Positions 1 through 64,000 of a stretch of DNA of 64,000 nucleotides are shown one piece after another. Source of the DNA: Burkholderiales bacterium (lineage in GTDB: Bacteria > Pseudomonadota > Gammaproteobacteria > Burkholderiales > SG8-39); NCBI GenBank assembly GCA_027493935.1, contig JAOSJV010000012.1, forward strand, positions 310,001 to 374,000, read 5' to 3'. Positions within the stretch are counted from its first letter, which is position 1. Each line of letters begins with the position of its first letter. The translations under genes were made by a program, and so were the position numbers. The notes beneath the pieces are model-generated. The model was not told where the DNA came from. It saw only the letters and a program-made list of their open reading frames with translations, and searched no databases.

Positions 1-1
1 G

Positions 2-892
2 ACACGGTGCTCCGGGTTCGACCGGGCCGCCGACGGCTTCACCACGGTCGAGGAGCCGGCGGACTTCTCGCGCTCGGTCCACGTGAAGTCGGGCGAGATC
101 CGCTCGTCGCTCTTTGCGACCGCGGACGAGATCGGCCTTCCGGACGGGGTGGCGGTGCAGCTCGCCGACATCTTCGGCGGCGACATCGACTTCCACCGCG
201 ACCTGCGCAAGGGCGACCGCTTCACGGTGATCTACGAGACGCTCCACCACCAGGGTCGGCCGCTCAGATCGGGGCGCATCCTCGCCGCCGAGTTCGTGAA
301 CGACGGCCGCGCGTTGCGCGCGATCTGGTTCGGCGAGGACGCGGGCTCCGGCAGCTACTACGCGCCGGACGGCAAGAGCCTGCGCAAGGCCTTCCTGCGC
401 TCGCCGCTCGAGTTCTCGCGCGTGACCTCCGGCTTCAAGATGCGCTTCCATCCGCTGCTGAAGACGTGGCGCGCGCACAAGGGCGTGGACTATGGCGCGC
501 CGACCGGCACCCGCGTGCGCGCGACCGGCGACGCGGTCGTGGAATCGGCCGGGTGGATCAACGGCTACGGCAACGTCGTCACGCTGCGCCACGGCGGCGG
601 CATCACGACGCTCTACGCGCATCTCTCGCGCATCGGCGACGGGATCCGCAGGGGCGCACGCGTGGGACAGGGCGACGTGATCGGATACGTGGGCGCGACC
701 GGCTGGGCGACCGGCCCCCACCTCCACTACGAGTTCCGCGTCGGCAACCAGCATCGCAATCCGCTCACGATCGTGTTTCCCTCGGCCGATCCGGTGCCGG
801 CGGCGCGGATGGCTGCGTTCCGCGCGGCGACCGAGCCGCTCGTCGCGCAGCTCGACCGGCTCCAGGGCACCGCGGTCGCGCTGCTCGAGTAG
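2..892 (+). CDS. M23 family metallopeptidase (murein endopeptidase), 5' end cut by window
   Basis: The reading frame is open to base 2, so the N-terminus lies outside the window. The visible part is about 296 residues. The C-terminal half is a LytM/M23 zinc peptidase domain: HKGVDYG holds the first zinc ligands (H and D) and GPHLHYEFR the second HxH. The family cleaves cross-link peptides in peptidoglycan from the periplasm. The upstream part resembles the non-catalytic domain of MepM-like proteins. The gene is 21 bases upstream of anmK, a cell-wall recycling kinase, which fits a murein-turnover role. Which M23 subfamily it belongs to cannot be fixed without the N-terminus. Confidence 0.9.
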   Translation, partial: TRCSGFDRAADGFTTVEEPADFSRSVHVKSGEIRSSLFATADEIGLPDGVAVQLADIFGGDIDFHRDLRKGDRFTVIYETLHHQGRPLRSGRILAAEFVNDGRALRAIWFGEDAGSGSYYAPDGKSLRKAFLRSPLEFSRVTSGFKMRFHPLLKTWRAHKGVDYGAPTGTRVRATGDAVVESAGWINGYGNVVTLRHGGGITTLYAHLSRIGDGIRRGARVGQGDVIGYVGATGWATGPHLHYEFRVGNQHRNPLTIVFPSADPVPAARMAAFRAATEPLVAQLDRLQGTAVALLE

Positions 893-913
893 TCTCCGGA
901 GCGGCTGCCCGCC

Positions 914-2005
914 GTGCCTGAGCTGTACGCGGGGCTCATGTCGGGCACGAGCCTGGACGGCGTCGACGCGGTCCTGATCGACTTCCGGCAGGCGCCCTGG
1001 CGACCGCTCGCGACGCACTCGGCCGCCTATTCGCCGGCGCTGCGTGCCGAGGCGCTCGCCCTCAACGCGGCCGGCGCAAACGAGCTCGACCGCGCCGCGC
1101 GCTTCGCCAACGCACACTCCGAGCACTGCGCCCAGGCCGTGCATGCGCTGCTCGCCGCGGCGCGCGTCGACGCGGCGTCGGTGAGCGCGATCGGTTGCCA
1201 CGGCCAGACGGTCAGGCATCGCCCGGATCTGGGATACACCCTCCAGCTCGCGAACGGCGCAGCACTCGCCGAGCGCACCGGGATCCAGGTGGTGTGCGAC
1301 TTTCGCAGCCGCGACGTCGCCGCCGGCGGACAGGGCGCGCCGCTCGTGCCCGCGTTTCACGCCGCGTGCTTCGGCGCGGCCGGCGCGCACCGCGTCGTCG
1401 TGAACCTCGGCGGGATCGCCAACCTCACCGATCTGCCGCGCGCGGGAGCCGTGCGCGGCTTCGACACCGGGCCGGCGAACGTGCTGCTCGACGTGTGGGC
1501 GGAAACGCATCTCGGCGCGCCGTTCGATCGCGACGGCGCCTGGGCGGCGGGCGGACGCGTCGTCGAACCGCTCCTCGCGCAGATGCTCGCCGAGCCGTAC
1601 TTCTCGGCGCCGCCGCCGAAGAGCACCGGGCGCGAGCGCTTCAACGCCGCCTGGCTCGCGCGGCACGCGCCCGAGCGCTTCGCGCCGGCCGACGTGCAGG
1701 CCACGCTCGCCGAGCTTACCGCGGCGAGCGTCGCAGCGGCGATCGAGCGCCATTGCGCCGGCGCCGGCGAGGTGCTGCTGTGCGGCGGCGGCGCGCACAA
1801 CGTGGATCTCGTGCGGCGCCTCGGGGCACGGCTCGCGGGCCGGACGGTCGCCGACACCGGCACCGCCGGGCTCGCGCCGCAGTGGGTCGAGGCATCGGCG
1901 TTTGCGTGGCTCGCCCGCGAGGCGCTCGCCGGGCGGCCGGGGAACGTCCCAGCGGTCACCGGCGCGCGCGGCCCGCGCGTGCTCGGCGCGATCTATCCGG
2001 CCTGA
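914..2005 (+). CDS. anmK: Anhydro-N-acetylmuramic acid kinase
   Basis: This 363-residue cytosolic kinase hydrolyses and phosphorylates 1,6-anhydro-MurNAc to MurNAc-6-phosphate in murein recycling. The N-terminal phosphate-binding motif GLMSGTSLDGVDAVLIDF is intact, and VNLGGIANLTDL and the LCGGGAHN segment of the sugar-kinase/actin fold follow. The GTG start at 914 is chosen because it places the conserved ELYAGLMSGTS motif at the usual position. The length matches the family. It lies just behind an M23 murein peptidase; the later recycling enzymes AmgK and MurU are encoded at 54-56 kb. Confidence 0.96.
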   Translation: MPELYAGLMSGTSLDGVDAVLIDFRQAPWRPLATHSAAYSPALRAEALALNAAGANELDRAARFANAHSEHCAQAVHALLAAARVDAASVSAIGCHGQTVRHRPDLGYTLQLANGAALAERTGIQVVCDFRSRDVAAGGQGAPLVPAFHAACFGAAGAHRVVVNLGGIANLTDLPRAGAVRGFDTGPANVLLDVWAETHLGAPFDRDGAWAAGGRVVEPLLAQMLAEPYFSAPPPKSTGRERFNAAWLARHAPERFAPADVQATLAELTAASVAAAIERHCAGAGEVLLCGGGAHNVDLVRRLGARLAGRTVADTGTAGLAPQWVEASAFAWLAREALAGRPGNVPAVTGARGPRVLGAIYPA

Positions 2006-2017
2006 GCCGCGCACCGC

Positions 2018-2075
2018 GACCACCCCGCCGGGCTTCGCCCGGCACCCCTCCTTGGGAAGGAGGGGACACCAACCC
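2018..2075. repeat. Palindromic dispersed repeat (CCCCTCCT type)
   Basis: Two adjacent hairpins lie in the gap between anmK and erpA. CCGGGC/GCCCGG has loop TTC (2028-2042), and the 9-bp perfect stem CCCCTCCTT/AAGGAGGGG has loop GGG (2045-2065). The second hairpin recurs twice at 36863-36936, so this is a dispersed element. It could also end anmK or erpA transcripts, but there is no U-tract. Confidence 0.7.
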
Positions 2076-2107
2076 TTCTAGATCCCCCGAGTCAGGCGAC
2101 GAGCAGC

Positions 2108-2458
2108 TTACGCCGTGAACGACGACCCGCACCCGCAGGTGCTCGTCGCATTGGGGTTCTTGATCACGAACTGCGCGCCCTCGATGCTCTCCTGGTAGTC
2201 GATCTCGGCGCCGACCAGGTACTGGTAGCTCATCGGGTCGACCAGCAGCGTCACGCCGCCCTTCTCCATCACGGTGTCGTCCTCGTTCGTCACCTCGTCG
2301 AACGTGAACCCGTACTGGAAACCGGAGCAGCCGCCGCCGGTCACGAACACGCGCAGCTTCAGCTCGGCGTTGCCCTCCTCGTCGATCAGCTGCTTCACCT
2401 TGGTCGCGGCGCTGTCGGTGAAGACGATCGGGGAGGGCATCTCGGTCACTGCGTTCAT
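2108..2458 (-). CDS. erpA: Iron-sulfur cluster insertion protein ErpA
   Basis: This is a 116-residue A-type carrier that hands Fe-S clusters to apo-proteins. The three cluster-binding cysteines are visible in [10 protein letters not shown] and TCGCGSSF at the extreme C-terminus. An in-frame ATG 33 bases upstream would add 11 residues. The start at 2458 is preferred because AGGAG lies 7 bases before it and the protein then begins [14 protein letters not shown], as in relatives. It is the last gene of a minus-strand run after argC, the DUF6776 gene and bactofilin, and has its own promoter at 2536-2565. Confidence 0.96.
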
Positions 2459-2535
2459 TTCATGGCTCCTGAGCCGCGTCGCTGGCTTCATGCATTGATC
2501 GATGTGACCGCGGAGCGCGGCCGACGTTCACCCGC

Positions 2536-2565
2536 TATTCTTGCCGCGCGCGGCCGCCCGGTCAA
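2536..2565 (-). promoter_or_regulatory. Sigma-70 type promoter for erpA
   Basis: On the minus strand TTGACC (2565-2560) and AGAATA (2541-2536) are 18 bases apart. This predicts a start near 2529 and a leader of about 70 bases. The -35 box overlaps the bactofilin stop codon. Confidence 0.55.
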
Positions 2566-3008
2566 TGTCGGACGCCCGTCCCGCCGCGAAAATCGGCGCT
2601 CAGTTCCCCCTTGGCGAGCTTCAGTTCGACGGCCTTGCCCTCCGCGGCCGCGTCGCCGTGCACCAGGCGGCCCTCGACCACCGCGCCGAGGTGAATTTCC
2701 AGGCTGGTGTAGTGGATATCGCCCTTGATCCGCGAGCGCGGCTGAAGCTCGAGGAACTCGCTCACGTGCACCGGTCCCTCGATCGTGCCGTTCACGACCA
2801 TGTGCGTGACGCGCACTTCTCCCTCGACACGCGCTTGCTCGCTCACCACCACCGTGCTCGGCTGCCCGGCCGCGGCGACGACGTTGCCCTTGACCTCCCC
2901 GTCGATGCGCAGACCGCCGCCGAAGATCACGTTGCCTTCGATCCGGGTGCCGGCGCCGATCAGGCTGTCGATCCGGCTCTGCGGCTTGGAGGGCTTGCTT
3001 CCGAACAT
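2562..3008 (-). CDS. Bactofilin (polymer-forming cytoskeletal protein)
   Basis: The 148-residue protein begins MFGSKPSKPQSRIDSLIGAG and continues with repeated short beta strands (IEGNV, RIDGEVKGNV, ARVEGEVRV, RIKGDIHY). These are typical of the right-handed beta-helix bactofilin domain, which polymerises into membrane-associated filaments involved in cell shape and local cell-wall synthesis. The start has GGAGGT four bases upstream. It follows the DUF6776 membrane protein directly, a common betaproteobacterial pairing beside argC and erpA. The C-terminal tail after about residue 120 is variable. Confidence 0.93.
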   Translation of the reverse strand: MFGSKPSKPQSRIDSLIGAGTRIEGNVIFGGGLRIDGEVKGNVVAAAGQPSTVVVSEQARVEGEVRVTHMVVNGTIEGPVHVSEFLELQPRSRIKGDIHYTSLEIHLGAVVEGRLVHGDAAAEGKAVELKLAKGELSADFRGGTGVRH

Positions 3009-3060
3009 GGGGACCTCCCAATGTGCTGGCGACGAATGCCATGGGGCGCGGGCGTCGCGC

Positions 3061-3811
3061 CTACGACAGGTTGAAGCTCTGCGTCGCGCGCGGCTGCTCG
3101 GAGCCCTTCTCGAGCAACCGCACCTGGACCGACCGGACCTTGTCGGCCGGATCGACGCGGAACACGCCTTCGGCCCGGTGGAACCGCGTGAAGCTGATCT
3201 GGTGCGCCGACCCCTGCTCGGCCGCTTCGTCCGGAACGACCAGAATAGCATCCTTGCCTGCGCGCCGCAGATTGACGATGAACTGCAGCCGGCCGTCGAA
3301 CGCGCGCGGCCGCGCGCCGCCCTGCATGACGAGCACGCGGTAGCGGTACTCGCCCGGCAGCACGCCGCTCTCGACCTTGAACCGGGCGACCCGGACGCGC
3401 TCGTCCGCCTGCGCGCTCGCCGACAGGTTCTCCGAAGAACGCGATGTCCTCCTTCAGCCGCGCGTTGTCGGCCTCGAGCTGCTTCAGTTGGCGCGCGAGA
3501 TCGCGCTGCGCCGCCTGCTCGATCTTCAGGCGCGCATCGCTCGAATCGGCGACGGCGCGCAGCTTGGGAACCTCGGACTCGAGCTCCGCCACACGCTTGC
3601 GCAGCGTGCCGAGCTCGCTCTGGAGCGTGCGCGCGTCGAACCCGGCAAAGCGCCGGCCGGCGTCGTACATGAAGAACGCGAGCACCGCCGAGATCGACAG
3701 CGCCGCGACGATGCGCAGCGCCCGCCAGTACCACGGCACGTGGGGATTGACGGCGAGCCGCGGCGCGGCGATGCCGAAGCGGTTCCTGAGCCGTCGCAGC
3801 GCCTTGCGCAT
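3061..3811 (-). CDS. DUF6776 family membrane protein (frameshifted)
   Basis: The N-terminus is cytosolic and basic. One membrane segment follows (about residues 30-48, ALRIVAALSISAVLAFFMYD), then a coiled coil (about 60-125) rich in Leu, Glu and Lys, then a C-terminal beta domain. The frame breaks at 3432-3433. Removing one G of the minus-strand GG gives ...AFFENLSASAQADERV and joins the C-terminal part beginning LPGEYRYRVLVMQGG without loss. I read this as a one-base sequencing insertion. The gene lies between argC and bactofilin. Its biochemical role is unknown; the topology suggests a partner or anchor for the bactofilin filament, which is inference. Confidence 0.8.
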
Positions 3812-3820
3812 CCGGCCCCG

Positions 3821-4861
3821 TCAAGGCAGCACCGGCAGCTGCGCGAGGCCGGTCCGCTCGTCGATGCCGAACATGATGTTCATGTTCTGCACGGCCTGTC
3901 CCGCCGCGCCCTTCACCAGGTTGTCGATCACCGAGAGGATCACCAGCGTGTCGCCGCCGTGCGGCCGGTGCACCGCGATCCGGCACAGGTTCGCCGCGCG
4001 CACCGAGCGCGTGTCGGGATGGCGCCCGGGCGGCAGCACGTCGACGAACGGCTCGTCGCGGAAGCGCGCCTCGTACAGCGCCTGGAAGTCGGCCTCGCGC
4101 GTGATGCGGGCGTAGAGCGTCGCGTGGATGCCCCGGATCATCGGCGTGAGATGCGGCACGAACGTCACGCCGACCGCGCGTCCGGCGGCCTGTGCGAGCC
4201 CCTGGCAGATCTCGGGCCAGTGCCGGTGCCCCGGCACGCCGTAGGCGGCGAAGTTGTCGGAGGCCTCGGAGAACAGGATGTGGGTCTCGGCCTTGCGGCC
4301 CGCTCCGCTCACGCCCGACTTCGCGTCTGCGATCAGATGGTCGAGGTCGACGACCCCGTGCTCGACGAGCGGCAGGAACCCCAGCTGCACGCTGGTGGGA
4401 TAGCAGCCGGGGTTCGCGACCACGCGCGCCGCGCGGATCGCGGCGCGGTTCATCTCGGGCAGCCCGTACACCGCCTCGGCGACGAGCTCGGGCGCCGCGT
4501 GCTCCTGCTTGTACCACTTCTCCCACTGCGCGACGTCGCGCAGGCGGAAGTCGGCCGCGAGGTCGACGATGCGCACGCCGCGCTCGACGAGCGCGCGCGC
4601 CTCGCCCATCGCCACGCCGTTCGGCGTGGCGAAGAACACCACGTCGCACGCCTCGAGCGGCGCCGCGGCCGGATCGCTGTAGGCGAGACCGACCGCGCCG
4701 CGCAGGCTCGGGAAGAGGTCGGCGACCGGCACGCCCGCCTCCTTGCGCGAGGTGATCGCCGCGAGCTCCGCGTCGGGGTGCTGCGCCAGCAGGCGCAGCA
4801 GCTCGACGCCGGTGTAGCCCGTCCCGCCCACGATGCCGACCTTGATCTTCGCGCGCTTCAT
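3821..4861 (-). CDS. argC: N-acetyl-gamma-glutamyl-phosphate reductase
   Basis: The NADPH-dependent reductase makes N-acetylglutamate semialdehyde in arginine synthesis. The dinucleotide motif [10 protein letters not shown] is at the N-terminus, the catalytic cysteine is in NPGCYPTS, and the second active-site element is [10 protein letters not shown]. It has 346 residues, normal for the short ArgC type. The ATG at 4861 has GGAAGG just upstream; an ATG at 4873 is also possible. The gene heads the minus-strand run argC, DUF6776, bactofilin, erpA. rpsI ends about 110 bases upstream, separated by a terminator. Confidence 0.96.
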
Positions 4862-4920
4862 CGCGCCTTCCATCGCTCCCGTCGTTCCGGCGCTGTCGCC
4901 GCGCGGCGACAACCCCGCCC

Positions 4921-4949
4921 CAGACAACAAGGCCGCCTCGCGGGCGGCC
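4921..4949 (-). terminator. Intrinsic terminator after rpsI
   Basis: On the minus strand a 7-bp stem GGCCGCC/GGCGGCC (4949-4931) with a 5-base loop is followed by TTGTTGT. It ends the rplM-rpsI transcript before argC. Confidence 0.75.
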
Positions 4950-4974
4950 TGTCGTGCGCGTCATCGCTGCGTCG

Positions 4975-5367
4975 TCATCGCTTCGAGAATTGCGGCCGCC
5001 GGCGCGCCTTGTGCAGACCCACCTTCTTTCGCTCCACCTCGCGCGCGTCGCGCGTGACGAGCCCCGCCTTCGACAGCGCGGGCTTGAGCGCCGCGTCGTA
5101 CTCGATGAGCGCGCGGGTGATGCCGTGACGCACCGCGCCCGCCTGCCCCGATTCGCCGCCGCCGTCCACGTTGACCTTGATGTCGAACGCGGTCAGGTTG
5201 TTCGTCAGCGCGAGCGGCTGGCGCACGATCATGCGCCCGGTCTCGCGGCCGAAGTACTCGTCGACCGGCTTGTCGTTGACGGTGAAAGCGCCGCGGCCGG
5301 GCTTGATGAACACCCGCGCCACCGCGCTCTTGCGGCGGCCGGTGCCGTAGTAGTAGTCGCCGATCAT
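4975..5367 (-). CDS. rpsI: 30S ribosomal protein uS9
   Basis: The 130-residue protein carries the uS9 signature GYGTGRRK-like segment [16 protein letters not shown], and the family's basic tail ends in Ser-Lys-Arg, which reaches the P-site tRNA. The ATG follows the rplM stop codon directly with no gap, so translation is coupled; GGAG about 9 bases before it lies inside rplM. It is co-transcribed with rplM from the promoter at 5871-5900. Confidence 0.99.
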
Positions 5368-5799
5368 CTACCTAATCTCCAGAGCCTTGGGCTGCTGCGC
5401 GGCATGCGGGTGCGCGTCGCCCGCATACACCTTGAGCTTGCGGAACATCGCCGAGCCGAGCGGCCCCTTGGGCAGCATGCCCTTCACGGCGATCTCGAGC
5501 ACGCGGCCGGGATGGCGCGCGTGCAGCTTCGCGTACTGCGTCGACCGCAGCTCGCCGGGCTTGCCGAGATGGCGGTAATAGATCTTCTGCGTCGGCTTGG
5601 CGCCGGTCACGCGCAGCCTCGCCGCGTTGACGACCACGATGTAGTCGCCGGTGTCGACGTGCGGCGTGAACACGGGCTTGTGCTTGCCGCGCAGCCTGAG
5701 CGCGATCTGCGAGGCGAGGCGACCGAGCACCTTGTCGGCGGCGTCGACGACGTACCAGTCGTGGCGCGTCTCGCTCGGCTTGGCGGAGAACGTCTTCAT
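5368..5799 (-). CDS. rplM: 50S ribosomal protein uL13
   Basis: The protein has 143 residues, the family length, beginning [20 protein letters not shown]. Conserved segments include [17 protein letters not shown] and the MLPKGPLG motif. It is an early-assembling component of the large subunit. It is the first gene of the rplM-rpsI operon, with a near-consensus promoter and a leader of about 64 bases. In gamma-proteobacteria this operon is autoregulated by L13 binding its leader; I see no clear structure here to claim the same. Confidence 0.99.
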
Positions 5800-5870
5800 T
5801 CTGAGCTTCGGTTCGAGTACGGTCCGGGTTCGAGCCGCGTGCGCCGCACGCGGCCAAGAGAAAGCGTGGG

Positions 5871-5900
5871 ATTGTATTCGCGCGCGCGAGCCCCTGTCAA
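5871..5900 (-). promoter_or_regulatory. Strong sigma-70 promoter of rplM-rpsI
   Basis: On the minus strand a perfect -35 TTGACA (5900-5895) and -10 TACAAT (5876-5871) are separated by 18 bases. The predicted start is near 5864, about 64 bases before the rplM ATG. Confidence 0.85.
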
Positions 5901-5940
5901 ATCAGGCGCTTGTGATCACGTGCGCACGGCCGGCGCACCC

Positions 5941-5967
5941 AAAAAAAACGCAGCCTGTGCGGCTGCG
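5941..5967 (-). terminator. Intrinsic terminator of the candidate sRNA
   Basis: The 7-bp stem CGCAGCC/GGCTGCG with a 5-base loop is followed on the minus strand by T8 (5948-5941). The direction is unambiguous, and it lies upstream of the rplM promoter, so it must end a transcript coming from 6000-6150. Confidence 0.9.
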
Positions 5968-6090
5968 CTGAATCCACCAAAGGAGGAGGGTGGAGGAGAC
6001 TGAACCTTGATCGCTGTGCTGCGGTGCGCCTGCTCTTTCCGGCTTGCGCGGGCTACAGGCGCAGTATGCGCGTCAGCATACTGCGGTGCA
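5941..6090 (-). ncRNA. Candidate small RNA with anti-Shine-Dalgarno loop
   Basis: Read on the minus strand, the segment has three structured parts. A 10-bp perfect stem CGCAGTATGC/GCATACTGCG has a 6-base loop (6085-6060). A stretch containing CTCCTCC (5999-5992) leads into a second hairpin, CCACC/GGTGG (5978-5974 with 5993-5989), whose 10-base loop is CTCCTCCTTT. A strong intrinsic terminator with eight T follows. The loop contains CCUCCUUU, identical to the anti-SD core of 16S rRNA, and can pair with ribosome binding sites. No protein is supported here. The 5' end is not determined; the AT-rich DNA at 6120-6180 may hold the promoter, but I see no clean -35/-10 pair. It may belong to an already known betaproteobacterial anti-SD sRNA family. 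Confidence 0.6.
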
Positions 6091-6318
6091 AGCGATTTTG
6101 GTGCGATGCAGTATCCTTCGATCCATCTATGCATAAATGTCCTTAATGGGCCTCATGTCCCTAATTGGTTGAGGGAAATGTGATCGGCGGAAGCCGGCTG
6201 CAGGCTCGGTCGCAACCGCAATCATGGCTCTGCAGTGGGTGCCTATTGCACGGCACAACGGGCGCTAGGCACGCCACGCGCTAGAATGCACCCCACCCCG
6301 GACCGAGGGAGTTCAGCC

Positions 6319-6744
6319 ATGGATTGCACTGTTCGATGGAGCGGCCCCGATGGCGGCATGAGCTTCGTCGCCGAAACCGGCAGCGGACACGCGTTCGTCA
6401 TGGACGGCGCGCCGGAAGGCGGCGGGCGCAATCTCGGGCCGCGGCCGATGGAAACGGTGCTCGCGGGCACCGGCGCGTGCACCGCGTACGACGTCGTGCT
6501 GATCCTCAAGAGGAGCCGACAGGACGTGCGCGGCTGCGAGGTGCGCGTCAGCGCGGACCGCGCGGCGACCGATCCGAAGGTGTTCACCCGGATCCACATG
6601 CACTTCGTCGTGCGGGGCCGCGGCCTCAAGCCCGAAGCGGTCGCCCGCGCCACCAAACTCTCCCACGAGAAGTACTGCTCCGCCTCGGCCATGCTCGGCA
6701 AGACTGCCGAGATGACCCTCGACTACGAGATCGCCGAGGACTGA
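6319..6744 (+). CDS. OsmC/Ohr family protein
   Basis: A 141-residue OsmC-fold protein. The two redox cysteines of the family are visible in GACTAYDVVLIL and KYCSASAML, the second preceded by SHEKYC. Family members reduce organic or lipid hydroperoxides in the cytosol. The LGPRPMETVLAG segment and overall length match the YhfA-like OsmC subgroup more than classic OsmC or Ohr. The ATG at 6319 has GAGGGAG about 8 bases upstream; a TAGAAT box at 6282-6287 could be its -10. It stands alone, with the sRNA candidate transcribed away from it. Confidence 0.88.
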   Translation: MDCTVRWSGPDGGMSFVAETGSGHAFVMDGAPEGGGRNLGPRPMETVLAGTGACTAYDVVLILKRSRQDVRGCEVRVSADRAATDPKVFTRIHMHFVVRGRGLKPEAVARATKLSHEKYCSASAMLGKTAEMTLDYEIAED

Positions 6745-6860
6745 GGCCGCCTGTTCGGCCATCCTGACGCTCGCGCCCCACTTGTTTTAGCTTCGGTCAA
6801 GGTTTTTCGACTGACTGTTGCTTTCTTGCAACGGACGCCCCTTAACTCCTTGTATCGTCG

Positions 6861-6890
6861 TTGTAAAGAAATGAGAGCGCTCCCTATACT
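6861..6890 (+). promoter_or_regulatory. Sigma-70 type promoter of the FadL-family gene
   Basis: TTGTAA (6861-6866) and TATACT (6885-6890) are 18 bases apart in locally AT-rich DNA, predicting a start near 6897 and a leader of about 60 bases to the GTG at 6959. Confidence 0.6.
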
Positions 6891-6958
6891 CATCGGGTGC
6901 CGAGACGCGTGGGGGCGCTTAGCCCGGCCGCTCGGAATCCCAAGACGGAGAGACCCAG

Positions 6959-8243
6959 GTGAGAACAAAGACGATCCAAAGGAGGCTCGCCGCGGCCGCA
7001 GTCGGCGCCCTGTTCGCCTCGACCGGTGCCACCGCGCTTGCCAGCGGCTTTCAGATCCAGGAGCAGGGCGCGAGCGGCCTCGGCGTCGCCTACTCGGGCC
7101 AGGCGGCCGCGGTACACGACGCGAGCACCGTGTTCTGGAACCCCGCCGGCATGTCGCTCCTGCCCGGCAAGCAGGGCGTGGCGGCGCTGCACTACATCAT
7201 TCCGGACACGAAGTTCAGCGATAGCGGCTCCCTGCTCACCCCGCTCGGTCTCGGCAACGGCGGCAACGGCGGCGAGAGCGCGCTGGTCCCCGCAGTTTAC
7301 GGCACGTGGATGATCAACCCGCAGTGGTCGGTCGGGTTGGCCGTGAACGCTCCGTTCGGGCTCGCAACCGAGTGGGATCAACCCTGGGTCGGGCACCTCC
7401 ACGCGATCCGGTCCGAGATCACGACGCTCAACATCAACCCGACGGTCTCGTTCAAGGTCAACAACATGCTGTCGCTCGGCGCTGGGTTGAGCTATCAGCG
7501 CCTGGAGGCCGAGTTGACCAACGCCGCAAACGCAGCGGGCACCATCGTCGGAAAGGTGGACGGCGACGACTGGGCTTGGGGCTGGAACATCGGCGCACTC
7601 ATCGCCGTCACGCCGGCGACGCGCATCGGCCTCACCTACCGCTCGTCGATCAAATACACGGTCGAGGGCGACCTCACCTTCAACAGCCCGGCGCTCGCAG
7701 CCCTGCAATCCTCGGTCGAGGCCGACGTGAAGCTGCCGCAGGTGTTCGGGATCAGCGTGTCGCACCAGTTCACCCCCGCAGACCCGCGTCCTGGCCGACT
7801 GGACGTGGACCGGCTGGGATTCGATCCAGAGCCTCGACATCCGGCGCACGAGCGGCCCGCTCACCGGACAGCTCGCTACCCAGACCTCGCTCAATTTCGA
7901 CAACAGCTGGCGCGCGGGCTTCGGCGTCGAGCACCAGCTGAACCAGCCGTGGCTGCTGCGCGCCGGAGTGGCCTACGACACCACGCCGGTGCAGGACGCC
8001 TTCCGCACGCCGCGGCTGCCGGACGACGACCGCTGGTGGCTCTCGGTGGGCGCGCGCTTCGTGCCGACCCCGACCTCCAACTGGTGGCTCGACTTCGGCT
8101 ACACGCACATCTTCGTGAGCGACGCGTCGAGCAGCCTGCCGCCGACCGGCGCACCCGCGACCGAAGTCGCGCGCGGTGCGCTGCGCGGCACCTACAAGGC
8201 GAGCGTCGACATCCTCGCGGCGCAGGTCGGCTTCAGGTTCTAA
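6959..8243 (+). CDS. FadL/OmpP1/TodX family outer membrane transporter (frameshifted)
   Basis: The family forms 14-strand barrels that carry long-chain fatty acids or other hydrophobic compounds across the outer membrane. A signal peptide ends near ATALASGFQ, followed by the family's N-terminal hatch QEQGASGLGVAYSG and FWNPAGM. The C-terminus is GFRF, with the terminal phenylalanine needed for barrel assembly. The frame breaks at 7778. Deleting that G turns FTPADPR into FTPQTRVLADWTWTG and restores a normal product of about 427 residues. The start is GTG with GGAGAG 8 bases upstream. A promoter and a strong terminator bracket it as a single-gene unit. Confidence 0.88.
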
Positions 8244-8373
8244 GGCGCTGTTTGGGCGCGAGGGGCCGTCTCCCCTCGCGCGCCAGCATCCTGGGCAATC
8301 CGCCGCAGCGGGGCGTTTTGCCCGCCATCGAGTCAAGGCTGGCGCCGGACACCCCGGCGATCAGGGGGGCAGG

Positions 8374-8405
8374 AAGGGCGCGGCGCGAGCCGCGCCCTTT
8401 TATTT
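8374..8405 (+). terminator. Intrinsic terminator
   Basis: A 9-bp perfect stem GGGCGCGGC/GCCGCGCCC with loop GCGA (8376-8397) is followed by TTTTATTT. It ends the FadL-family transcript. Confidence 0.9.
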
Positions 8406-8463
8406 CGCGGCGCCGCGCCGGGACACGGGCGCAACCCCGTGCTCGCGCTGCGCCGAGCGCCTC

Positions 8464-8492
8464 TTGATGTCTTGATGTCGCCAACGTATCAT
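8464..8492 (+). promoter_or_regulatory. Promoter of the VapBC module
   Basis: TTGATG (8464-8469) and TATCAT (8487-8492) are 17 bases apart. The -35 lies in a tandem direct repeat CTTGATGT CTTGATGT (8463-8478), a possible antitoxin binding site. Confidence 0.5.
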
Positions 8493-8520
8493 CACGGCAT
8501 CGCAACGCGGATGCGCAGGC

Positions 8521-8772
8521 ATGCGAACGACGCTGTCTCTAGATGAGGACGTGGCTGCCGCACTGGAGCAGTTGCGCAAGACGCGCGACGAAAGCTTCAA
8601 GGCGCTGGTGAACGAGGCGCTCCGCCGGGGGCTGAAGGACATGAAGGACGCGGCGCGGCGCCGGACGACGCCCTTCCGGACGCGCGCGGTGTCGCTCGGC
8701 CGGTGCCGCCTCGGCGGCGTCGACAACGTGGCCGAGGCGCTCGCAGTCGCCGAAGGCGAGTCGTTCCGCTGA
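8521..8772 (+). CDS. VapB-type ribbon-helix-helix antitoxin
   Basis: An 83-residue protein. The N-terminal [18 protein letters not shown] segment is a ribbon-helix-helix DNA-binding fold, and the C-terminal half ([23 protein letters not shown]) is typical of antitoxins that wrap a PIN toxin. It is 9 bases upstream of the PIN gene, so this is a two-gene operon. By analogy the complex represses its own promoter, and the direct repeat just upstream is a candidate operator. Confidence 0.85.
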
Positions 8773-8781
8773 CGCGTCCGC

Positions 8782-9210
8782 GTGATCCTCCTCGACGCGA
8801 ACCTGCTCGTCTACGCGCACGTCAGCTCGTTCGAGCAGCACGAGCGCGCGCACGCGTGGCTGGACGCAAGACTCGGCGGACCGGCGCCGGTCGGGCTGCC
8901 GTGGCCGAGCCTGCTCGCCTTCGTGCGCCTGGTCACGAATCCACGCATGTTCGAGCGACCCGAGCCCACAGCCGGCGCCTGGCGGCAAGTGGGCGACTGG
9001 CTCGACTGCGACTGCGCATGGGTCCCCGCGCCGACGGAGCGCCATCGCGAGGTCCTCGGTCGTCTCCTCGCGGCGCCGGGCATCCAGGGAAACCTCGTGC
9101 CGGACGCTCATCTCGCCGCGCTCGCGATCGAGCACGGGCTCGCGCTGTGTTCCAGCGACGGGGGCTTCGCCCGCTTCGACGGGTTGCGCTGGGAGAACCC
9201 GATCGCCTGA
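8782..9210 (+). CDS. VapC-type PIN domain ribonuclease toxin
   Basis: The 142-residue protein starts at GTG. The PIN-domain acidic residues are placed as expected: Asp in [13 protein letters not shown], a conserved Asp in [11 protein letters not shown], and Asp in [10 protein letters not shown]. Such toxins cleave tRNA or rRNA when freed from the antitoxin. It forms an operon with the RHH antitoxin immediately upstream. No frameshift is seen, so the module looks functional. Confidence 0.88.
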
Positions 9211-9309
9211 GCATCGCGCAGGGAACCCGCCGCTCAAGACGGCGAACGTGCCCGTCCCGGAGATTCCGGCCGCCGGCGAGCGCGAGCGCGGACTCCCCGC
9301 GACGACGGC

Positions 9310-9939
9310 TCAGACGCGATAGGAAAGGGTCGTCATCACCTTCGCCACCGCGGCCATCGCCCGCTTGACCGGGAACGGCAGCTCGCGCGCGCCGAGCCGG
9401 GCGGCCATGTCGGCGTGCCCCGCCTCGTCCGCCTTCATCTGCTCGACGATCGCGCGCGTCTTCGCGTCGGCCGGATCGAGCCGCGCGAGATGCCCTTCGA
9501 GATGCGCCTCGACCTGTCGCTCGGTTTCCTTGAGGAAGCCGAGGTTCCACGCGTCGCCGGCCCTGCCTGCGGCGTAGCCGATCGCGAGCGAGCCCAGGTA
9601 CCACAGCGGATTGAGCAGGCTCGTCGCGCCGCCGAGCTCGCGGATGCGCGCCTCGGTCCAGGCGAGGTGGTCCTCCTCCTCGCGCGCCGCGGCGGCCAGC
9701 CGCCGCTTCAGCTCGGCATTGTCGGAGGCGAGCGCCTGGCCCTGGTAGAGCGCCTGCGCGCACACCTCGCCGCAGTGGTTGACGCGCATCAGGCCGGCGG
9801 CGTGGCGGCGCTCTGCCTCGTCCAGAGCCGGCTGGGGAAGCTCCCGCCCGGGTACGGGCCGCGCGGCGTCGTACACGCCGAACACGGTGCGCAGCCCCTT
9901 GTCGGCTTCGACGATCAGCCGGTCCAGCGCGGAAAGCAT
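9310..9939 (-). CDS. coq7: 2-polyprenyl-3-methyl-6-methoxy-1,4-benzoquinone monooxygenase (COQ7 family)
   Basis: The di-iron hydroxylase makes the last ring hydroxylation in ubiquinone synthesis. Its duplicated helical pairs carry the metal ligands: [25 protein letters not shown] and DEAGHAD. It has 209 residues from the ATG at 9939; an ATG at 9954 would add five residues. In proteobacteria Coq7 replaces UbiF, so the UbiH-type flavoproteins elsewhere in the window (35.6 kb, 57.7 kb) would be expected to act at other ring positions. The gap 9211-9309 towards vapC holds nothing I can assign. Confidence 0.95.
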
Positions 9940-10000
9940 CCCCGTTCGCTCCATTACCAGGGCATCAGCATAGCCGCCCCAGGCGGCGCCGGCAAAGCCG

Positions 10001-12268
10001 CTAACGCACGGCGCACCACGCACGCCACATCTCGCGATAGGCCGCCTCGAGGCCGCGGGCGAACGCTGGTGCGTCGAAGAGCGGCGAGGCGACGACGCGC
10101 TCCCGCAACGTCCGACGGAGCACGGCGAGGCGCGCGACGTCGCGCGCGAGCGAGGCGGCGAGCGCGACGTACTGGTCCTCGGTCCGGGCGACAAACTCCG
10201 GCAACCCCGCCGCCTGCAGCAGGCTCTCGCCCATGCGTGCCATGTATCGGTCGCCGGCGAGCGTCACGAAAGGCACGCCCATCCACAGCGCATGGCAGCT
10301 CGTCGCGCCACCGTTGTACGGGAACGGATCGAGCGCGAGGTCGATCGCACCGTGTGAAGCGAGATACTCGGCCATGGGGAGTCGCGGCTGGAACGCAAGG
10401 CGCGACGCGCCGATGCCCTGGTCCGCGAAGAGCGCGGCGTAACGCGCACGAACCGCTTCGTCGCCGGCGGCGCCGAGCAGCAGCCGCGACTCCGGCACCT
10501 GCGCGAGCACGCGCGCCCACAGCCGCACGACCTCCGGCGTCACCTTGGCGAGGTGGTTGAGCGAGGCGAAGGTGAAGGCCGCGCCGCCGGCAGCGGGCAA
10601 CGGGCCCACCGGCGGGCTCTCCGCGTCCGGCTGGAACGCCATCACGTGCGGCATGCGCGCGAGTTTCTCCGTGTAGTGTGTCTCCGATATCCCCGGCGGA
10701 TCCGCCCAGGTGTCGGTCAGCCGGTAGTCGATCGCCGCGAGCCCGCTCGTCGTCACGTACCCGAGCCAGGCGGTCTGCACCGGTGCCGGCTTGCGCGCGA
10801 ACACCATCAACCGGCCGAGCGCAGTGTGCCCGGACAGGTCGACCAGAATGTCGATCACGTGCGCGCGAACGAGTTCGGCGACCACAGCGTCGGTCATGCC
10901 CGCGATGTCGTACCAGTGGTCGGCATGGCGCCGCAGGCGCTCGGTAACGGCGTCGCTGCGCGCATTGTTCGAGAAGCAGAACACCTCGATGCAGCGGCGG
11001 TCGTGATGCGCGAGGACCGGCTCGACCGAATGCGCCATCGGATGAGCGCAGAAATCGCCCGAGACGTAGCCGATGCGCAGGCGCCTGTCCGGGTCGGGCG
11101 TGTTCCGCGGCTGCGGCCACGTCCCGCGCAACGGCGCCTCGAAGCGCTCGGCGAACCGGCGGTGCTCGGCGAGGATCTGCGCCGGATCGTACGCCGGCAG
11201 GTAATTGAGGCACGATAGGTAATTGCTGTGTGCGGCGACATAATCGGGCGCGGCCGCCACGGCGCGGCGAAAACGTTCCGCGGCACCGGCGACGTCGCCC
11301 GCCGCGCGCAGCACCGTGGCGAGATTGTTCAGCGCATGCGGCTGGTCCGGTGCGAGCGCGAGCGAACGCTCCAGCGCCGCGCGCGCCTCGGCTACCCGTT
11401 CGAGCGCGAGCAGCGCACTGCCGAGATTGGCGAGCGTGCCGGCGCGGTCGGGGTCGAGCGCGAGCGCCGTCCGGTAGCGCTCGACCGCGCCCGCCGGATC
11501 GCCCTGCCGCAAAAGCACGCTGGCGAGGTTGTCGAGCGCCTCGGGAAAGTCGGGTGCGCGCTGGAGCGCGGTCTCGAGCGCGGCGCGCGCCTCCTCCAGC
11601 CGACCCAGGGCGGCGAGCGTGAGCCCGAGCCCGTTGTGCACGCGCGCCCGCTGCGGGTCGATCGCGAGCGCCTCGCGGAAGTGCGCGACCGCGCCCTCGA
11701 GCTCGCCTGCGAGCTGCAGCGCAAGCGCCAGGTTGCACTGCGCGTCGACATCGCCGGGGGCGACACGCACGGCGCGCCGGAAGCGCACGAGCGCTTCGTC
11801 GCCGCGCCTCATCGCCTGGAGCGCGATGCCGGCACCGCCGAGCGCCGGAACGTGCTCGGGCGCCGACGCGAGCGCCTGCTCGAAGGCCGCCAGCGCCTCC
11901 ACGTACCGGCCCTGTTCGAGCAGCAGGTTGCCGAGCGCGGTGTGCCCCTCCGGCGCCGACGGCTCCCGGGCGATCGCGGCCTGCAGCGCGGCCTCCGCCT
12001 CCTCGCGCCTGCCGAGACGCTTTAGCGTGAGGCCGAGATCGATGCGGTAGGGAGCATGCGCCGGATTGCGTCGCACCGCCTGCGAGATCAGCTCGCGCGC
12101 GCGACCGAGCCGGCCGCGCTCGGCTTCGACCAGGCCGAGCAGATGCAGAACGCCGTCATGTCCCGGGTGCGCCTTCAGGAGCTTGCGGTAGAGCCGTTCG
12201 GCCACGTCGAGACGGCCGCCCCGGTGGTACCGGACCGCCGCGTCGAACATCTCGTCGGACGAAGGCAT
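10001..12268 (-). CDS. TPR protein with O-GlcNAc-transferase-like (GT41) catalytic domain
   Basis: The 755-residue protein has about eleven TPR units (residues roughly 5-385, with repeated LGxxLxxxGRxxEA patterns). A GT41/SPINDLY-type domain follows: [18 protein letters not shown] carries the family's catalytic-region histidine, [10 protein letters not shown] comes next, and [18 protein letters not shown] forms the nucleotide-sugar site. Bacterial relatives glycosylate proteins such as adhesins or flagellins in the cytosol; the acceptor here is unknown. The start at 12268 ([15 protein letters not shown]) is the best of several; its ribosome site is weak. A second homolog lies at 19706-21776. 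The 12269-12466 gap shows no gene. Confidence 0.88.
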
Positions 12269-12466
12269 GCGGCGAGGATGGTGCGCCGTGTCGCCGCGTG
12301 TCAAGCACACGCTCATCCGCTTCGTGTGCCTCGCGCCAGCGCTTCGTCTACAGCTTCCCCGGATTCCCGGTCGCCCCGGAAACCCTTGCCGTTCGGCTAA
12401 CACTTCCCCTTGCCGGGTGTGTAGAGGACTTGCACCTCCAAGTGGGCGCGCCCTGCCGGGCGCAGC

Positions 12467-12492
12467 AAAAAAACGGGCGCCGAAGCGCCCGT
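12467..12492 (-). terminator. Intrinsic terminator of the porin gene
   Basis: On the minus strand the 8-bp stem ACGGGCGC/GCGCCCGT with loop TTCG is followed by seven T (12473-12467). Confidence 0.9.
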
Positions 12493-12519
12493 CGTCAAGC
12501 GACCTTTCGCGTCGTTCGA

Positions 12520-13701
12520 TCAGAACGTGTGGAACAGGCCCAGCGCGAAGATCTTGGGATCCGCGCCGTAAGGGGTCGGCGCACCGCTCGTGGAGGTGAT
12601 CGCGGCACCGAAGTAGTCGGAGAACTGGTTCGCCTCGTTCGAGATCTGGTTGTAGGTCAGGTACACCCACGTGCGCTTCGACAAGAAGTAGCGGCCGCCG
12701 ACCATGTAGCCCTTGGAGGCCGAGCTGGCGCACGACAGTATCGGCGCCACGCCGCAGTCGTCCAAGTCGTCGGTCTGGCCGTACTCCGCCATCACCTGGA
12801 ACTGGCCGAAGGTGTGCTCCCAGAACAGGTACCAGCCGTTCTGCTTCGCCTTCTGGTTGACGGTGGTGCTCACCGTCGGGTTCAGGTCGTCGCGAATCAT
12901 GACGTAGGTGCCGCCCACGCGGGCACCGGGCATGTAACCCCAGCTCGCGCCGAGTTTGTGGCCCGTGACCTTGCGCTGCAGGCTCGTCGCGCCGACCAGG
13001 CTCGTGTTGCCTTCGGCGCTGCCGTAGTCGTACTGGCCGTAGAACTGACCCCAGGTCCCGCGCAGGGTGATGCCCCAGATCTGACCGTCGGAGTCGACGC
13101 TCGCACCGATGCTCTGCACCGATTCCTGGAAGTTCGGCGAGTAGCTCAGGGTACCGTTGATGCCGGCGAACGTCGGCGAGGTGTAGGCGACCGTGTTCGA
13201 CACGCGCGCGATGGTCGAACCCATCCGGCCGAGACCGGTACCGTTCGCCCACGGAATTTCGGTGTTGACGTAGTTCGCCGCGTGCTGGCCGTTCAGGCCG
13301 TTCGCCCAGAAGATCGACTGGCGGCCGAAGGTCACGCGGCCCCAGTTCCCCTGTAGCCCGGCGTATGAGTCGCGCCCCGCCCAGAAGCCGGAGGACACGT
13401 TGGCCTGTCCGCCCTGGCCGATGTTCGAGCCGTTGTCGATGTTGACGCCGCTCTCGATCTGGAAGATCGCCTTCAACCCGCCGCCGAGCTCTTCGGTGCC
13501 GCGCAGGCCGACGCGCGAGCTGTTGTCGAAGACCCGGACGCGGCTACTGCGGTCGGCGCCGACGACGCTCGAGCCCGTCGCCTTGTACTGGTCGATACCG
13601 AGGTTCGCCCGGCCGTACAGCTGCACGTTGCTCGACTGCGCGAACGCAGCCGGCGCGGTGAGCACCCCGGCGACGGCGACTGCCATCAGTTTCTTGTTCA
13701 T
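12520..13701 (-). CDS. Gram-negative general porin (trimeric, Burkholderiales type)
   Basis: A 393-residue protein. The signal peptide [21 protein letters not shown] is followed by [15 protein letters not shown], the standard first strand of betaproteobacterial porins. [20 protein letters not shown] follows and the C-terminus is LGLFHTF with a terminal Phe. It forms water-filled diffusion channels in the outer membrane. The ATG at 13701 has GAGGAGA 8 bases upstream. It is monocistronic with its own terminator. Regulation may involve the inverted repeat at 13856-13875. Confidence 0.95.
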
Positions 13702-13855
13702 CAAAGACTTCTCCTCTTAGAGTTTGATGATTCAGGCGCCGGGTGGCCCAACGCCGTTCGCTCCTCCGAGCACTGCGGGAAGCTGGTTCGATTGTGCCTA
13801 GCGCAAGGAGTCGCTCGCAAGAAAATGCCGTGCAAATGATCTCTTTCCCCCGATT

Positions 13856-13875
13856 TTGTTGCGCGAACGCAACAA
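13856..13875. promoter_or_regulatory. Perfect inverted repeat upstream of the porin gene
   Basis: TTGTTGCG-CGAA-CGCAACAA is a perfect 8-bp inverted repeat about 155 bases before the porin ATG and just behind the trpC stop. On the minus strand it precedes a weak promoter-like pair (TTGCGA, 18 bases, CACAAT). It could be an operator or an RNA hairpin; there is no T-tract on either side, so it is not a standard terminator. Confidence 0.4.
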
Positions 13876-13904
13876 CTGGGGTGACGGCTAGAAGACGCAA
13901 AGAA

Positions 13905-14698
13905 TTAATCAGTTAGGAAAAGAGCCTCGAGCGCCTTCCCAGGATCGGCTGCGCGCATGAACGCTTCTCCGACCAAGAAGCTTTGAACGCCGGCGGCGCG
14001 CATCCGCGCGACGTCCCCCGGACCGAGGATGCCGCTCTCCGTCACGACGAGACGGTCCGGCGGCATCGAAGCGAGGAGGTCGCGCGTGGTCTCGAGCCGG
14101 GTCTCGAAGGTTCGCAAGTTGCGGTTGTTGATCCCGATGAGGGGGGTGCGCAGCCGCAGTGCCGACTGGAGCTCGGCGTCATCGTGGATTTCGACCAGCA
14201 CCGCCATGCCGAGGCCGACGGCGGCGGCCTCGAGCGCCTGCATGCGCGGCAGGTCGAGCGCGGCGACGATGAGAAGCACGCAGTCCGCACCCATCGCGCG
14301 CGATTCGTGGAGCTGGTACTCGTCGATCACGAAGTCCTTGCGCAGCACCGGGAGGCCCGAGGCCTCGCGCGCGATCGCGAGGTGCTCGCGAGCCCCCTGG
14401 AAGAACTGCGCATCGGTCAGGACCGAGAGGCACGCCGCGCCGTGCGCCGCGTAGGACCGCGCAATGGCAGCGGGATCGAAGTCCTCGCGCAGTACGCCCC
14501 GGCTCGGGCTCGCCTTCTTGATCTCCGCGATCACCGCGGGCTTGCCCGCCCCGATCTTCGCGCGCAAAGCGCCGACGAAATCCCGCGGGGGGCCGCACTC
14601 CGGGCCGACGCCTGCACGGCGGAAAGCGGCCGCGCGCGCCGCGCCTCGTCAACTTCCGCGCGCTTGACCGCAAGGATCCGCTCGAGAATGTCCGCCAT
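13905..14698 (-). CDS. trpC: Indole-3-glycerol phosphate synthase (frameshifted)
   Basis: The TIM-barrel enzyme closes the indole ring in tryptophan synthesis. Motifs in order: [26 protein letters not shown] with a catalytic Lys, [20 protein letters not shown] and TESGIL. The frame breaks in the six-G run at 14587-14592. Adding one G gives [17 protein letters not shown] and joins both halves exactly, so a homopolymer undercall is the likely cause. The restored length is about 264 residues, normal. In relatives trpC follows trpD directly; here about 3 kb of other genes (14728-17737) separates them. Confidence 0.92.
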
Positions 14699-14727
14699 CG
14701 ACTCCGCCTCGGACAACGTCCGCCCAG

Positions 14728-16335
14728 CTACGGCGACTGCTCTACGAGGTCCGCAGCGAGCGCCCCGAGGGCCTGCGTCCAGTCACGGCGGGCCGACTGC
14801 CGGTACACCCGGTTCCCCGGAAACCACGGCGATTCCTCGCCCCGCGCCATCCAGCGCCACTCCGGCGGGAAGGGGACCAGCACCTTGCTCGTCTGGCCGG
14901 CGCCGGCGCGCAGGTGAACGTTGGTGTTACTCACGGCGACGTAGTCATCCAGCACCGCGACGAGCGCGAGGGCCGCCTCGAGATCTTCGTTCGCTTCCGA
15001 GAGATCGTGCACCGGCCGGCCCGCGAGCGCTGCGAGCGCCCGGGTCTCGTCCGCGCCGGGCTGCCGCTGCAACGAGACGAGCGTGCCCGGCGCGCGGGCG
15101 AGCGCCGGCCCGAGCGCGGGAAGCTCGATCTCCTTCGACAGGGCTTGCATGTTCCGCCCGAACTCCGGGCCGCGGCGGAAATCCGCGCCGGCACGCCATG
15201 TGACCCCGACGTACGGGCCGGGACCGAGCTTGCCGAGCCGATCGCGCCACGCCGCCGCGGGCTCGACGCGCACCTTCAGAGGGAACGCCGGCTCGGGCCG
15301 GTCGCTCCCGAGGAGGTACGGCAGGTCGCCCAGGTGCAGAACGAGCCCGGCCGGGATCGGACCGGCACTTCGATCCGCGTTTGTTCCCGATTCGGCGATC
15401 ACCTCGTCGAAGTCGCCCGCGGCGCGCAGGAGCCCCGTGAGCTTGGCCGGAGCCCTCATAGCGAGCCGCGCGCCGCGGCGCACGAGCTCCGGCGCAAAGC
15501 GCAGGAAGAAGAGCGCGTCGCCGAGGCCCTGCTCGGCGAGCAGCATGATGCGCACACCGTCGAGCCGCTCGGGCAGCGGCGCGGGGAGCTCGGTCCGCAC
15601 GCGCGGCCCCAGCGCGTCGCGCCCGAGATACGCCTGCCAGCCGCATCGCCAGTCGCCGGCCGCCAGCTGCGCGTGCGCCAGCGCGCGCCGCAGCATCGCG
15701 CTCTCGGGCATGCGCTGCGCAGCGGCCGCGTAGAGCGCGATCGCGGCGTCGTGCCCGCGGGCGCCCATCAGCGCCTTGCCGAGGAGCACGAGGTCGTGCG
15801 TGTCGGTCGGATCGTCGGCGACCGCAGCCTGGAGCACGTCCACCGCCTGCTCGAGCTCGCCCAAACGCTGCAAGAGCAACGCATAGTTCCCGCGCGCGCC
15901 GGGGTAGCGTGGGTCGAGCGCAACCGCCCGCTCGTAGGCCCGCCTTGCGGCGGCGAGGTCGCCGCGCTTCTCGAGCACCTTGCCGAGGTTGTAGTGCGCC
16001 TCGGCGTACGACGGCTGCTCTCTCAGCGCGCGCCGCGCGGTCGCCTCCGCGCGATCGAGCTGCCCGGCTTCGGCCTGCACGACCGCGAGCAGGTTGAGGT
16101 AGGCCGCGTTCCGCCGGTCGAGCACGTGCGCGCGCTGGGCGTGCACGAGCGCCAGGTCGGCCTCGCCGCGCTGCAGGGCGAGCGACGCGAGCATGCTCCA
16201 GGCGAAGTGCTCGCGCGGGTTCAGCCGCACGATCTCGGCGAGGGCGCGCTCGGCCTGGTCGAGGCGCCCGTCCGCCAGCGCAGTCTCGGCCTCGCGGATG
16301 AGCGCGGAGTAGTGCTGAGGAGCGACGCTCGCCAC
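14728..16335 (-). CDS. TPR protein with glycosyltransferase-9-like C-terminal domain
   Basis: It has about 535 residues. The N-terminal half holds seven or so TPR units (HYSALIREAETALADGRL through ESAMLRRALAHAQLAAG). The C-terminal half has LLAEQGLGDALFFLRFAPEL, GVTWRAG and VSNTNVHLRAGAGQ, the pattern of TPR proteins with an ADP-heptosyltransferase-like fold. The start is uncertain. GTG at 16335 is chosen because upstream codons run into a REP palindrome whose translation (WIPASAGMT) is not native protein. It lies between trpC and a methyltransferase; the substrate is unknown. Confidence 0.75.
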   Translation of the reverse strand: MASVAPQHYSALIREAETALADGRLDQAERALAEIVRLNPREHFAWSMLASLALQRGEADLALVHAQRAHVLDRRNAAYLNLLAVVQAEAGQLDRAEATARRALREQPSYAEAHYNLGKVLEKRGDLAAARRAYERAVALDPRYPGARGNYALLLQRLGELEQAVDVLQAAVADDPTDTHDLVLLGKALMGARGHDAAIALYAAAAQRMPESAMLRRALAHAQLAAGDWRCGWQAYLGRDALGPRVRTELPAPLPERLDGVRIMLLAEQGLGDALFFLRFAPELVRRGARLAMRAPAKLTGLLRAAGDFDEVIAESGTNADRSAGPIPAGLVLHLGDLPYLLGSDRPEPAFPLKVRVEPAAAWRDRLGKLGPGPYVGVTWRAGADFRRGPEFGRNMQALSKEIELPALGPALARAPGTLVSLQRQPGADETRALAALAGRPVHDLSEANEDLEAALALVAVLDDYVAVSNTNVHLRAGAGQTSKVLVPFPPEWRWMARGEESPWFPGNRVYRQSARRDWTQALGALAADLVEQSP

Positions 16336-16378
16336 GGGTCTACCTGAGCCGGATGCCAGGGAAGCGCCGAAGGCGGTT

Positions 16379-16457
16379 GTCATTCCCGCCGAGGCGGGAA
16401 TCCAGCGTCGGCGCACTCAAGGAATGCCTGGATCCCGCTTGCGCGGGGATGACTGGA
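16379..16457. repeat. Pair of REP-like palindromes
   Basis: Two inverted units. TTCCCGCC-GA-GGCGGGAA lies at 16383-16400, and an ATCCCGC...GCGGGGAT unit at 16432-16450. They carry the flanks GTCAT...TCCAG and CTGGAT...GATGAC. Similar units occur at 27696, 34721 and 43938. Confidence 0.75.
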
Positions 16458-16500
16458 CCAGCGCCTTCCTGGCGGGCATCACGAGATGGCCGGTCGCGGC

Positions 16501-17184
16501 TCAGGCGCGCGCGGCTTCGCCCCGCGCCGCCTCGTTGCTGAGCGCGGTCTCGGTGCGCCGGACCCCGGCGCTCGTCGGCTCGTCGTGGACGACCCGGAAG
16601 TCGTACAGGACGTGCGGATGGTGGCGGGCCACCCGCTCGACGAGCGCGCGCCACCACTTCGCCGGCCGTACCGTGCAGTGCGCGTTCTGACCGCTCGGCA
16701 ACCGCTTGTTGGCGGGGAAGCAGGCCACGTTGGCGAACACGAACATGCGCGCGTAGCCGAAGAGCTCGCCGACGATCCACTCCATGTCCTCCTCGGGGCA
16801 GTGCTCGAGCACATCCGTGCAGATCACGCCGTCGAACTTGCCTTCCGGGAGATCCGCGTGCGGCGGGTACGCCGGGTCGTAGCAGGTCACCTTCACTGCC
16901 CACCAGGAGGCGATGTCGGCGTAGGTGGCCCCCGACTCGTCGGTGAAGGGCATCGGCATGTACTGCTGCCCCTTGCCGCTGCCGTAGTCCAGGACCGTCC
17001 TGGCGCCGGTGAGATCGATCAGGTGCTTCACCCGGCCGGCCTGCGGCGGCAGGCTCTTGCCCGGAAACGTCCGGTCGGGCGGGATGCCGAGGTGCGTCTC
17101 GCCCTCTCGATGCATGACCTGGTACTGGTGCAGCAGCCGCTGATAGCGGGGGCTCGGGTTCACCCGCGAGAAAATCTTCGCCAT
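16501..17184 (-). CDS. Class I SAM-dependent methyltransferase
   Basis: A 227-residue protein. Motif I TVLDYGSGKGQQY (about residue 65) and the acidic post-motif VICTDVLEHCPEEDMEWIVG show a Rossmann methyltransferase. The N-terminal part (YQRLLHQYQVMHREGETHLG) and the C-terminal substrate region resemble methyltransferases found in surface-polysaccharide clusters. It starts at 17184 with GGAG about 14 bases upstream. It is adjacent to the TPR/GT9-like gene, which suggests a joint role in modifying a glycan, though this is inference. The acceptor is unknown. Confidence 0.78.
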   Translation of the reverse strand: MAKIFSRVNPSPRYQRLLHQYQVMHREGETHLGIPPDRTFPGKSLPPQAGRVKHLIDLTGARTVLDYGSGKGQQYMPMPFTDESGATYADIASWWAVKVTCYDPAYPPHADLPEGKFDGVICTDVLEHCPEEDMEWIVGELFGYARMFVFANVACFPANKRLPSGQNAHCTVRPAKWWRALVERVARHHPHVLYDFRVVHDEPTSAGVRRTETALSNEAARGEAARA

Positions 17185-17307
17185 GGTTCTCAGCTTCGGC
17201 TCCTTCTTGGTTACTCGATCCGGTGGGCCCCGCGTCTCGCGCCGTTGTCGCGCGCACACGACGTCCTCCGCCGATAGCGGGTGGGCGGCCTCTGGTACAT
17301 TGTCTGC

Positions 17308-17544
17308 GTGAAATGCACTCGCTACTTCCGTGCGATGCGATCGCGCCCGGACCGGGCGATCATTCGAGACGACTGGATCGAAAGAGCCGTTCGTTCCCCA
17401 CTGCGAGAAGTCGTGCAGGCCGACGGCCGCATCCGCCGTTGGACGCAAGTGCCTGAAATGGACGGCCGCTACCTGCGGGTGATTCTGCTCGAGGACGGCG
17501 AGACGGTCCATAATGCGTTCTTCGACCGGGAGTTCGCGCCATGA
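17308..17544 (+). CDS. Small conserved hypothetical protein paired with DUF2283
   Basis: It has about 78 residues from the GTG at 17308; an ATG at 17335 is the alternative. The core VQADGRIRRWTQVPEM and YLRVILLEDGETVHNAFFDR recalls small proteins repeatedly found immediately upstream of DUF2283 genes. It overlaps the next ORF by four bases (ATGA), so the two are translationally coupled. The pair behaves like a mobile two-gene cassette and might be toxin-antitoxin related; function is not established. Confidence 0.65.
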   Translation: MKCTRYFRAMRSRPDRAIIRDDWIERAVRSPLREVVQADGRIRRWTQVPEMDGRYLRVILLEDGETVHNAFFDREFAP

Positions 17545-17737
17545 AGGTCAAGTACTTCGCCGACACCGACACCCTCTACATCGAGTTCCGGGAGGGTCCA
17601 GTCGCCGAGACCCGCGACCTGGACGAGAACACGCTGCTCGACCTGGACGCGGGGGGAACATCTGCGCGATCACCGTGGAGCACGCCTCGGAGCGAGCCGG
17701 CATCCCGGAATTCTCCTACGAGCAGGTTCCCGCGTGA
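17541..17737 (+). CDS. DUF2283 domain protein (frameshifted)
   Basis: It begins MKVKYFADTDTLYIEFREG, the classic DUF2283 opening, and ends EHASERAGIPEFSYEQVPA. The frame breaks in the six-G run at 17651-17656. One additional G reads LDAGGNICAITVEHAS and restores about 65 residues. Members are about this size, often encoded beside small partner proteins as here; the role is unknown. It is oriented opposite to the flanking trp genes, supporting insertion into the trp block. Confidence 0.75.
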
Positions 17738-17752
17738 AGGCACCTCCCGGGC

Positions 17753-18787
17753 TCATGCCTTCGCGAACTGCTGGCTGAGCTTCACGAACGCGTCGAGCTT
17801 CGCGCGCGCCGCGCCGCTCGCGATCACTTCCTGCGCCCGCGCGACGCCGTCGGCCATGGTCGTCGCCTTGCCCGCGACGTAGATCGCCGCGCCCGCGTTC
17901 AGCGCGACGATGTCGCGCGCCGAGCTCGCCTTGTTCTCGAGCGACTTCAGCACCCTGTCGCGCGACTCCTCGACGGTCGCCACGCGCAGCGTGCGCGGAT
18001 CGTGCACCGGCAGGCCGAAATCCTCGGGATGGATCTCGTACTCGCGGATCTTCCCGTCCTTGAACTCGCCGACCATCGTCTGGCCCGAGATCGAGATCTC
18101 GTCCAGGTTCTCCTTCCCCCACACGGTCATCGCGTGGCGCGCGCCGAGGCGCTGCAGGACGCGGATCTGGATGCCGACGAGGTCGGGGTGGAACACGCCC
18201 ATCAGCTGCGTCAGGGCGCCCGCCGGGTTGGTGAGCGGCCCGAGGATGTTGAAGATCGTGCGCACGCCGAGCTCGCGGCGCACCGGCGCGGCGTGCTTCA
18301 TCGCCGCGTGGTGCGCCGGGGCGAACATGAAGCCGACCCCGACCTCGTCGATCGAGCGCGCGACCTGCTCGGGGGTGACGTTGATGTTCGCGCCGAGCGA
18401 CTCGAGCACGTCGGCGGCGCCCGACTTGCTCGACACCGCGCGGCCCATGTGCTTCGCCACGCGCGCCCCGGCCGCGGCGCACACGAAGCTCGCCGCGGTG
18501 GAGATGTTGAACGTGTGCGCGCTGTCGCCGCCGGTGCCGACGATGTCGACCAGGTTGTCCGGATCCTTCACCACGACCCTGGTCGCGAGCTCGCGCATCA
18601 CCTGCGCGGCGGCGGTGATCTCGCCGATCGTCTCCTTCTTCACGCGCAGGCCCATGGTGATCGCGGCGATCAACACCGGCGACATCTCGCCGCTCATGAT
18701 CTGGCGCATGAGGTCGAGCATCTCGTCGTGGAAGATCTCGCGGTGCTCGATGCAGCGCGTGAGCGCCTCCTGGGTAGTGATGCTCAT
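17753..18787 (-). CDS. trpD: Anthranilate phosphoribosyltransferase
   Basis: The 344-residue enzyme transfers phosphoribose from PRPP to anthranilate. The diagnostic glycine loop [17 protein letters not shown] is present, followed by [30 protein letters not shown] and [11 protein letters not shown]. The ATG at 18787 has AAGGAGA five bases upstream. trpG ends 23 bases upstream, so trpG and trpD form one unit. Downstream, instead of trpC, come the opposed DUF2283 cassette and accessory genes. Confidence 0.97.
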
Positions 18788-18810
18788 GGCAGTCTCCTTT
18801 CGCTCCCGGG

Positions 18811-19374
<564 letters not shown>

Positions 19375-19539
19375 GGCTTCGTATAAGTCTCTAATTCAAT
19401 GACCCTATTGGCTGAGCCCGGCTTGCCGCCTCGTGACGATCCCCGCGCCCGCGCAGCGACCTGCTCACGCGAGGAGTCCCCCGAGGGGATTGGCTATGCG
19501 CGCCTCTTGCTCGCGGGCGCTCGCGGTCGAATGAAAGAG

Positions 19540-19617
19540 TCAGGCGGCGGGCATCCGCCAGCGCCAAGGCGCGTGGGAGGCCGCGAAAGAGGGGAAATGG
19601 CCGTTCCGGCGATTCAC
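19540..19617 (-). CDS. Candidate trp leader peptide upstream of trpG
   Basis: A 25-residue GTG-started ORF ends PWRWRMPAA, with two Trp codons close to the stop. This placement is what ribosome-mediated attenuation needs. A TAATAAT box at 19630-19624 just upstream could be a -10, which would make the transcript nearly leaderless; no Shine-Dalgarno is seen. The 3' half is conserved in a second copy at 22517-22585 (ending PWRWRKPAA), while the N-terminal parts differ. I cannot fold a convincing terminator with a U-tract between its stop and the trpG ATG, so the mechanism is open. Confidence 0.5.
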   Translation of the reverse strand: MNRRNGHFPSFAASHAPWRWRMPAA

Positions 19618-19705
19618 GCCGCGATTATTACACCGCCGGACACGGCTGGCCACTCCCCCGCCGTCCGGTCGGTCGAATTCGGGGCCGTTTCGGTCCGCAG
19701 GGAGC

Positions 19706-21776
19706 TCAGCCGGGGCGCGGACGCGTCCCGCCCTTGCACCACGTCACCCACATGGTGCGGTAGGCGTCCTCCAAGTTGCGCGCGAAGCGGCCGGCATCCA
19801 TGACCGGCGAGGCCGCCATCCGGTTACGCATTCCGGCCCGTAGCTCAGCGAGCCGGAACGCGTCTCGAGCCAGTGCCGCGGCGATGTCGACGTACTCGTC
19901 CGGGGTCTCGGCGACGAGCGCGCCGAGACCGATCGCGTGCAGCAGGCTCGCCCCGCCGCGCGAAGAGGCAGTTTCGCCGGCGAGCGTCACCACGGGCACG
20001 CCCATCCACAGCGCATGGCAAGTCGTCGTCCCGCCCGTGTAGGGAAACGGATCCAGGACGACGTCCGCCGCACCATGCAGCCTCAGGTAATCCAGGAACG
20101 GCTGCCGGTCGTGCAGCTCGATTCGCTCGGGCGCCACGCCGTGCTGAGCGAAGCGCGCACGGAACTCGTCGCGGATGGAGTCGAGTCCGCGCCAGGCGAT
20201 GAGCAGTCGAGACTCCGGTATCCGGTACGAGCAGGCGACTCCATAGCTCGATCACCGGCGGTCCGATCTTGGCGAGGCTGGAGAACGCTGCGAAAGTGAC
20301 GTGGCCCGTCCTCTTGCTTGGGGGCTCCTCGACCGGCGGGGAATCTGCCGGCGCCTCGTAGCACCATTGGCTGTGCGGTAGCCGCACCAGTCGTTCACTG
20401 TGAAAAGCCTCCAGCATTCCATCCGGACTGGCGCGGGGGTCGGTGATGCGGTAGTCCATTTCCGGTATGCCAGTGGTATTCACGTAACCGAGCCAAGTTA
20501 CCTGCACCGGCGCGGGCTTTCGCGCGAACGCGCCCAAACGGCTGCCGGCAGTATGCCCGCTCAGGTCCACCAGTATGTCGATCTGGTACGACGGACCAAA
20601 TCGCTCAACGCTTCATCCGACAACGCGGCGCATTCCCGCCAGCGATCGGCATAGCCCCTTCAGGCGCGCTGTCACGCCGTCCGCGTCGTAGTTGCTGTGG
20701 TAGCAGGTCAACTCGAAGCGGTCGTGGTCATGGCTCGCGAGCACGGGCGCTATGAACCGACCGACCGGATGATCGCGGAAATCGGCCGAGACATAGCCGA
20801 TTCTGAGCTTGCGGTTCGGGTCCGGAGCGTTGCGGTGCGGCTCCGGTTTGGCAGGCCGGTAGAACCGGCGTGAGAATGCCCGGTGCTCGGCGCAGATGTC
20901 GGCGGGTCGTCGGCCGGCGATGTGGTTGAGGGCGAAGAGCAGGGCCGAGTGAGCGTCGTGCAGGTCCGCCTTCAGGGCGAGTGCTTCACGGTAGCATTGC
21001 TCGGCGGCCTCGGCCTTGCCCGTTCGCAGCAGCACGTTCCCGAGATGCAGCCGTGCCCGCGCGAAATCCGGCTCAAGCGCGAGCACTCTGCGGCAGGAAC
21101 GTTCGGCATCCGCCAACTGGCCCGTTTCCAGAAGGATTTTCCCGAGCCCGAGCCGCGCCTCGGCGTAGTCGGGGTCCAGCGCGAGCGCGCGCTCGAAGCT
21201 TTGACGCGCGTCGTCCGGCCGCCCGAGATCGCGCAGTACGTTGCCAAGGTTCAAGTGGGCCACCGCGCGCTTCGGGTCGAGGGATATGGCCTCTCGGTAG
21301 CACTGTTCGGCCTCTTCCGATCTACGGAGCTTCCGCAGGACCGCGCCGAGGTTGATTCGCGCATTGAGGTGCCCGGGGTCGAGCGCCAGCGCCCGGCGAA
21401 GGCTTCGCTCGGCGTCCTTCAACCGGTCGAGCCCGCTGAGCGCGTTGCCGAGATTGCTGTGGGCCTCGGCAAGATCGGGCTTGAGCGAGACTGCCCTGCG
21501 AAAGCATTTTTCCGCCTCCGCGTTCCGCCCGAGCATTCCGTACGCGCTTCCGAGCGTATTCAGGAGGATTGCGTTTCTCGGTTGAAGGCGCGAAGCCCGC
21601 TCCAGCAGGCCGGCCGCCATCTCGGGCTGGCCGAGCTCGCTCTCGATCGTGCCGAGCAGATGCAGGACCTCCGGATCGGTCGGATTCGTCGCCAGGATCT
21701 GCCGACACATCGTCTGGGCCTCGAGCAGTCGGCCCGCTTGAAGGTGCTGCACGGCAGTTCCGATCGGGCTTCGCAT
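19706..21776 (-). CDS. TPR protein with GT41/OGT-like domain, second copy (three frameshifts)
   Basis: About eight TPR units (residues roughly 1-290, repeats such as ALALDPDYAEARLGLGKILL) are followed by the GT41 domain: [35 protein letters not shown] and DPFPYTGGTTTCHALWMG. The reading frame breaks at 20651 (extra base; restored text LADRWRECAALSDEALSDL), near 20587 (missing base) and near 20224 (extra base). Corrected, it would be about 690 residues. The ATG at 21776 is preferred over the upstream TTG. It is a divergent paralog of the 10001-12268 gene, inserted between trpG and a relic of the trpG 5' region. The acceptor is unknown. Confidence 0.82.
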
Positions 21777-22257
21777 CCGAACATCCAAGACTTTGGACGC
21801 GCGATCTTACCGGACCCGGACTGTCGGCGGCCTGTCGAGCGCCGAATGCCGAAAGCCGTCGAGCACACGACTCGCTGATCGGGAGCGCCCGACGCCGGGC
21901 TCGCACCCACGCGACAACCTCCTACGACCCTTCGAGCGCCCGGGAACGTGCGCCTCGCGCGCCTTTCAGGCGTCGCACGCCGCGCGCTGAGCGGCCCGAA
22001 CCGAGTGACCTGCGGTCTGCCGAGCTTCGCGTGTCGCCCTGCGGCGGCGCGATCGCGAACGCGTCCGTCGATCGGTACATCGTCCAGCCCCGCGGGGCTG
22101 GCCGAGCGGGGCGGCAAGGGAATAATCGGCCCCGAGGACCACGCCCCATCGGCCGCCGCACGAGGGGACCACGCTTGCCAAGCGTCGGGTCTGGCGGAAA
22201 GCGCTTCCGGCGGGACCTCCGCGCGCTGGAAGACGTGTTCGAGGGAGCTCCGACCCC
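21777..22257. other. About 480 bases without a recognisable gene
   Basis: Between the second TPR/OGT gene and the trpG relic I see no conserved protein, RNA or repeat on either strand. Open frames here have no family resemblance. It is probably insertion-junction DNA or promoter space for the TPR gene. Confidence 0.5.
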
Positions 22258-22359
<102 letters not shown>

Positions 22360-22516
22360 CGCCGCGTCGCTCCTGCGGCGCTGCGCGGCCGGTGCGACGG
22401 TGTCGTCGCGGCGGCGCGCGGGTGCGCCGGTCATCTGTTGGAGTCGATCGCTCCGGAGGCAGGCGCGCCTGCGGGGCTCGGTTCGCCGATCGCGGCTCGG
22501 CGGGGCGCGTGTGGAC

Positions 22517-22585
22517 TCAGGCGGCAGGCTTGCGCCAGCGCCAGGGGGAGAAGCGAAGACCGAAGAGCGGAGATGCCGGATACAC
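22517..22585 (-). CDS. Second copy of the trpG leader peptide ORF
   Basis: A 22-residue GTG-started ORF ends PWRWRKPAA. Upstream CAATAATCG...GGCGTG and downstream CTGGCGCTGGCG...GCCGCCTGA blocks match the 19540-19617 copy, while the middle differs. It now precedes only the trpG relic. Conservation of the Trp-Arg-Trp-Arg tail and stop supports the leader interpretation for both copies. Confidence 0.45.
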   Translation of the reverse strand: MYPASPLFGLRFSPWRWRKPAA

Positions 22586-22665
22586 GCCACCGATTATTGC
22601 GGGATTCGGCCGGGCCGGCAAGCCCGCCCCGCGGCAGCGCCGGGGCCGCGCCGGCGGCGCGGCGT

Positions 22666-22999
22666 TCAGGCCACCGCGTCGAGCGGGGTCGCCTCGCGTT
22701 CGATTGCCCTGCCATGCTCGCGCTGCGCGACCTCGAGGTCGTACTGCGCCTGAAGGTTGAGCCACGTTTGCGCGTCGGTGCCGAATACGCGAGCTAGCCG
22801 CAATGCCGTGTCCGCAGTGATCGATCGCATGCCGGCGCAGATCTCGTCGACGCGGCGCTGCGGAACGCCCATCGCCTTCGCCACCCGGTAGCGCGACAAT
22901 CCCATGGGCTCGATGAAGTCGTGCAGCAGCACGCCGCCCGGATGTACCGGCGCGAGCCGGCGGCCGGTCGCGAATTCCCCGGAAGTCCGCAGCCTTCAT
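22666..22999 (-). CDS. HigA-type XRE antitoxin, module 1 (frameshifted)
   Basis: A helix-turn-helix protein of the HigA/VapI addiction family: PVHPGGVLLHDFIEPMGLSR, then the HTH RVAKAMGVPQRRVDEICAG and ITADTALRLARVFGTDAQTW. The true start is the ATG at 22999 (MKAADF). The frame breaks in the CCCC run at 22977-22980, where one more base joins the N-terminal codons to EFATGRRLAPVHPGG. It lies downstream of its toxin gene. HigA proteins neutralise HigB and repress the shared promoter; a palindrome in that promoter (23332-23346) is a plausible site. Confidence 0.85.
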
Positions 23000-23038
23000 T
23001 GAGTCACGCCTGATCGCCATCGGTCAATCCTCTCGCCA

Positions 23039-23321
23039 TCAGTGATAGTCGACGATCTCCACGTTCCACGCGTGGCCGTCCGTCCAGTCGAAGCAGATCC
23101 GCCACTGGTCGTTGATGCGGATGCTCCATTGCCCCTTGCGGCCCCCCCTTCAGCGCTTCGAGCCGGTTGCCCGGAGGCGCGCGCAGGCTGTCCAAGCGGG
23201 CAGCCGCATCGATCAGCTTGAGCTTCCTACGGGCGGCCGCCTGGATCGTTCTCGGGAACCCGTGGACCTCGTAGCCCTCGAACACCGCGGCGGTGACCTT
23301 GTCCCGGAACGTCCTGATCAC
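23039..23321 (-). CDS. HigB-type (RelE-fold) toxin, module 1 (frameshifted)
   Basis: About 93 residues after correction. It starts GTG-ATC (MIRTFRDKVTAAVFEG) and ends VEIVDYH, the family C-terminus. The seven-C run at 23142-23148 has one base too many; six restore LEALKGGRKGQWSIRINDQW. HigB toxins cleave mRNA in the ribosomal A site. The promoter predicts transcription starting near this GTG, so translation may be leaderless. Toxin-first order is standard for higBA. Confidence 0.85.
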
Positions 23322-23327
23322 CGGCAA

Positions 23328-23356
23328 ATGCTACCGCTTTGCGGTACTATCGTCAA
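23328..23356 (-). promoter_or_regulatory. Promoter and operator palindrome of HigBA module 1
   Basis: On the minus strand TTGACG (23356-23351) and TAGCAT (23333-23328) are 17 bases apart. The spacer holds TACCGC-TTT-GCGGTA (23332-23346), a perfect 6-bp inverted repeat positioned where a HigA dimer would block polymerase. Confidence 0.65.
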
Positions 23357-23501
23357 GCGATATGCGAGACCGTCGCCGCCCGGCATGCGCCGGGTTAACA
23401 TGGCGCCGGCTGCGCGCGAGACGTCGGCCGGCCGTGCCACACCCCCATGTGCGCGACGTCCGCCGCACCCATGACAGGCAAGATGGGCGCTCGAGCACCG
23501 C

Positions 23502-24281
23502 ATGAGGACGGTATTGACGAAGCGAGAAATCCACCGCGAGGCGCTCGCCCTGCGCGACGCAGGCAAGCTCTTCCGGCGGGGCGACCCCGAGCTCGAGGAC
23601 GTCTTCGCCGGGAGCATCGACCGCTTCTGCGACATCGCGCACCGCCTGCGGGACTGCCGCCGGGTGCTCGACGTCGGCGCCGGCCACGGCATCCTCGCCG
23701 CGCTGCTCGACGCGCTCGGGCACGAATGCACGGCGCTCGATTTCGTCGACCAGACCGCGTGCTATCCGGAGGTCTACCGCGCGCGGCCGATCGCGTTCCA
23801 GGTGTGCAACGTCGAGGTCGATCCGCTACCCTTCCCCGACGAGTGCTTCGACGCCGTGGTCTGCTGCCAGGTCCTGGAGCACTTCACCCATTCGCATCTG
23901 CCGCTCGTGCGCGAGGTGCGGCGCGTGCTGCGGCCGGGCGGGATCTTCGAGGTCGACGTGCCGAACGCGGCGAGCTTCCGCAACCGCAGCCGGATGCTGC
24001 GCGGCAAGCACATCACGTTCGACTACCGCGAGCACTACCTGCACGCGCAGCCGATCCTGTACAAGGGCATGTCCTTCTACCCGGACCGTCACAACCGCGA
24101 GTTCACGCGCGACGAGCTGCGCCTCCTGCTCGAGGAGGCCGGCTTCCGCGACGTCGAGGTGGCGTTCCTCAAGTCGCGGCGCCACCGCACGGGCGCGCAT
24201 CGCGCGCTGAGCCCGCTCACGGCGCTGCGCGACGCTGTACCGAGCCTGCGCAAGTCGCTGATCGCGTTCGCACGGAAATGA
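23502..24281 (+). CDS. Class I SAM-dependent methyltransferase
   Basis: A 259-residue protein. Motif I VLDVGAGHGILAALL (about residue 53), acidic motif II FDAVVCCQVLEHF and the VLRPGGIFEVDVPNAASF segment are those of UbiE/Methyltransf_11-type enzymes. The next gene, an O-antigen ligase, overlaps it by four bases (ATGA), so the two are coupled. This points to methylation in surface glycan assembly, such as chain capping or sugar modification; the substrate is not determined. Confidence 0.82.
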   Translation: MRTVLTKREIHREALALRDAGKLFRRGDPELEDVFAGSIDRFCDIAHRLRDCRRVLDVGAGHGILAALLDALGHECTALDFVDQTACYPEVYRARPIAFQVCNVEVDPLPFPDECFDAVVCCQVLEHFTHSHLPLVREVRRVLRPGGIFEVDVPNAASFRNRSRMLRGKHITFDYREHYLHAQPILYKGMSFYPDRHNREFTRDELRLLLEEAGFRDVEVAFLKSRRHRTGAHRALSPLTALRDAVPSLRKSLIAFARK

Positions 24282-25546
24282 GCGCCGCCTTCACCGCGCG
24301 CGCGTCGATCGCGGCGGGCTGGATCGCCGCGGCGATGGGCGCGTCGATCCCGGTCTCGGTCGCGAGCGACAACGCGCTGCTCGGGCTGCTGCTCGGGCTG
24401 TGGGCGCTCGCCGGCGGGCCGCGCCGGAGCTGGGAGGCGCTGCGGGCAAGCCGGGCGGCACAGCTCGCGCTCGGACTGCTTGCGCTGCTCGGTCTCGGCG
24501 CGCTCTGGGCGGAGGTGCCGGCCGGCGAGCGCCTCGCCACGCTGTGGAAGTACCGGGAGCTTGCGCTCATCGTCATCCTGCTGCCGCTCTTCGCCGATCC
24601 CCGGGTGCGGCGCCAGGGCCTGGTTGCGCTCTGCGCCGCGGTGATCGTGTCGGTACTGATCAGCTACCTGCTGCACTTCGGGCTCGCGCCGGGCGGCGGC
24701 GTGTTCAAGGGCGGGCCGGCGGACCCGTACGTCTTCAAGCTGCGCATCACCCACAACTTCCTCGCGGTGTTCGGGGCCTTCGTGCTCGCGGCGGCGGCGC
24801 TGCGCGCCCGGCCGCCGTGGCAGAGGGCCGTGCTCAGCCTGCTCGCGCTCGCGTGCGTGCTGAACGTCGTGCTGCTGGTGCAGGGGCGCACGGGTTACGT
24901 CGTGCTCGCCGGCCTGGTGACCTATGCGTTCGCGGCGCGGCTCGGCTGGAAGGGCGTGATCGCGGGCGCGGGGCTCGTCGGGGCCCTCGGCCTCGCCGCG
25001 TTCTATGGCTCGAACGCGTTCCACGATCGCGTCGTCCAGACCTGGCACGAAGCGGAGGCAGCCCGCGACGATCCGGCGGCGCCGACCTCGGTCGGGCTCC
25101 GGCTCCAGTTCTACCGCACGAGCGCCGAGATCGTCCGCGACCACCCGTTCCTCGGGGTAGGCACCGGCGGATTCGCTGAGGCATACGCCGAGCGGGTGCG
25201 CGGCACCGCGATGGAGCCGACGCGCAATCCGCACAACGAGTACCTGCTGCTCGCGAGCCACGTGGGCCTCGGCGGGCCGCTGCTCTTCGTGCTGCTGCTC
25301 GGCGCGCTGTGGCGCGCCTGCGGCCGCCTGCCGAAACGCAGCCTCGAGCGTGAGGTCGGCCAGGCGATGGTGATCGCGATGGCGCTCGGCTGCGTCTTCA
25401 ACGCCTTCCTGCTCGATCACACCGAGGGGCTGGTCTTCGCGTGGGTGAGCGCGCTCGCGCTCGGCGCCCGGCTGGACCGCGCTGCTACTTCGGCCGAGTC
25501 GCAGCCCAGCGAAGAGCTGCGTCACCGCGCATCAGGTGCGAGATAG
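24278..25546 (+). CDS. O-antigen ligase / polymerase family membrane protein
   Basis: A 422-residue polytopic protein with about ten to twelve hydrophobic segments. The Wzy_C signature spans the large periplasmic loop, with GRTGYVVLAG, the PFLGVGTGGFAEAY motif and the NPHNEYLLLASHVGLGG motif carrying the conserved His. Family members join O-polysaccharide to lipid A-core, polymerise glycans, or glycosylate pilins at the periplasmic face. It is coupled to the upstream methyltransferase and ends convergently, overlapping the higA2 end by 15 bases. WaaL, Wzy and PglL-like roles cannot be separated from sequence alone. Confidence 0.85.
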   Translation: MSAAFTARASIAAGWIAAAMGASIPVSVASDNALLGLLLGLWALAGGPRRSWEALRASRAAQLALGLLALLGLGALWAEVPAGERLATLWKYRELALIVILLPLFADPRVRRQGLVALCAAVIVSVLISYLLHFGLAPGGGVFKGGPADPYVFKLRITHNFLAVFGAFVLAAAALRARPPWQRAVLSLLALACVLNVVLLVQGRTGYVVLAGLVTYAFAARLGWKGVIAGAGLVGALGLAAFYGSNAFHDRVVQTWHEAEAARDDPAAPTSVGLRLQFYRTSAEIVRDHPFLGVGTGGFAEAYAERVRGTAMEPTRNPHNEYLLLASHVGLGGPLLFVLLLGALWRACGRLPKRSLEREVGQAMVIAMALGCVFNAFLLDHTEGLVFAWVSALALGARLDRAATSAESQPSEELRHRASGAR

Positions 25547-25858
25547 CGAATCACCTCTGCGGAACTCGTCGACCTTCCACGGCTTGATCTTGTCGAGCTT
25601 CTTGCCCAGCACGCGTGCCGCGACCTCGGTGTCGTGCGCGGCCTGGGCGCGCAGCCAGTAGCCGTTCGACAGGCCGAAGAACCGGCACAGGCGCAGGTCG
25701 GTGTCGGCGGAGATCGCGCGCTTGCCGGCCACGATCTCGCCGATGCGTTGCGCCGGCACGCCGATCTCCTTCGCCAGCCGGTACTGGCTGAGCCCCATTG
25801 GCTTCAGGAACTCCTCCCGCAGGAGCTCGCCAGGCGTTACGGGTTTGAGCTTGCGCAT
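25532..25858 (-). CDS. HigA-type XRE antitoxin, module 2
   Basis: A 108-residue protein. VTPGELLREEFLKPMGLSQY precedes an HTH (RLAKEIGVPAQRIGEIVAG) and AISADTDLRLCRFFGLSNGYW, a standard HigA layout. The ATG at 25858 has GGAG 9 bases upstream; an in-frame GTG two codons earlier is possible. The frame is intact, unlike module 1. It is 12 bases downstream of its toxin gene and overlaps the O-antigen ligase 3' end on the other strand. Confidence 0.92.
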   Translation of the reverse strand: MRKLKPVTPGELLREEFLKPMGLSQYRLAKEIGVPAQRIGEIVAGKRAISADTDLRLCRFFGLSNGYWLRAQAAHDTEVAARVLGKKLDKIKPWKVDEFRRGDSLSRT

Positions 25859-25870
25859 CCTCACACTCCG

Positions 25871-26149
25871 TCAGTGATAGTCCACGATCTCGACGCCCTC
25901 CGTCCCGGTATCGGTCCAGCGGAAGCACACGCGGAACTGGTCGTTCACGCGGATGCTGTCCTGGCCGGCGCGATCGCCCCGCAGGGCCTCCAGCCGGTTC
26001 CCGGGCGGGACACGCAGATCGTCCAGACGGACTGCGATCTCCAGCTGCCGTCGCTTGCGTCGCGCCACGCTCGCAATGCCCTCGAACCGCCGGACTCGCT
26101 CGCCTCGCGCGCGGGCCCGGGTGTCGGCGCACTTGAACGTCTGGATCAC
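25871..26149 (-). CDS. HigB-type (RelE-fold) toxin, module 2
   Basis: A 92-residue protein starting GTG-ATC (MIQTFKCADTRARARGERVRRF). PPGNRLEALRGDRAGQ and DQFRVCFRWTD follow, and it ends EGVEIVDYH. It resembles module 1 toxin throughout, but the two are clearly diverged, so they are not a recent duplication. It is co-transcribed with the antitoxin downstream from a promoter with a spacer palindrome at 26158-26186. Confidence 0.93.
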   Translation of the reverse strand: MIQTFKCADTRARARGERVRRFEGIASVARRKRRQLEIAVRLDDLRVPPGNRLEALRGDRAGQDSIRVNDQFRVCFRWTDTGTEGVEIVDYH

Positions 26150-26157
26150 CGATCGCG

Positions 26158-26186
26158 GTAGTAACGCGGCGCGTGATTCACGTCAA
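26158..26186 (-). promoter_or_regulatory. Promoter and operator palindrome of HigBA module 2
   Basis: On the minus strand TTGACG (26186-26181) and TACTAC (26163-26158) are 17 bases apart. The palindrome CGTGA-T-TCACG (26172-26182) overlaps the spacer and the -35. The architecture matches module 1. The short gap from here to the bioA stop holds nothing else. Confidence 0.6.
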
Positions 26187-26261
26187 GCGTGACTAGTGAT
26201 CAAGATCCACCCGGCCGCGGCCCCGCTCGCATCGGAGCCTTGCCAGCGACGAGGCGCAGGC

Positions 26262-27569
26262 TCAGGAGCCGAGCACCTCCTCGACCACTCCGACAATCCA
26301 CTCGAAGTCGTCGGGCTCGATGACGTAGGGCGGCATGAGATAGACCGTCGCGCCGAGCGGTCGCAGCAGCAGACCCCGCGCGAGCGCGGCTTCGAACGCG
26401 CGGCGCGGGAAATCGGGCGGCGCGTCGGCGACGTCGAACGCCCAGATCATGCCGCGGTGGCGGAAGTGGCGTGCGCGCGGGTGCGCGGCGACCGGCGCGA
26501 GCGCCGCGGTGAACCGCGCGGCCTTGGCCGCGTTCGACGCGAGCACGTCCTCCTCGGCGAAGAGGTCGAGCACCGCGAGCGCCGCGCGGCAGGCGAGCGG
26601 GTTGCCGGTGTACGAGTGCGAGTGCAGGAAGCCGCGCGCGACCTCCTCGTCGAGGAAGGCGCCGTACACGCGGTCGGTCGCGAGCACCGCGGAGAGCGGC
26701 AGGTAGCCGCCGGTGAGCCCTTTCGAGAGGCAGACGATGTCCGGCGCGACGCCCGCCTGCTCGCACGCGAAAAGCGTCCCGGTGCGGCCGAAGCCGGTCA
26801 TGATCTCGTCGGCGATGAGCAGCACGTCGTAGCGGTCGCAGAGCGCGCGCGCGATCCGCAGGTACTCCGGGTCGTGCATGACCATGCCCGCGGCGCCCTG
26901 CACCAGCGGCTCCACAATCAGCGCGGCGGTGCTGGCGTGGTGCTCGGCGAGGTGCGCCTCGAGCGCCTGCGCCGCCCGCCGGCCGACGTCTGCCGCCGTC
27001 TCGCCCGGCGCGGCGGCGCGCGCGTCCGGGCTCGCCACCGTGCGGCAGCGCATCAGCAGCGGATCGTAGGTGTCGCGGTAGAGCGCGACACCGGTCACCG
27101 AGAGGGCGCCCAGCGTCTCGCCGTGGTAGCTGCCCTCGAGCGCGACGAACCCGGTCTTCCCGTCCCGCCCGCCGTTGCGCCAGAAGTGGAAGCTCATCTT
27201 GAGCGCGATCTCGACCGCCGCGGAGCCGTCGCTCGCGTAGAAGCAGTGGCCGAGGCTTCCGGGAACGAGCGCGGCGAGCCGCTCGGCGAGCTCGACCGCC
27301 GGTGCGTGCGTGCAGCCGGCGAGCATCACGTGCTCGAGGCGGCCGAGCTGATCGGCGACCGCGGCGCCGATGCGCGGGTGGCAGTGGCCGAAGAGGTTCG
27401 TCCACCACGAGCTGATGCCGTCGAAGATGCGCCGGCCGTCGTGGTCGACGAGCCACGGCCCCTCGCCGCGCGCGACCGGGACGAGCGGCAGGCGCTCCTG
27501 CAGCCGCATCTGAGTGCAGGGGTGCCACACGGCGCGCAGACTGCGCGAACGTAGCGCGTCGTTGCTCAT
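26262..27569 (-). CDS. bioA: Adenosylmethionine-8-amino-7-oxononanoate aminotransferase
   Basis: The 435-residue PLP enzyme converts KAPA to DAPA in biotin synthesis using SAM as amino donor. HPCTQM near the N-terminus, DGISSWWTNLFGHCHP, the DEIMTGFGRTG motif and the PLP lysine in LSKGLTGGYLPLSAV are all present. The SSWW pattern distinguishes BioA from other class III transaminases. It overlaps bioD by four bases (ATGA) and is the last gene of bioF-bioD-bioA. Confidence 0.97.
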   Translation of the reverse strand: MSNDALRSRSLRAVWHPCTQMRLQERLPLVPVARGEGPWLVDHDGRRIFDGISSWWTNLFGHCHPRIGAAVADQLGRLEHVMLAGCTHAPAVELAERLAALVPGSLGHCFYASDGSAAVEIALKMSFHFWRNGGRDGKTGFVALEGSYHGETLGALSVTGVALYRDTYDPLLMRCRTVASPDARAAAPGETAADVGRRAAQALEAHLAEHHASTAALIVEPLVQGAAGMVMHDPEYLRIARALCDRYDVLLIADEIMTGFGRTGTLFACEQAGVAPDIVCLSKGLTGGYLPLSAVLATDRVYGAFLDEEVARGFLHSHSYTGNPLACRAALAVLDLFAEEDVLASNAAKAARFTAALAPVAAHPRARHFRHRGMIWAFDVADAPPDFPRRAFEAALARGLLLRPLGATVYLMPPYVIEPDDFEWIVGVVEEVLGS

Positions 27570-28377
27570 GCCCGGGTCACCACCTCGAGCAGCGTCGTGA
27601 GGTCCAGCAGGCGCGCCACTGCGTCGTGGCCCGGATGCGCCGATGCATTGCTGATCATGTCATCCGCATCCGGCGTGCCCTCGAGCGGGCTCGGCCTGGA
27701 TTCCGGCTTTCGCGGGAATGACGACCTTGCGTGGAGACGCCCGAGATGCGGTATGGTGCCGAGCAGAGGCACCTCGAGCCGCGACTTCAGCGTTGCGACG
27801 TTCTCTTCGAAGCACGCCATCGCCGGATCGATCCGGTTCGCGACCCAGCCGGCGAGCGCGAGCCCGCGCGCGGCGATCGCCTCGGCGCTGAGCAGCGCGT
27901 GATTGACGCAGCCCAGGCGCATGCCCACGACGAGCACGACGGGCAACCGCAGCGTCTGCGCGAGATCGGCGCCGTCCACGGCAGCGTCCCGATCGTCGCA
28001 GAGCGGAACGCGGAATCCGCCGGCGCCTTCGACGACGACGGCGTCGCTCGTCGCGCGGAGCTCCGCGAACGCGCGCGCGATCGGCGCGAGCGCGATGCGC
28101 ACTCCTTCGCTGCGCGCGGCGATGGCCGGCGCAACCGCCGCGCGCAGCGCGAACGGGTTGACGAGCGCGCGCGGGGCGCGGACCGAGGCCGCCTGCATCA
28201 GCGTCTCGGCGTCCTCGCTCACCCACGCGTCGCCGCGCGCGACCAGTCCCGCGGCGACCGGCTTCATGCCGACGACGCGGCGCCCGGAGGCGGCGAGCGC
28301 CGCGACGAGCGCCGCGGCGACGAGCGTCTTGCCGACGCCGGTGTCGGTCCCGGTGACGAAGAGGTCGGCGCGCGGCG

Positions 28378-28381
<4 letters not shown>
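27566..28381 (-). CDS. bioD: Dethiobiotin synthetase with in-frame repeat insertion
   Basis: The ATP-dependent carboxylase closes the ureido ring of dethiobiotin. The P-loop FVTGTDTGVGKT, the GMKPVAAG segment and VVEGAGGFRVPL are intact. It has 271 residues, longer than the usual 220-240. The excess lies near the C-terminus, where RSSFPRKPESRPSP is the translation of a REP-like palindrome at 27696-27724. The frame continues to LLDLTTLLEV, so the palindrome and flanks appear to have inserted without breaking the gene. It overlaps bioF and bioA by four bases on each side. Activity with this insertion is not certain. Confidence 0.93.
27696..27724. repeat. REP-like palindrome inside bioD
   Basis: CTGGATTCCGGC-TTT-CGCGGGAATGAC carries the same flanks and imperfect stem as the units at 16379, 34721 and 43938, but here it lies within a coding sequence. 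Confidence 0.75.
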
Positions 28382-29547
<1,166 letters not shown>

Positions 29548-29560
29548 GGCGGCGGAGTGC

Positions 29561-31042
29561 TCAGGCCTCCAGGCGGGTGTCCAGACCGGCCGCGGCGATC
29601 TCGGCCGCGCGCTCGAGCGCGCGCGCCTTGTTGCAGGTCTCCTGCCATTCGGACTCGGGCACCGAGTCGGCCACGATGCCGGCGCCCGCCTGGACGTGGA
29701 GCAGCCGGTCCTTCAGCACCGCGGTGCGGATCGCGATCGCGAGATCCATGTCGCCGTTGAAGCCGAGGTAGCCGACCGCGCCCGCGTACACGCCGCGCGC
29801 GTCCGGCTCGAGCGCGTCGATGATCTCCATCGCGCGGAGCTTCGGCGCGCCGCTCACGGTGCCGGCCGGGAACGTCGCCGCGAGCACGTCGAGCGCATCC
29901 AGCCCGGGCTTCAGCCGCCCCTCGACGTTCGACACGATGTGCATGACGTGCGAATAGCGCTCGATCGTCATCGTCTCGGTGACCTTGACCGAGCCGGTCG
30001 CGGCCACGCGCCCGACGTCGTTGCGGCCGAGGTCGACCAGCATCACGTGCTCGGCGCGCTCCTTCGGGTCGGCGAGGAGCTCCGCGGCGAGGCGCGCGTC
30101 CTCGTCCGCGTCGCCGCCGCGCCGGCGCGTGCCGGCGATCGGGCGCAGCGTGACCGTGTCGCCCTCGAGCCGGACCAGGATCTCGGGCGAGGCGCCGATC
30201 ACGTGGAAGTCGCCGAAGTCGAAGTAGAACATGTAGGGCGACGGGTTCAGCGCGCGCAGCGACCGGTACAGCGCGAGCGGCGGCGCGTCGAAGCGCTGCG
30301 TCATGCGCTGCGAGAGCACCACCTGCATGATGTCGCCGTCGTAGATGTGGCGCTTGGCGCGCTCGACCGCGGCGCAGAACGCCTGCGCGCCGACGTTGGA
30401 ATCGGCCGCCCCCGGCGGCGCCGGCTCCTGGGGCTTGAGCGGCAGGGGCAGCCGAAGCGCGCCGAGCAGCTCGCGCAGCCGCGCCTGGGCGTCCTGGTAG
30501 GCGCCGGCCTGCGCCGGATCGGCGAACACCACGAGGTAGAGCTTGCCCGACAGGTTGTCCACCACCGCGATCTCCTCGGACAGCAGGAAGAGCGCGTCCG
30601 GGCATCCGACCGGATCCGGCTTGTGTGCGCGCGCGCCGAGCCGGGGCTCCAGCCAGCGCGCCGTCTCGTAGCCGAAGTAGCCGACGAGGCCGCCGCAGAA
30701 GCGCGGCAGGCCGGGCCGGGAGTAGGCGCGGAAGCGCTTGAGATACTCCCGAACGAACGCAAGCGGATTGTCGGTCTCGGTGCGCTCGGCCTCCGCGCCG
30801 CCATGCAGCACGCTCACGACGCGGTCGCGCACGCGCAGCCGCACTGGGGCGGCAAGGCCGACGAACGAGTAGCGCCCGAAGCGCTCGCCGCCGACCACCG
30901 ACTCGAGCAGGTAAGTGTTGGTGCGGTTGGCGAGCTTGAGATAGATCGAGAGCGGCGTGTCGAGATCGGCGAAGGTCTCGAGCACCAGCGGAACCCGGTT
31001 GTAGCCCTGCTCGGCCAGCCGCTTGAACTCGGCTTCGGTCAT
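29561..31042 (-). CDS. trpE: Anthranilate synthase component I
   Basis: The 493-residue enzyme makes anthranilate from chorismate with TrpG. The feedback Trp-binding motif LLES is in [11 protein letters not shown]. Catalytic segments are [30 protein letters not shown] and [18 protein letters not shown]. The ATG at 31042 has GAGGAG six bases upstream; a longer reading from 31144 would translate part of the leader region and is rejected. Upstream are gph and rpe as in relatives, but downstream come bioF-bioD-bioA instead of trpG. A Trp-rich leader ORF precedes it. Confidence 0.97.
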
Positions 31043-31113
31043 GAACTGCTCCTCGGTGCACTGTCGGGGACTGCTCGGAACGGCGCGCGGCGAGGGGCCG
31101 CGCGCGGACGGGC

Positions 31114-31182
31114 TCAGGCGCGCCAGCGGCGCCAGCCCGGCCATCCGATGCGGTGCGCAATCCCGGGGTGCACGGAGCGCAT
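31114..31182 (-). CDS. Candidate trp leader peptide upstream of trpE
   Basis: A 22-residue ATG-started ORF ([10 protein letters not shown]...) ends [10 protein letters not shown], with three Trp codons in the last nine residues. It lies 71 bases before the trpE ATG and behind a TATAGT -10 box. Trp codons clustered just before a stop upstream of trpE are the hallmark of attenuation control. It has no strong ribosome site, and I do not find a terminator with a U-run, so the attenuator structure is unproven. The tail resembles the WRWR tail upstream of trpG. Confidence 0.6.
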
Positions 31183-31233
31183 GCGAGAGAAGATCCGTTC
31201 GACTGCGGATGCGGAAGTGACGTGTCGGGGACG

Positions 31234-31239
31234 ACTATA
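31234..31239 (-). promoter_or_regulatory. Probable -10 box of the trpE transcript
   Basis: TATAGT on the minus strand lies between the gph stop (31264) and the leader ORF; the predicted start is near 31227. No good -35 is found at 16-18 bases, so an activator or a different spacing may be involved. Confidence 0.4.
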
Positions 31240-31263
31240 GCATCCGGCCGCACCGGTCGGCTG

Positions 31264-31935
31264 TCACCCGCGCGCAAGAAGCTCAGCGGCCTGCGCGAGC
31301 GAGGCGACCACGCGGTCGCTGCCGAGCGCCTCGACCGGGCGGCCCTCGTTGTAGCCGTACGGGACGCACCACACCGGGCACCCGGCCGCGCGTGCCGCCT
31401 CGACGTCGTTCGCCGAGTCGCCGATGACGAGCGCGGCGCCGGGCGGCACCGCCAGGCGCGCGCAGGCGAAGAGGAGCGGCAGCGGGTCCGGCTTCTTCGC
31501 CGCCACGGTGTCGCCGCACACCGCGACCTCGAACGCTTCGCCGAAGCCGGTCGCGCGCAGCAGATCGAACGTGAAGCGCTCGGCCTTGTTCGTCACGCAC
31601 CCGAGCGCGAGGCCGAGCGCGCGCATGCGGGCGATGCCCTCCGCGGCGCCCGGATACGGCCGTGTCCGGCGCCCGGACTCCTCGGCGTAACAGCGCTCGA
31701 AGATCGGCAGCGCGCGCGCGGCGAGCGCGTCGTCGCCCGTTCCCGCGAGCGTGCCGGAGAGCGTCCGGCGCACGAGCATCGGGATGCCCTTGCCGAGGAA
31801 CGTGGCGACGAGCACCGGATCGCGCGCCGGCAGGCCGAGCTCGGCCAGCATGCGGTTCGCCGCCGCGGCGAGGTCGGCCGCGCTGTCGAGCAGCGTGCCG
31901 TCGAGGTCCACCAGGACCGCGCGCACCGCAAGCAT
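31264..31935 (-). CDS. gph: Phosphoglycolate phosphatase (HAD superfamily)
   Basis: A 223-residue protein. HAD motif I VDLDGTLLDS, motif II in GCVTNKAERF, and motif III/IV lysine and aspartates in VAAKKPDPLPLLF and VIGDSANDVEAA are in order. In betaproteobacteria this gene lies between rpe and trpE exactly as here. Close homologs include MupP, the MurNAc-6-phosphate phosphatase that links AnmK to AmgK/MurU. Since those three genes are in this window, a MupP-like activity is possible but not distinguishable by motif. Confidence 0.9.
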   Translation of the reverse strand: MLAVRAVLVDLDGTLLDSAADLAAAANRMLAELGLPARDPVLVATFLGKGIPMLVRRTLSGTLAGTGDDALAARALPIFERCYAEESGRRTRPYPGAAEGIARMRALGLALGCVTNKAERFTFDLLRATGFGEAFEVAVCGDTVAAKKPDPLPLLFACARLAVPPGAALVIGDSANDVEAARAAGCPVWCVPYGYNEGRPVEALGSDRVVASLAQAAELLARG

Positions 31936-31952
31936 CGGGTTCGCGTCCGCCG

Positions 31953-32639
31953 TCAGCCCGCGCGCGCGAGCTCGGCGCGCAGCGCGTCGATCGTGGCCTT
32001 GTAGTCCTTCGAGCCGAAGATCGCCGAGCCGGCCACGAACGTGTCGGCGCCGGCGCGCGCGATGGCTGCGATGTTGTCGACCTTCACGCCGCCGTCGATC
32101 TCGAGCAGCACCTCGCGGCCGGTCTTCTCGCGGTGCGTGTCGATCAGCCTGCGCGCCGCGTGCAGCTTCTCGAGCGCGTGCGGGATGAACTTCTGCCCGC
32201 CGAAGCCCGGGTTCACCGACATGACCAGCACCAGGTCGATCGCGTGCAGCGTGTGGGGCAGCCAGTCGAGCGGCGTCGCCGGGTTGAACACCAGCCCCGG
32301 CCGGCAGCCGCTCTCGCGGATGAGGCCGATCGTGCGGTCCACGTGCTCGCTCGCCTCCGGATGGAAGCTGATGATGTTCGCGCCGGCCTTGGCGAAATCC
32401 GGCACGATGCGGTCGACCGGCTTCACCATCAGGTGCACGTCGATCGTCGCCTGCGTCAGCGGCCGGATCGCCTCGCACACCAGGGGACCAACCGTCAGGT
32501 TGGGAACGTAATGGTTGTCCATCACGTCGAAGTGAACGAAGTCGGCGCCGGCAGCGACCACGGCGCGCACCTCCTCGCCGAGGCGCGCGAAGTCCGCCGA
32601 GAGGATGCTCGGGGCGATGCGGTATGCTCGATCTGCCAT
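31953..32639 (-). CDS. rpe: Ribulose-phosphate 3-epimerase
   Basis: A 228-residue TIM-barrel metalloenzyme interconverting ribulose-5-P and xylulose-5-[48 protein letters not shown] and EIDGGV carry the metal and catalytic residues. The start at 32639 gives the canonical [17 protein letters not shown]. It is the first gene of the rpe-gph-trpE run, divergent from apaG. Confidence 0.98.
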
Positions 32640-32761
32640 GGCGGGTTGCCCGGGTCGGGAGCGGCCGCGGCGGGCCGCCGCACGGCGATGTTAATCGGAA
32701 TTCCCGCGGCGCGGCCGCGCTTGTGCCATCGGAAGTTTTGCTGTGCAATTGAAAGGGACTG

Positions 32762-33151
32762 ATGCTCATGGATCCGCCCGACAAGTACGCGATCAGCGTT
32801 TCGGCGCAGACGCAGTACCTCGACGACCAGTCCGACGAGGCGGCGGGGCGCTTCGTCTTCGCCTACACCATCACGATCCGCAACACGGGCCGCGTGGCCG
32901 CGCAGCTGATCAGCCGGCACTGGGTCATCACCGACGCTCGCAACCAGGTGCAGGAGGTGCGCGGCCTCGGCGTGGTCGGCGAGCAGCCGCGCCTCAGGCC
33001 CGGCGAGGCGTTCGAGTACACGAGCGGCACGGCGCTCGCGACGCCGGTCGGCACCATGCGCGGCGCCTACCAGATGATCGCCGAGGACGGCACCAAGTTC
33101 GACGCGCCGATCCCCGAGTTCACGCTCTCCATCCCGCGCGTGCTCCATTGA
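32762..33151 (+). CDS. apaG: ApaG/CorD family protein (Co2+/Mg2+ efflux-associated)
   Basis: A 129-residue single-domain beta-sandwich protein. FAYTITIRNTGRVAAQLISR, HWVITDA, VRGLGVVGEQP and SGTALATPVGTMRGAYQM are family hallmarks. ApaG is linked to Co2+ resistance and Mg2+ efflux phenotypes; its biochemical function is unresolved. The ATG at 32762 has AAAGGGA five bases upstream; an ATG two codons later is possible. It is divergent from rpe and upstream of mltA. Confidence 0.95.
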   Translation: MLMDPPDKYAISVSAQTQYLDDQSDEAAGRFVFAYTITIRNTGRVAAQLISRHWVITDARNQVQEVRGLGVVGEQPRLRPGEAFEYTSGTALATPVGTMRGAYQMIAEDGTKFDAPIPEFTLSIPRVLH

Positions 33152-33215
33152 CCCGGCTGCCGCCGGGCGCCCCGCGCGGCGCGACGCGCTGCGCGAGCGC
33201 GCTCGACGCGCGCCG

Positions 33216-33323
33216 CTACCGCGGGCGCTCGTCGCGGCCGGCGTCCTTCTTCGGCCACACCCACCAGACGATGAAGATCGCGATCGCGAGCGCGACCCCG
33301 GCCTCGAGAAGAAGGATCCACAT
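33216..33323 (-). CDS. Small single-pass membrane protein
   Basis: A 35-residue ORF beginning MWILLLEAGVALAIAIFIVW, continuing WVWPKKD and a basic, arginine-rich end. It is a hydrophobic helix of about 20 residues with aromatic WWVW at one edge and charged residues after it, typical of a genuine membrane microprotein. It lies in the gap between apaG and mltA on the opposite strand. Small proteins like this are easily left unannotated. Function is unknown. Confidence 0.6.
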   Translation of the reverse strand: MWILLLEAGVALAIAIFIVWWVWPKKDAGRDERPR

Positions 33324-33348
33324 CGCGCGCCCTTATACTGCGCGACCT

Positions 33349-34644
33349 ATGCGCAATCGATGGACGATGATACGCGATGCGCGCACCCGCGCGGCCGCGT
33401 GGCTCGCCGCCGCGCTGCTCGGCACCGCGGCGCTCGGCGGATGCGCGAGCGCGCCGAAGCCGGCGCCGCGCGCGCTCGCATGCCCGGCGCCGGCGCCGTG
33501 CCCCGCCTGCCCGGTGTGCCCGGTCACCCGGCCGGAGCCGCCGCCCGCGCCGCCGCTCGCGCCCGCCTCCTTCGCGGAGCTGCCCGGTTGGGCGGACGAC
33601 GATCTCACCGAGGTGTGGGACGCGTTCCTGCGCAGCTGCCGGGCGCTGCGCATGCGCGACGCGTGGGTCGCGGCCTGCGGCAAGGCGGCGGAGCTCGCGG
33701 AGCGGCCGACGAGCGCCGCAATCCGGGCGCACCTGGAGGCGAACTTCGCGCCCTACCGCGCGACCAACCCCGACGGCACGACCGAGGGGCGCGTCACCGG
33801 CTACTACGAGCCGCTCCTCGCCGGCAGTCGCGAGCGGCGCCCGCCGTTCGTGCACCCGCTCTACGCGCCGCCGGACGATCTGCTCGTCATCGATCTCGCG
33901 GGCGTCGCGCCCGAGACGCGGCACCTGCGGCTGCGCGGCCGCGTCGAAGGCCGGCGCGTGGTGCCCTACTACACGCGCGCCGAGATCGAGCGCGGCCAGG
34001 CGCCGGTCGTCGGCAAGGAGATCGTGTGGGTGGACGACCCGATCGAGGCGTTCTTCCTGCAGATCCAGGGCTCCGGGCGCGTGCGGCTGCCTTCGGGCGA
34101 GCTGCTGCGCATCGGGTACGCCGACCAGAACGGACACCCGTACGCGTCGATCGGACGCTATCTCGTCGACCAGGGCGAGCTCGCGCTCGAGCAGGCGTCG
34201 ATGCAGGGTATCCAGGCCTGGGCGCGCGCGAACCCGGCGCGCGTCGCCGAGCTTCTGAACCAGAACCCGAGCTACGTGTTCTTCCGCGAGCTGCCGCCGG
34301 GCGATCCGGCCGACGGCTTGAACGCGCTGACCGCGGAGCGCGGACCGCCGGGCGCGCTCGGCGTGCCGCTCACCGCGGGGCGCTCCATCGCGGTGGACCG
34401 GCGCTTCATCCCGCTCGGCGCGCCGGTGTACCTCGCGACGACGCAGCCGAACTCGGACGTGCCGCTCGCGCGGCTCGTGATGGCGCAGGACACCGGTGGC
34501 GCGATCCGCGGGCCGGTGCGGGCGGACTTCTTCTGGGGCACCGGCCGCGATGCGGGCCGGCTCGCTGGGCGCATGCGGCAGACCGGCAGGATGTGGGTGC
34601 TGCTGCCGCTCGGGTTTCCGCTGCCCGCGGACGGCGCGCGGTAG
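33349..34644 (+). CDS. mltA: Membrane-bound lytic murein transglycosylase A
   Basis: A lipoprotein of about 431 residues. A signal sequence ends in lipobox LGGC (cysteine about residue 32), followed by a Pro/Cys-rich linker, then the MltA fold: GRVTGYYEPLL, LQIQGSGRVRLPSG, RIGYADQNGHPYASIGR and the 3D domain MAQDTGGAIRGPVRADFFWG with the catalytic Asp. It cleaves murein to 1,6-anhydro-MurNAc products, the substrate pool feeding AnmK. A TATACT box at 33334-33339 lies so close that the ATG at 33367 may be the real start. Confidence 0.95.
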   Translation: MRNRWTMIRDARTRAAAWLAAALLGTAALGGCASAPKPAPRALACPAPAPCPACPVCPVTRPEPPPAPPLAPASFAELPGWADDDLTEVWDAFLRSCRALRMRDAWVAACGKAAELAERPTSAAIRAHLEANFAPYRATNPDGTTEGRVTGYYEPLLAGSRERRPPFVHPLYAPPDDLLVIDLAGVAPETRHLRLRGRVEGRRVVPYYTRAEIERGQAPVVGKEIVWVDDPIEAFFLQIQGSGRVRLPSGELLRIGYADQNGHPYASIGRYLVDQGELALEQASMQGIQAWARANPARVAELLNQNPSYVFFRELPPGDPADGLNALTAERGPPGALGVPLTAGRSIAVDRRFIPLGAPVYLATTQPNSDVPLARLVMAQDTGGAIRGPVRADFFWGTGRDAGRLAGRMRQTGRMWVLLPLGFPLPADGAR

Positions 34645-34720
34645 CAGGCAAGCCCCAAAGCACCGCGTCATGCCCGCGCGAGAGGCCGTGCGCGACCTCC
34701 GCGAACGGCAGGCAAACCGT

Positions 34721-34820
34721 CCTCCCCGCGAAAGCGGGGATCCAGCCAGACTGCGAGGGCACGAGGAACCGGTTCTGGGCTCCCGTTTTCACGGGCGCGA
34801 CGACAGGCCGTGCGGGGATG
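34721..34820. repeat. REP-like palindrome cluster between mltA and dsbC
   Basis: TCCCCGC-GAAA-GCGGGGA (34723-34740) with flank TCCAG is followed by TCCCGTTTTCACGGG (34781-34795) and a half unit GCGGGGATGAC. The whole 34645-34837 gap between the convergent genes is this material; no gene is seen. Confidence 0.7.
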
Positions 34821-34837
34821 ACGCCGCTGACGCGGCG

Positions 34838-35587
34838 TCACTTTGATTTGGTCTGGTCGAGGAGCTTCGTGAGCTGCTCGGCGGGCCGGTATCCGCTGAC
34901 GCGCTGCCCGTTCTCGAAGAACATCGTCGGCGTGCCGTTGATGCGCAGCCGCTGACCGAGCGCGACGTTCTTCTCGACCGGCGTCGCGCAGTCGCCATTC
35001 GCCGTCGGCATCACGTTGCGCAGCATCATGTCCATCCACGCCTTCGCACGGTCCTGCGAGCACCAGACCGCTCTCGACTTCTCGACCGAGTTCGGGCCCA
35101 GGACCGGATAGAGGAAGAGATGCACGGTCACGTCGTCGAGCTTCGCGATGTGCTGGTCGAGCTCCTTGCAGTAGCGGCAGTTGGGGTCGCCGAAGTAGGC
35201 CATCTGGCGCGTGCCCTTGCCGCGCACGATCTTGAACGCCTGGTCGAACGGCAGGTCGGCGAACGGCACCATCGTCAGCTTGTTGATCCGCTCCTCGGCG
35301 AGGTCGCGGTCGCTCCGGGTGTCGAGCAACCCGAGCTCCTGCCCGAACACGATGTAGTTCGCGTCGCGGTCGGTGTAGACGAGCTGCCACCCGCCGCGCG
35401 TCTCGAACGCCACCTCGTACAGATCGGCGTTCGGCAACTTCGTGATCGGTCCGACCTTCGCGCCGTTCAGCTTCGACTCGACGACGCGCCGGATCTTGGC
35501 CTGGTCGGCGAGGGCGTCCGCAGGCGGCAGGGCGGTGAGCGCGGCGGCGAGGGCCAGGGCGGCCGATAGGAGGGTCTTCCGAAGCAT
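34838..35587 (-). CDS. dsbC: Thiol:disulfide interchange protein DsbC
   Basis: A 249-residue periplasmic disulfide isomerase. The signal peptide ends near ADALADQA, an N-terminal dimerisation domain (KVGPITKLPNADLYEVAF) follows, then a thioredoxin fold with active site CRYC in MAYFGDPNCRYCKELDQH and the cis-Pro loop NGTPTMFF. It corrects wrong disulfides in secreted proteins, possibly including LptD, also in this window. A UbiH-type gene lies 19 bases upstream in the same direction. Confidence 0.95.
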   Translation of the reverse strand: MLRKTLLSAALALAAALTALPPADALADQAKIRRVVESKLNGAKVGPITKLPNADLYEVAFETRGGWQLVYTDRDANYIVFGQELGLLDTRSDRDLAEERINKLTMVPFADLPFDQAFKIVRGKGTRQMAYFGDPNCRYCKELDQHIAKLDDVTVHLFLYPVLGPNSVEKSRAVWCSQDRAKAWMDMMLRNVMPTANGDCATPVEKNVALGQRLRINGTPTMFFENGQRVSGYRPAEQLTKLLDQTKSK

Positions 35588-35606
35588 GAGTCGTCCCTTT
35601 CCGGGG

Positions 35607-36776
35607 TCAGCCGAGCGCCTGGCGCACGAGCAACGTCTTCAAGACCGGTGCGCGGTCGGTTAAGTTCAATCCCGCGTTCCGGACGGCGGAAATAATCGCG
35701 CTCTTGGCGCCGAACAGGTGATGCAGGCCGTGCGTGACGGTCCGCATGGCAGCCACCGCCTCGGCGCGCGACCGGGCGTAGCGGCGCAGCACGGCCGGAT
35801 CGCCGCAGTCCCGGAAGGGCTCTCGTGCCGCCAGGGTGTCGGCGAGCGCGCGCGCGTCGCCGAAGCCGAGGTTCACCCCCTGGCCGGCGAGCGGATGCAC
35901 GACGTGCGCGGCATCGCCGACGAGCGCGAGGCGGGGCGCCGTCGTGCGCGCGGCGGCGAGCAGCTGCAACGGGAACGCGGCGGGCGGCGTCAGCAGGTCG
36001 AGCGCGCCGAGGGCGTGCCGGCCGGCCTCGGCGACCCGCGCGCACAGCGCGTCGGGGGCGAGCGCGACGAGCTCCGCAGCGTGCGCGTCAGGCGTGGACC
36101 AGACCATCGACACGCGCTCGCCGGGCAGCGGAAGGTAGGCGAGCACGCCATCGGGCCGGAAGAACTGGAACGCGGTGCCGCGATGAGGACGCTCGCACGC
36201 GAAGTTCGCCACCACGCCGCGCTCGCCGTAGCCCCGCACCGCGACGTCGATGCGGGCCGCGCCGCGCACCCACGACGCCGCGCCGTCGGCGCCGACCACG
36301 AGCCGCGCGCGGAGGCAGCGGCCGTCCGAGAGCGCGAGCGTGGCGGCGTCCGCGCCGATCTCGAGCGCCGCGCCGCGCGCCGGGCAGTGCAGCGCGAGAT
36401 TCGGCTGCGCCGCGAGACCCTCCCACAGCGCGCGCTGCAGGCGTCCGGATTCGACGATGTGGGCGAGCTCGGCGACGCCTGCCTCGTAGGCGCTGAAGGT
36501 GATCGCCGCGTCGGGCGCGTCGCCATGGACTTCCATCCGCGCCACCGGCTGCACGCGCGAGGCATCGAGCGCGCCCCAGGCGCCCACGGCGCGCAGGAAT
36601 GCCGCGCTCGCGGGGCTCACGGCGTAGATCCGGCTTTCCCAGCCCGCCGGCGCCGCAGGCGGCGGCGCGGGCTCGACCAGCGCGAGGCGCAGCGCGGCGC
36701 CGTCGAGCGCACGCGCGAAGCTCGCCCCCACGAGCCCCGCGCCGACGACGACGACATCGACCTCCGTCTGCCCCAT
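35607..36776 (-). CDS. UbiH/UbiF/VisC/COQ6 family FAD-dependent hydroxylase
   Basis: A 389-residue flavoprotein monooxygenase. The FAD dinucleotide motif is VVVVGAGLVGASFARAL, the mid-protein motif is VVGADGAASWVR, and the third is LVGDAAHVVHPLAGQGVNLG. The family hydroxylates the ubiquinone ring; position specificity cannot be read from these motifs. The frame is intact, in contrast to the homolog at 57746-58890, so this is the paralog I would trust as functional. It is adjacent to dsbC. Confidence 0.92.
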   Translation of the reverse strand: MGQTEVDVVVVGAGLVGASFARALDGAALRLALVEPAPPPAAPAGWESRIYAVSPASAAFLRAVGAWGALDASRVQPVARMEVHGDAPDAAITFSAYEAGVAELAHIVESGRLQRALWEGLAAQPNLALHCPARGAALEIGADAATLALSDGRCLRARLVVGADGAASWVRGAARIDVAVRGYGERGVVANFACERPHRGTAFQFFRPDGVLAYLPLPGERVSMVWSTPDAHAAELVALAPDALCARVAEAGRHALGALDLLTPPAAFPLQLLAAARTTAPRLALVGDAAHVVHPLAGQGVNLGFGDARALADTLAAREPFRDCGDPAVLRRYARSRAEAVAAMRTVTHGLHHLFGAKSAIISAVRNAGLNLTDRAPVLKTLLVRQALG

Positions 36777-36837
36777 CGCGCCGATTGTACGGTCAGGACG
36801 CCACGCTGCGCGTTACGCCCCTCACGGACGGAGGCGC

Positions 36838-36936
36838 GCTGCGACGCGCGGCGCGTTTCTGTCCCCTCCTTGAAAGGAGGGGATGGTCGTGCTGCGACGC
36901 GCGGCGCGTTTCTGTCCCCTCCTCGCCGAGGAGGGG
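36838..36936. repeat. Tandem 33-bp direct repeat with CCCCTCCT hairpins
   Basis: A 33-base unit starting GCTGCGACGCGCGGCGCGTT occurs at 36838-36870 and again, identical, at 36891-36923. Each runs into a palindrome: CCCCTCCT-TGAA-AGGAGGGG (36863-36882) and CCCCTCCT-CGCCG-AGGAGGGG (36916-36936). The same hairpin occurs downstream of anmK. It fills the gap 36777-36974, where no gene is seen. Confidence 0.85.
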
Positions 36937-36974
36937 CGGGCGCGAAGCGGCCGGGGTGGTGCGGCGTCCGGCCT

Positions 36975-37988
36975 TCAGCCGGAAAACGGTTGCGCGCGCA
37001 CGAACACTTTCTCCTCGCGAATGGTGCGCGCGAGCAGCTTCATCAGCGCAAACACGGTGTCGATGTGCGGGGTCGGCGTGCCGGTGACGCGGCCGAGCTC
37101 GATCACCGCGCCGACCAGCGCGTCCACCTCGGGATCGCGGCCGGCCTCGATGTCCTGCAGCATTGATGTCTTGTGCTTGCCGACCTTCGCCGCGCCGGCG
37201 ATGCGCTTCTCGAGCGAGACGCGAAACGTGATGCCGAGCCGGTTCGCCACCGTCTCGGCCTCGCGCATCATGTCGGCCGCGAGCGCGCGCGTCAGCGGAT
37301 ACTCGCAGATGTCGGCGAGCGTCGAGTGCGTGAGCGCACTCACCGGGTTGAACGTCAGGTTGCCCCAGAGCTTCAGCCAGATCTCGGCGCGGATGTTGTC
37401 GAGCACGGGCGCCTTGAGTCCCGCCTTGACGAACGCGTCGGCGAGGCGCTGGACGCGCCCGGTCGCGGCGCCGTCCAGCTCGCCGAGCGGGAACCGGTCG
37501 CCCTCGATGTGGCGCACCACGCCGGGCGCGACAAGCGCGCACGCCGGGTAGACTACGCAACCGATGATGCGGTGTGGATCGATCGAGGCCGCGAGCACGC
37601 CGTCCGGATCGACGCTCTCCACGCGGCGCCCCTCGTGCTCGCCGCCGTGGCGCTGGAAATACCACCACGGGATGCCGTTCTGCATCGGCACGATCACGGT
37701 GCCCGGGTGCATGAGCTTCGGAAGCTCGCCGACGACCGCCTCGACCTGGTGGGCCTTCATGCCGAGGATCACGACGTCCTGCGGTCCGGCCTCCTCGTAG
37801 CGCTGCGTCGCGCGCACGGCCGGTGCCGCCAACTCGCCGCCGTCGCGCATCACCACACGCATGCCGCGCTGGCGGATCGCCTCGAGGTTGGCGCCGCGTG
37901 CGATCAGCGTGACGTCCTCGCCGGCCGCGGCGAGCTTCACGCCGACGAAGCCGCCGATCGAGCCCGCACCGATGACACACACCTTCAT
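36975..37988 (-). CDS. panE: 2-dehydropantoate 2-reductase family protein
   Basis: A 337-residue NADPH-dependent ketopantoate reductase fold. KVCVIGAGSIGGFVGVKLAAAG is the nucleotide site, QNGIPWWYF and the lysine-containing EIWLKLWGNLTFNPVSAL match the catalytic region. It is longer than classic PanE (about 300), and the insert after QNGIPWW is typical of paralogs whose substrate may not be ketopantoate, so the specific function is tentative. It is divergent from the tRNA gene. Confidence 0.85.
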   Translation of the reverse strand: MKVCVIGAGSIGGFVGVKLAAAGEDVTLIARGANLEAIRQRGMRVVMRDGGELAAPAVRATQRYEEAGPQDVVILGMKAHQVEAVVGELPKLMHPGTVIVPMQNGIPWWYFQRHGGEHEGRRVESVDPDGVLAASIDPHRIIGCVVYPACALVAPGVVRHIEGDRFPLGELDGAATGRVQRLADAFVKAGLKAPVLDNIRAEIWLKLWGNLTFNPVSALTHSTLADICEYPLTRALAADMMREAETVANRLGITFRVSLEKRIAGAAKVGKHKTSMLQDIEAGRDPEVDALVGAVIELGRVTGTPTPHIDTVFALMKLLARTIREEKVFVRAQPFSG

Positions 37989-38203
37989 GCTCGACTCCCG
38001 CCCCGATCGCCTGCCGCGAGGCCGTTGCCCCGCGCTGCCGCTGCGGGGTCGCGGCGCGTTGCGCCGCGCCGGCCCGTAACGCGATTGAACGAACTTACTT
38101 TACAATGGCTTGGTGCGTCGCAACATTGATGCGAGTCAACCGACCCGAGGTGCCCGCGGCTTGACGGTCGAGGGGCGCCGAAGGAATAATGCGCGCCCCG
38201 CAT

Positions 38204-38279
38204 GGCGAGTTAGCTCAGCGGTTAGAGCAGCGGAATCATAATCCGTTGGTCCGGGGTTCAAATCCCTGACTCGCCACCA
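38204..38279 (+). tRNA. tRNA with CAU anticodon, probably tRNA-Met (elongator)
   Basis: A 76-base cloverleaf including CCA. The acceptor GGCGAGT (38204-38210) pairs with ACTCGCC (38269-38275), D-stem GCTC/GAGC, anticodon stem GCGGA/TCCGT with loop ATCATAA, anticodon CAT at 38237-38239, T-loop GGTTCAAATCC. Lysidine-modified tRNA-Ile2 also has a CAU gene sequence and cannot be excluded by eye. TACAAT at 38101-38106 is a likely -10. Confidence 0.9.
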
Positions 38280-38291
38280 GTTTCCCGCACC

Positions 38292-38332
38292 CGCCGGCGT
38301 CTTCCACGCGCATCGTGTGCACGACGCCGGCG
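38292..38332 (+). other. Inverted repeat behind the tRNA gene
   Basis: CGCCGGCGTC (38292-38301) and GACGCCGGCG (38323-38332) are perfect 10-base inverted copies around a 21-base loop. There is no T-tract, so it may be a processing or weak termination element for the tRNA transcript. Confidence 0.4.
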
Positions 38333-38393
38333 TGCGGAGCGGCGAAAATCTCCTAGAATAGCGAGCCGCCCGCCAAACGAGTCAAAAGCCGCG

Positions 38394-38804
38394 ATGAAAC
38401 AGGCAGTAACCGTGCTGCTCGCCGCGCTGGCTGCGGCTGCGGCCGCCGCCGCGTGGGCGCAGTTCCGGACCATCCCGCCCGAGGCGCTGCGCGGCAAGCT
38501 GACCCATGTGGCCGAGAGCATCGTCTCGATCGACGGCCGGACGATGCAGCTCGCGCCCGGTGCGCAGATCCGCTCGCAGACGAACACGATCGTGGTGCCC
38601 GCTCAGGTGCCGCGCGGGACGCTGGTCGAGTACACCGTGAACCGCGACCGGCAGCTCGACCGGGTCTGGATCCTGAGCCCCACCGAGGCCGCGCGGCCGA
38701 ATCGGAACTCGACCAGCACGTGGATCGATGGCCAGCCGGCCGGCACCCCGATCGAGCAGGTGCTGCCGCCGTCCGCGGCGCCGGCCAACCCCAAGCGGAA
38801 ATGA
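38394..38804 (+). CDS. Conserved hypothetical secreted protein
   Basis: A 136-residue protein. A signal peptide ([21 protein letters not shown], cleavage near AWAQF) precedes a small domain of alternating strands ([41 protein letters not shown]) and a low-complexity Pro/Ala end. It is periplasmic by prediction. It overlaps miaB by four bases and so is translationally coupled to it. I do not recognise a functional family. Confidence 0.75.
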
Positions 38805-40180
38805 CCGCGGCGCCCCCCAAGCGCGGCCCGCGGCGGGTCTACGTCAAGACCTTCGGCTGCCAGATGAACGAGTACGACTCGGCCAAGATGGTCGACGTGC
38901 TCGCGGCCGCCGACGGGATCGAGCCCACCGGACGGCCCGAGGATGCCGACCTGATCCTCTTCAACACCTGCTCGGTGCGCGAGAAGGCGCAGGAGAAGGT
39001 GTTCTCCGACCTCGGCGCCCTCCGGCACCTCAAGCGCGCCAAGCCCGACCTGCTGATCGGCGTCGGCGGCTGCGTCGCGAGCCAGGAAGGCGCCGCGATC
39101 GTCGCGCGGGCGCCGTTCGTGGACATCGTGTTCGGCCCGCAGACGCTGCATCGCCTGCCCGCGCTGATCCGCGCGCGCCGCAGCGCCGGCAAGCCGCAGG
39201 TCGACGTCTCGTTCCCCGAGATCGAGAAGTTCGACAATCTGCCGCGCCCGCGCGCCGCGGGCGCCGCGGCGTTCGTGTCGATCATGGAGGGCTGCAGCAA
39301 GTACTGCAGCTTCTGCGTCGTGCCGTACACGCGCGGCGAGGAGGTCTCGCGCCCCTTCGAGGACGTGATCGCCGAGATCGCAGAGCTCGCCGAAGACGGC
39401 GCGCGCGAGGTGACGCTCCTCGGCCAGAACGTGAACGCGTACCGCGGGACGATCGCGGGCGCCGGCGGCGAGGTCGCCGACCTCGCAACCCTGCTCGAGT
39501 ACGTCGCCGAGGTGCCCGGTATCGAGCGCATCCGCTTCACGACCTCGCACCCGAAGGAGTTCACGCAGCGGCTGATCGACGCCTACGGCGCGACCGACAA
39601 GCTCGTCTCGCACGTGCATCTGCCGGTGCAGGCGGGCTCGGACCGGGTGCTCGCCGCGATGAAGCGCGGCTATACCGTGCTCGAGTACAAGTCGATCGTG
39701 CGCCGGCTGCGCGCGGCGCGCCCCGACATCTCGATCTCCTCGGATTTCATCGTCGGCTTTCCCGGCGAGACCGAGGCGGACTTCGGGCGCACCCTCGCGC
39801 TGGTGGAAGAGATCGGGTTCGACGCGTCCTTCAGCTTCGTGTACAGCCCGCGGCCGGGCACGCCCGCCGCGGAGCTCGCCGACGAAACGCCGCGCGCGGC
39901 CAAGCTCGCCCGCCTGCAGCGCCTGCAGCGGCTCCTCGAGGCGCAGGCGCGGCGGATCGGCGAGGCGATGGTGGGCTCGACCCAGCGCGTGCTGGTCGAG
40001 GGCGCATCGCGCAGGAGCGCAGCCGAGCTCGCCGGCCGCACCGGCAACAACCGCGTCGTCAACTTCCCGGGCGAGGCTGCGCTCGTCGGCCGCTTCGCCG
40101 AGGTCCGCATCGAGGCGGCGCTGCCGCACAGCCTGCGCGGGCGGCTCGCGCCGCCGCGCGACGTCCGACCCGACCGTTGA
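38801..40180 (+). CDS. miaB: tRNA-2-methylthio-N6-dimethylallyladenosine synthase
   Basis: A 459-residue radical-SAM methylthiotransferase modifying A37 of tRNAs that read UNN codons. The N-terminal auxiliary cluster cysteines lie in [23 protein letters not shown] and VGGCVASQ. The radical-SAM CxxxCxxC is in [19 protein letters not shown], with a TRAM domain at the end. The ATG at 38801 overlaps the upstream stop. It is followed by phoH with a four-base overlap, a near-universal betaproteobacterial order. Confidence 0.98.
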
Positions 40181-41127
40181 AAGTGAAGCCCGTCGAAGTC
40201 CTGCTCGCGCCGGCCGACAACCAGCGCCTCGCCAACCTGTGCGGCGTGCTGGACGAGAACATCCGGCAGATCGAGACCGCGTTCGACGTGTCGATCGCCC
40301 GCCGCGGCGAGCGCTTCACCCTGCGCGGCGAGCCGGCGCAGACCGCGCGCGCCGCCGAGGTACTGCACAAGTTCTACGCCGACGCGAAACGCGAGCTCAC
40401 GGTGGACGACATCCAGCTCGGCCTGGTCGAGGCGCAGCAGCCCGCCGCGCGCGACGACGGCGATGCCCCGGCGCTGCTCACCCGGCGCGCCGACCTGCAC
40501 GGCCGCACGCCGCGCCAGCGCGAGTACCTGCGGCACATTCTCGAGAACGACGTCACGTTCGCGATCGGTCCGGCCGGCACCGGCAAGACCTATCTCGCGG
40601 TGGCGTGCGCGGTCGACGCGCTCGAGCGCGACGCGGTGAAGCGGATCGTGCTGGTGCGCCCGGCGGTCGAGGCCGGCGAGCGGCTCGGCTTCCTGCCGGG
40701 GGACCTCGCGCAGAAGGTCGACCCGTACCTGCGACCGCTCTACGACGCGCTCTACGACCTGATGGGCTTCGACAAGGTCGGACGCATGTTCGAGCGCGGC
40801 GCGATCGAGCTCGCGCCGCTCGCCTACATGCGCGGGCGCACGCTGAACCATTCCTTCATCATCCTCGACGAGGCGCAGAACACCACGCCCGAGCAGATGA
40901 AGATGTTCCTGACGCGCATCGGGTTCGGCACCAAGGCGGTGGTCACCGGCGACGTCACCCAGATCGATCTCGCGCGCGGCCAGAAGAGCGGGCTGGTCGA
41001 GGCGAGAACGATCCTCGCAGGCGTGCGCGGCATCGCCTTCACCCAGTTCCAGTCGAGCGACGTGGTGCGCCATCCGCTGGTGGCGCGCATCGTGGACGCC
41101 TACGAGCGGCACGAGCGCGGCGGCTGA
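40177..41127 (+). CDS. ybeZ: PhoH-like ATPase (YbeZ)
   Basis: About 316 residues, P-loop ATPase of the PhoH family. An N-terminal KH-like region ([23 protein letters not shown]) is followed by the Walker [17 protein letters not shown] and Walker [12 protein letters not shown]. It works with YbeY, encoded next, in rRNA processing and ribosome quality control. The start is TTG overlapping the miaB stop; a GTG two codons on is equally possible. Confidence 0.95.
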
Positions 41128-41155
41128 CGATCGGTGGACGCGGCGCTGCCCCGGC

Positions 41156-41602
41156 ATGGCGCGCAGAGGAGGAGTACGATTGACGCTCCAGTACGCCGTG
41201 CCCCGCGCCGGGCTGCCGGCCCGCGCGAGCCTCGAGCGCTGGGCGAACGCCGCCGCGAGCGGGCGCACGCGCGTCACCGTGCGGTTCGTCGGTGCGGCGG
41301 AGGGGCGCGCGCTGAACCGCGCCTATCGCGGACGGGACCACGCGACGAACGTGCTCACCTTCTCCTATCCGGGCGCCGGCGGCGGCGGCCTCGTCGGCGA
41401 TATCGCGCTCTGCGCGCCGGTGGTCGCGCGCGAAGCGCGCGAGCAGGGCAAGGCGCTGCGCGCGCACTACGCGCACCTCGTGGTGCACGGCATGCTGCAC
41501 CTCGCCGGCTACGACCATGCCCGGACGAGGCAGGCGCGCGAGATGGAGGCGCTGGAGACCGGGATCCTGCGACGGCTCGGGTTCGCGGATCCTTACCGAT
41601 AG
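41156..41602 (+). CDS. ybeY: Endoribonuclease YbeY
   Basis: A 148-residue single-strand endoribonuclease required for 16S rRNA 3' maturation and ribosome quality control. The zinc site H-x3-H-x5-H is in VVHGMLHLAGYDH, and RGRDHATNVLTFSY is the second conserved block. It is in the ybeZ-ybeY-corC-lnt operon. Its role in 16S 3'-end maturation is relevant to the candidate anti-SD RNA at 5.9 kb only in the sense that both touch the same RNA element. Confidence 0.95.
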   Translation: MARRGGVRLTLQYAVPRAGLPARASLERWANAAASGRTRVTVRFVGAAEGRALNRAYRGRDHATNVLTFSYPGAGGGGLVGDIALCAPVVAREAREQGKALRAHYAHLVVHGMLHLAGYDHARTRQAREMEALETGILRRLGFADPYR

Positions 41603-42454
41603 ATGGACGACAACAACAGCCACAGCCAGAAGCCGGGTTGGCTCGAGCGGCTGAGCGCGCTGCTGGTGCGCGCGCCCGAGGACCGCGAGCAGTTGATCCG
41701 GCTCATGCATTCCGCCTACGAGCGCAACCTGCTCGACGCCGACGCGCTCTCCATGATCGAGGGCGCGCTCGCGGTCTCGGAGCTCAAGGTGCGCGACGTG
41801 ATGGTGCCGCGCGCGCAGATGGACGTTATCGACATCAACGACACCCCGGACCGCTTCGTGCCGCACGTGATCGCCACCGCGCACTCGCGCTTTCCGGTGA
41901 TCGACCGCGACCGCGACCACGTGATCGGCGTCCTGCTCGCCAAGGACCTCCTGCGCTACTACGCCGGCGAGGAGGAGTTCAACGTGCGCGAGATGCTGCG
42001 CCCGGCGGTGTTCGTCCCGGAGTCGAAGCCGCTTAACGCGCTCCTGCGCGACTTCCGCGCCAACCGCAACCACATCGCGATCGTGGTCGACGAGTACGGC
42101 GGCGTCGGCGGCTTGGTCACGATCGAGGACGTGCTCGAGCAGATCGTCGGCGAGATCGAGGACGAGTACGACTTCGACGAGGTCGAGGACGGCATCGTGC
42201 GCGAGAAGAGCGGGCGCTGGCGCGTGAAGGCGCAGACCGAGCTCGCCGACTTCAACGCGCACTTCGGCACCGCGTTCTCCGAGGACGAGCACGACACCAT
42301 CGGCGGGCTGGTGATCAGCAAGTTCGGTCGGCTGCCCAAGCGCGGCGAGTCGGTGGTCGCCGAGGGCCTGCGGTTCCAGGTGCTGCGCGCGGACTCGCGC
42401 CGGCTCTACGCGCTCAGGATCGAGCGCGTGTCCGAGCCGGCGGCCGCCGCTTGA
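41603..42454 (+). CDS. corC: CorC/YbeX family CBS-pair protein
   Basis: A 283-residue protein. An N-terminal helical part (LSMIEGALAVSELKVRDVMV) is followed by two CBS domains (about residues 70-195; VMVPRAQMDVID, IAIVVDEYGGVGGLVTIEDVLEQIVGEI) and a C-terminal CorC_HlyC domain (IGGLVISKFGRLPKRGESV). It is associated with Mg2+/Co2+ efflux and, as YbeX, with ribosome assembly. The ATG follows the ybeY stop without a gap. Confidence 0.95.
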   Translation: MDDNNSHSQKPGWLERLSALLVRAPEDREQLIRLMHSAYERNLLDADALSMIEGALAVSELKVRDVMVPRAQMDVIDINDTPDRFVPHVIATAHSRFPVIDRDRDHVIGVLLAKDLLRYYAGEEEFNVREMLRPAVFVPESKPLNALLRDFRANRNHIAIVVDEYGGVGGLVTIEDVLEQIVGEIEDEYDFDEVEDGIVREKSGRWRVKAQTELADFNAHFGTAFSEDEHDTIGGLVISKFGRLPKRGESVVAEGLRFQVLRADSRRLYALRIERVSEPAAAA

Positions 42455-43928
42455 CGGCACGCGCGCGCGCGGGCGCTCGCCGCGGCAGGCCGGCGGCGCT
42501 CGCCTCGGTCGCCGGCTTCGGCGACTGGCCGCTCTTCTACGTGCCGATCGCGGCGCTCGCGCTCCTCGTCGCGCTGTGGCTGCGCGCCGGGTCCGCGCGC
42601 GAGGCCGCCTGGCTCGGGTTCGCGTACGGCGCCGGACTCTTTCTCACCGGCGTGAGCTGGGTGTACGTCAGCCTGCACGATTACGGGATGATGCCGGCGC
42701 CGCTCGCGGCGCTCGCGACGGTGCTCTTCTGCGCCTACCTCGCGCTCTACCCGGCCGCGGTGGGCTACGCGCAGGCGCGCATCGGCGCCCGGCCCGGTGC
42801 GCGCGCGCTCTTGCTGGTGCCCGGCCTGTGGGCGCTCGCCGAATGGGTCCGCGCGTGGTTCCTCACCGGCTTTCCTTGGCTCACGCTCGGCTACTCGCAG
42901 CTCGACGCGCCGCTCGCGGGCTTCGCGCCGGTGCTCGGGATCTTCGGCATGTCGCTCGCCGCGGCGTCCACCGCGGGCGCGGTCGCGCTCCTCGCGCTGC
43001 GCGCCGGGCCCCGCGGCAGTGCGCTCGCGCTCGTCGCCGTCCTCTTCGCGGCCGGCTTCGGGCTCGAGCGCGCGCGCTGGACCGAGCCGGTCGGAGCGCC
43101 GGTGACGGTCGCCCTGCTGCAGGGAAACGTCCCGCAGTCGCTCAAGTTCGTCCCCGGACGCTACGAAACGACGCTCGCCACCTATGCCGCGCTCGCCGAG
43201 GCGAGCTCGGCGCGGCTCGTCGTGATGCCGGAGACCGCGATCCCCCGGTTCCTCGAGCTCGTCGCGCCGGCCTACCTCGAGCGGCTGCACGCGGCGGCGG
43301 CGCGCCGTGACGGCGACTTCCTCGTCGGCGTGCCGCTGCGCGAAGGGCCGGACCGCTACTACAACGCGGTGGTGAGCGTCGGGGTCTCGCCGCGGCAGAC
43401 CTATGCGAAGTCGCACCTGGTGCCGTTCGGCGAGTTCATCCCGCCCGGCTTCGGCTGGGTGCCGTCGATCCTGCAGATTCCGCTCTCGGACTTCTCGCGC
43501 GGCGGGGCGAAACAGCGCCCGCTCGCGGTGGCCGGGCAGCACGTCGCGATGAACATCTGCTACGAGGACGCGTTCGGTGCCGAGATCATCCGCCAGCTCC
43601 CCGAGGCGACACTGCTCGCGAACGTGAGCAACGTCGCGTGGTTCGGCGACTCGCTCGCGCCGGCGCAGCACCTGCGCATCTCGCGCACGCGGGCGCTCGA
43701 GACCGGCCGCGTGATGCTGCGCGCGACCAACACGGGGGTGACGGCGATCATCGACGAGCGCGGCCGCGTGACGGCGCGGCTGCCGGCGTTCACCGAGGGG
43801 CGGCTCGAGGGCCGCGCGCAGGGGCGCACCGGCGCGACGCCCTACGCGCGCGCGGGGACACGCCCGCCGTTCTGCTGTCGCTGGCATGCGCGGCGATCGC
43901 CGCGTGGTCGGCGCGGCGCGCGCGCTAG
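42451..43928 (+). CDS. lnt: Apolipoprotein N-acyltransferase (frameshifted at 3' end)
   Basis: An inner-membrane enzyme that N-acylates lipoproteins before Lol sorting; MltA here would be a substrate. Several N-terminal membrane segments precede a nitrilase domain with the triad Glu in MPETAIPRF, Lys in [12 protein letters not shown] and Cys in NICYEDAFG. The frame breaks in the GGGG run at 43854-43857. One more G gives [21 protein letters not shown] and a normal final membrane helix ending at 43928. The start is TTG overlapping the corC stop. Confidence 0.93.
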
Positions 43929-43937
43929 CGGCGACTT

Positions 43938-43966
43938 CCTGGATCCCCTTTCGCGGGGATGACGAA
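43938..43966. repeat. REP-like palindrome between lnt and glyQ
   Basis: CTGGATCCCC-TTTCGC-GGGGATGAC: stem ATCCCC/GGGGAT at 43943-43960 with the same CTGG and GAC flanks as the other units. Confidence 0.75.
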
Positions 43967-44059
43967 CGCAGCGGTTCCCCAGGGGCGGATCGGCGCCGCG
44001 GTAGAATCGCGGCTTTGCGGCGCGCCCGATTGCGCCGCGCTTCGTTCCCGGCACCCGGC

Positions 44060-44925
<866 letters not shown>

Positions 44926-44929
<4 letters not shown>

Positions 44930-46999
44930 ACGTCGCTCCGCTGCTGGTCGAGCTCCTCACCGAGGAGCTGCCGCCGAAGGCGCTCGAGCGCCTGAGTCGG
45001 ACCTTCGCCGAGACGCTCTGCGCGCTGCTCCGGGAGGACGGCTTCGTGCCGGCCGATGGGCGGTTCACCGCGTTCGGCACGCCGCGCCGGCTCGCGGTGT
45101 TGATCGAGGGGGTCGCGGCGCAGGCGCCGGACAAGGCGCAGACCGTGCTCGGCCCCGCGGTCGGCGCGGGCCTCGACAGGGAAGGAAGACCGACGCCGGC
45201 CCTGCTCGGGTTCGCGAAGAAGCAGGGCGTCGGCGTCGACGCGCTGGTGCGCGCGCAGGGCGCCAAGGGCGAGCAGTTCGCTTACGAGGCCGTGGTCCCC
45301 GGCGGCGCGCTCGACCGGACGCTCGACCTGCACGTCTGCGATGCGCTGCGCCGCCTGCCGGTACCGAAGGTCATGCGTTGGGGCGCGGGTGAGGCCGAGT
45401 TCGTGCGCCCGGCGCACGGCCTGGTGATGCTGCACGGCGACCGCGTCGTGCCCGGGGAGGTGCTCGGCCTCGCGAGCGGGCGCACGACGCGCGGGCACCG
45501 GTTCCTCTGCGCAGGCGACATCGCTCTGCGCCATGCCGAGGATTACGAGCGCGACCTCGCGGACAAGGGCCGCGTGATCGCGCGCTTCGACCGCCGCCGC
45601 GTGCGCATCCGCGAGCTGCTGCGCGCCCACGCCGGCGGGGCGGACATCGCCGCGGACGACGCGCTCCTCGACGAGGTGACCGCGCTCGTCGAGTGGCCGG
45701 CCGTGTACGACGGCCACTTCGAGAAAGCCTTCCTCGAAGTGCCGCAGGAGTGCCTGACCCTCACCATGCGGCAGAACCAGAAGTACTTCCCGCTGGTCGA
45801 CGGCCAGGGGCGGCTGCTCAACCGCTTCCTGCTGGTGGCGAACATGGAGACGCCCCACCCGCGCGACATCATCCACGGCAACGAGCGCGTGCTGCGCGCA
45901 CGCCTGGCGGACGCGAAGTTCTTCTACGACCAGGATCGCCGGATCCCGCTCGCCGACCGGGTGCCCGCGCTGGAGGCGGTCGTCTACCACCACAAGCTCG
46001 GCAGCCAGCTCGCGCGCGCCGAGCGGCTCGAGCGGCTGGCCGGGGCGATCGCGCTCGAGCTCGGCGCCGCGGCCGGGCCGGCGAGCCGGGCCGGCCGCCT
46101 CGCGAAGGCCGACCTCCTGACGGGCATGGTCGGCGAGTTCCCGGAGTTGCAGGGCGTGATGGGCATGCACTACGCGCGCCACGATGGCGAGCCCGAGGTG
46201 GTGGCCCGCGCCATCGAGGCGCACTACCGGCCGCGCTTCGCCGGCGACGCGCTTCCGGCCGACGCGGTCGGCGGCGCCGTGGCGCTCGCCGACAAGCTCG
46301 ACACGCTGGCGGGCATCTGGGGCATCGGCCTGCGCCCCACCGGGGACAAGGACCCGTTCGCGCTGCGGCGCGCCGCGCTCGGCGTGGTGCGGATCCTCGT
46401 CGAGCACGCCCTGCCGCTCGATTGCGTCGCGCTTCTCAGGCTCGCGCGCGGGGCTACGGCGCGACGCGGCTCGCCGAGGACACCGTGTCCGGCCTGCACG
46501 AGTTCGTCCTGGAGCGCCTGCGCTCCTACCTGCGCGAGCGCGACTTCGCCTCCGACGAGATCGAATCGGTGGTCGGCCAGCGCCCGGCCCGCCTCGACCT
46601 CGTCATCCCGCGGCTCGAGGCGGTGCGCGCGTTCCGCCGCCTGCCCGAAGCCGAGAGCCTGGCCGCCGCGAACAAACGCATCCGCAACATCCTGCAAAGT
46701 CGCCGCCGCCCGCGGGCGACAAGTTCGACGAAGGGCTGCTGTGCGAGACTGCCGAGCGCGCGCTGCACGAGGCTTCGCTCGAGGTTGAGGCGGTGGCGCG
46801 CGAGCACCGCGAGCGCGGCGAGTATGCCGAGGCGCTGCGGGCGCTCGCTGCGCTGAAGTCGCCGGTGGACACGTTCTTCGACCAGGTCCTGGTGAACGCG
46901 CCGGAGGCGGCGCTGCGCACCAACCGGCTGCTGCTGCTCGCGCGCCTGGACGGGGCGATGAACGAGGTGGCCGACATCTCCAGGCTCGCGCCGGCGTAG
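44926..46999 (+). CDS. glyS: Glycyl-tRNA synthetase beta subunit (two frameshifts)
   Basis: The beta subunit binds tRNA and carries an HD-like region and an anticodon-binding C-terminus. It starts [32 protein letters not shown] and [12 protein letters not shown] are conserved blocks. The frame breaks twice. The GGGG run at 46450-46453 needs one more G ([18 protein letters not shown]), and AAA at 46696-46698 needs one more A ([19 protein letters not shown]). Corrected length is about 691 residues, normal. The gene is essential, so sequencing error is far likelier than mutation. Confidence 0.96.
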
Positions 47000-47009
47000 G
47001 ATACGTGCA

Positions 47010-47540
47010 GTGAAGCTCATCATTCTCGACCGCGACGGCGTCATCAACCAGGACAGCGCGCAGTTCGTCAAGAGCCCGGACGAGTGGCGGCCGATCCCCG
47101 GCTCGCTCGAGGCGATCGCGCGGCTGACCCATGCGGGCTACCGCGTGGTCGTCGCCACCAACCAGTCCGGAATCGGCCGCGGGTTGTTCGACATGGCCGC
47201 GCTGAACGCGATCAACAACAAGATGATCAAGGCGGCAAACCAGGCGGGCGGACGCGTCGAGGCGATCTTCTACTGCCCCGACACCGCGGAGGCGGACTCG
47301 CCGTTCCGCAAGCCCGCGCCGGGCATGCTGGTCGAGATCGGCGAGCGATTCAACACCTCGCTCGCGAACGTGCCGGCGGTGGGCGACAGCCTGCGCGATC
47401 TGCAGGCGGCCGACGCGGTCGGCGCCGCGCCGATCCTGGTCCTCACCGGCAAGGGCGCGGCCACCCGCGCGGCCGGCGGGCTGCCCGGGCGCACGCGCGT
47501 GTACGAGGACCTCGCTGCGGTGGCGCAGGAGCTCGCCTGA
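47010..47540 (+). CDS. gmhB: D-glycero-beta-D-manno-heptose 1,7-bisphosphate 7-phosphatase
   Basis: A 176-residue HAD phosphatase of the LPS heptose pathway. LDRDGVINQD, VVATNQSGIGRG and AVGDSLRDLQAA are the three HAD motifs. The usual zinc-binding CPH...CxCRKP block reads CPDTAEADSPFRKP here, so the cysteine/histidine ligands are mostly absent, a variant worth noting. It starts at GTG 47010. It overlaps plsC by one base. Confidence 0.93.
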   Translation: MKLIILDRDGVINQDSAQFVKSPDEWRPIPGSLEAIARLTHAGYRVVVATNQSGIGRGLFDMAALNAINNKMIKAANQAGGRVEAIFYCPDTAEADSPFRKPAPGMLVEIGERFNTSLANVPAVGDSLRDLQAADAVGAAPILVLTGKGAATRAAGGLPGRTRVYEDLAAVAQELA

Positions 47541-48266
47541 TGATCGCCGCGCGCTCCGCCCTGTACCAGATCGTCCTGCTGGTCGTGGTGATCCCGTACA
47601 GCGCGCTCGTGCTCGCGACGTTCCCGCTGCCGCCGCAGGTGCGCTGGCAGGTGATTGCCGGCTGGCCGCGCTTCGCCCTGTGGCTCGCCGAGCGTCTGCT
47701 CGGCATCGCCTACGAGGTGCACGGGCGTGAGCACATTCCGCCGGCACCGGCGGTGATCCTGTCCAAGCACCAGTCGGCGTGGGGAGACCATCGCCTACAC
47801 GTCGATCTTCCCGCCGCACGTGTACGTGCTGAAGCGCGAGCTCCTCTGGCTCCCTTTCCTCGGCTGGGGGCTCGCGCTGATGAGTCCGATCGCGATCAAC
47901 CGCTCGCACGGCAAGCGGGCGATGCGGCGGGTGGTCGAGATGGGCGGCGTGCGGCTCGCGCAGGGCTTCTCGATCATGATGTATCCGGAAGGCACGCGGA
48001 TCCCGGTAGGCCGCCGTGGCAAGTACAAGCTCGGCGGCGCGGTCCTGGCGGTGCAGAACCGCGTGCCGGTGGTGCCCGTGGCGCACAACGCGGGGCTCGT
48101 CTGGCCGCGCAACTCCTTCCTGAAGTATCCGGGCAAGGTCAGCGTCGTGATCGGCGCACCGATCCCGACCGACGGCCTGTCCGCAGAGGAGGTGATGCGC
48201 CGGGTGGAGGACTGGATCGAGGACCAGGTGGCGCGCCTCGTCCCGCCGGGGTCGCGCGCGAGTCGA
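47540..48266 (+). CDS. plsC: 1-acyl-sn-glycerol-3-phosphate acyltransferase (frameshifted)
   Basis: A membrane-bound enzyme making phosphatidic acid. The catalytic motif appears as LSKHQSAWETIAYTSIF after correction, and the second block is MMYPEGTRIPVG. The frame breaks in GGGG at 47781-47784 (one G too many). After repair no stop codon separates it from the metallopeptidase that follows; the reading frame runs through to 49016. The end given here is the base before the metallopeptidase ATG. A true fusion or a further indel hiding the stop are both possible. Confidence 0.85.
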
Positions 48267-49016
48267 ATGCAGCTCGAACTGCCGTTCCTGGGTGAGCCGC
48301 CGGCCCGCACCGGCACGCGCGTCCGCCACGTCCGCCTCGGCGGGAGCGTGGTGCCCTACCGTTTCCGCCGCGCCCGCCGCCGCACGATCGGCATCGCGAT
48401 CGACGAGCACGGTCTGCACGCCGCCGCCCCGCGCCGGGCGACGCTCGCCGAGGTCGAAGCGTTCATCCGCGAGAAGGAGCGCTGGGTGCTGCGCAAGCTC
48501 GCCGAGGCGCGTGCGACGCCCCGCCCCGCCATCGCCTGGCGCGACGGCGTGCGCATCCCGTACCTCGGCGGCGAGCTCGAGGTCTGCGCGGCGCCGCCCG
48601 GCGCCGCGGCCGGGCTCGACGGCGCGCGCCTCGCGCTCGCGGTCGCCGACCACGGCTGCCCGCAGGCGCTGCGCGATGCGGCCCTCGGCTGGCTGCGCGG
48701 CATGGCGCTGGCGCACTTCCACGGCCGCGCCGCGAGCCTGGCGCCGCGGCTCGGCGTCGCGCCTGCGCGCGTGTCGCTGTCTAACGCGCGCACGCAGTGG
48801 GGCTCCTGCTCGGCCGACGGGCGGGTGCGCCTGTCGTGGCGGCTGATCCACCTGCGGCCGGCGCTCGTCGACTACGTAATCGTCCATGAGCTCGCACACC
48901 TGCGCTACATGAACCACTCGGCGCGCTTCTGGCGCGTCGTCGCGACGGCCTGTCCCGGCTACCGTGCGGCGCGCCACGAGCTGCGCGGGTTCTCCCACGC
49001 TTTGCCCGAACTCTGA
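48267..49016 (+). CDS. YgjP/M48-like zinc metallopeptidase (DUF45)
   Basis: From the internal ATG at 48267 it is 249 residues, starting MQLELPFLGEP, the usual N-terminus of stand-alone members. The RRARRRTIGIAIDEHGL segment, SNARTQWGSCSADGRVRLSW and the metal motif VIVHELAHLRYMNHSARFW (HExxH) are the family hallmarks. Its substrate is unknown. It is in frame with plsC with no stop between; see plsC. Confidence 0.88.
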   Translation: MQLELPFLGEPPARTGTRVRHVRLGGSVVPYRFRRARRRTIGIAIDEHGLHAAAPRRATLAEVEAFIREKERWVLRKLAEARATPRPAIAWRDGVRIPYLGGELEVCAAPPGAAAGLDGARLALAVADHGCPQALRDAALGWLRGMALAHFHGRAASLAPRLGVAPARVSLSNARTQWGSCSADGRVRLSWRLIHLRPALVDYVIVHELAHLRYMNHSARFWRVVATACPGYRAARHELRGFSHALPEL

Positions 49017-49031
49017 GGGAGCCCCCGAAAC

Positions 49032-49415
49032 ATGCGCCTGCTCCACACGATGCTGCGCGTCGGCGATCTCGACCGCTCGGTCAAGTTCTACACCGAGGTG
49101 CTCGGCATGCGCCTCTTGCGCACCACCGAGCGCCCGAGCGAGAGGTACTCGCTCGCGTTCGTCGGCTACGACGACGAGGACGAGGCCGCCGTCCTCGAGC
49201 TCACGTACAACCACGGGGTCGACAAGTACGAGATGGGCACCGCCTACGGACACATCGCGATCGCGGTGCCGGACGCCGCCAAGGCGTGCGAGGCGGTCAA
49301 GCGGCGCGGCGGCACCGTGACGCGCGAGGCGGGACCGGTCAAGGGCGGCACGACGGTGATCGCGTTCGTGCAGGACCCCGACGGCTACAAGATCGAGCTC
49401 GTCGAGCGCGGCTGA
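49032..49415 (+). CDS. gloA: Lactoylglutathione lyase (glyoxalase I)
   Basis: A 127-residue vicinal-oxygen-chelate dimer subunit. The metal ligands lie in [10 protein letters not shown] (His), VLELTYN (Glu), YGHIAIAV (His) and YKIELVE (Glu). [21 protein letters not shown] is the glyoxalase signature. It detoxifies methylglyoxal with glutathione. Its 3' end overlaps the convergent rsmA end by 31 bases. Confidence 0.97.
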
Positions 49416-50191
49416 GCGCCGCGCGCCGCCACCGCGTTCGCGAGCGCGACGTAGTCCGCCACCGCGAGGTTCTCCGGACGCAGCCCGGCGTCGATCCCGA
49501 GCCGCGCGAGCTCCTCGGCGCCGGCGAGCCCGGCGAGCGCGTTGCGCAGCGTCTTGCGTCGCTTCGTGAACGCAGCCGTGACGACGGCGGCGAGCGTAGC
49601 GGCATCGCGCGCGCCCAGCGCCCCAACCGGCCGCGGGATCATCCGCACCAGCGCCGACTCGACCTTGGGCGGCGGGCTGAACGCGCCGGGCGGCACTCGC
49701 AGCACCCGCTCCATGGCGAACCGGTACTGCAGCATGACCGACAGGCGTCCATACGCGGGCGTGGACGGCGGCGCCACCATGCGCTCGACCACCTCGAGCT
49801 GCAGCATGAAGTGCGCATCGACGATGCGGTCAGCATACGGGGTCAGCGCGAAGAGCAGCGGCGTCGAAATGTTGTACGGCAGGTTGCCGACGAGCCGCAG
49901 CGGTTGCGGCAGGTGGCCGTACTCGAACGCGAGCGCGTCGCCGGCGTGCACGGTCACACGCTCCGCGGGGAAGCGCTCCGCGAGGGCGCGCGCGAGGTCG
50001 CGGTCGATCTCGATCACGTGGAGATGGCCGACGCGCCCGGCGAGCGGCCCGGTGAGCGCGCCACGTCCCGGACCGATCTCGACCACGACGTCGTCGGGCT
50101 GCGGCGCGATCGCCGCGACGATCCGCTCCACGACGCTCCGGTCGGTCAGGAAGTGCTGGCCGAAGCGTCGGCGCGGACGATGGATCGGCAC
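49385..50191 (-). CDS. rsmA: 16S rRNA (A1518/A1519-N6)-dimethyltransferase
   Basis: A 268-residue KsgA-family enzyme that dimethylates two adenines near the 3' end of 16S r[19 protein letters not shown], the SAM motif [14 protein letters not shown] and the catalytic motif [12 protein letters not shown] are intact. It starts at GTG 50191, three bases after the surA stop. In many betaproteobacteria pdxA lies between surA and rsmA; it is absent here. Confidence 0.97.
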
Positions 50192-50194
50192 GCG

Positions 50195-51527
50195 CTACCG
50201 GTCGTCCAGCCGGTACTCCACGTAGGCGCGATCGCGGAGCTGCCGCACCCACTCCTCGTAGGCCTCGTCGGCGCGGCGCGCGCCGAGCACCCGGCGCGCC
50301 TGCAGCCGCTTGCGGTCCTCGGGCAGGTCCGCCGCGCGCCGCTCGAGCACCTGGATCAGGTGGTAGCCGAACGGCGAGCGGACCGGCTCGCTCACCTCCT
50401 TGATCCGGAGGGCGTTCATCGCGCGCTCGAAGTCCGGAACGGTGTCGCCACCAGTGATCCAGCCGAGATCGCCGCCCCGCGCGGCCGACGCGTCGTCCGA
50501 ATTCAGCCGTGCGAGCTCGGCGAAATCGGCGCCCTGCCTGATCCGCTCGCGCAGGATATTCAGCTTGCGCAGCGCGTCGCTCTCGGAGACGAGCTCGTTC
50601 GTGCGCACCAGGATGTGGCGCACGTGGGTCTGTGCGACCACGCCGGGGCCCGCCTTGCCGCCGCGCTGGTCGTTGATGCGCACGATGTGGAATCCGGCCG
50701 GGCTGCGCAGGATGTCGGAGACCTCGCCGGGCTTCATGGCGGAAAGCGCTCTCACGAAGAGCTCCGGCAGCCGGTCGGCCGGGCGCCAACCCATGCCGCC
50801 GCCCTGCAGCGCGTCGGGTGCGTCGGAGAAGCTCACGGCGACCTGCCGGAAGTCGATCCCGGCGCGCAGCTGCGCAAGCGCTTCCTCGGTCCGCCGGCGG
50901 CGCGCCTCGATCTGCTCGGGGCCCGCCTGCTCCCGGAACGCGCACCAGGATGTGCGAGAGCTCGTACTCGGCCGGTGCGCCGGCGCCCGCCTGGCCGTCC
51001 TCGAGGAACGCGTCCACCTCGGCGTCGGAGATCTGGATCTTGCTGTCGACCTCGCGCTCGCGCAGCCGCGAGATCAGCATCTCGGCGCGGACGTCGTCGC
51101 GGAACTTCTCCCACGACAGGCCTTCGCGCTCGAGCGCGCGCCGGAACTCGGGAGGCGCGAGGCCGTTCTGCTGCGCGATGCGCTGCAGCGTGCGATCGAG
51201 ATCGACCTCGCTGATGCTCACTCCGGTCTCGCGGGCGAACTGCACCTGCACGAGATCGGTGATCATGCGCTCGAGCACCTGGCGCTGGAGCACCTCCTGC
51301 GGCGGCAGCGGCGCGCCCTGGCGGCGCAGCTGCGCGGCGACGCGCTCGGTGCGCCGCTCGAGCTCGCTCATGGTCACCACCTCCTTGTTGACCACCGCGG
51401 CGATCCGGTCGGCGAGCACGATGCGCGGCCGCTGCGGCGACTGGGCGAGCACCGGAGTCGGCGCAGCGAGCATGGCGGCGGCCACGAGGGCTACGGCGGC
51501 GAGCGACGCCGTGCGGATGGCCGTCAT
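50195..51527 (-). CDS. surA: Periplasmic chaperone SurA (frameshifted)
   Basis: The peptidyl-prolyl isomerase chaperone for outer membrane proteins, including LptD encoded just upstream. A signal peptide (ATG at 51527) ends near VLAQSPQ. The N-terminal chaperone domain contains DRIAAVVNKEVVTMSELERR, followed by two parvulin domains (ELSHILVRVP and THVRHILVRTNELVSE). The frame breaks in CCC at 50932-50934; one base fewer gives VPEQAGPEQIEARRRRTEE. Corrected length is about 443 residues. Confidence 0.94.
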
Positions 51528-51702
51528 TCCCGCAACGGCGCGAACCCGGCGCGAGTGCCATCGACGATCCGTCCGGCTCCCGTCCTTGCAAGACGTACTC
51601 GGGTGTGACGATCCATCGCGGGGGCGACCGAAGCAGTACTCCCCCCTTGCGGACCGTGCGTGCTTGAGTCTGCCCATCGGCTGGCTGTTGGTCGTCACGC
51701 GC

Positions 51703-54004
51703 TCAGTAGTCGAAGGCTCCGCCGGCCCCGCTCCGCCCCGGGAACACGTCGGTGGCGGTCGATCGCTGCGCCGGGGCATTCGTCGGGGTGTATCCCGGAA
51801 TGTTCCGCTGCAGGGCCTCGAGCGGGTCGATACCGATCCGCGCCAGCCCGTTCAGCTCGAGCTGGACGAAGAACTGGTAGGTGCGCTTCTCGGTCGCGCT
51901 TACGAAGCTCTGCAGCACCGCGCGCACGATCCAGCAGTCGGCATTATATTCGATTCCGGCGAGGCTCTCGACCACCTGGCTGCCGGCCACGTCGTAGTTG
52001 AGGCGGGCGAGGCCGTACAGGCCGCGCCAAAGCGGCCACTGCGCGGCGACGTCGATCTGGCGGATCTCGGGCTGCGCAGCGGTCTCGCGCGCATAGCGGT
52101 ACGCGGCGGTCACCACGTTCGCGAACCGGGGCGAGTAGCGCACCCCGAAGTTGAACCGCTCGAGCTCGGCGCCGCTCCACGAATACTGCACGGCGGCGTC
52201 CGCCCGCCAGTCGGGCGCGATCTGCCCGCCCAGACCCGCGATGATCGGCGCGGTATCCGCGGTCCGCAGCGGCGTCGTGGCAGTCAGGCCGACGCGCTGC
52301 TCTTCGAAGTAGTAGCGCTGGCCGACGAACGCGCGCACCGCCTCCTGCCCGGTCGCCGGGCGCAGCAGCCGCGACGTCGCCGCGATGGTGAGCTGGTTCG
52401 CGTCGCTGATCCGGTCCCCGCCGACGTAGAAGTTCTCCGAGAAGAGCTGCCCATAGCTCAGATCCGCGATCGCGGTGTCGAACAGCGGAATGTCGGTCTG
52501 CTCGCGGAACGGCACCCGCAAGTAGTAGGCGCGCGGCTCGAGCGTCTGCAGGAACTCGGTGCCGAACCAGCGAGCGTCGCGCTCGAAGAAGAGCCCCGAG
52601 TCGACGGAGGGCGATCGGCAGCACGCGCGACTGCGAGGTCGGCGTGCCGGGGCCGGCATCGGTGAGGCTGTAGTGCGTCGCATGCACGCCGATCTTTGGC
52701 GTGAAGAAGCCGTACGGCTTCACGAACGGCCAGGCGATGTACGGGTAGGCGGTGGTGCGCCGGCCTTGCACCAGGGAAGGGTGATCGAAGGCGACCGCCT
52801 CGGCGCTCGCGCCGAGGTCGAGCCCGAGGCGCGTCGGCCGCAGGGCGGTGAGCGTGAGCTGCGGCAGCCTGGCGTAGGGCGTCGTCACCAGATTCGCCGG
52901 ATCCTGCAGGGTCTGGAAGCGCTGCAGGCGCAGGGTCGAAGACCACCACCTGCCGCCGTAGGTGACCGACCCCTCCTGCGGCAGGAAGACCTGCGTCGCC
53001 ACGGCGAGGCGCCCGGAGAGGTCGCGGAAGTACTGGTCGTCGGAAACGCGGGTGTAGTTGACGCTGCTCGACCAACCGCTCGCACCGAAGATCGAGGTGT
53101 CGCGCAGCGCCACGCCCCAGCGTGCCTCGCCCGTCGCCTTGTCCTCGGGCAACACCTCAACGCGCGCCTCGCCGCGCGAGCTCGGCAGGAGATAGCGGAA
53201 CTGCGAGATCAGCTGCAGTCCGCGGCGCTCCATGTAGCGCGGCGCGACAGTGGCGTCGTAGTTGGGCGCAAGATTCAAGTAATAGGGCGCGAGGACTTCC
53301 CACCCGCGCGCGTTGCTGATACCGACCGACGGCGGTAGGAAGCCGCTCTTGCGCCGGTTGTTGAGCGAGAAGCCGACCTCCGGAAGTGCGGGCGTCTTCA
53401 TGCCGAGGAACGTGAGGCGCGCGCCGCGGGCGACGCCCACTTCGCGGCCGAGATCGAGGTCGAGCTGCTCGGCCGAGATCTGCCAGTCGTCCTGGCCCGG
53501 CTTGCAAGTGGTGAACGTTCCGTCGGTGATCCGGACGTTGTCGCGGCCGTCGAAGCGCGCCGCCTGGGCGGTGCCACGCGCCCCGGTCGGCGCGGCCGCG
53601 CGCCCGGTCACGCCGCCCGCGCGCGGCACCAGCGTGTAGCGCGGCTCGTTCATCACGCCGGCGTTGTCGCCCACGCGCAGCCGCAGGCGCGGCCCGGCGA
53701 TCTCGTCGCCGTCCATGCGCAGGCGCACGTTGCCGGTCGCCTCGGCCTCGTCGAACTCGCTCACGTAGCGGATGCGGTCGGCGAACAGCGAGGTCGCGCC
53801 GCGGTGCAGCTCGGCGTTTCCGACCGCCTCGACCTGGACCCCGGCCACGCCTTCGATGCGGTCGGCGATGACGAACGCCGGAATCGATTCGCCTGCCTGC
53901 TGCGCCGGCGCGCGATGCAGGCGCAGCCCCTGGCCCTGACCAGCGGCCGGACCGCACAGCGCCAGCGCGAGAAGCGCGAGGGCGGCGTGGAAGTGACGCG
54001 ACAC
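51703..54004 (-). CDS. lptD: LPS-assembly protein LptD (frameshifted)
   Basis: The outer membrane barrel that inserts LPS at the surface. Signal peptide, an OstA-type N-terminal domain (FVIADRIEGVAGVQVEAVGN, ATSLFADRIRYVSEFDEAEA), then a barrel with ARGWEVLAPYYLNLAPNYDA, the conserved PYYWN-like region. The frame breaks at 52612; deleting that base gives RVLPIPSVDSGLFFERD. It has about 767 residues. Only two cysteines are obvious (TTCKPG and NADCWIV), fewer than the four in E. coli. It starts at GTG and is divergent from amgK. The 51528-51702 gap to surA shows nothing. Confidence 0.94.
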
Positions 54005-54133
54005 TTATCGTCCGTCGTGCGGCCCGCGTGCCGCGCGCGTACGCCGGACGCGGGCCGGCAAATGCGCAACCACCGCGCCCACCTGCGAGTCCCTCCCCTC
54101 CTCCATCCTCGTGCGCGCTGCGCGTGATTCTCG

Positions 54134-54161
54134 TTGGTGGCGTTCTTTGAGTTGCTAAAAT
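54134..54161 (+). promoter_or_regulatory. Sigma-70 type promoter of amgK-murU
   Basis: TTGGTG (54134-54139) and TAAAAT (54156-54161) are 16 bases apart, in a locally AT-rich stretch about 40 bases before the amgK ATG. Confidence 0.6.
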
Positions 54162-54199
54162 CGCACAATTCCCGCCCTCAGGCAACGACGCCCGCCCGC

Positions 54200-55202
54200 A
54201 TGGATCGCCTCGCCGCGCTCGAGACCTGGCTCGCAGCCCGCTTTCGGCCCGGCAGCTTCCGCCTGACGCCCGCGTCCGAGGACGCGAGCTTCCGGCGCTA
54301 CTTCCGCGTGCACCTCGCCGCCGGACCGATGCCGACCGCGATCGCGATGGACGCACCACCGGAGCGCGAGGACTGCGGCACGTTCGTGCACGTCGCGCGG
54401 CTGCTCAACGAGGCCGGGCTCAACGCGCCGCGCGTGCTCGCCGCCGACCTTGCGCAGGGTTTCCTGCTGCTCACCGACCTCGGCACGCGGACCTATCTCG
54501 CCGCGCTGGACGGAGTCGAATGCCGATCGCCTGTTCGCAGATGCGCTCGACGCCCTCATCAAGTGGCAGCTCGCGAGCCGCGCGGGCGAGCTGCCGCCGT
54601 ACGACGCAGCGCTGCTGCGCCGCGAGCTCGATCTCTTTCCCGAGTGGTACGTCGCGCGCCACCTCGGGGTCTCGCTCGACGCGGGGCAGCGCCAGTCGCT
54701 CGAGTCGGTCTTCGCGCTCGTCCTGGCGAGCAACCTCGCGCAGCCGCGCGTCTACGTGCACCGCGACTACATGCCGCGCAACCTCATGGTGAGCGACCCG
54801 AACCCGGGCATCCTCGATTTCCAGGACGCGGTCCACGGTCCGATCACCTACGACCTCGCGTCGCTCTTCCGCGACGCGTTCGTGAGCTGGCCCGAGGCGC
54901 GCGTCATCGACTGGACGGTGCGCTACTGGGAGAAGGCGCGCCGCGCGGGACTGCCGGTCGATCCGGATTTCGCCGCCTTCTACCGCGACCTCGAGTGGAT
55001 GGGGCTGCAGCGCCACCTGAAGGTGGCCGGCATCTTCGCGCGGCTCGCCTACCGCGACGCGAAGCGCGGCTACCTCGAGGACACGCCGCGCTTCATCGGC
55101 TACATCCGCACGGTCTGCGAGCGCTACGGCGCGCTCGCGCCGCTCCTGCGGCTGCTGGACGCGCTCGAGGGCCGCGCGCCGCAAGTGCGCTACACGTTCT
55201 GA
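54200..55202 (+). CDS. amgK: N-acetylmuramate/N-acetylglucosamine kinase AmgK (frameshifted)
   Basis: An aminoglycoside-phosphotransferase-fold kinase producing MurNAc-1-phosphate in cell-wall recycling. EDASFRRYFRV, LTDLGTRTYLAAL, the catalytic loop VHRDYMPRNLMV (HxDxxxxN) and the DFQDAVHGPITYDLASLF metal motif are visible. The frame breaks at 54518; removing that G gives GVNADRLFADALDALIKW. About 333 residues. It overlaps murU by one base (TGATG). With AnmK at the window start, this supports a MupP/AmgK/MurU-type recycling bypass. Confidence 0.93.
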
Positions 55203-55873
55203 TGAAAGCGATGATCCTGGCCGCCGGCCGCGGCGAGCGCATGCGCCCGCTCACGGACCGGCGGCCGAAGCCCCTGCTCGAGGTCGGCGGCAAGGCGCTG
55301 GTCGTGTGGCTGATCGAGCGCCTGCGCGCCGGCGGCTTCCGCGACATCGTGCTGAACCATGCGCATCTCGGGGCGGCGATCGTCGCGGCGCTCGGCGATG
55401 GCGCCGCGCTCGGCGTCGCGCTGCGCTACTCGGCCGAGCCGGCGGCGCTCGGCACCGCGGGCGGCATCGCGCAGGCGCTGCCGCTGCTCGGCGCGGCGCC
55501 GTTCGCGGCCGCGAACGCCGACGTCTACTGCGAGCTCGACTTCGCGCGCCTGCGCGCGCACGCCCTCGGCCCGGCGCTTGCCCATCTCGTGCTCGTCGAC
55601 AATCCAGCGCATCATCCCGCGGGCGATTTCGCGCTCGCTGGCGCGCGCGTGGGCAATGCGCCGGACCGGCGTCTCACCTTCGCCGGCGTCGGCGTGTATT
55701 CGCCCGCGCTCTTCGCCGCCGTACCGCGCGGTGCGCGTGCCGAGCTCGCGCCGCTCCTGCGCGCGGCAGCCGACGCGGGACGCGTGACCGGCGAGCATTT
55801 CGCCGGGCGGTGGGTCGACGTCGGCACGCCGGACCGGCTGGCCGCGCTCGACCGCGCGCTCGGCGCGCGATGA
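55202..55873 (+). CDS. murU: N-acetylmuramate alpha-1-phosphate uridylyltransferase
   Basis: A 223-residue sugar-1-P nucleotidyltransferase. The signature MILAAGRGERMRPLTDRRPK and PLLEVGGKAL give the NTP site; ANADVYCELDF and DVGTPDRL the metal site. Coupling to amgK identifies it as MurU, making UDP-MurNAc and bypassing fosfomycin-sensitive MurA. It overlaps the next gene by four bases. Confidence 0.95.
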   Translation: MKAMILAAGRGERMRPLTDRRPKPLLEVGGKALVVWLIERLRAGGFRDIVLNHAHLGAAIVAALGDGAALGVALRYSAEPAALGTAGGIAQALPLLGAAPFAAANADVYCELDFARLRAHALGPALAHLVLVDNPAHHPAGDFALAGARVGNAPDRRLTFAGVGVYSPALFAAVPRGARAELAPLLRAAADAGRVTGEHFAGRWVDVGTPDRLAALDRALGAR

Positions 55874-56313
55874 GCGCGCCCGGCCGCGACGAGATCGACC
55901 GCGCGCTCGCGCTCGACGCGGCGTGGGCCGAGCGCGCGCGCGCGGCGTGGCTCACGATGATGGCGCTCGCCGTGTTCGGCGACCTGAAGGGGCGTCGCAT
56001 CGGCGGCGTGCCGCGCCTGCGCAAGCAGGCGCTCGACAGCGGCGAGCGGCTGCGGGCCGCGCTGGCGGACCGCGACTGGATCCCGCAGCCGCGCGAGCGG
56101 CTCAAGAACGCGCTCGCCACGGCGATCGCGCTGAGCGACGCGCTCGACGAGCTCACCGACGCGGCGGGCGCGCTCGACGGCGGCGCCGACCGAGGTGCGT
56201 TCTGCGACGCGGTGGCCGCGCTGCGCGTCCAGACGATGGACGAGCTCGGCCCGCGCGCGAACGCGTGGGCGGCGCTGCTTGATCGGCGCGGCGAAGCCGA
56301 CGACAATCGGTGA
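55870..56313 (+). CDS. Hypothetical helical protein
   Basis: A 147-residue protein, mostly helical by composition (Ala/Leu/Arg rich) with no signal peptide or membrane segment. The middle part reads FGDLKGRRIGGVPRLRKQAL. It overlaps murU (ATGA) and is followed after 19 bases by pepP, so it is part of the amgK-murU-pepP operon. I do not recognise a family and do not assign a function. Confidence 0.65.
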   Translation: MSAPGRDEIDRALALDAAWAERARAAWLTMMALAVFGDLKGRRIGGVPRLRKQALDSGERLRAALADRDWIPQPRERLKNALATAIALSDALDELTDAAGALDGGADRGAFCDAVAALRVQTMDELGPRANAWAALLDRRGEADDNR

Positions 56314-56332
56314 TCAACGAGGCGTCGACCAC

Positions 56333-57640
56333 ATGCATGAGATCGAACCGCACAAGGCCAGGCGCGCGCGGCTGCTCGCCGCGATGGGCGCGGGCGTCGC
56401 GATCGTGCCGACCGCGCCGGAGCGGCTACGCAACCGCGACACCGACTACGTCTATCGGTTCGACAGCTACTTCTTTTACCTGACCGGGTTTCCGGAGCCG
56501 GAGGCGGTGCTCGTGCTCGTGGCGGGCGCCGAGCCGCGGTCGATCCTCTTCTGCCGCGAGAATAACCCCGAGCGCGAGCTGTGGGACGGCCGCCGCTACG
56601 GCGTCGAGGCCGCGCGCGAGGCGTTCGGGATCGACGAAGCGCATCCGGTCGCCGCGCTCGACGAGAGGATGCCCGCGCTGCTCGCCGACCAGCCGACGCT
56701 CTTCTTCGCGCCCGGGCTGGACGCGGCGTGGGACGCCCGCGTGATGGGCTGGCTGAACCAGGTCCGCGCGCAGGCGCGCGCGGGTGTCGTTGCCCCGTCC
56801 GACATCCGCGACGTGCGTTCGATCCTGGACGAGATGCGCCTGGTGAAGGACGCGCTCGAGATCGCCACGATGCGTCGCGCCGCAGCGGTGACCGCAGGCG
56901 CGCACATCCGGGCGATGCGGGCGGTGCGTCCGGACATGGTGGAGTACGAGATCGAGGCCGAGCTGCTGCACGAATTCCGCCGCCACGGCGCGCAGTTCCC
57001 GGCCTACTGGCCGATCGTCGCGAGCGGGCCGAACGCGTGCGTGCTCCACTACCGCGCGAACGACCGCCGCATGCGCGACGGCGACCTGCTGCTGATCGAC
57101 GCCGGCTGCGAGATCGACGGCTATGCCGCCGACGTGACCCGCACCTTTCCGGTGAGCGGCCGCTTCAGCGGGCCGCAGCGCGACGTCTACGAGATGGTGC
57201 TTGCGGCCCAGGCCGCCGCGGCCGCACAGGTGAGGCCGGGCGCGCACTGGACAGCACCGCACGATGCCGCCGTCGCGGTGATCGCGCAGGGCCTCGTCGA
57301 TCTCGGCCTGTGTGCCGGCACGCGCGACGCGGTGATCGAGTCGGGCGACTACAAGCGTTTCTACATGCACCGGACCGGCCACTGGCTGGGCCTCGACGTC
57401 CACGACGCCGGCGACTACAAGCAGGCCGGCGACTGGCGTCCGCTCGTGGCCGGCATGACGCTCACCGTCGAGCCGGGCTGCTACATCCGCCCCGGCGAGG
57501 GCGTGCCCGAGCGCTTCTGGCACATCGGCGTGCGTATCGAGGACGATGCGCTGGTGACCGAGACCGGCTGCGAGCTGTTCAGCGCGGCAGCACCCAAGCG
57601 CGTCGCCGACATCGAGGCGCTGATGCGCGATGCCCGCTAG
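56333..57640 (+). CDS. pepP: Xaa-Pro aminopeptidase
   Basis: A 435-residue M24 metallopeptidase removing N-terminal residues before proline. An N-terminal creatinase-like domain precedes the pita-bread domain with its metal ligands in LLIDAGCEIDGYAADVTRTF, HRTGHWLGLDVHDAG, TVEPGCYI and GVRIEDD. In betaproteobacteria it is usually followed by a UbiH-type hydroxylase and dusB-fis, as here. Confidence 0.97.
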   Translation: MHEIEPHKARRARLLAAMGAGVAIVPTAPERLRNRDTDYVYRFDSYFFYLTGFPEPEAVLVLVAGAEPRSILFCRENNPERELWDGRRYGVEAAREAFGIDEAHPVAALDERMPALLADQPTLFFAPGLDAAWDARVMGWLNQVRAQARAGVVAPSDIRDVRSILDEMRLVKDALEIATMRRAAAVTAGAHIRAMRAVRPDMVEYEIEAELLHEFRRHGAQFPAYWPIVASGPNACVLHYRANDRRMRDGDLLLIDAGCEIDGYAADVTRTFPVSGRFSGPQRDVYEMVLAAQAAAAAQVRPGAHWTAPHDAAVAVIAQGLVDLGLCAGTRDAVIESGDYKRFYMHRTGHWLGLDVHDAGDYKQAGDWRPLVAGMTLTVEPGCYIRPGEGVPERFWHIGVRIEDDALVTETGCELFSAAAPKRVADIEALMRDAR

Positions 57641-57745
57641 GGATACCCTGCCAAGGGACTCTGCTGCCCGCCTGGCCTCCCCCCGACCCAGGCAGAGCCT
57701 CGCGGAGGCGCGCTCTCGCAGAGCTTCCGCCGCGTCGACTTCGAC

Positions 57746-58890
57746 GTGCTGATCGCCGGCGGCGGTCCGGTTGGCGCGGCGCTCGCGGCGGCGCTCCTCG
57801 GCGGCGGCCTCGCCGTGGCGCTCGCGGAACCCGGCATGTGTGCGGAGCCCCGGCAGGACGCCGCAGTCCGCGCACCGTTCCGTCCAATCGCACTTTCGCA
57901 CGCGAGCGTGCTCCAGCTCGCGCAGACGGGGGCTCGATCGGATCGCGCTCACGCCGATCCGCGCGATCCACGTCTCGCAGACGAGCGGATTCGGCCGCAC
58001 CCTGATCGAGGCGGGCGACCTCGGCGTGCCGGCGCTCGGCTGGGTCGGCGATCTCGCGCGCATCGCCGGGGCGCTACAGGACGCGGCCCGCGCCGTGCAG
58101 GTCGCGGCGCGCGTGCGGCGCTGGGAAAGCGAACGCGCGGGCGACGGCGCGGTGCTGGTCGAGCTGGACGACGGACGCCAGGTGCGCGCGCGGCTGCTCG
58201 TGCTCGCCGACGGCGGCGGATCGGCCGGCGACGATCTCTCGGTGCGCGACTACGGCCAGACCGCGGTCGTCGCAGCGGTGCGCACCGAGCGTCCGGCGGC
58301 GGGTGTGGCGTGGAGCGGTTCACGGCCGATGGCCCGCTTGCGCTTCTGCCGTTCGCCGACTGCTATGCGATGGTGTGGAGCATGCGCACCGCACGCGCAC
58401 GCGAGCTCACCGCAGCGTGCGATGCCGCGTTTCTGGGCGCGCTCGGCGAGTGCTTCGGCCGCCGCGTCGGCCGCTTCACCGAAGTGGGCGCTCGCGTAAG
58501 CTTTGCGCTGACGTTGCGCTTCCGGCGCGCGGCGGTTGTCGCGCCGCGCGTGGTCGCGATCGGGAACGCGGCACAAACGTTGCATCCGGTCGCCGGGCAA
58601 GGCCTAAACCTCGGATTGCGCGACGCATTCGAGCTCGCTGCATATCTCGAGCGCGCGGGCAGGCTGGCGATCGAGCGCGGCGAGGTCGCCGTCCCGTAGT
58701 GCTGCGCAGCGACGGGCGGATCGCTACGCAAGTATCGGAATTACCGACGGCTTGGTGCGCGCGTTCGAGCTCGATCATCCACTCGCCGCCGCGGCGCGCG
58801 GCATCGCTCTCGCGGCGCTCGACCTGACGCCGCCCGCGCGGGAGATTTTTCGCGCGGCGTTTCGTCTTCGGCCTGCGCGCGCTGCCCTGA
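57746..58890 (+). pseudogene. UbiH/UbiF/VisC-type FAD hydroxylase, four frameshifts
   Basis: Family segments are collinear but scattered over three frames. They are DVLIAGGGPVGAALAAALL (FAD), RPIALSHASVLQL, HVSQTSGFGRTLIEAGDLG, AIGNAAQTLHPVAGQGLNLG and GITDGLVRAFELD, with end FVFGLRALP. Breaks fall in GGGGG 57928-57932, at 58312-58313, CCC 58693-58695 and GGG 58840-58842. The N-terminal start is unclear; GTG at 57746 is the first in frame. Indel density here is several times that of the rest of the window, so a decaying copy, possibly covered by the intact homolog at 35607-36776, competes with a locally poor assembly. Confidence 0.75.
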
Positions 58891-58942
58891 ATCGGCGCGG
58901 CGACGCGCGCGAAAAGTTCGCCGCCGCGCGCGCGCGAGATCA

Positions 58943-58972
58943 TTTCCAACGCGTGCCGATTGCGAGTAAAAT
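58943..58972 (+). promoter_or_regulatory. Probable promoter of dusB-fis
   Basis: TTTCCA (58943-58948) and TAAAAT (58967-58972) are 18 bases apart, placing a start near 58979, about 32 bases before the dusB ATG. Confidence 0.5.
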
Positions 58973-59010
58973 TCGCTCCCGCTTTCCTTCTCCCGACCTC
59001 CCTCTCGACA

Positions 59011-60021
59011 ATGCGGATCGGCCCGCACGTTCTGCGGAACAATCTCTTGGTCGCGCCGATGGCGGGCGTCACCGATCGCGCGTTTCGCCGGTTGTGCCGC
59101 GGATTCGGCGCCGGGCTCGCGGTGTCGGAGATGGTGACCTCGCAGCCGCGGCTGTGGCAGTCGACGAAAACGCGCCGGCGGCTCGATCACGCGGGCGAGC
59201 CCGCACCGATTGCGGTGCAGATCGCCGGCGCCGATCCGGCGATGATGGCCGAGGCCGCGCGGTACCACGCCGGGCGCGGCGCGGACATCGTCGACATCAA
59301 CATGGGCTGCCCGGCCAAGAAGGTGTGCAACGCGGCCGCCGGCTCCGCGCTGCTGCGCGACGAGGCGCTCGTTGGACGCATCCTGCGGGCGGTGGTCGCG
59401 GCGGTCGACGTCCCGGTCACGCTCAGGTACCGCACCGGGTGGGATCCGCGTAGCCGCAACGCCGTGCGCATCGCCCGCATCGCCGAGGATGCCGGCATCC
59501 GTATGCTCACGCTGCACGGCCGCACGCGCGCGTGCGGCTTCTCGGGCCCTGCCGAGTATGACTCGATCCGCGAAGTGAAGCGCGCGACGCGCGTGCCGGT
59601 GGTGGCGAACGGCGACATCCGCACGCCCGAGCAGGCGCGGCGAGTGCTGGACTATACCGGCGCCGACGGAATCATGATCGGGCGCGCGGCCTACGGACGC
59701 CCGTGGATCTTCCGCGAGGTGGCCCATTTCCTCGCTACCGGGCGCCGGCTGCCCGCTCCGCTCGTGCGCGAGGCGCATGAGACGCTCGCGCACCACCTGC
59801 ACGAGATCTACAGCGTGCATGGTGCCGGGGCCGGCGTGAAGATCGCCCGCAAGCACGTACATTGGTACACGAACGGCCTGGCAGGAGCCGCCGGCTTCCG
59901 TGCCGAGCTCAACCGCCAGGAGAACTGCGCGGCGCAGCTCGCCGCCGTCGACCGCTTTTTCGAGCGCCTGGCGCAGAACGGCGAACGCCTGCACAGCGAG
60001 GAGGAGCCGTACGAATGGTGA
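59011..60021 (+). CDS. dusB: tRNA-dihydrouridine synthase B
   Basis: A 336-residue FMN TIM-barrel enzyme reducing uridine in tRNA D-loops. NNLLVAPMAGVTDRAFRRLC (FMN site), AVQIAGADP, the catalytic cysteine in NMGCPAKKVCNAAAGSALL, and LHGRTR are diagnostic of DusB. The ATG at 59011 fits the promoter; an upstream GTG overlaps the -10 and is rejected. It overlaps fis by seven bases in the classic dusB-fis operon. Confidence 0.97.
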   Translation: MRIGPHVLRNNLLVAPMAGVTDRAFRRLCRGFGAGLAVSEMVTSQPRLWQSTKTRRRLDHAGEPAPIAVQIAGADPAMMAEAARYHAGRGADIVDINMGCPAKKVCNAAAGSALLRDEALVGRILRAVVAAVDVPVTLRYRTGWDPRSRNAVRIARIAEDAGIRMLTLHGRTRACGFSGPAEYDSIREVKRATRVPVVANGDIRTPEQARRVLDYTGADGIMIGRAAYGRPWIFREVAHFLATGRRLPAPLVREAHETLAHHLHEIYSVHGAGAGVKIARKHVHWYTNGLAGAAGFRAELNRQENCAAQLAAVDRFFERLAQNGERLHSEEEPYEW

Positions 60022-60257
60022 AACAGACGAGCGAGATCGCGGACTGCGTGCGCAAGTCGCTGGACCGCTACTTCAGCGACCTCGATGGCGCCAAGCCGCG
60101 CGCGATCTACGACATGGTGCTGAGGAACGTCGAGAAGCCGATGCTCGAGGCGGTGCTCAACCGCGCCGAGGGCAACCAGACGATCGCCGCGCAGATGCTC
60201 GGCATAAACCGCAACACGCTGCGCAAGAAGATGGCGCAGCACAAGATCAAGCTCTGA
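60015..60257 (+). CDS. fis: Fis family nucleoid-associated regulator
   Basis: An 80-residue protein whose C-terminal helix-turn-helix NQTIAAQMLGINRNTLRKKM is the Fis DNA-binding signature; the N-terminus is divergent as usual in betaproteobacteria. The ATG at 60015 has GAGGAG 9 bases upstream inside dusB. Fis activates rRNA and other growth-linked promoters. Confidence 0.97.
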   Translation: MVKQTSEIADCVRKSLDRYFSDLDGAKPRAIYDMVLRNVEKPMLEAVLNRAEGNQTIAAQMLGINRNTLRKKMAQHKIKL

Positions 60258-60268
60258 GGGTTGATGAA

Positions 60269-60391
60269 TGACGGGTGATGGCCGCCGCGCTCGCGCACCC
60301 GCGCGACGCCACGAGCCATCGCCAGCCAAGCGCAAGGGTGAAGCAGGGCCCCTGCGACCATCATCCATCCACCTTCACCTATCACCCGTCA
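60269..60391. repeat. Inverted 11-bp repeat between fis and purH
   Basis: TGACGGGTGAT (60269-60279) and ATCACCCGTCA (60381-60391) are perfect inverted copies about 100 bases apart. They occupy the ends of the fis-purH gap, which holds no gene. The function is unclear; similar GGGTGATGG-rich spacers follow purH (61968-61995). Confidence 0.5.
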
Positions 60392-60396
60392 CCGGC

Positions 60397-61962
60397 ATGT
60401 GCATCCCGATCAAGCAAGCTCTGCTCAGCGTGTCCGACAAGTCGGGGCTACCGGAGTTCGCCCGTGCGCTCGCCGCGCTGGGCGTTCGGATCCTGTCCAC
60501 CGGCGGAACGGCGAAGCTGCTCGCCGGCACGGGCATCCCGGTCATCGAGGTCGGCGACTACACCGGTTTCCCCGAGATGCTCGACGGCCGCGTCAAGACG
60601 CTGCACCCGAAGATCCACGGCGGCGTGCTCGCCCGCCGCGAAGTTGCCGAGCACATGGCCGCAATCGACGCCGCCGGCATCGCGCCGATCGACCTGGTGG
60701 TAGTGAACTTGTACCCGTTCGCGCAGACCGTCGCGCGGCCGGGCTGCACGCTCGACGAGGCAGTCGAGAATATCGACATTGGCGGGCCGACCATGGTCCG
60801 CGCCGCCGCCAAGAACTACTCCGGCGTGGCCGTGGTCACCGACCCGGGAGACTACGGCCGTCTGCTCGAGGAACTGCGCGCGAACGACGGCGCGCTCGCG
60901 CTCGCCACGCGCTTCGCGCTCGCCAAGAAAGCATTCGCCCATACTGCGGCGTACGACGCCGCGATCGCGAACTACCTCACCGCGCTCGACGCCGACAACC
61001 GCCCCGGTGCGTTCCCCGATCGGCTCTCGCTGCAGTGGGAGAAGGTCCAGGAGATGCGCTATGGCGAAAATCCGCACCAGCAGGCCGCGTTCTACCGTGA
61101 CCCCGTGCCGGCCGAAGGCAGCCTCGCCCAGTACACGCAGCTCCAGGGCAAGGAGCTCTCGTACAACAACATCGCCGATGCCGACGCGGCGTGGGAGTGC
61201 GTCAAGACCTTCGAGCGCGCCGCGTGCGTCATCGTCAAGCACGCCAATCCGTGCGGCGTGGCCGAGGCCGACGATCGCCTGACCGCGTACGAGCGCGCGT
61301 TTGCGACCGATCCGACCTCCGCTTTCGGCGGCATCATCGCCTTCAACCGGCCGGTCGACGGCCGCACCGCCGAGGCGGTGGCGAAGCAGTTCGTCGAGGT
61401 GGTCATCGCGCCGGAGCTCAGCGCCGATGCGCGCGCCGCGTTCGCCGCGAAGGCGAACATCCGGGTGCTCGCGGTGCCGGCGGGGCGTGAGGTGCAGCGC
61501 CACGACTTCAAGCGGGTCGGCGGCGGCCTGCTGGTGCAGATGCCCGACGCGCGCAACGTCGGGCGCGCGGACCTGCGCGTGGTGACCAGGCGCGCGCCGA
61601 CCGACGTGGAGCTCGCCGACCTCCTGTTCGCCTGGCGCGCGGCGAAGTACGTCAAGTCGAACGCGATCGTGTTCTGCGGCGGCGGGCGCACGCTCGGCAT
61701 CGGCGCGGGGCAGATGAGCCGCGTCGATTCGGCGCGCATCGCCGCGATCAAGGCCGGCAATGCCGGCCTGTCGCTCGCCGGCTCGGTCGTCGCCTCCGAC
61801 GCGTTCTTCCCGTTCCGCGACGGCGTCGACGTCGTGGCGCAGGCGGGTGCGAAGGCGATCATCCAGCCCGGCGGCAGCGTGCGCGACGACGAGGTGATCG
61901 CGGCGGCCGAAGAGCTCGGCATCGCGATGGTCTTCACCGGCGTGCGGCATTTCCGTCACTGA
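60397..61962 (+). CDS. purH: Bifunctional AICAR transformylase / IMP cyclohydrolase
   Basis: A 521-residue protein doing the last two steps of IMP synthesis. The N-terminal MGS-like cyclohydrolase domain includes [28 protein letters not shown] and [14 protein letters not shown]. The transformylase domain contains the KHANPCGVA motif with its active-site Lys-His and GGGLLVQ. The ATG at 60397 gives the standard start [17 protein letters not shown]. purD follows after 90 bases. Confidence 0.98.
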
Positions 61963-62052
61963 CCCGGGCAATCGGCGATGGGCAACCGGTGACGCGGGGC
62001 GGGCCGTGCACGCGGCTCGCAACCCGGCACCGATTGCGCTTGGTCCGTTCTG

Positions 62053-63364
62053 ATGAAGATTCTGGTCATAGGATCCGGTGGGAGAGAGCACGCGCTCGCG
62101 TGGAAACTCGCGCGCAGCCCCAAAGTGCACAGGGTTTTCGTCGCCCCCGGCAACGCGGGCACCGCGCGCGAGGAAGGCGTCCAGAACGTCGCGCTCACCG
62201 CTCTGGAGGAGCTCGCGCGCTTCGCGCAGCGCGAGGACGTCCATCTCACCGTCGTCGGCCCCGAGGCCCCGCTCGCCGCCGGCGCGGTCGACCTCTTCCG
62301 CGAGCGGGGGCTGCGCATCTTCGGGCCGACGCGCGCGGCCGCGCAGCTCGAGAGCTCGAAGGAGTTCGCCAAGCGGTTCCTGGTCAGGCACCGCATCCCG
62401 ACCGCCGCCTACGGGTGCTTCGACGCGCCCGCCGAGGCGCATGCGTACGTCGAGGCGCAGGGTGCGCCGATCGTCGTCAAGGCCGACGGGCTCGCGGCCG
62501 GCAAAGGGCGTCGTGGTCGCGGCGACCGCGGCCGAGGCTCACGCCGCGATCGACGCGATGCTGGTCGAGCACCGCATGGGCGACGCCGGGGCGCGCGTGG
62601 TGATCGAGGAGTTCCTCGCCGGCGAGGAGGCGAGCTTCATCGTGATCGCGGACGGCCGCAACGTGCTGCCGTTCGCCACCAGCCAGGATCACAAGCGGCT
62701 GCGCGACGGCGACCAGGGCCCCAACACCGGCGGTATGGGCGCCTATTCGCCGGCGCCGGTGATCACGCCCGCGCTGCACGCGCGCGTCGTGCGCGAGATC
62801 ATCCTGCCCACGGTGCGCGGCATGGCCGCGGATGGCATCGCGTACTGCGGGTTCCTGTATGCGGGGCTGATGATCGACGCCGCCGGGAATCCCAAGGTGC
62901 TCGAATTCAACTGCCGCCTGGGCGATCCAGAGGCGCAGCCGATCCTGCTCAGGCTGCGCTCGGATCTGCTCGGGCTGATCGAGGGGGCGCTGGACGGCAG
63001 GCTCGACCGGATGGAGGCCGAGTGGGACCGCCGTGCCGCGCTCGGCGTCGTGCTCGCTGCGGCGAACTACCCGGAGGCGCCGCGCAAGGGCGACCCGATC
63101 AGCGGGCTCGCCGCGCCGGCCGAGGATGTGCGCGTGTTCCACGCCGGCACCGCGCTCGCCGACGGCAGGGTCGTCACCGCCGGCGGGCGGGTGCTGTGCG
63201 TCACCGCGCTCGGCGGTTCGATCCGGATTGCGCGCACGCGCGCCTACCAAGTGGTGGACGCGATCCGGTTCGACGGCATGCAGTACCGTAACGACATCGG
63301 ACACCGGGCCCTCGCGCCGCGTCCGCGCGGCGCGGGCGGGCGCGGCGCGCGCGAGGGTCGATGA
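62053..63364 (+). CDS. purD: Phosphoribosylamine-glycine ligase (frameshifted)
   Basis: An ATP-grasp enzyme of purine synthesis. [20 protein letters not shown] starts it; [22 protein letters not shown] and [16 protein letters not shown] are conserved. The frame breaks in GGG at 62506-62508; two G restore [18 protein letters not shown]. About 436 residues, slightly longer at the C-terminus than usual, with an Arg/Gly-rich tail. It overlaps hemF by four bases. Confidence 0.95.
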
Positions 63365-64000
63365 GCATCGACGCGCGGACGGTGGCCGAGTACCTGCGCG
63401 GGCTCCAGGAGCGGATCGTCGCCGAGCTCGAGCGGCTCGATGGTGCGCCGTTCCGCGTCGACTCCTGGACCCGCGCCGAGGGCGGCGGCGGGATCTCGCG
63501 GATCATCGAGGAAGGCGGGCTGTTCGAGCGCGGCGGCGTCAACTTCTCGCACGTCAGGGGCGCCAGCCTGCCGCAGTCCGCGAGCGCGGGACGTCCGGAA
63601 GTCGCCGGGCGCGACTTCGAGGCGATGGGCGTGTCGCTGGTGCTGCACCCGCGCAACCCGTACGTGCCCACAGTGCACATGAACGTGCGCTGGTTCGTCG
63701 CCACCAAGGCCGGCGCCGGGCCGATCTGGTGGTTCGGCGGAGGGATGGATCTCACGCCGTACTACGGCTTCGAAGAGGACGCACGCCACTTCCACCGCGC
63801 CTGCAAGGCAGCGCTCGCGCCGTTCGGCGCGCAGTATCATCCTCGCTTCAAGCAGTGGTGCGACGAGTACTTCTATCTGCGCCACCGGCGCGAGCCGCGC
63901 GGCGTGGGCGGCATTTTCTTCGACGACCTGAACGACGGCGGGTTCGAGCACTGCTTCGGGTTGACGCGAAGCGTCGGCGACCACTTCCTGCCCGCGTACG
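63361..64000 (+). CDS. hemF: Oxygen-dependent coproporphyrinogen III oxidase, 3' end cut by window
   Basis: 213 codons are visible from the ATG at 63361. [45 protein letters not shown] and the [20 protein letters not shown] block are HemF hallmarks, with [10 protein letters not shown] near the cut. It decarboxylates coproporphyrinogen III to protoporphyrinogen IX using O2, in heme synthesis, so the organism can grow aerobically. The frame is open to the last base. Confidence 0.98.

Follow-up and report, generated by a model that had tools for sequence, protein, structure and literature searches.

Predicted PhaR Operators in the Promoter of an RF02278 sRNA Gene Upstream of rplM in a Burkholderiales Genome

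Introduction

What RNA is encoded on the minus strand between rplM and a divergent OsmC-like gene in a Burkholderiales genome, and how would its synthesis be regulated? We analyzed a window of 64,000 nucleotides (the whole stretch from position 310,001 to 374,000 of contig JAOSJV010000012.1), for which a sequence-only reading had proposed an sRNA that mimics the anti-Shine-Dalgarno (anti-SD) tail of 16S rRNA. The downstream neighbor (ORF 5368–5799, minus strand) is one that we take, from recognition of its translated sequence, to be rplM, encoding ribosomal protein L13, and tblastn matches to it lie beside the sRNA in relatives. The divergent ORF on the other side (6320–6744, plus strand) is a conserved neighbor that is presumably OsmC-like, a name also given by sequence recognition.

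The betaproteobacterial sRNAs that bear on this question, the members of Rfam family RF02278, include S17 of Bordetella pertussis, NcS03, NcS05, NcS27, and NcS62 of Burkholderia cenocepacia, and Hsnc059, Hsnc063, Hsnc086, and Hsnc107 of Herbaspirillum. S17, whose gene adjoins coq7, is transcribed, processed, and Hfq dependent (PMC11722255), and both RNase E processing and repression at ribosome-binding sites have been reported for its relatives. The S17 promoter is active in vitro without an activator, and its authors speculate about a repressor, which they leave unnamed (PMC11722255). In B. cenocepacia, three of the four homologues have a common upstream motif, and the regulator of sRNA accumulation was described by the authors as yet unknown (PMC5688073).

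Results

Positions 5940–6001 of the minus strand match RF02278, named "Betaproteobacteria toxic sRNA" in Rfam, at 60.4 bits against a gathering cut-off of 50 (cmscan; E = 1.1e-9 for the whole window), which is far beyond chance. The feature is a real sRNA-type gene of a known family and its RNA is one more copy of RF02278, the single copy found in this genome. The guess made from the letters, that the RNA might belong to a betaproteobacterial family of toxic anti-SD sRNAs, is thus confirmed by the covariance model. Scores for NmsR (RF02877, 20.7 against 52 bits), ncS16 (RF02866, 22.7 against 48), and isrD (RF01388, 21.4 against 37) fall below the respective cut-offs, and the RNA does not belong to these three families.

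Alignment to the model and pair counts place all the RF02278 features, two hairpins, a U-tract, and the 5′ segment GUCUCCUCC, in the window copy, whose presumed processed form spans 5940–6001. Counts over relatives mark its 5′ segment GUCUCCUCCA (5991–6000) as a near-invariant anti-SD seed, with CTCCTCC at 5992–5998. Hairpin 1 (5973–5994), seen in the sequence and in the pairing counts, consists of UCCACC, the loop CUCCUCCUUU (DNA CTCCTCCTTT, 5979–5988), and GGUGGA, so that the second UCC of CTCCTCC is part of the stem and not free. The intrinsic terminator (5941–5967; stem 5961–5967 with 5949–5955, followed by U8 at 5941–5948) is the sole terminator-like site in a scan of 5750–6330, for which shuffles gave a mean of 0.5. 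The minus-strand CTCCTCC, the hairpin with its loop (counted as second in the sequence-only reading), and the T8 terminator had all been noted correctly, as had the 16S anti-SD core in the loop: the 16S-like tail of the source genome, GGATCACCTCCTTTCT at two places, has CCUCCUUU in common with it. Folding of 171 nt gave a z score of −2.43, with 3 of 200 shuffles folding equally well. Because the two CU-rich stretches here are separated by 3 nt, an exact search that required a gap of 5 nt or more had no match in the window.

How well are these parts conserved? Our comparison covers 164 loci above the Rfam cut-off, drawn from the matches listed (57 long loci, of about 3 kb or shorter, and 107 further ones); places below the cut-off fall outside it, as do other rows that include further copies of G043, G056, G005:C169, and G308:C88. 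These loci yield 157 distinct sequences, in which 98% of the hairpin 1 cells (903 of 922) are paired, against a shuffle mean of 93% and a shuffle maximum of 95%; for the terminator stem the share is 92% (1012 of 1099), against 66% and 69%. Compensatory changes occur in both. CTCCTCC lies within the first 12 nt at 153 of the 164 loci, and column counts over the distinct sequences show the 5′ segment to be nearly invariant. Single-sequence folding, a poor test of the seed, left at least six of the seven seed bases unpaired in 33 of 157. Compared with the 5′ segment, the loop is the variable part, as a CTCC-bearing loop is predicted in 97 of the 157 RNAs. Of the features named in the sequence-only reading for a conservation test at the rplM locus, the loop-bearing hairpin is conserved, the 16S-mimicking loop is less constant, and the 10-bp hairpin (see below) is not shared; within the 62-nt core, the two conserved stems are hairpin 1 and the terminator.

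The loop is central to the idea, put forward in the sequence-only reading, that the RNA acts as a toxic or global sponge, imitating the 16S tail and tying up ribosome-binding sites on a broad scale. Its sequence in common with the 16S-like tail would fit such a role, as would the naming of the family for growth inhibition in E. coli and the attenuation of growth by NcS27 overexpression (PMC5688073). However, the variability of the loop argues against general mimicry, and toxicity under overexpression does not show native function. Moreover, exponential growth of E. coli was unimpaired under overexpression of the short form S17S, and the number of genes raised in the absence of S17 is reported as 92 (PMC11722255). 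We consider both broad sequestration and toxicity doubtful, and a sponge of this kind quite improbable.

Of 61 relatives, 40 have RF02278; across the order it occurs in 211 of 329 genomes, with a match over the cut-off in 128, and none was found in 14 control genomes. Neighbors detected in the 57 long loci are rplM (38 loci), osmC (44), and coq7 (27); many relatives thus share this setting, and the place beside rplM and osmC has been kept in many of them. Several genomes carry multiple copies, with up to nine among the matches listed in genomes of family f8.

Since the sRNA lies on the same strand as rplM, with its T-run 142 bp before the rplM start and a terminator at its end, could it be an attenuator-bearing 5′ leader of the rplM-rpsI operon? 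A separate promoter predicted for rplM (TTGACA-18-TACAAT, 11 of 12 matches; 5871–5900, minus strand) lies downstream of the terminator, between it and the gene, so that the simplest view treats the sRNA gene and rplM as separate units. The sequence-only reading had placed the sRNA directly upstream of an rplM-rpsI promoter in the same direction. In addition, rplM was not found in 19 of the 57 long loci, and a number of genomes have several copies of the sRNA. The RNA is probably not an rplM leader, and with this separate promoter predicted we regard the attenuator as very unlikely indeed.

The promoter of the sRNA itself is predicted, from the sequence and comparison with relatives, to consist of a −35 element TTGCAC (6086–6091) and, 17 bp away, a −10 element CATACT (6063–6068), both on the minus strand. 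Most of the 24 other loci of the same family have a TTGC-NNN-GC element at −35 plus a −10. From the −10 position and the long and short forms of S17 (S17L and S17S; PMC11722255), the primary transcript would start at about 6056, with a 5′ extension at 6002–6056. The 10-bp hairpin described in the sequence-only reading exists as an inverted repeat with exact arms (6060–6085, minus strand). Since it lies over the spacer and −10 of the predicted promoter, it is probably not part of the RNA. In this respect the window copy is unlike its 24 family relatives, none of which has a perfect 10-bp repeat within 130 nt upstream of the sRNA (longest, 8 bp), and with the repeat confined to one of 25 loci we rejected it as a conserved operator or transcribed hairpin.

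Two elements of the form TGCRNYGCA, which were not part of the sequence-only reading, lie in this promoter. PhaR, a repressor of phaP1 that nascent PHA granules sequester, has the operator consensus YTKNTGCRNYGCANMAR in Ralstonia eutropha (PMC12849132), and a similar PhaR palindrome is described in Sinorhizobium meliloti (PMC12542648). The first predicted PhaR operator core, TGCACCGCA (6082–6090, minus strand; site 6078–6094), lies over the −35 element, and the second, TGCATCGCA (6102–6110, minus strand; site 6098–6114), lies 20 bp upstream of the first; both are exact cores. Two or more cores occurred in 12 of 5000 shuffles of the window's own 150 nt. By hand count, the full −35 site has four mismatches to the R. 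eutropha consensus and the upstream site two; the limit used for PhaR sites in R. eutropha was three (PMC12849132). Judged by its sequence, the −35 element that the window copy shares with most of its family relatives is the published PhaR site. The source genome encodes PhaR (PF07879 and PF05233 in one ORF), PhaC (PhaC_N), and a phasin (Phasin_2), and has cores before phaC and between the phasin gene and phaR.

How specific is the core? A longer pattern, TTGCRNYGCANMA, gave 27 rows genome-wide (26 places, one palindrome being counted on both strands) and its reversed control 24, and it matches neither site in the window; we therefore dropped the prediction of a genome-wide PhaR regulon. Autoregulation of phaR failed as a positive control, as a core was present anywhere within 3.2 kb at only 2 of 10 phaR loci, in one case far off. 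Autoregulation thus does not appear to be general, and phasin genes were used as the control in its place. Here all 30 loci (30 of the 60 places listed, in 28 hand-picked genomes) had a core in the 350 nt upstream, versus 0 of 30 when 350 nt of phasin coding sequence were searched. Since the longer pattern is not enriched and so few phaR loci have a core, the argument is built on where the core lies and how it is conserved, and not just on the motif.

Scoring phaR by PF07879 and seeking the core within 150 nt upstream, we found it at 97 of 131 loci in phaR-positive genomes versus 0 of 33 in phaR-negative genomes. Counted by genome the figures are 88 of 103 versus 0 of 26, and by family 15 of 17 versus 0 of 9, with three families in both groups (Fisher, 1.8e-5); because the loci are related, such Fisher values overstate their independence. 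Without the window's own family, the core is present at 73 of 106 versus 0 of 33 loci. The other 63 palindromes of the form XYZ-RNY-Z′Y′X′ occur at a mean of 0.98 and a maximum of 4 of the 131 loci, dinucleotide shuffles have the core at a mean of 4.15 and a maximum of 10, and the reversed pattern at 0. Core density is 6.31 per kb upstream of the sRNA versus 0.218 per kb elsewhere in the same long loci. The position is conserved as well: the core serves as the −35 element, with a −10 of at least four of six matches 16–18 nt on, in 73 of 94 scorable loci, compared with 13% for random anchors. In one same-genus pair, G195 has both phaR and the core and G303 has neither. Among the 329 genomes, 159 have sRNA and phaR, 52 the sRNA only, 67 phaR only, and 51 neither; in this sample, the sRNA occurs without phaR and the operator does not.

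Alternatively, PhaR may play no role, with the TGCRNYGCA element serving another regulator or simply forming part of the promoter. The longer pattern does not exceed its reversed control across the genome, and the strict core is missing at 34 of the 131 phaR-positive loci (family f8, 16 of 22; f31, 6 of 18; f10, 5 of 11; and 7 others). Against this, the core is missing from every phaR-negative locus, is present at every phasin locus of the control, and agrees with the published PhaR consensus (PMC12849132, PMC12542648). We judge an element without PhaR to be unlikely. Several of the coreless phaR-positive loci have sequences that resemble near variants of the core, which do not enter our counts. 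One of four same-genus loci (L010) is without a core. In two Burkholderia genomes (L211 and L238), no core lies within 260 nt upstream of the copy linked to rplM, so that the NcS27-like copy there may have left PhaR control; other RF02278 copies in family f31 carry the core.

Extra copies in families f31 and f20 (L095, L098, L099, L139, L140, L167, L168, and L173) have the operator and −10 immediately before the mature 5′ end, and thus seem to need no processing. By eye, some of the f8 copies (L105, L131, L143, L152, L158, L163, and L192) have a different type of promoter, with GATAT-like repeats and an apparent half PhaR core at the −10.

A scan of named genomes, covering 80 of at least 118 loci, of which 7 were left out for having no T-run or less than 100 nt upstream, found the core within 150 nt in 57 of 73 among the loci listed, and farther out, up to 260 nt, in L206, L246, L254, and L264. 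Core-bearing genomes include Bordetella, Achromobacter, Alcaligenes, Pandoraea, Paraburkholderia, Variovorax, and Ramlibacter. In Cupriavidus, the operator is present at some copies and absent from others. PhaR is present in all 26 named genomes tested, which were hand-picked from the 80 and include some with and some without a core. The promoter of the Bordetella genomosp. 12 locus (L254) is TTGCAACGCACAA...TACTAT, with 17 nt as spacer; for S17, the published promoter combines a −35 of TTGCAT with a −10 of TACTAT across 17 bp (PMC11722255).

What replaces the operator in phaR-negative genomes? By eye, most of these loci (L027, L102, L104, L110, L124, L177, L181, L196, and others) have instead a conserved dyad, approximately TATTAGATAATTCTAATA, over the −10. 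When up to one mismatch was allowed, 15 of 19 matches to this dyad in 14 hand-picked phaR-negative genomes were at the sRNA. Two phaR-positive loci of family f43 (L076 and L136) have an element similar to the dyad.

Discussion

Our main reading, to which we assign a probability of roughly 0.8, is that PhaR represses this SD-blocking RF02278 sRNA from two operators in its promoter and that PHB accumulation releases it. For this genome, PhaR binding, repression, and relief by PHB are steps that we infer. A sigma-70-type promoter, TTGCAC-17-CATACT, would start a transcript of about 116 nt that ends at the U8 terminator and that, by analogy with S17, may be processed to a stable RNA some 60 nt long. 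By pairing with the Shine-Dalgarno regions of particular mRNAs, the 5′ CUCC and the loop CUCCUCCUUU could then keep ribosomes from binding. PhaR would occupy both operators, and from the site over the −35 it would be expected to exclude polymerase. With surplus carbon, PHB granules would draw PhaR off the DNA, the sRNA would be synthesized, and genes for uptake and catabolism would be translated less. Which mRNAs might be its targets? Duplex energies of the two anti-SD sites against the ribosome-binding sites of a few genes of the source genome, some with guessed start codons, gave several that score alike.

Although the RNA itself belongs to a known family, with the covariance model match, seed, two hairpins, and terminator of other RF02278 members, the proposed link between PhaR and RF02278 is the new part. 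Our literature search, which included PMC9049629, PMC8401924, and PMC10987360, found no report of PhaR control of any RF02278 member in the accessible portions of these papers; its coverage of subscription papers was thin, and such an absence is not proof. There is a precedent for an sRNA under PhaR in MmgR of S. meliloti: its promoter contains a PhaR (AniA) site, as is predicted for the window sRNA, and repression by PhaR is reported (PMC12542648, PMC8401924). MmgR differs in that it is alphaproteobacterial and is reported to target phasins, and the PhaR-repressed phasin genes such as phaP1 of R. eutropha differ in that their product is a granule protein and not an sRNA. The sibling sRNAs NmsR/RcoF of Neisseria are alike in covering ribosome-binding sites with CU-rich single strands and in having metabolic targets (PMC5688073), but they belong to RF02877, of which the window RNA, scoring far under its cut-off, is not a member.

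It seems likely, if somewhat less so than for the locus itself, that PhaR and RF02278 form an ancient module across the betaproteobacteria, in which the PHB-granule sensor is the missing repressor and lineages without phaR have placed the sRNA under the other dyad. With PhaR operators at the −35 of many copies, answers would then follow on the natural signal of a family called toxic, on the repressor postulated for S17, and on PHB riboregulation in Cupriavidus necator, which a review has called undeciphered (PMC8401924). If our reading is true, storage of this bioplastic would be tied to translational control in many betaproteobacteria, and filling of the carbon store would itself set free an RNA that curbs, at the level of translation, the uptake and breakdown of nutrients.

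Finally, we note that the PhaR-like sites in the source genome (L050, L052, L043, L060, and L065) include, besides those before phaC and between the phasin gene and phaR, sites near genes for malate synthase, a GATase_2 protein (glutamate-synthase-like), and ribonucleotide reductase. Within the window, a further PhaR-like site, TTGCGACGCACCA (38111–38123), is located about 80 bp before a tRNA gene (38204–38276).
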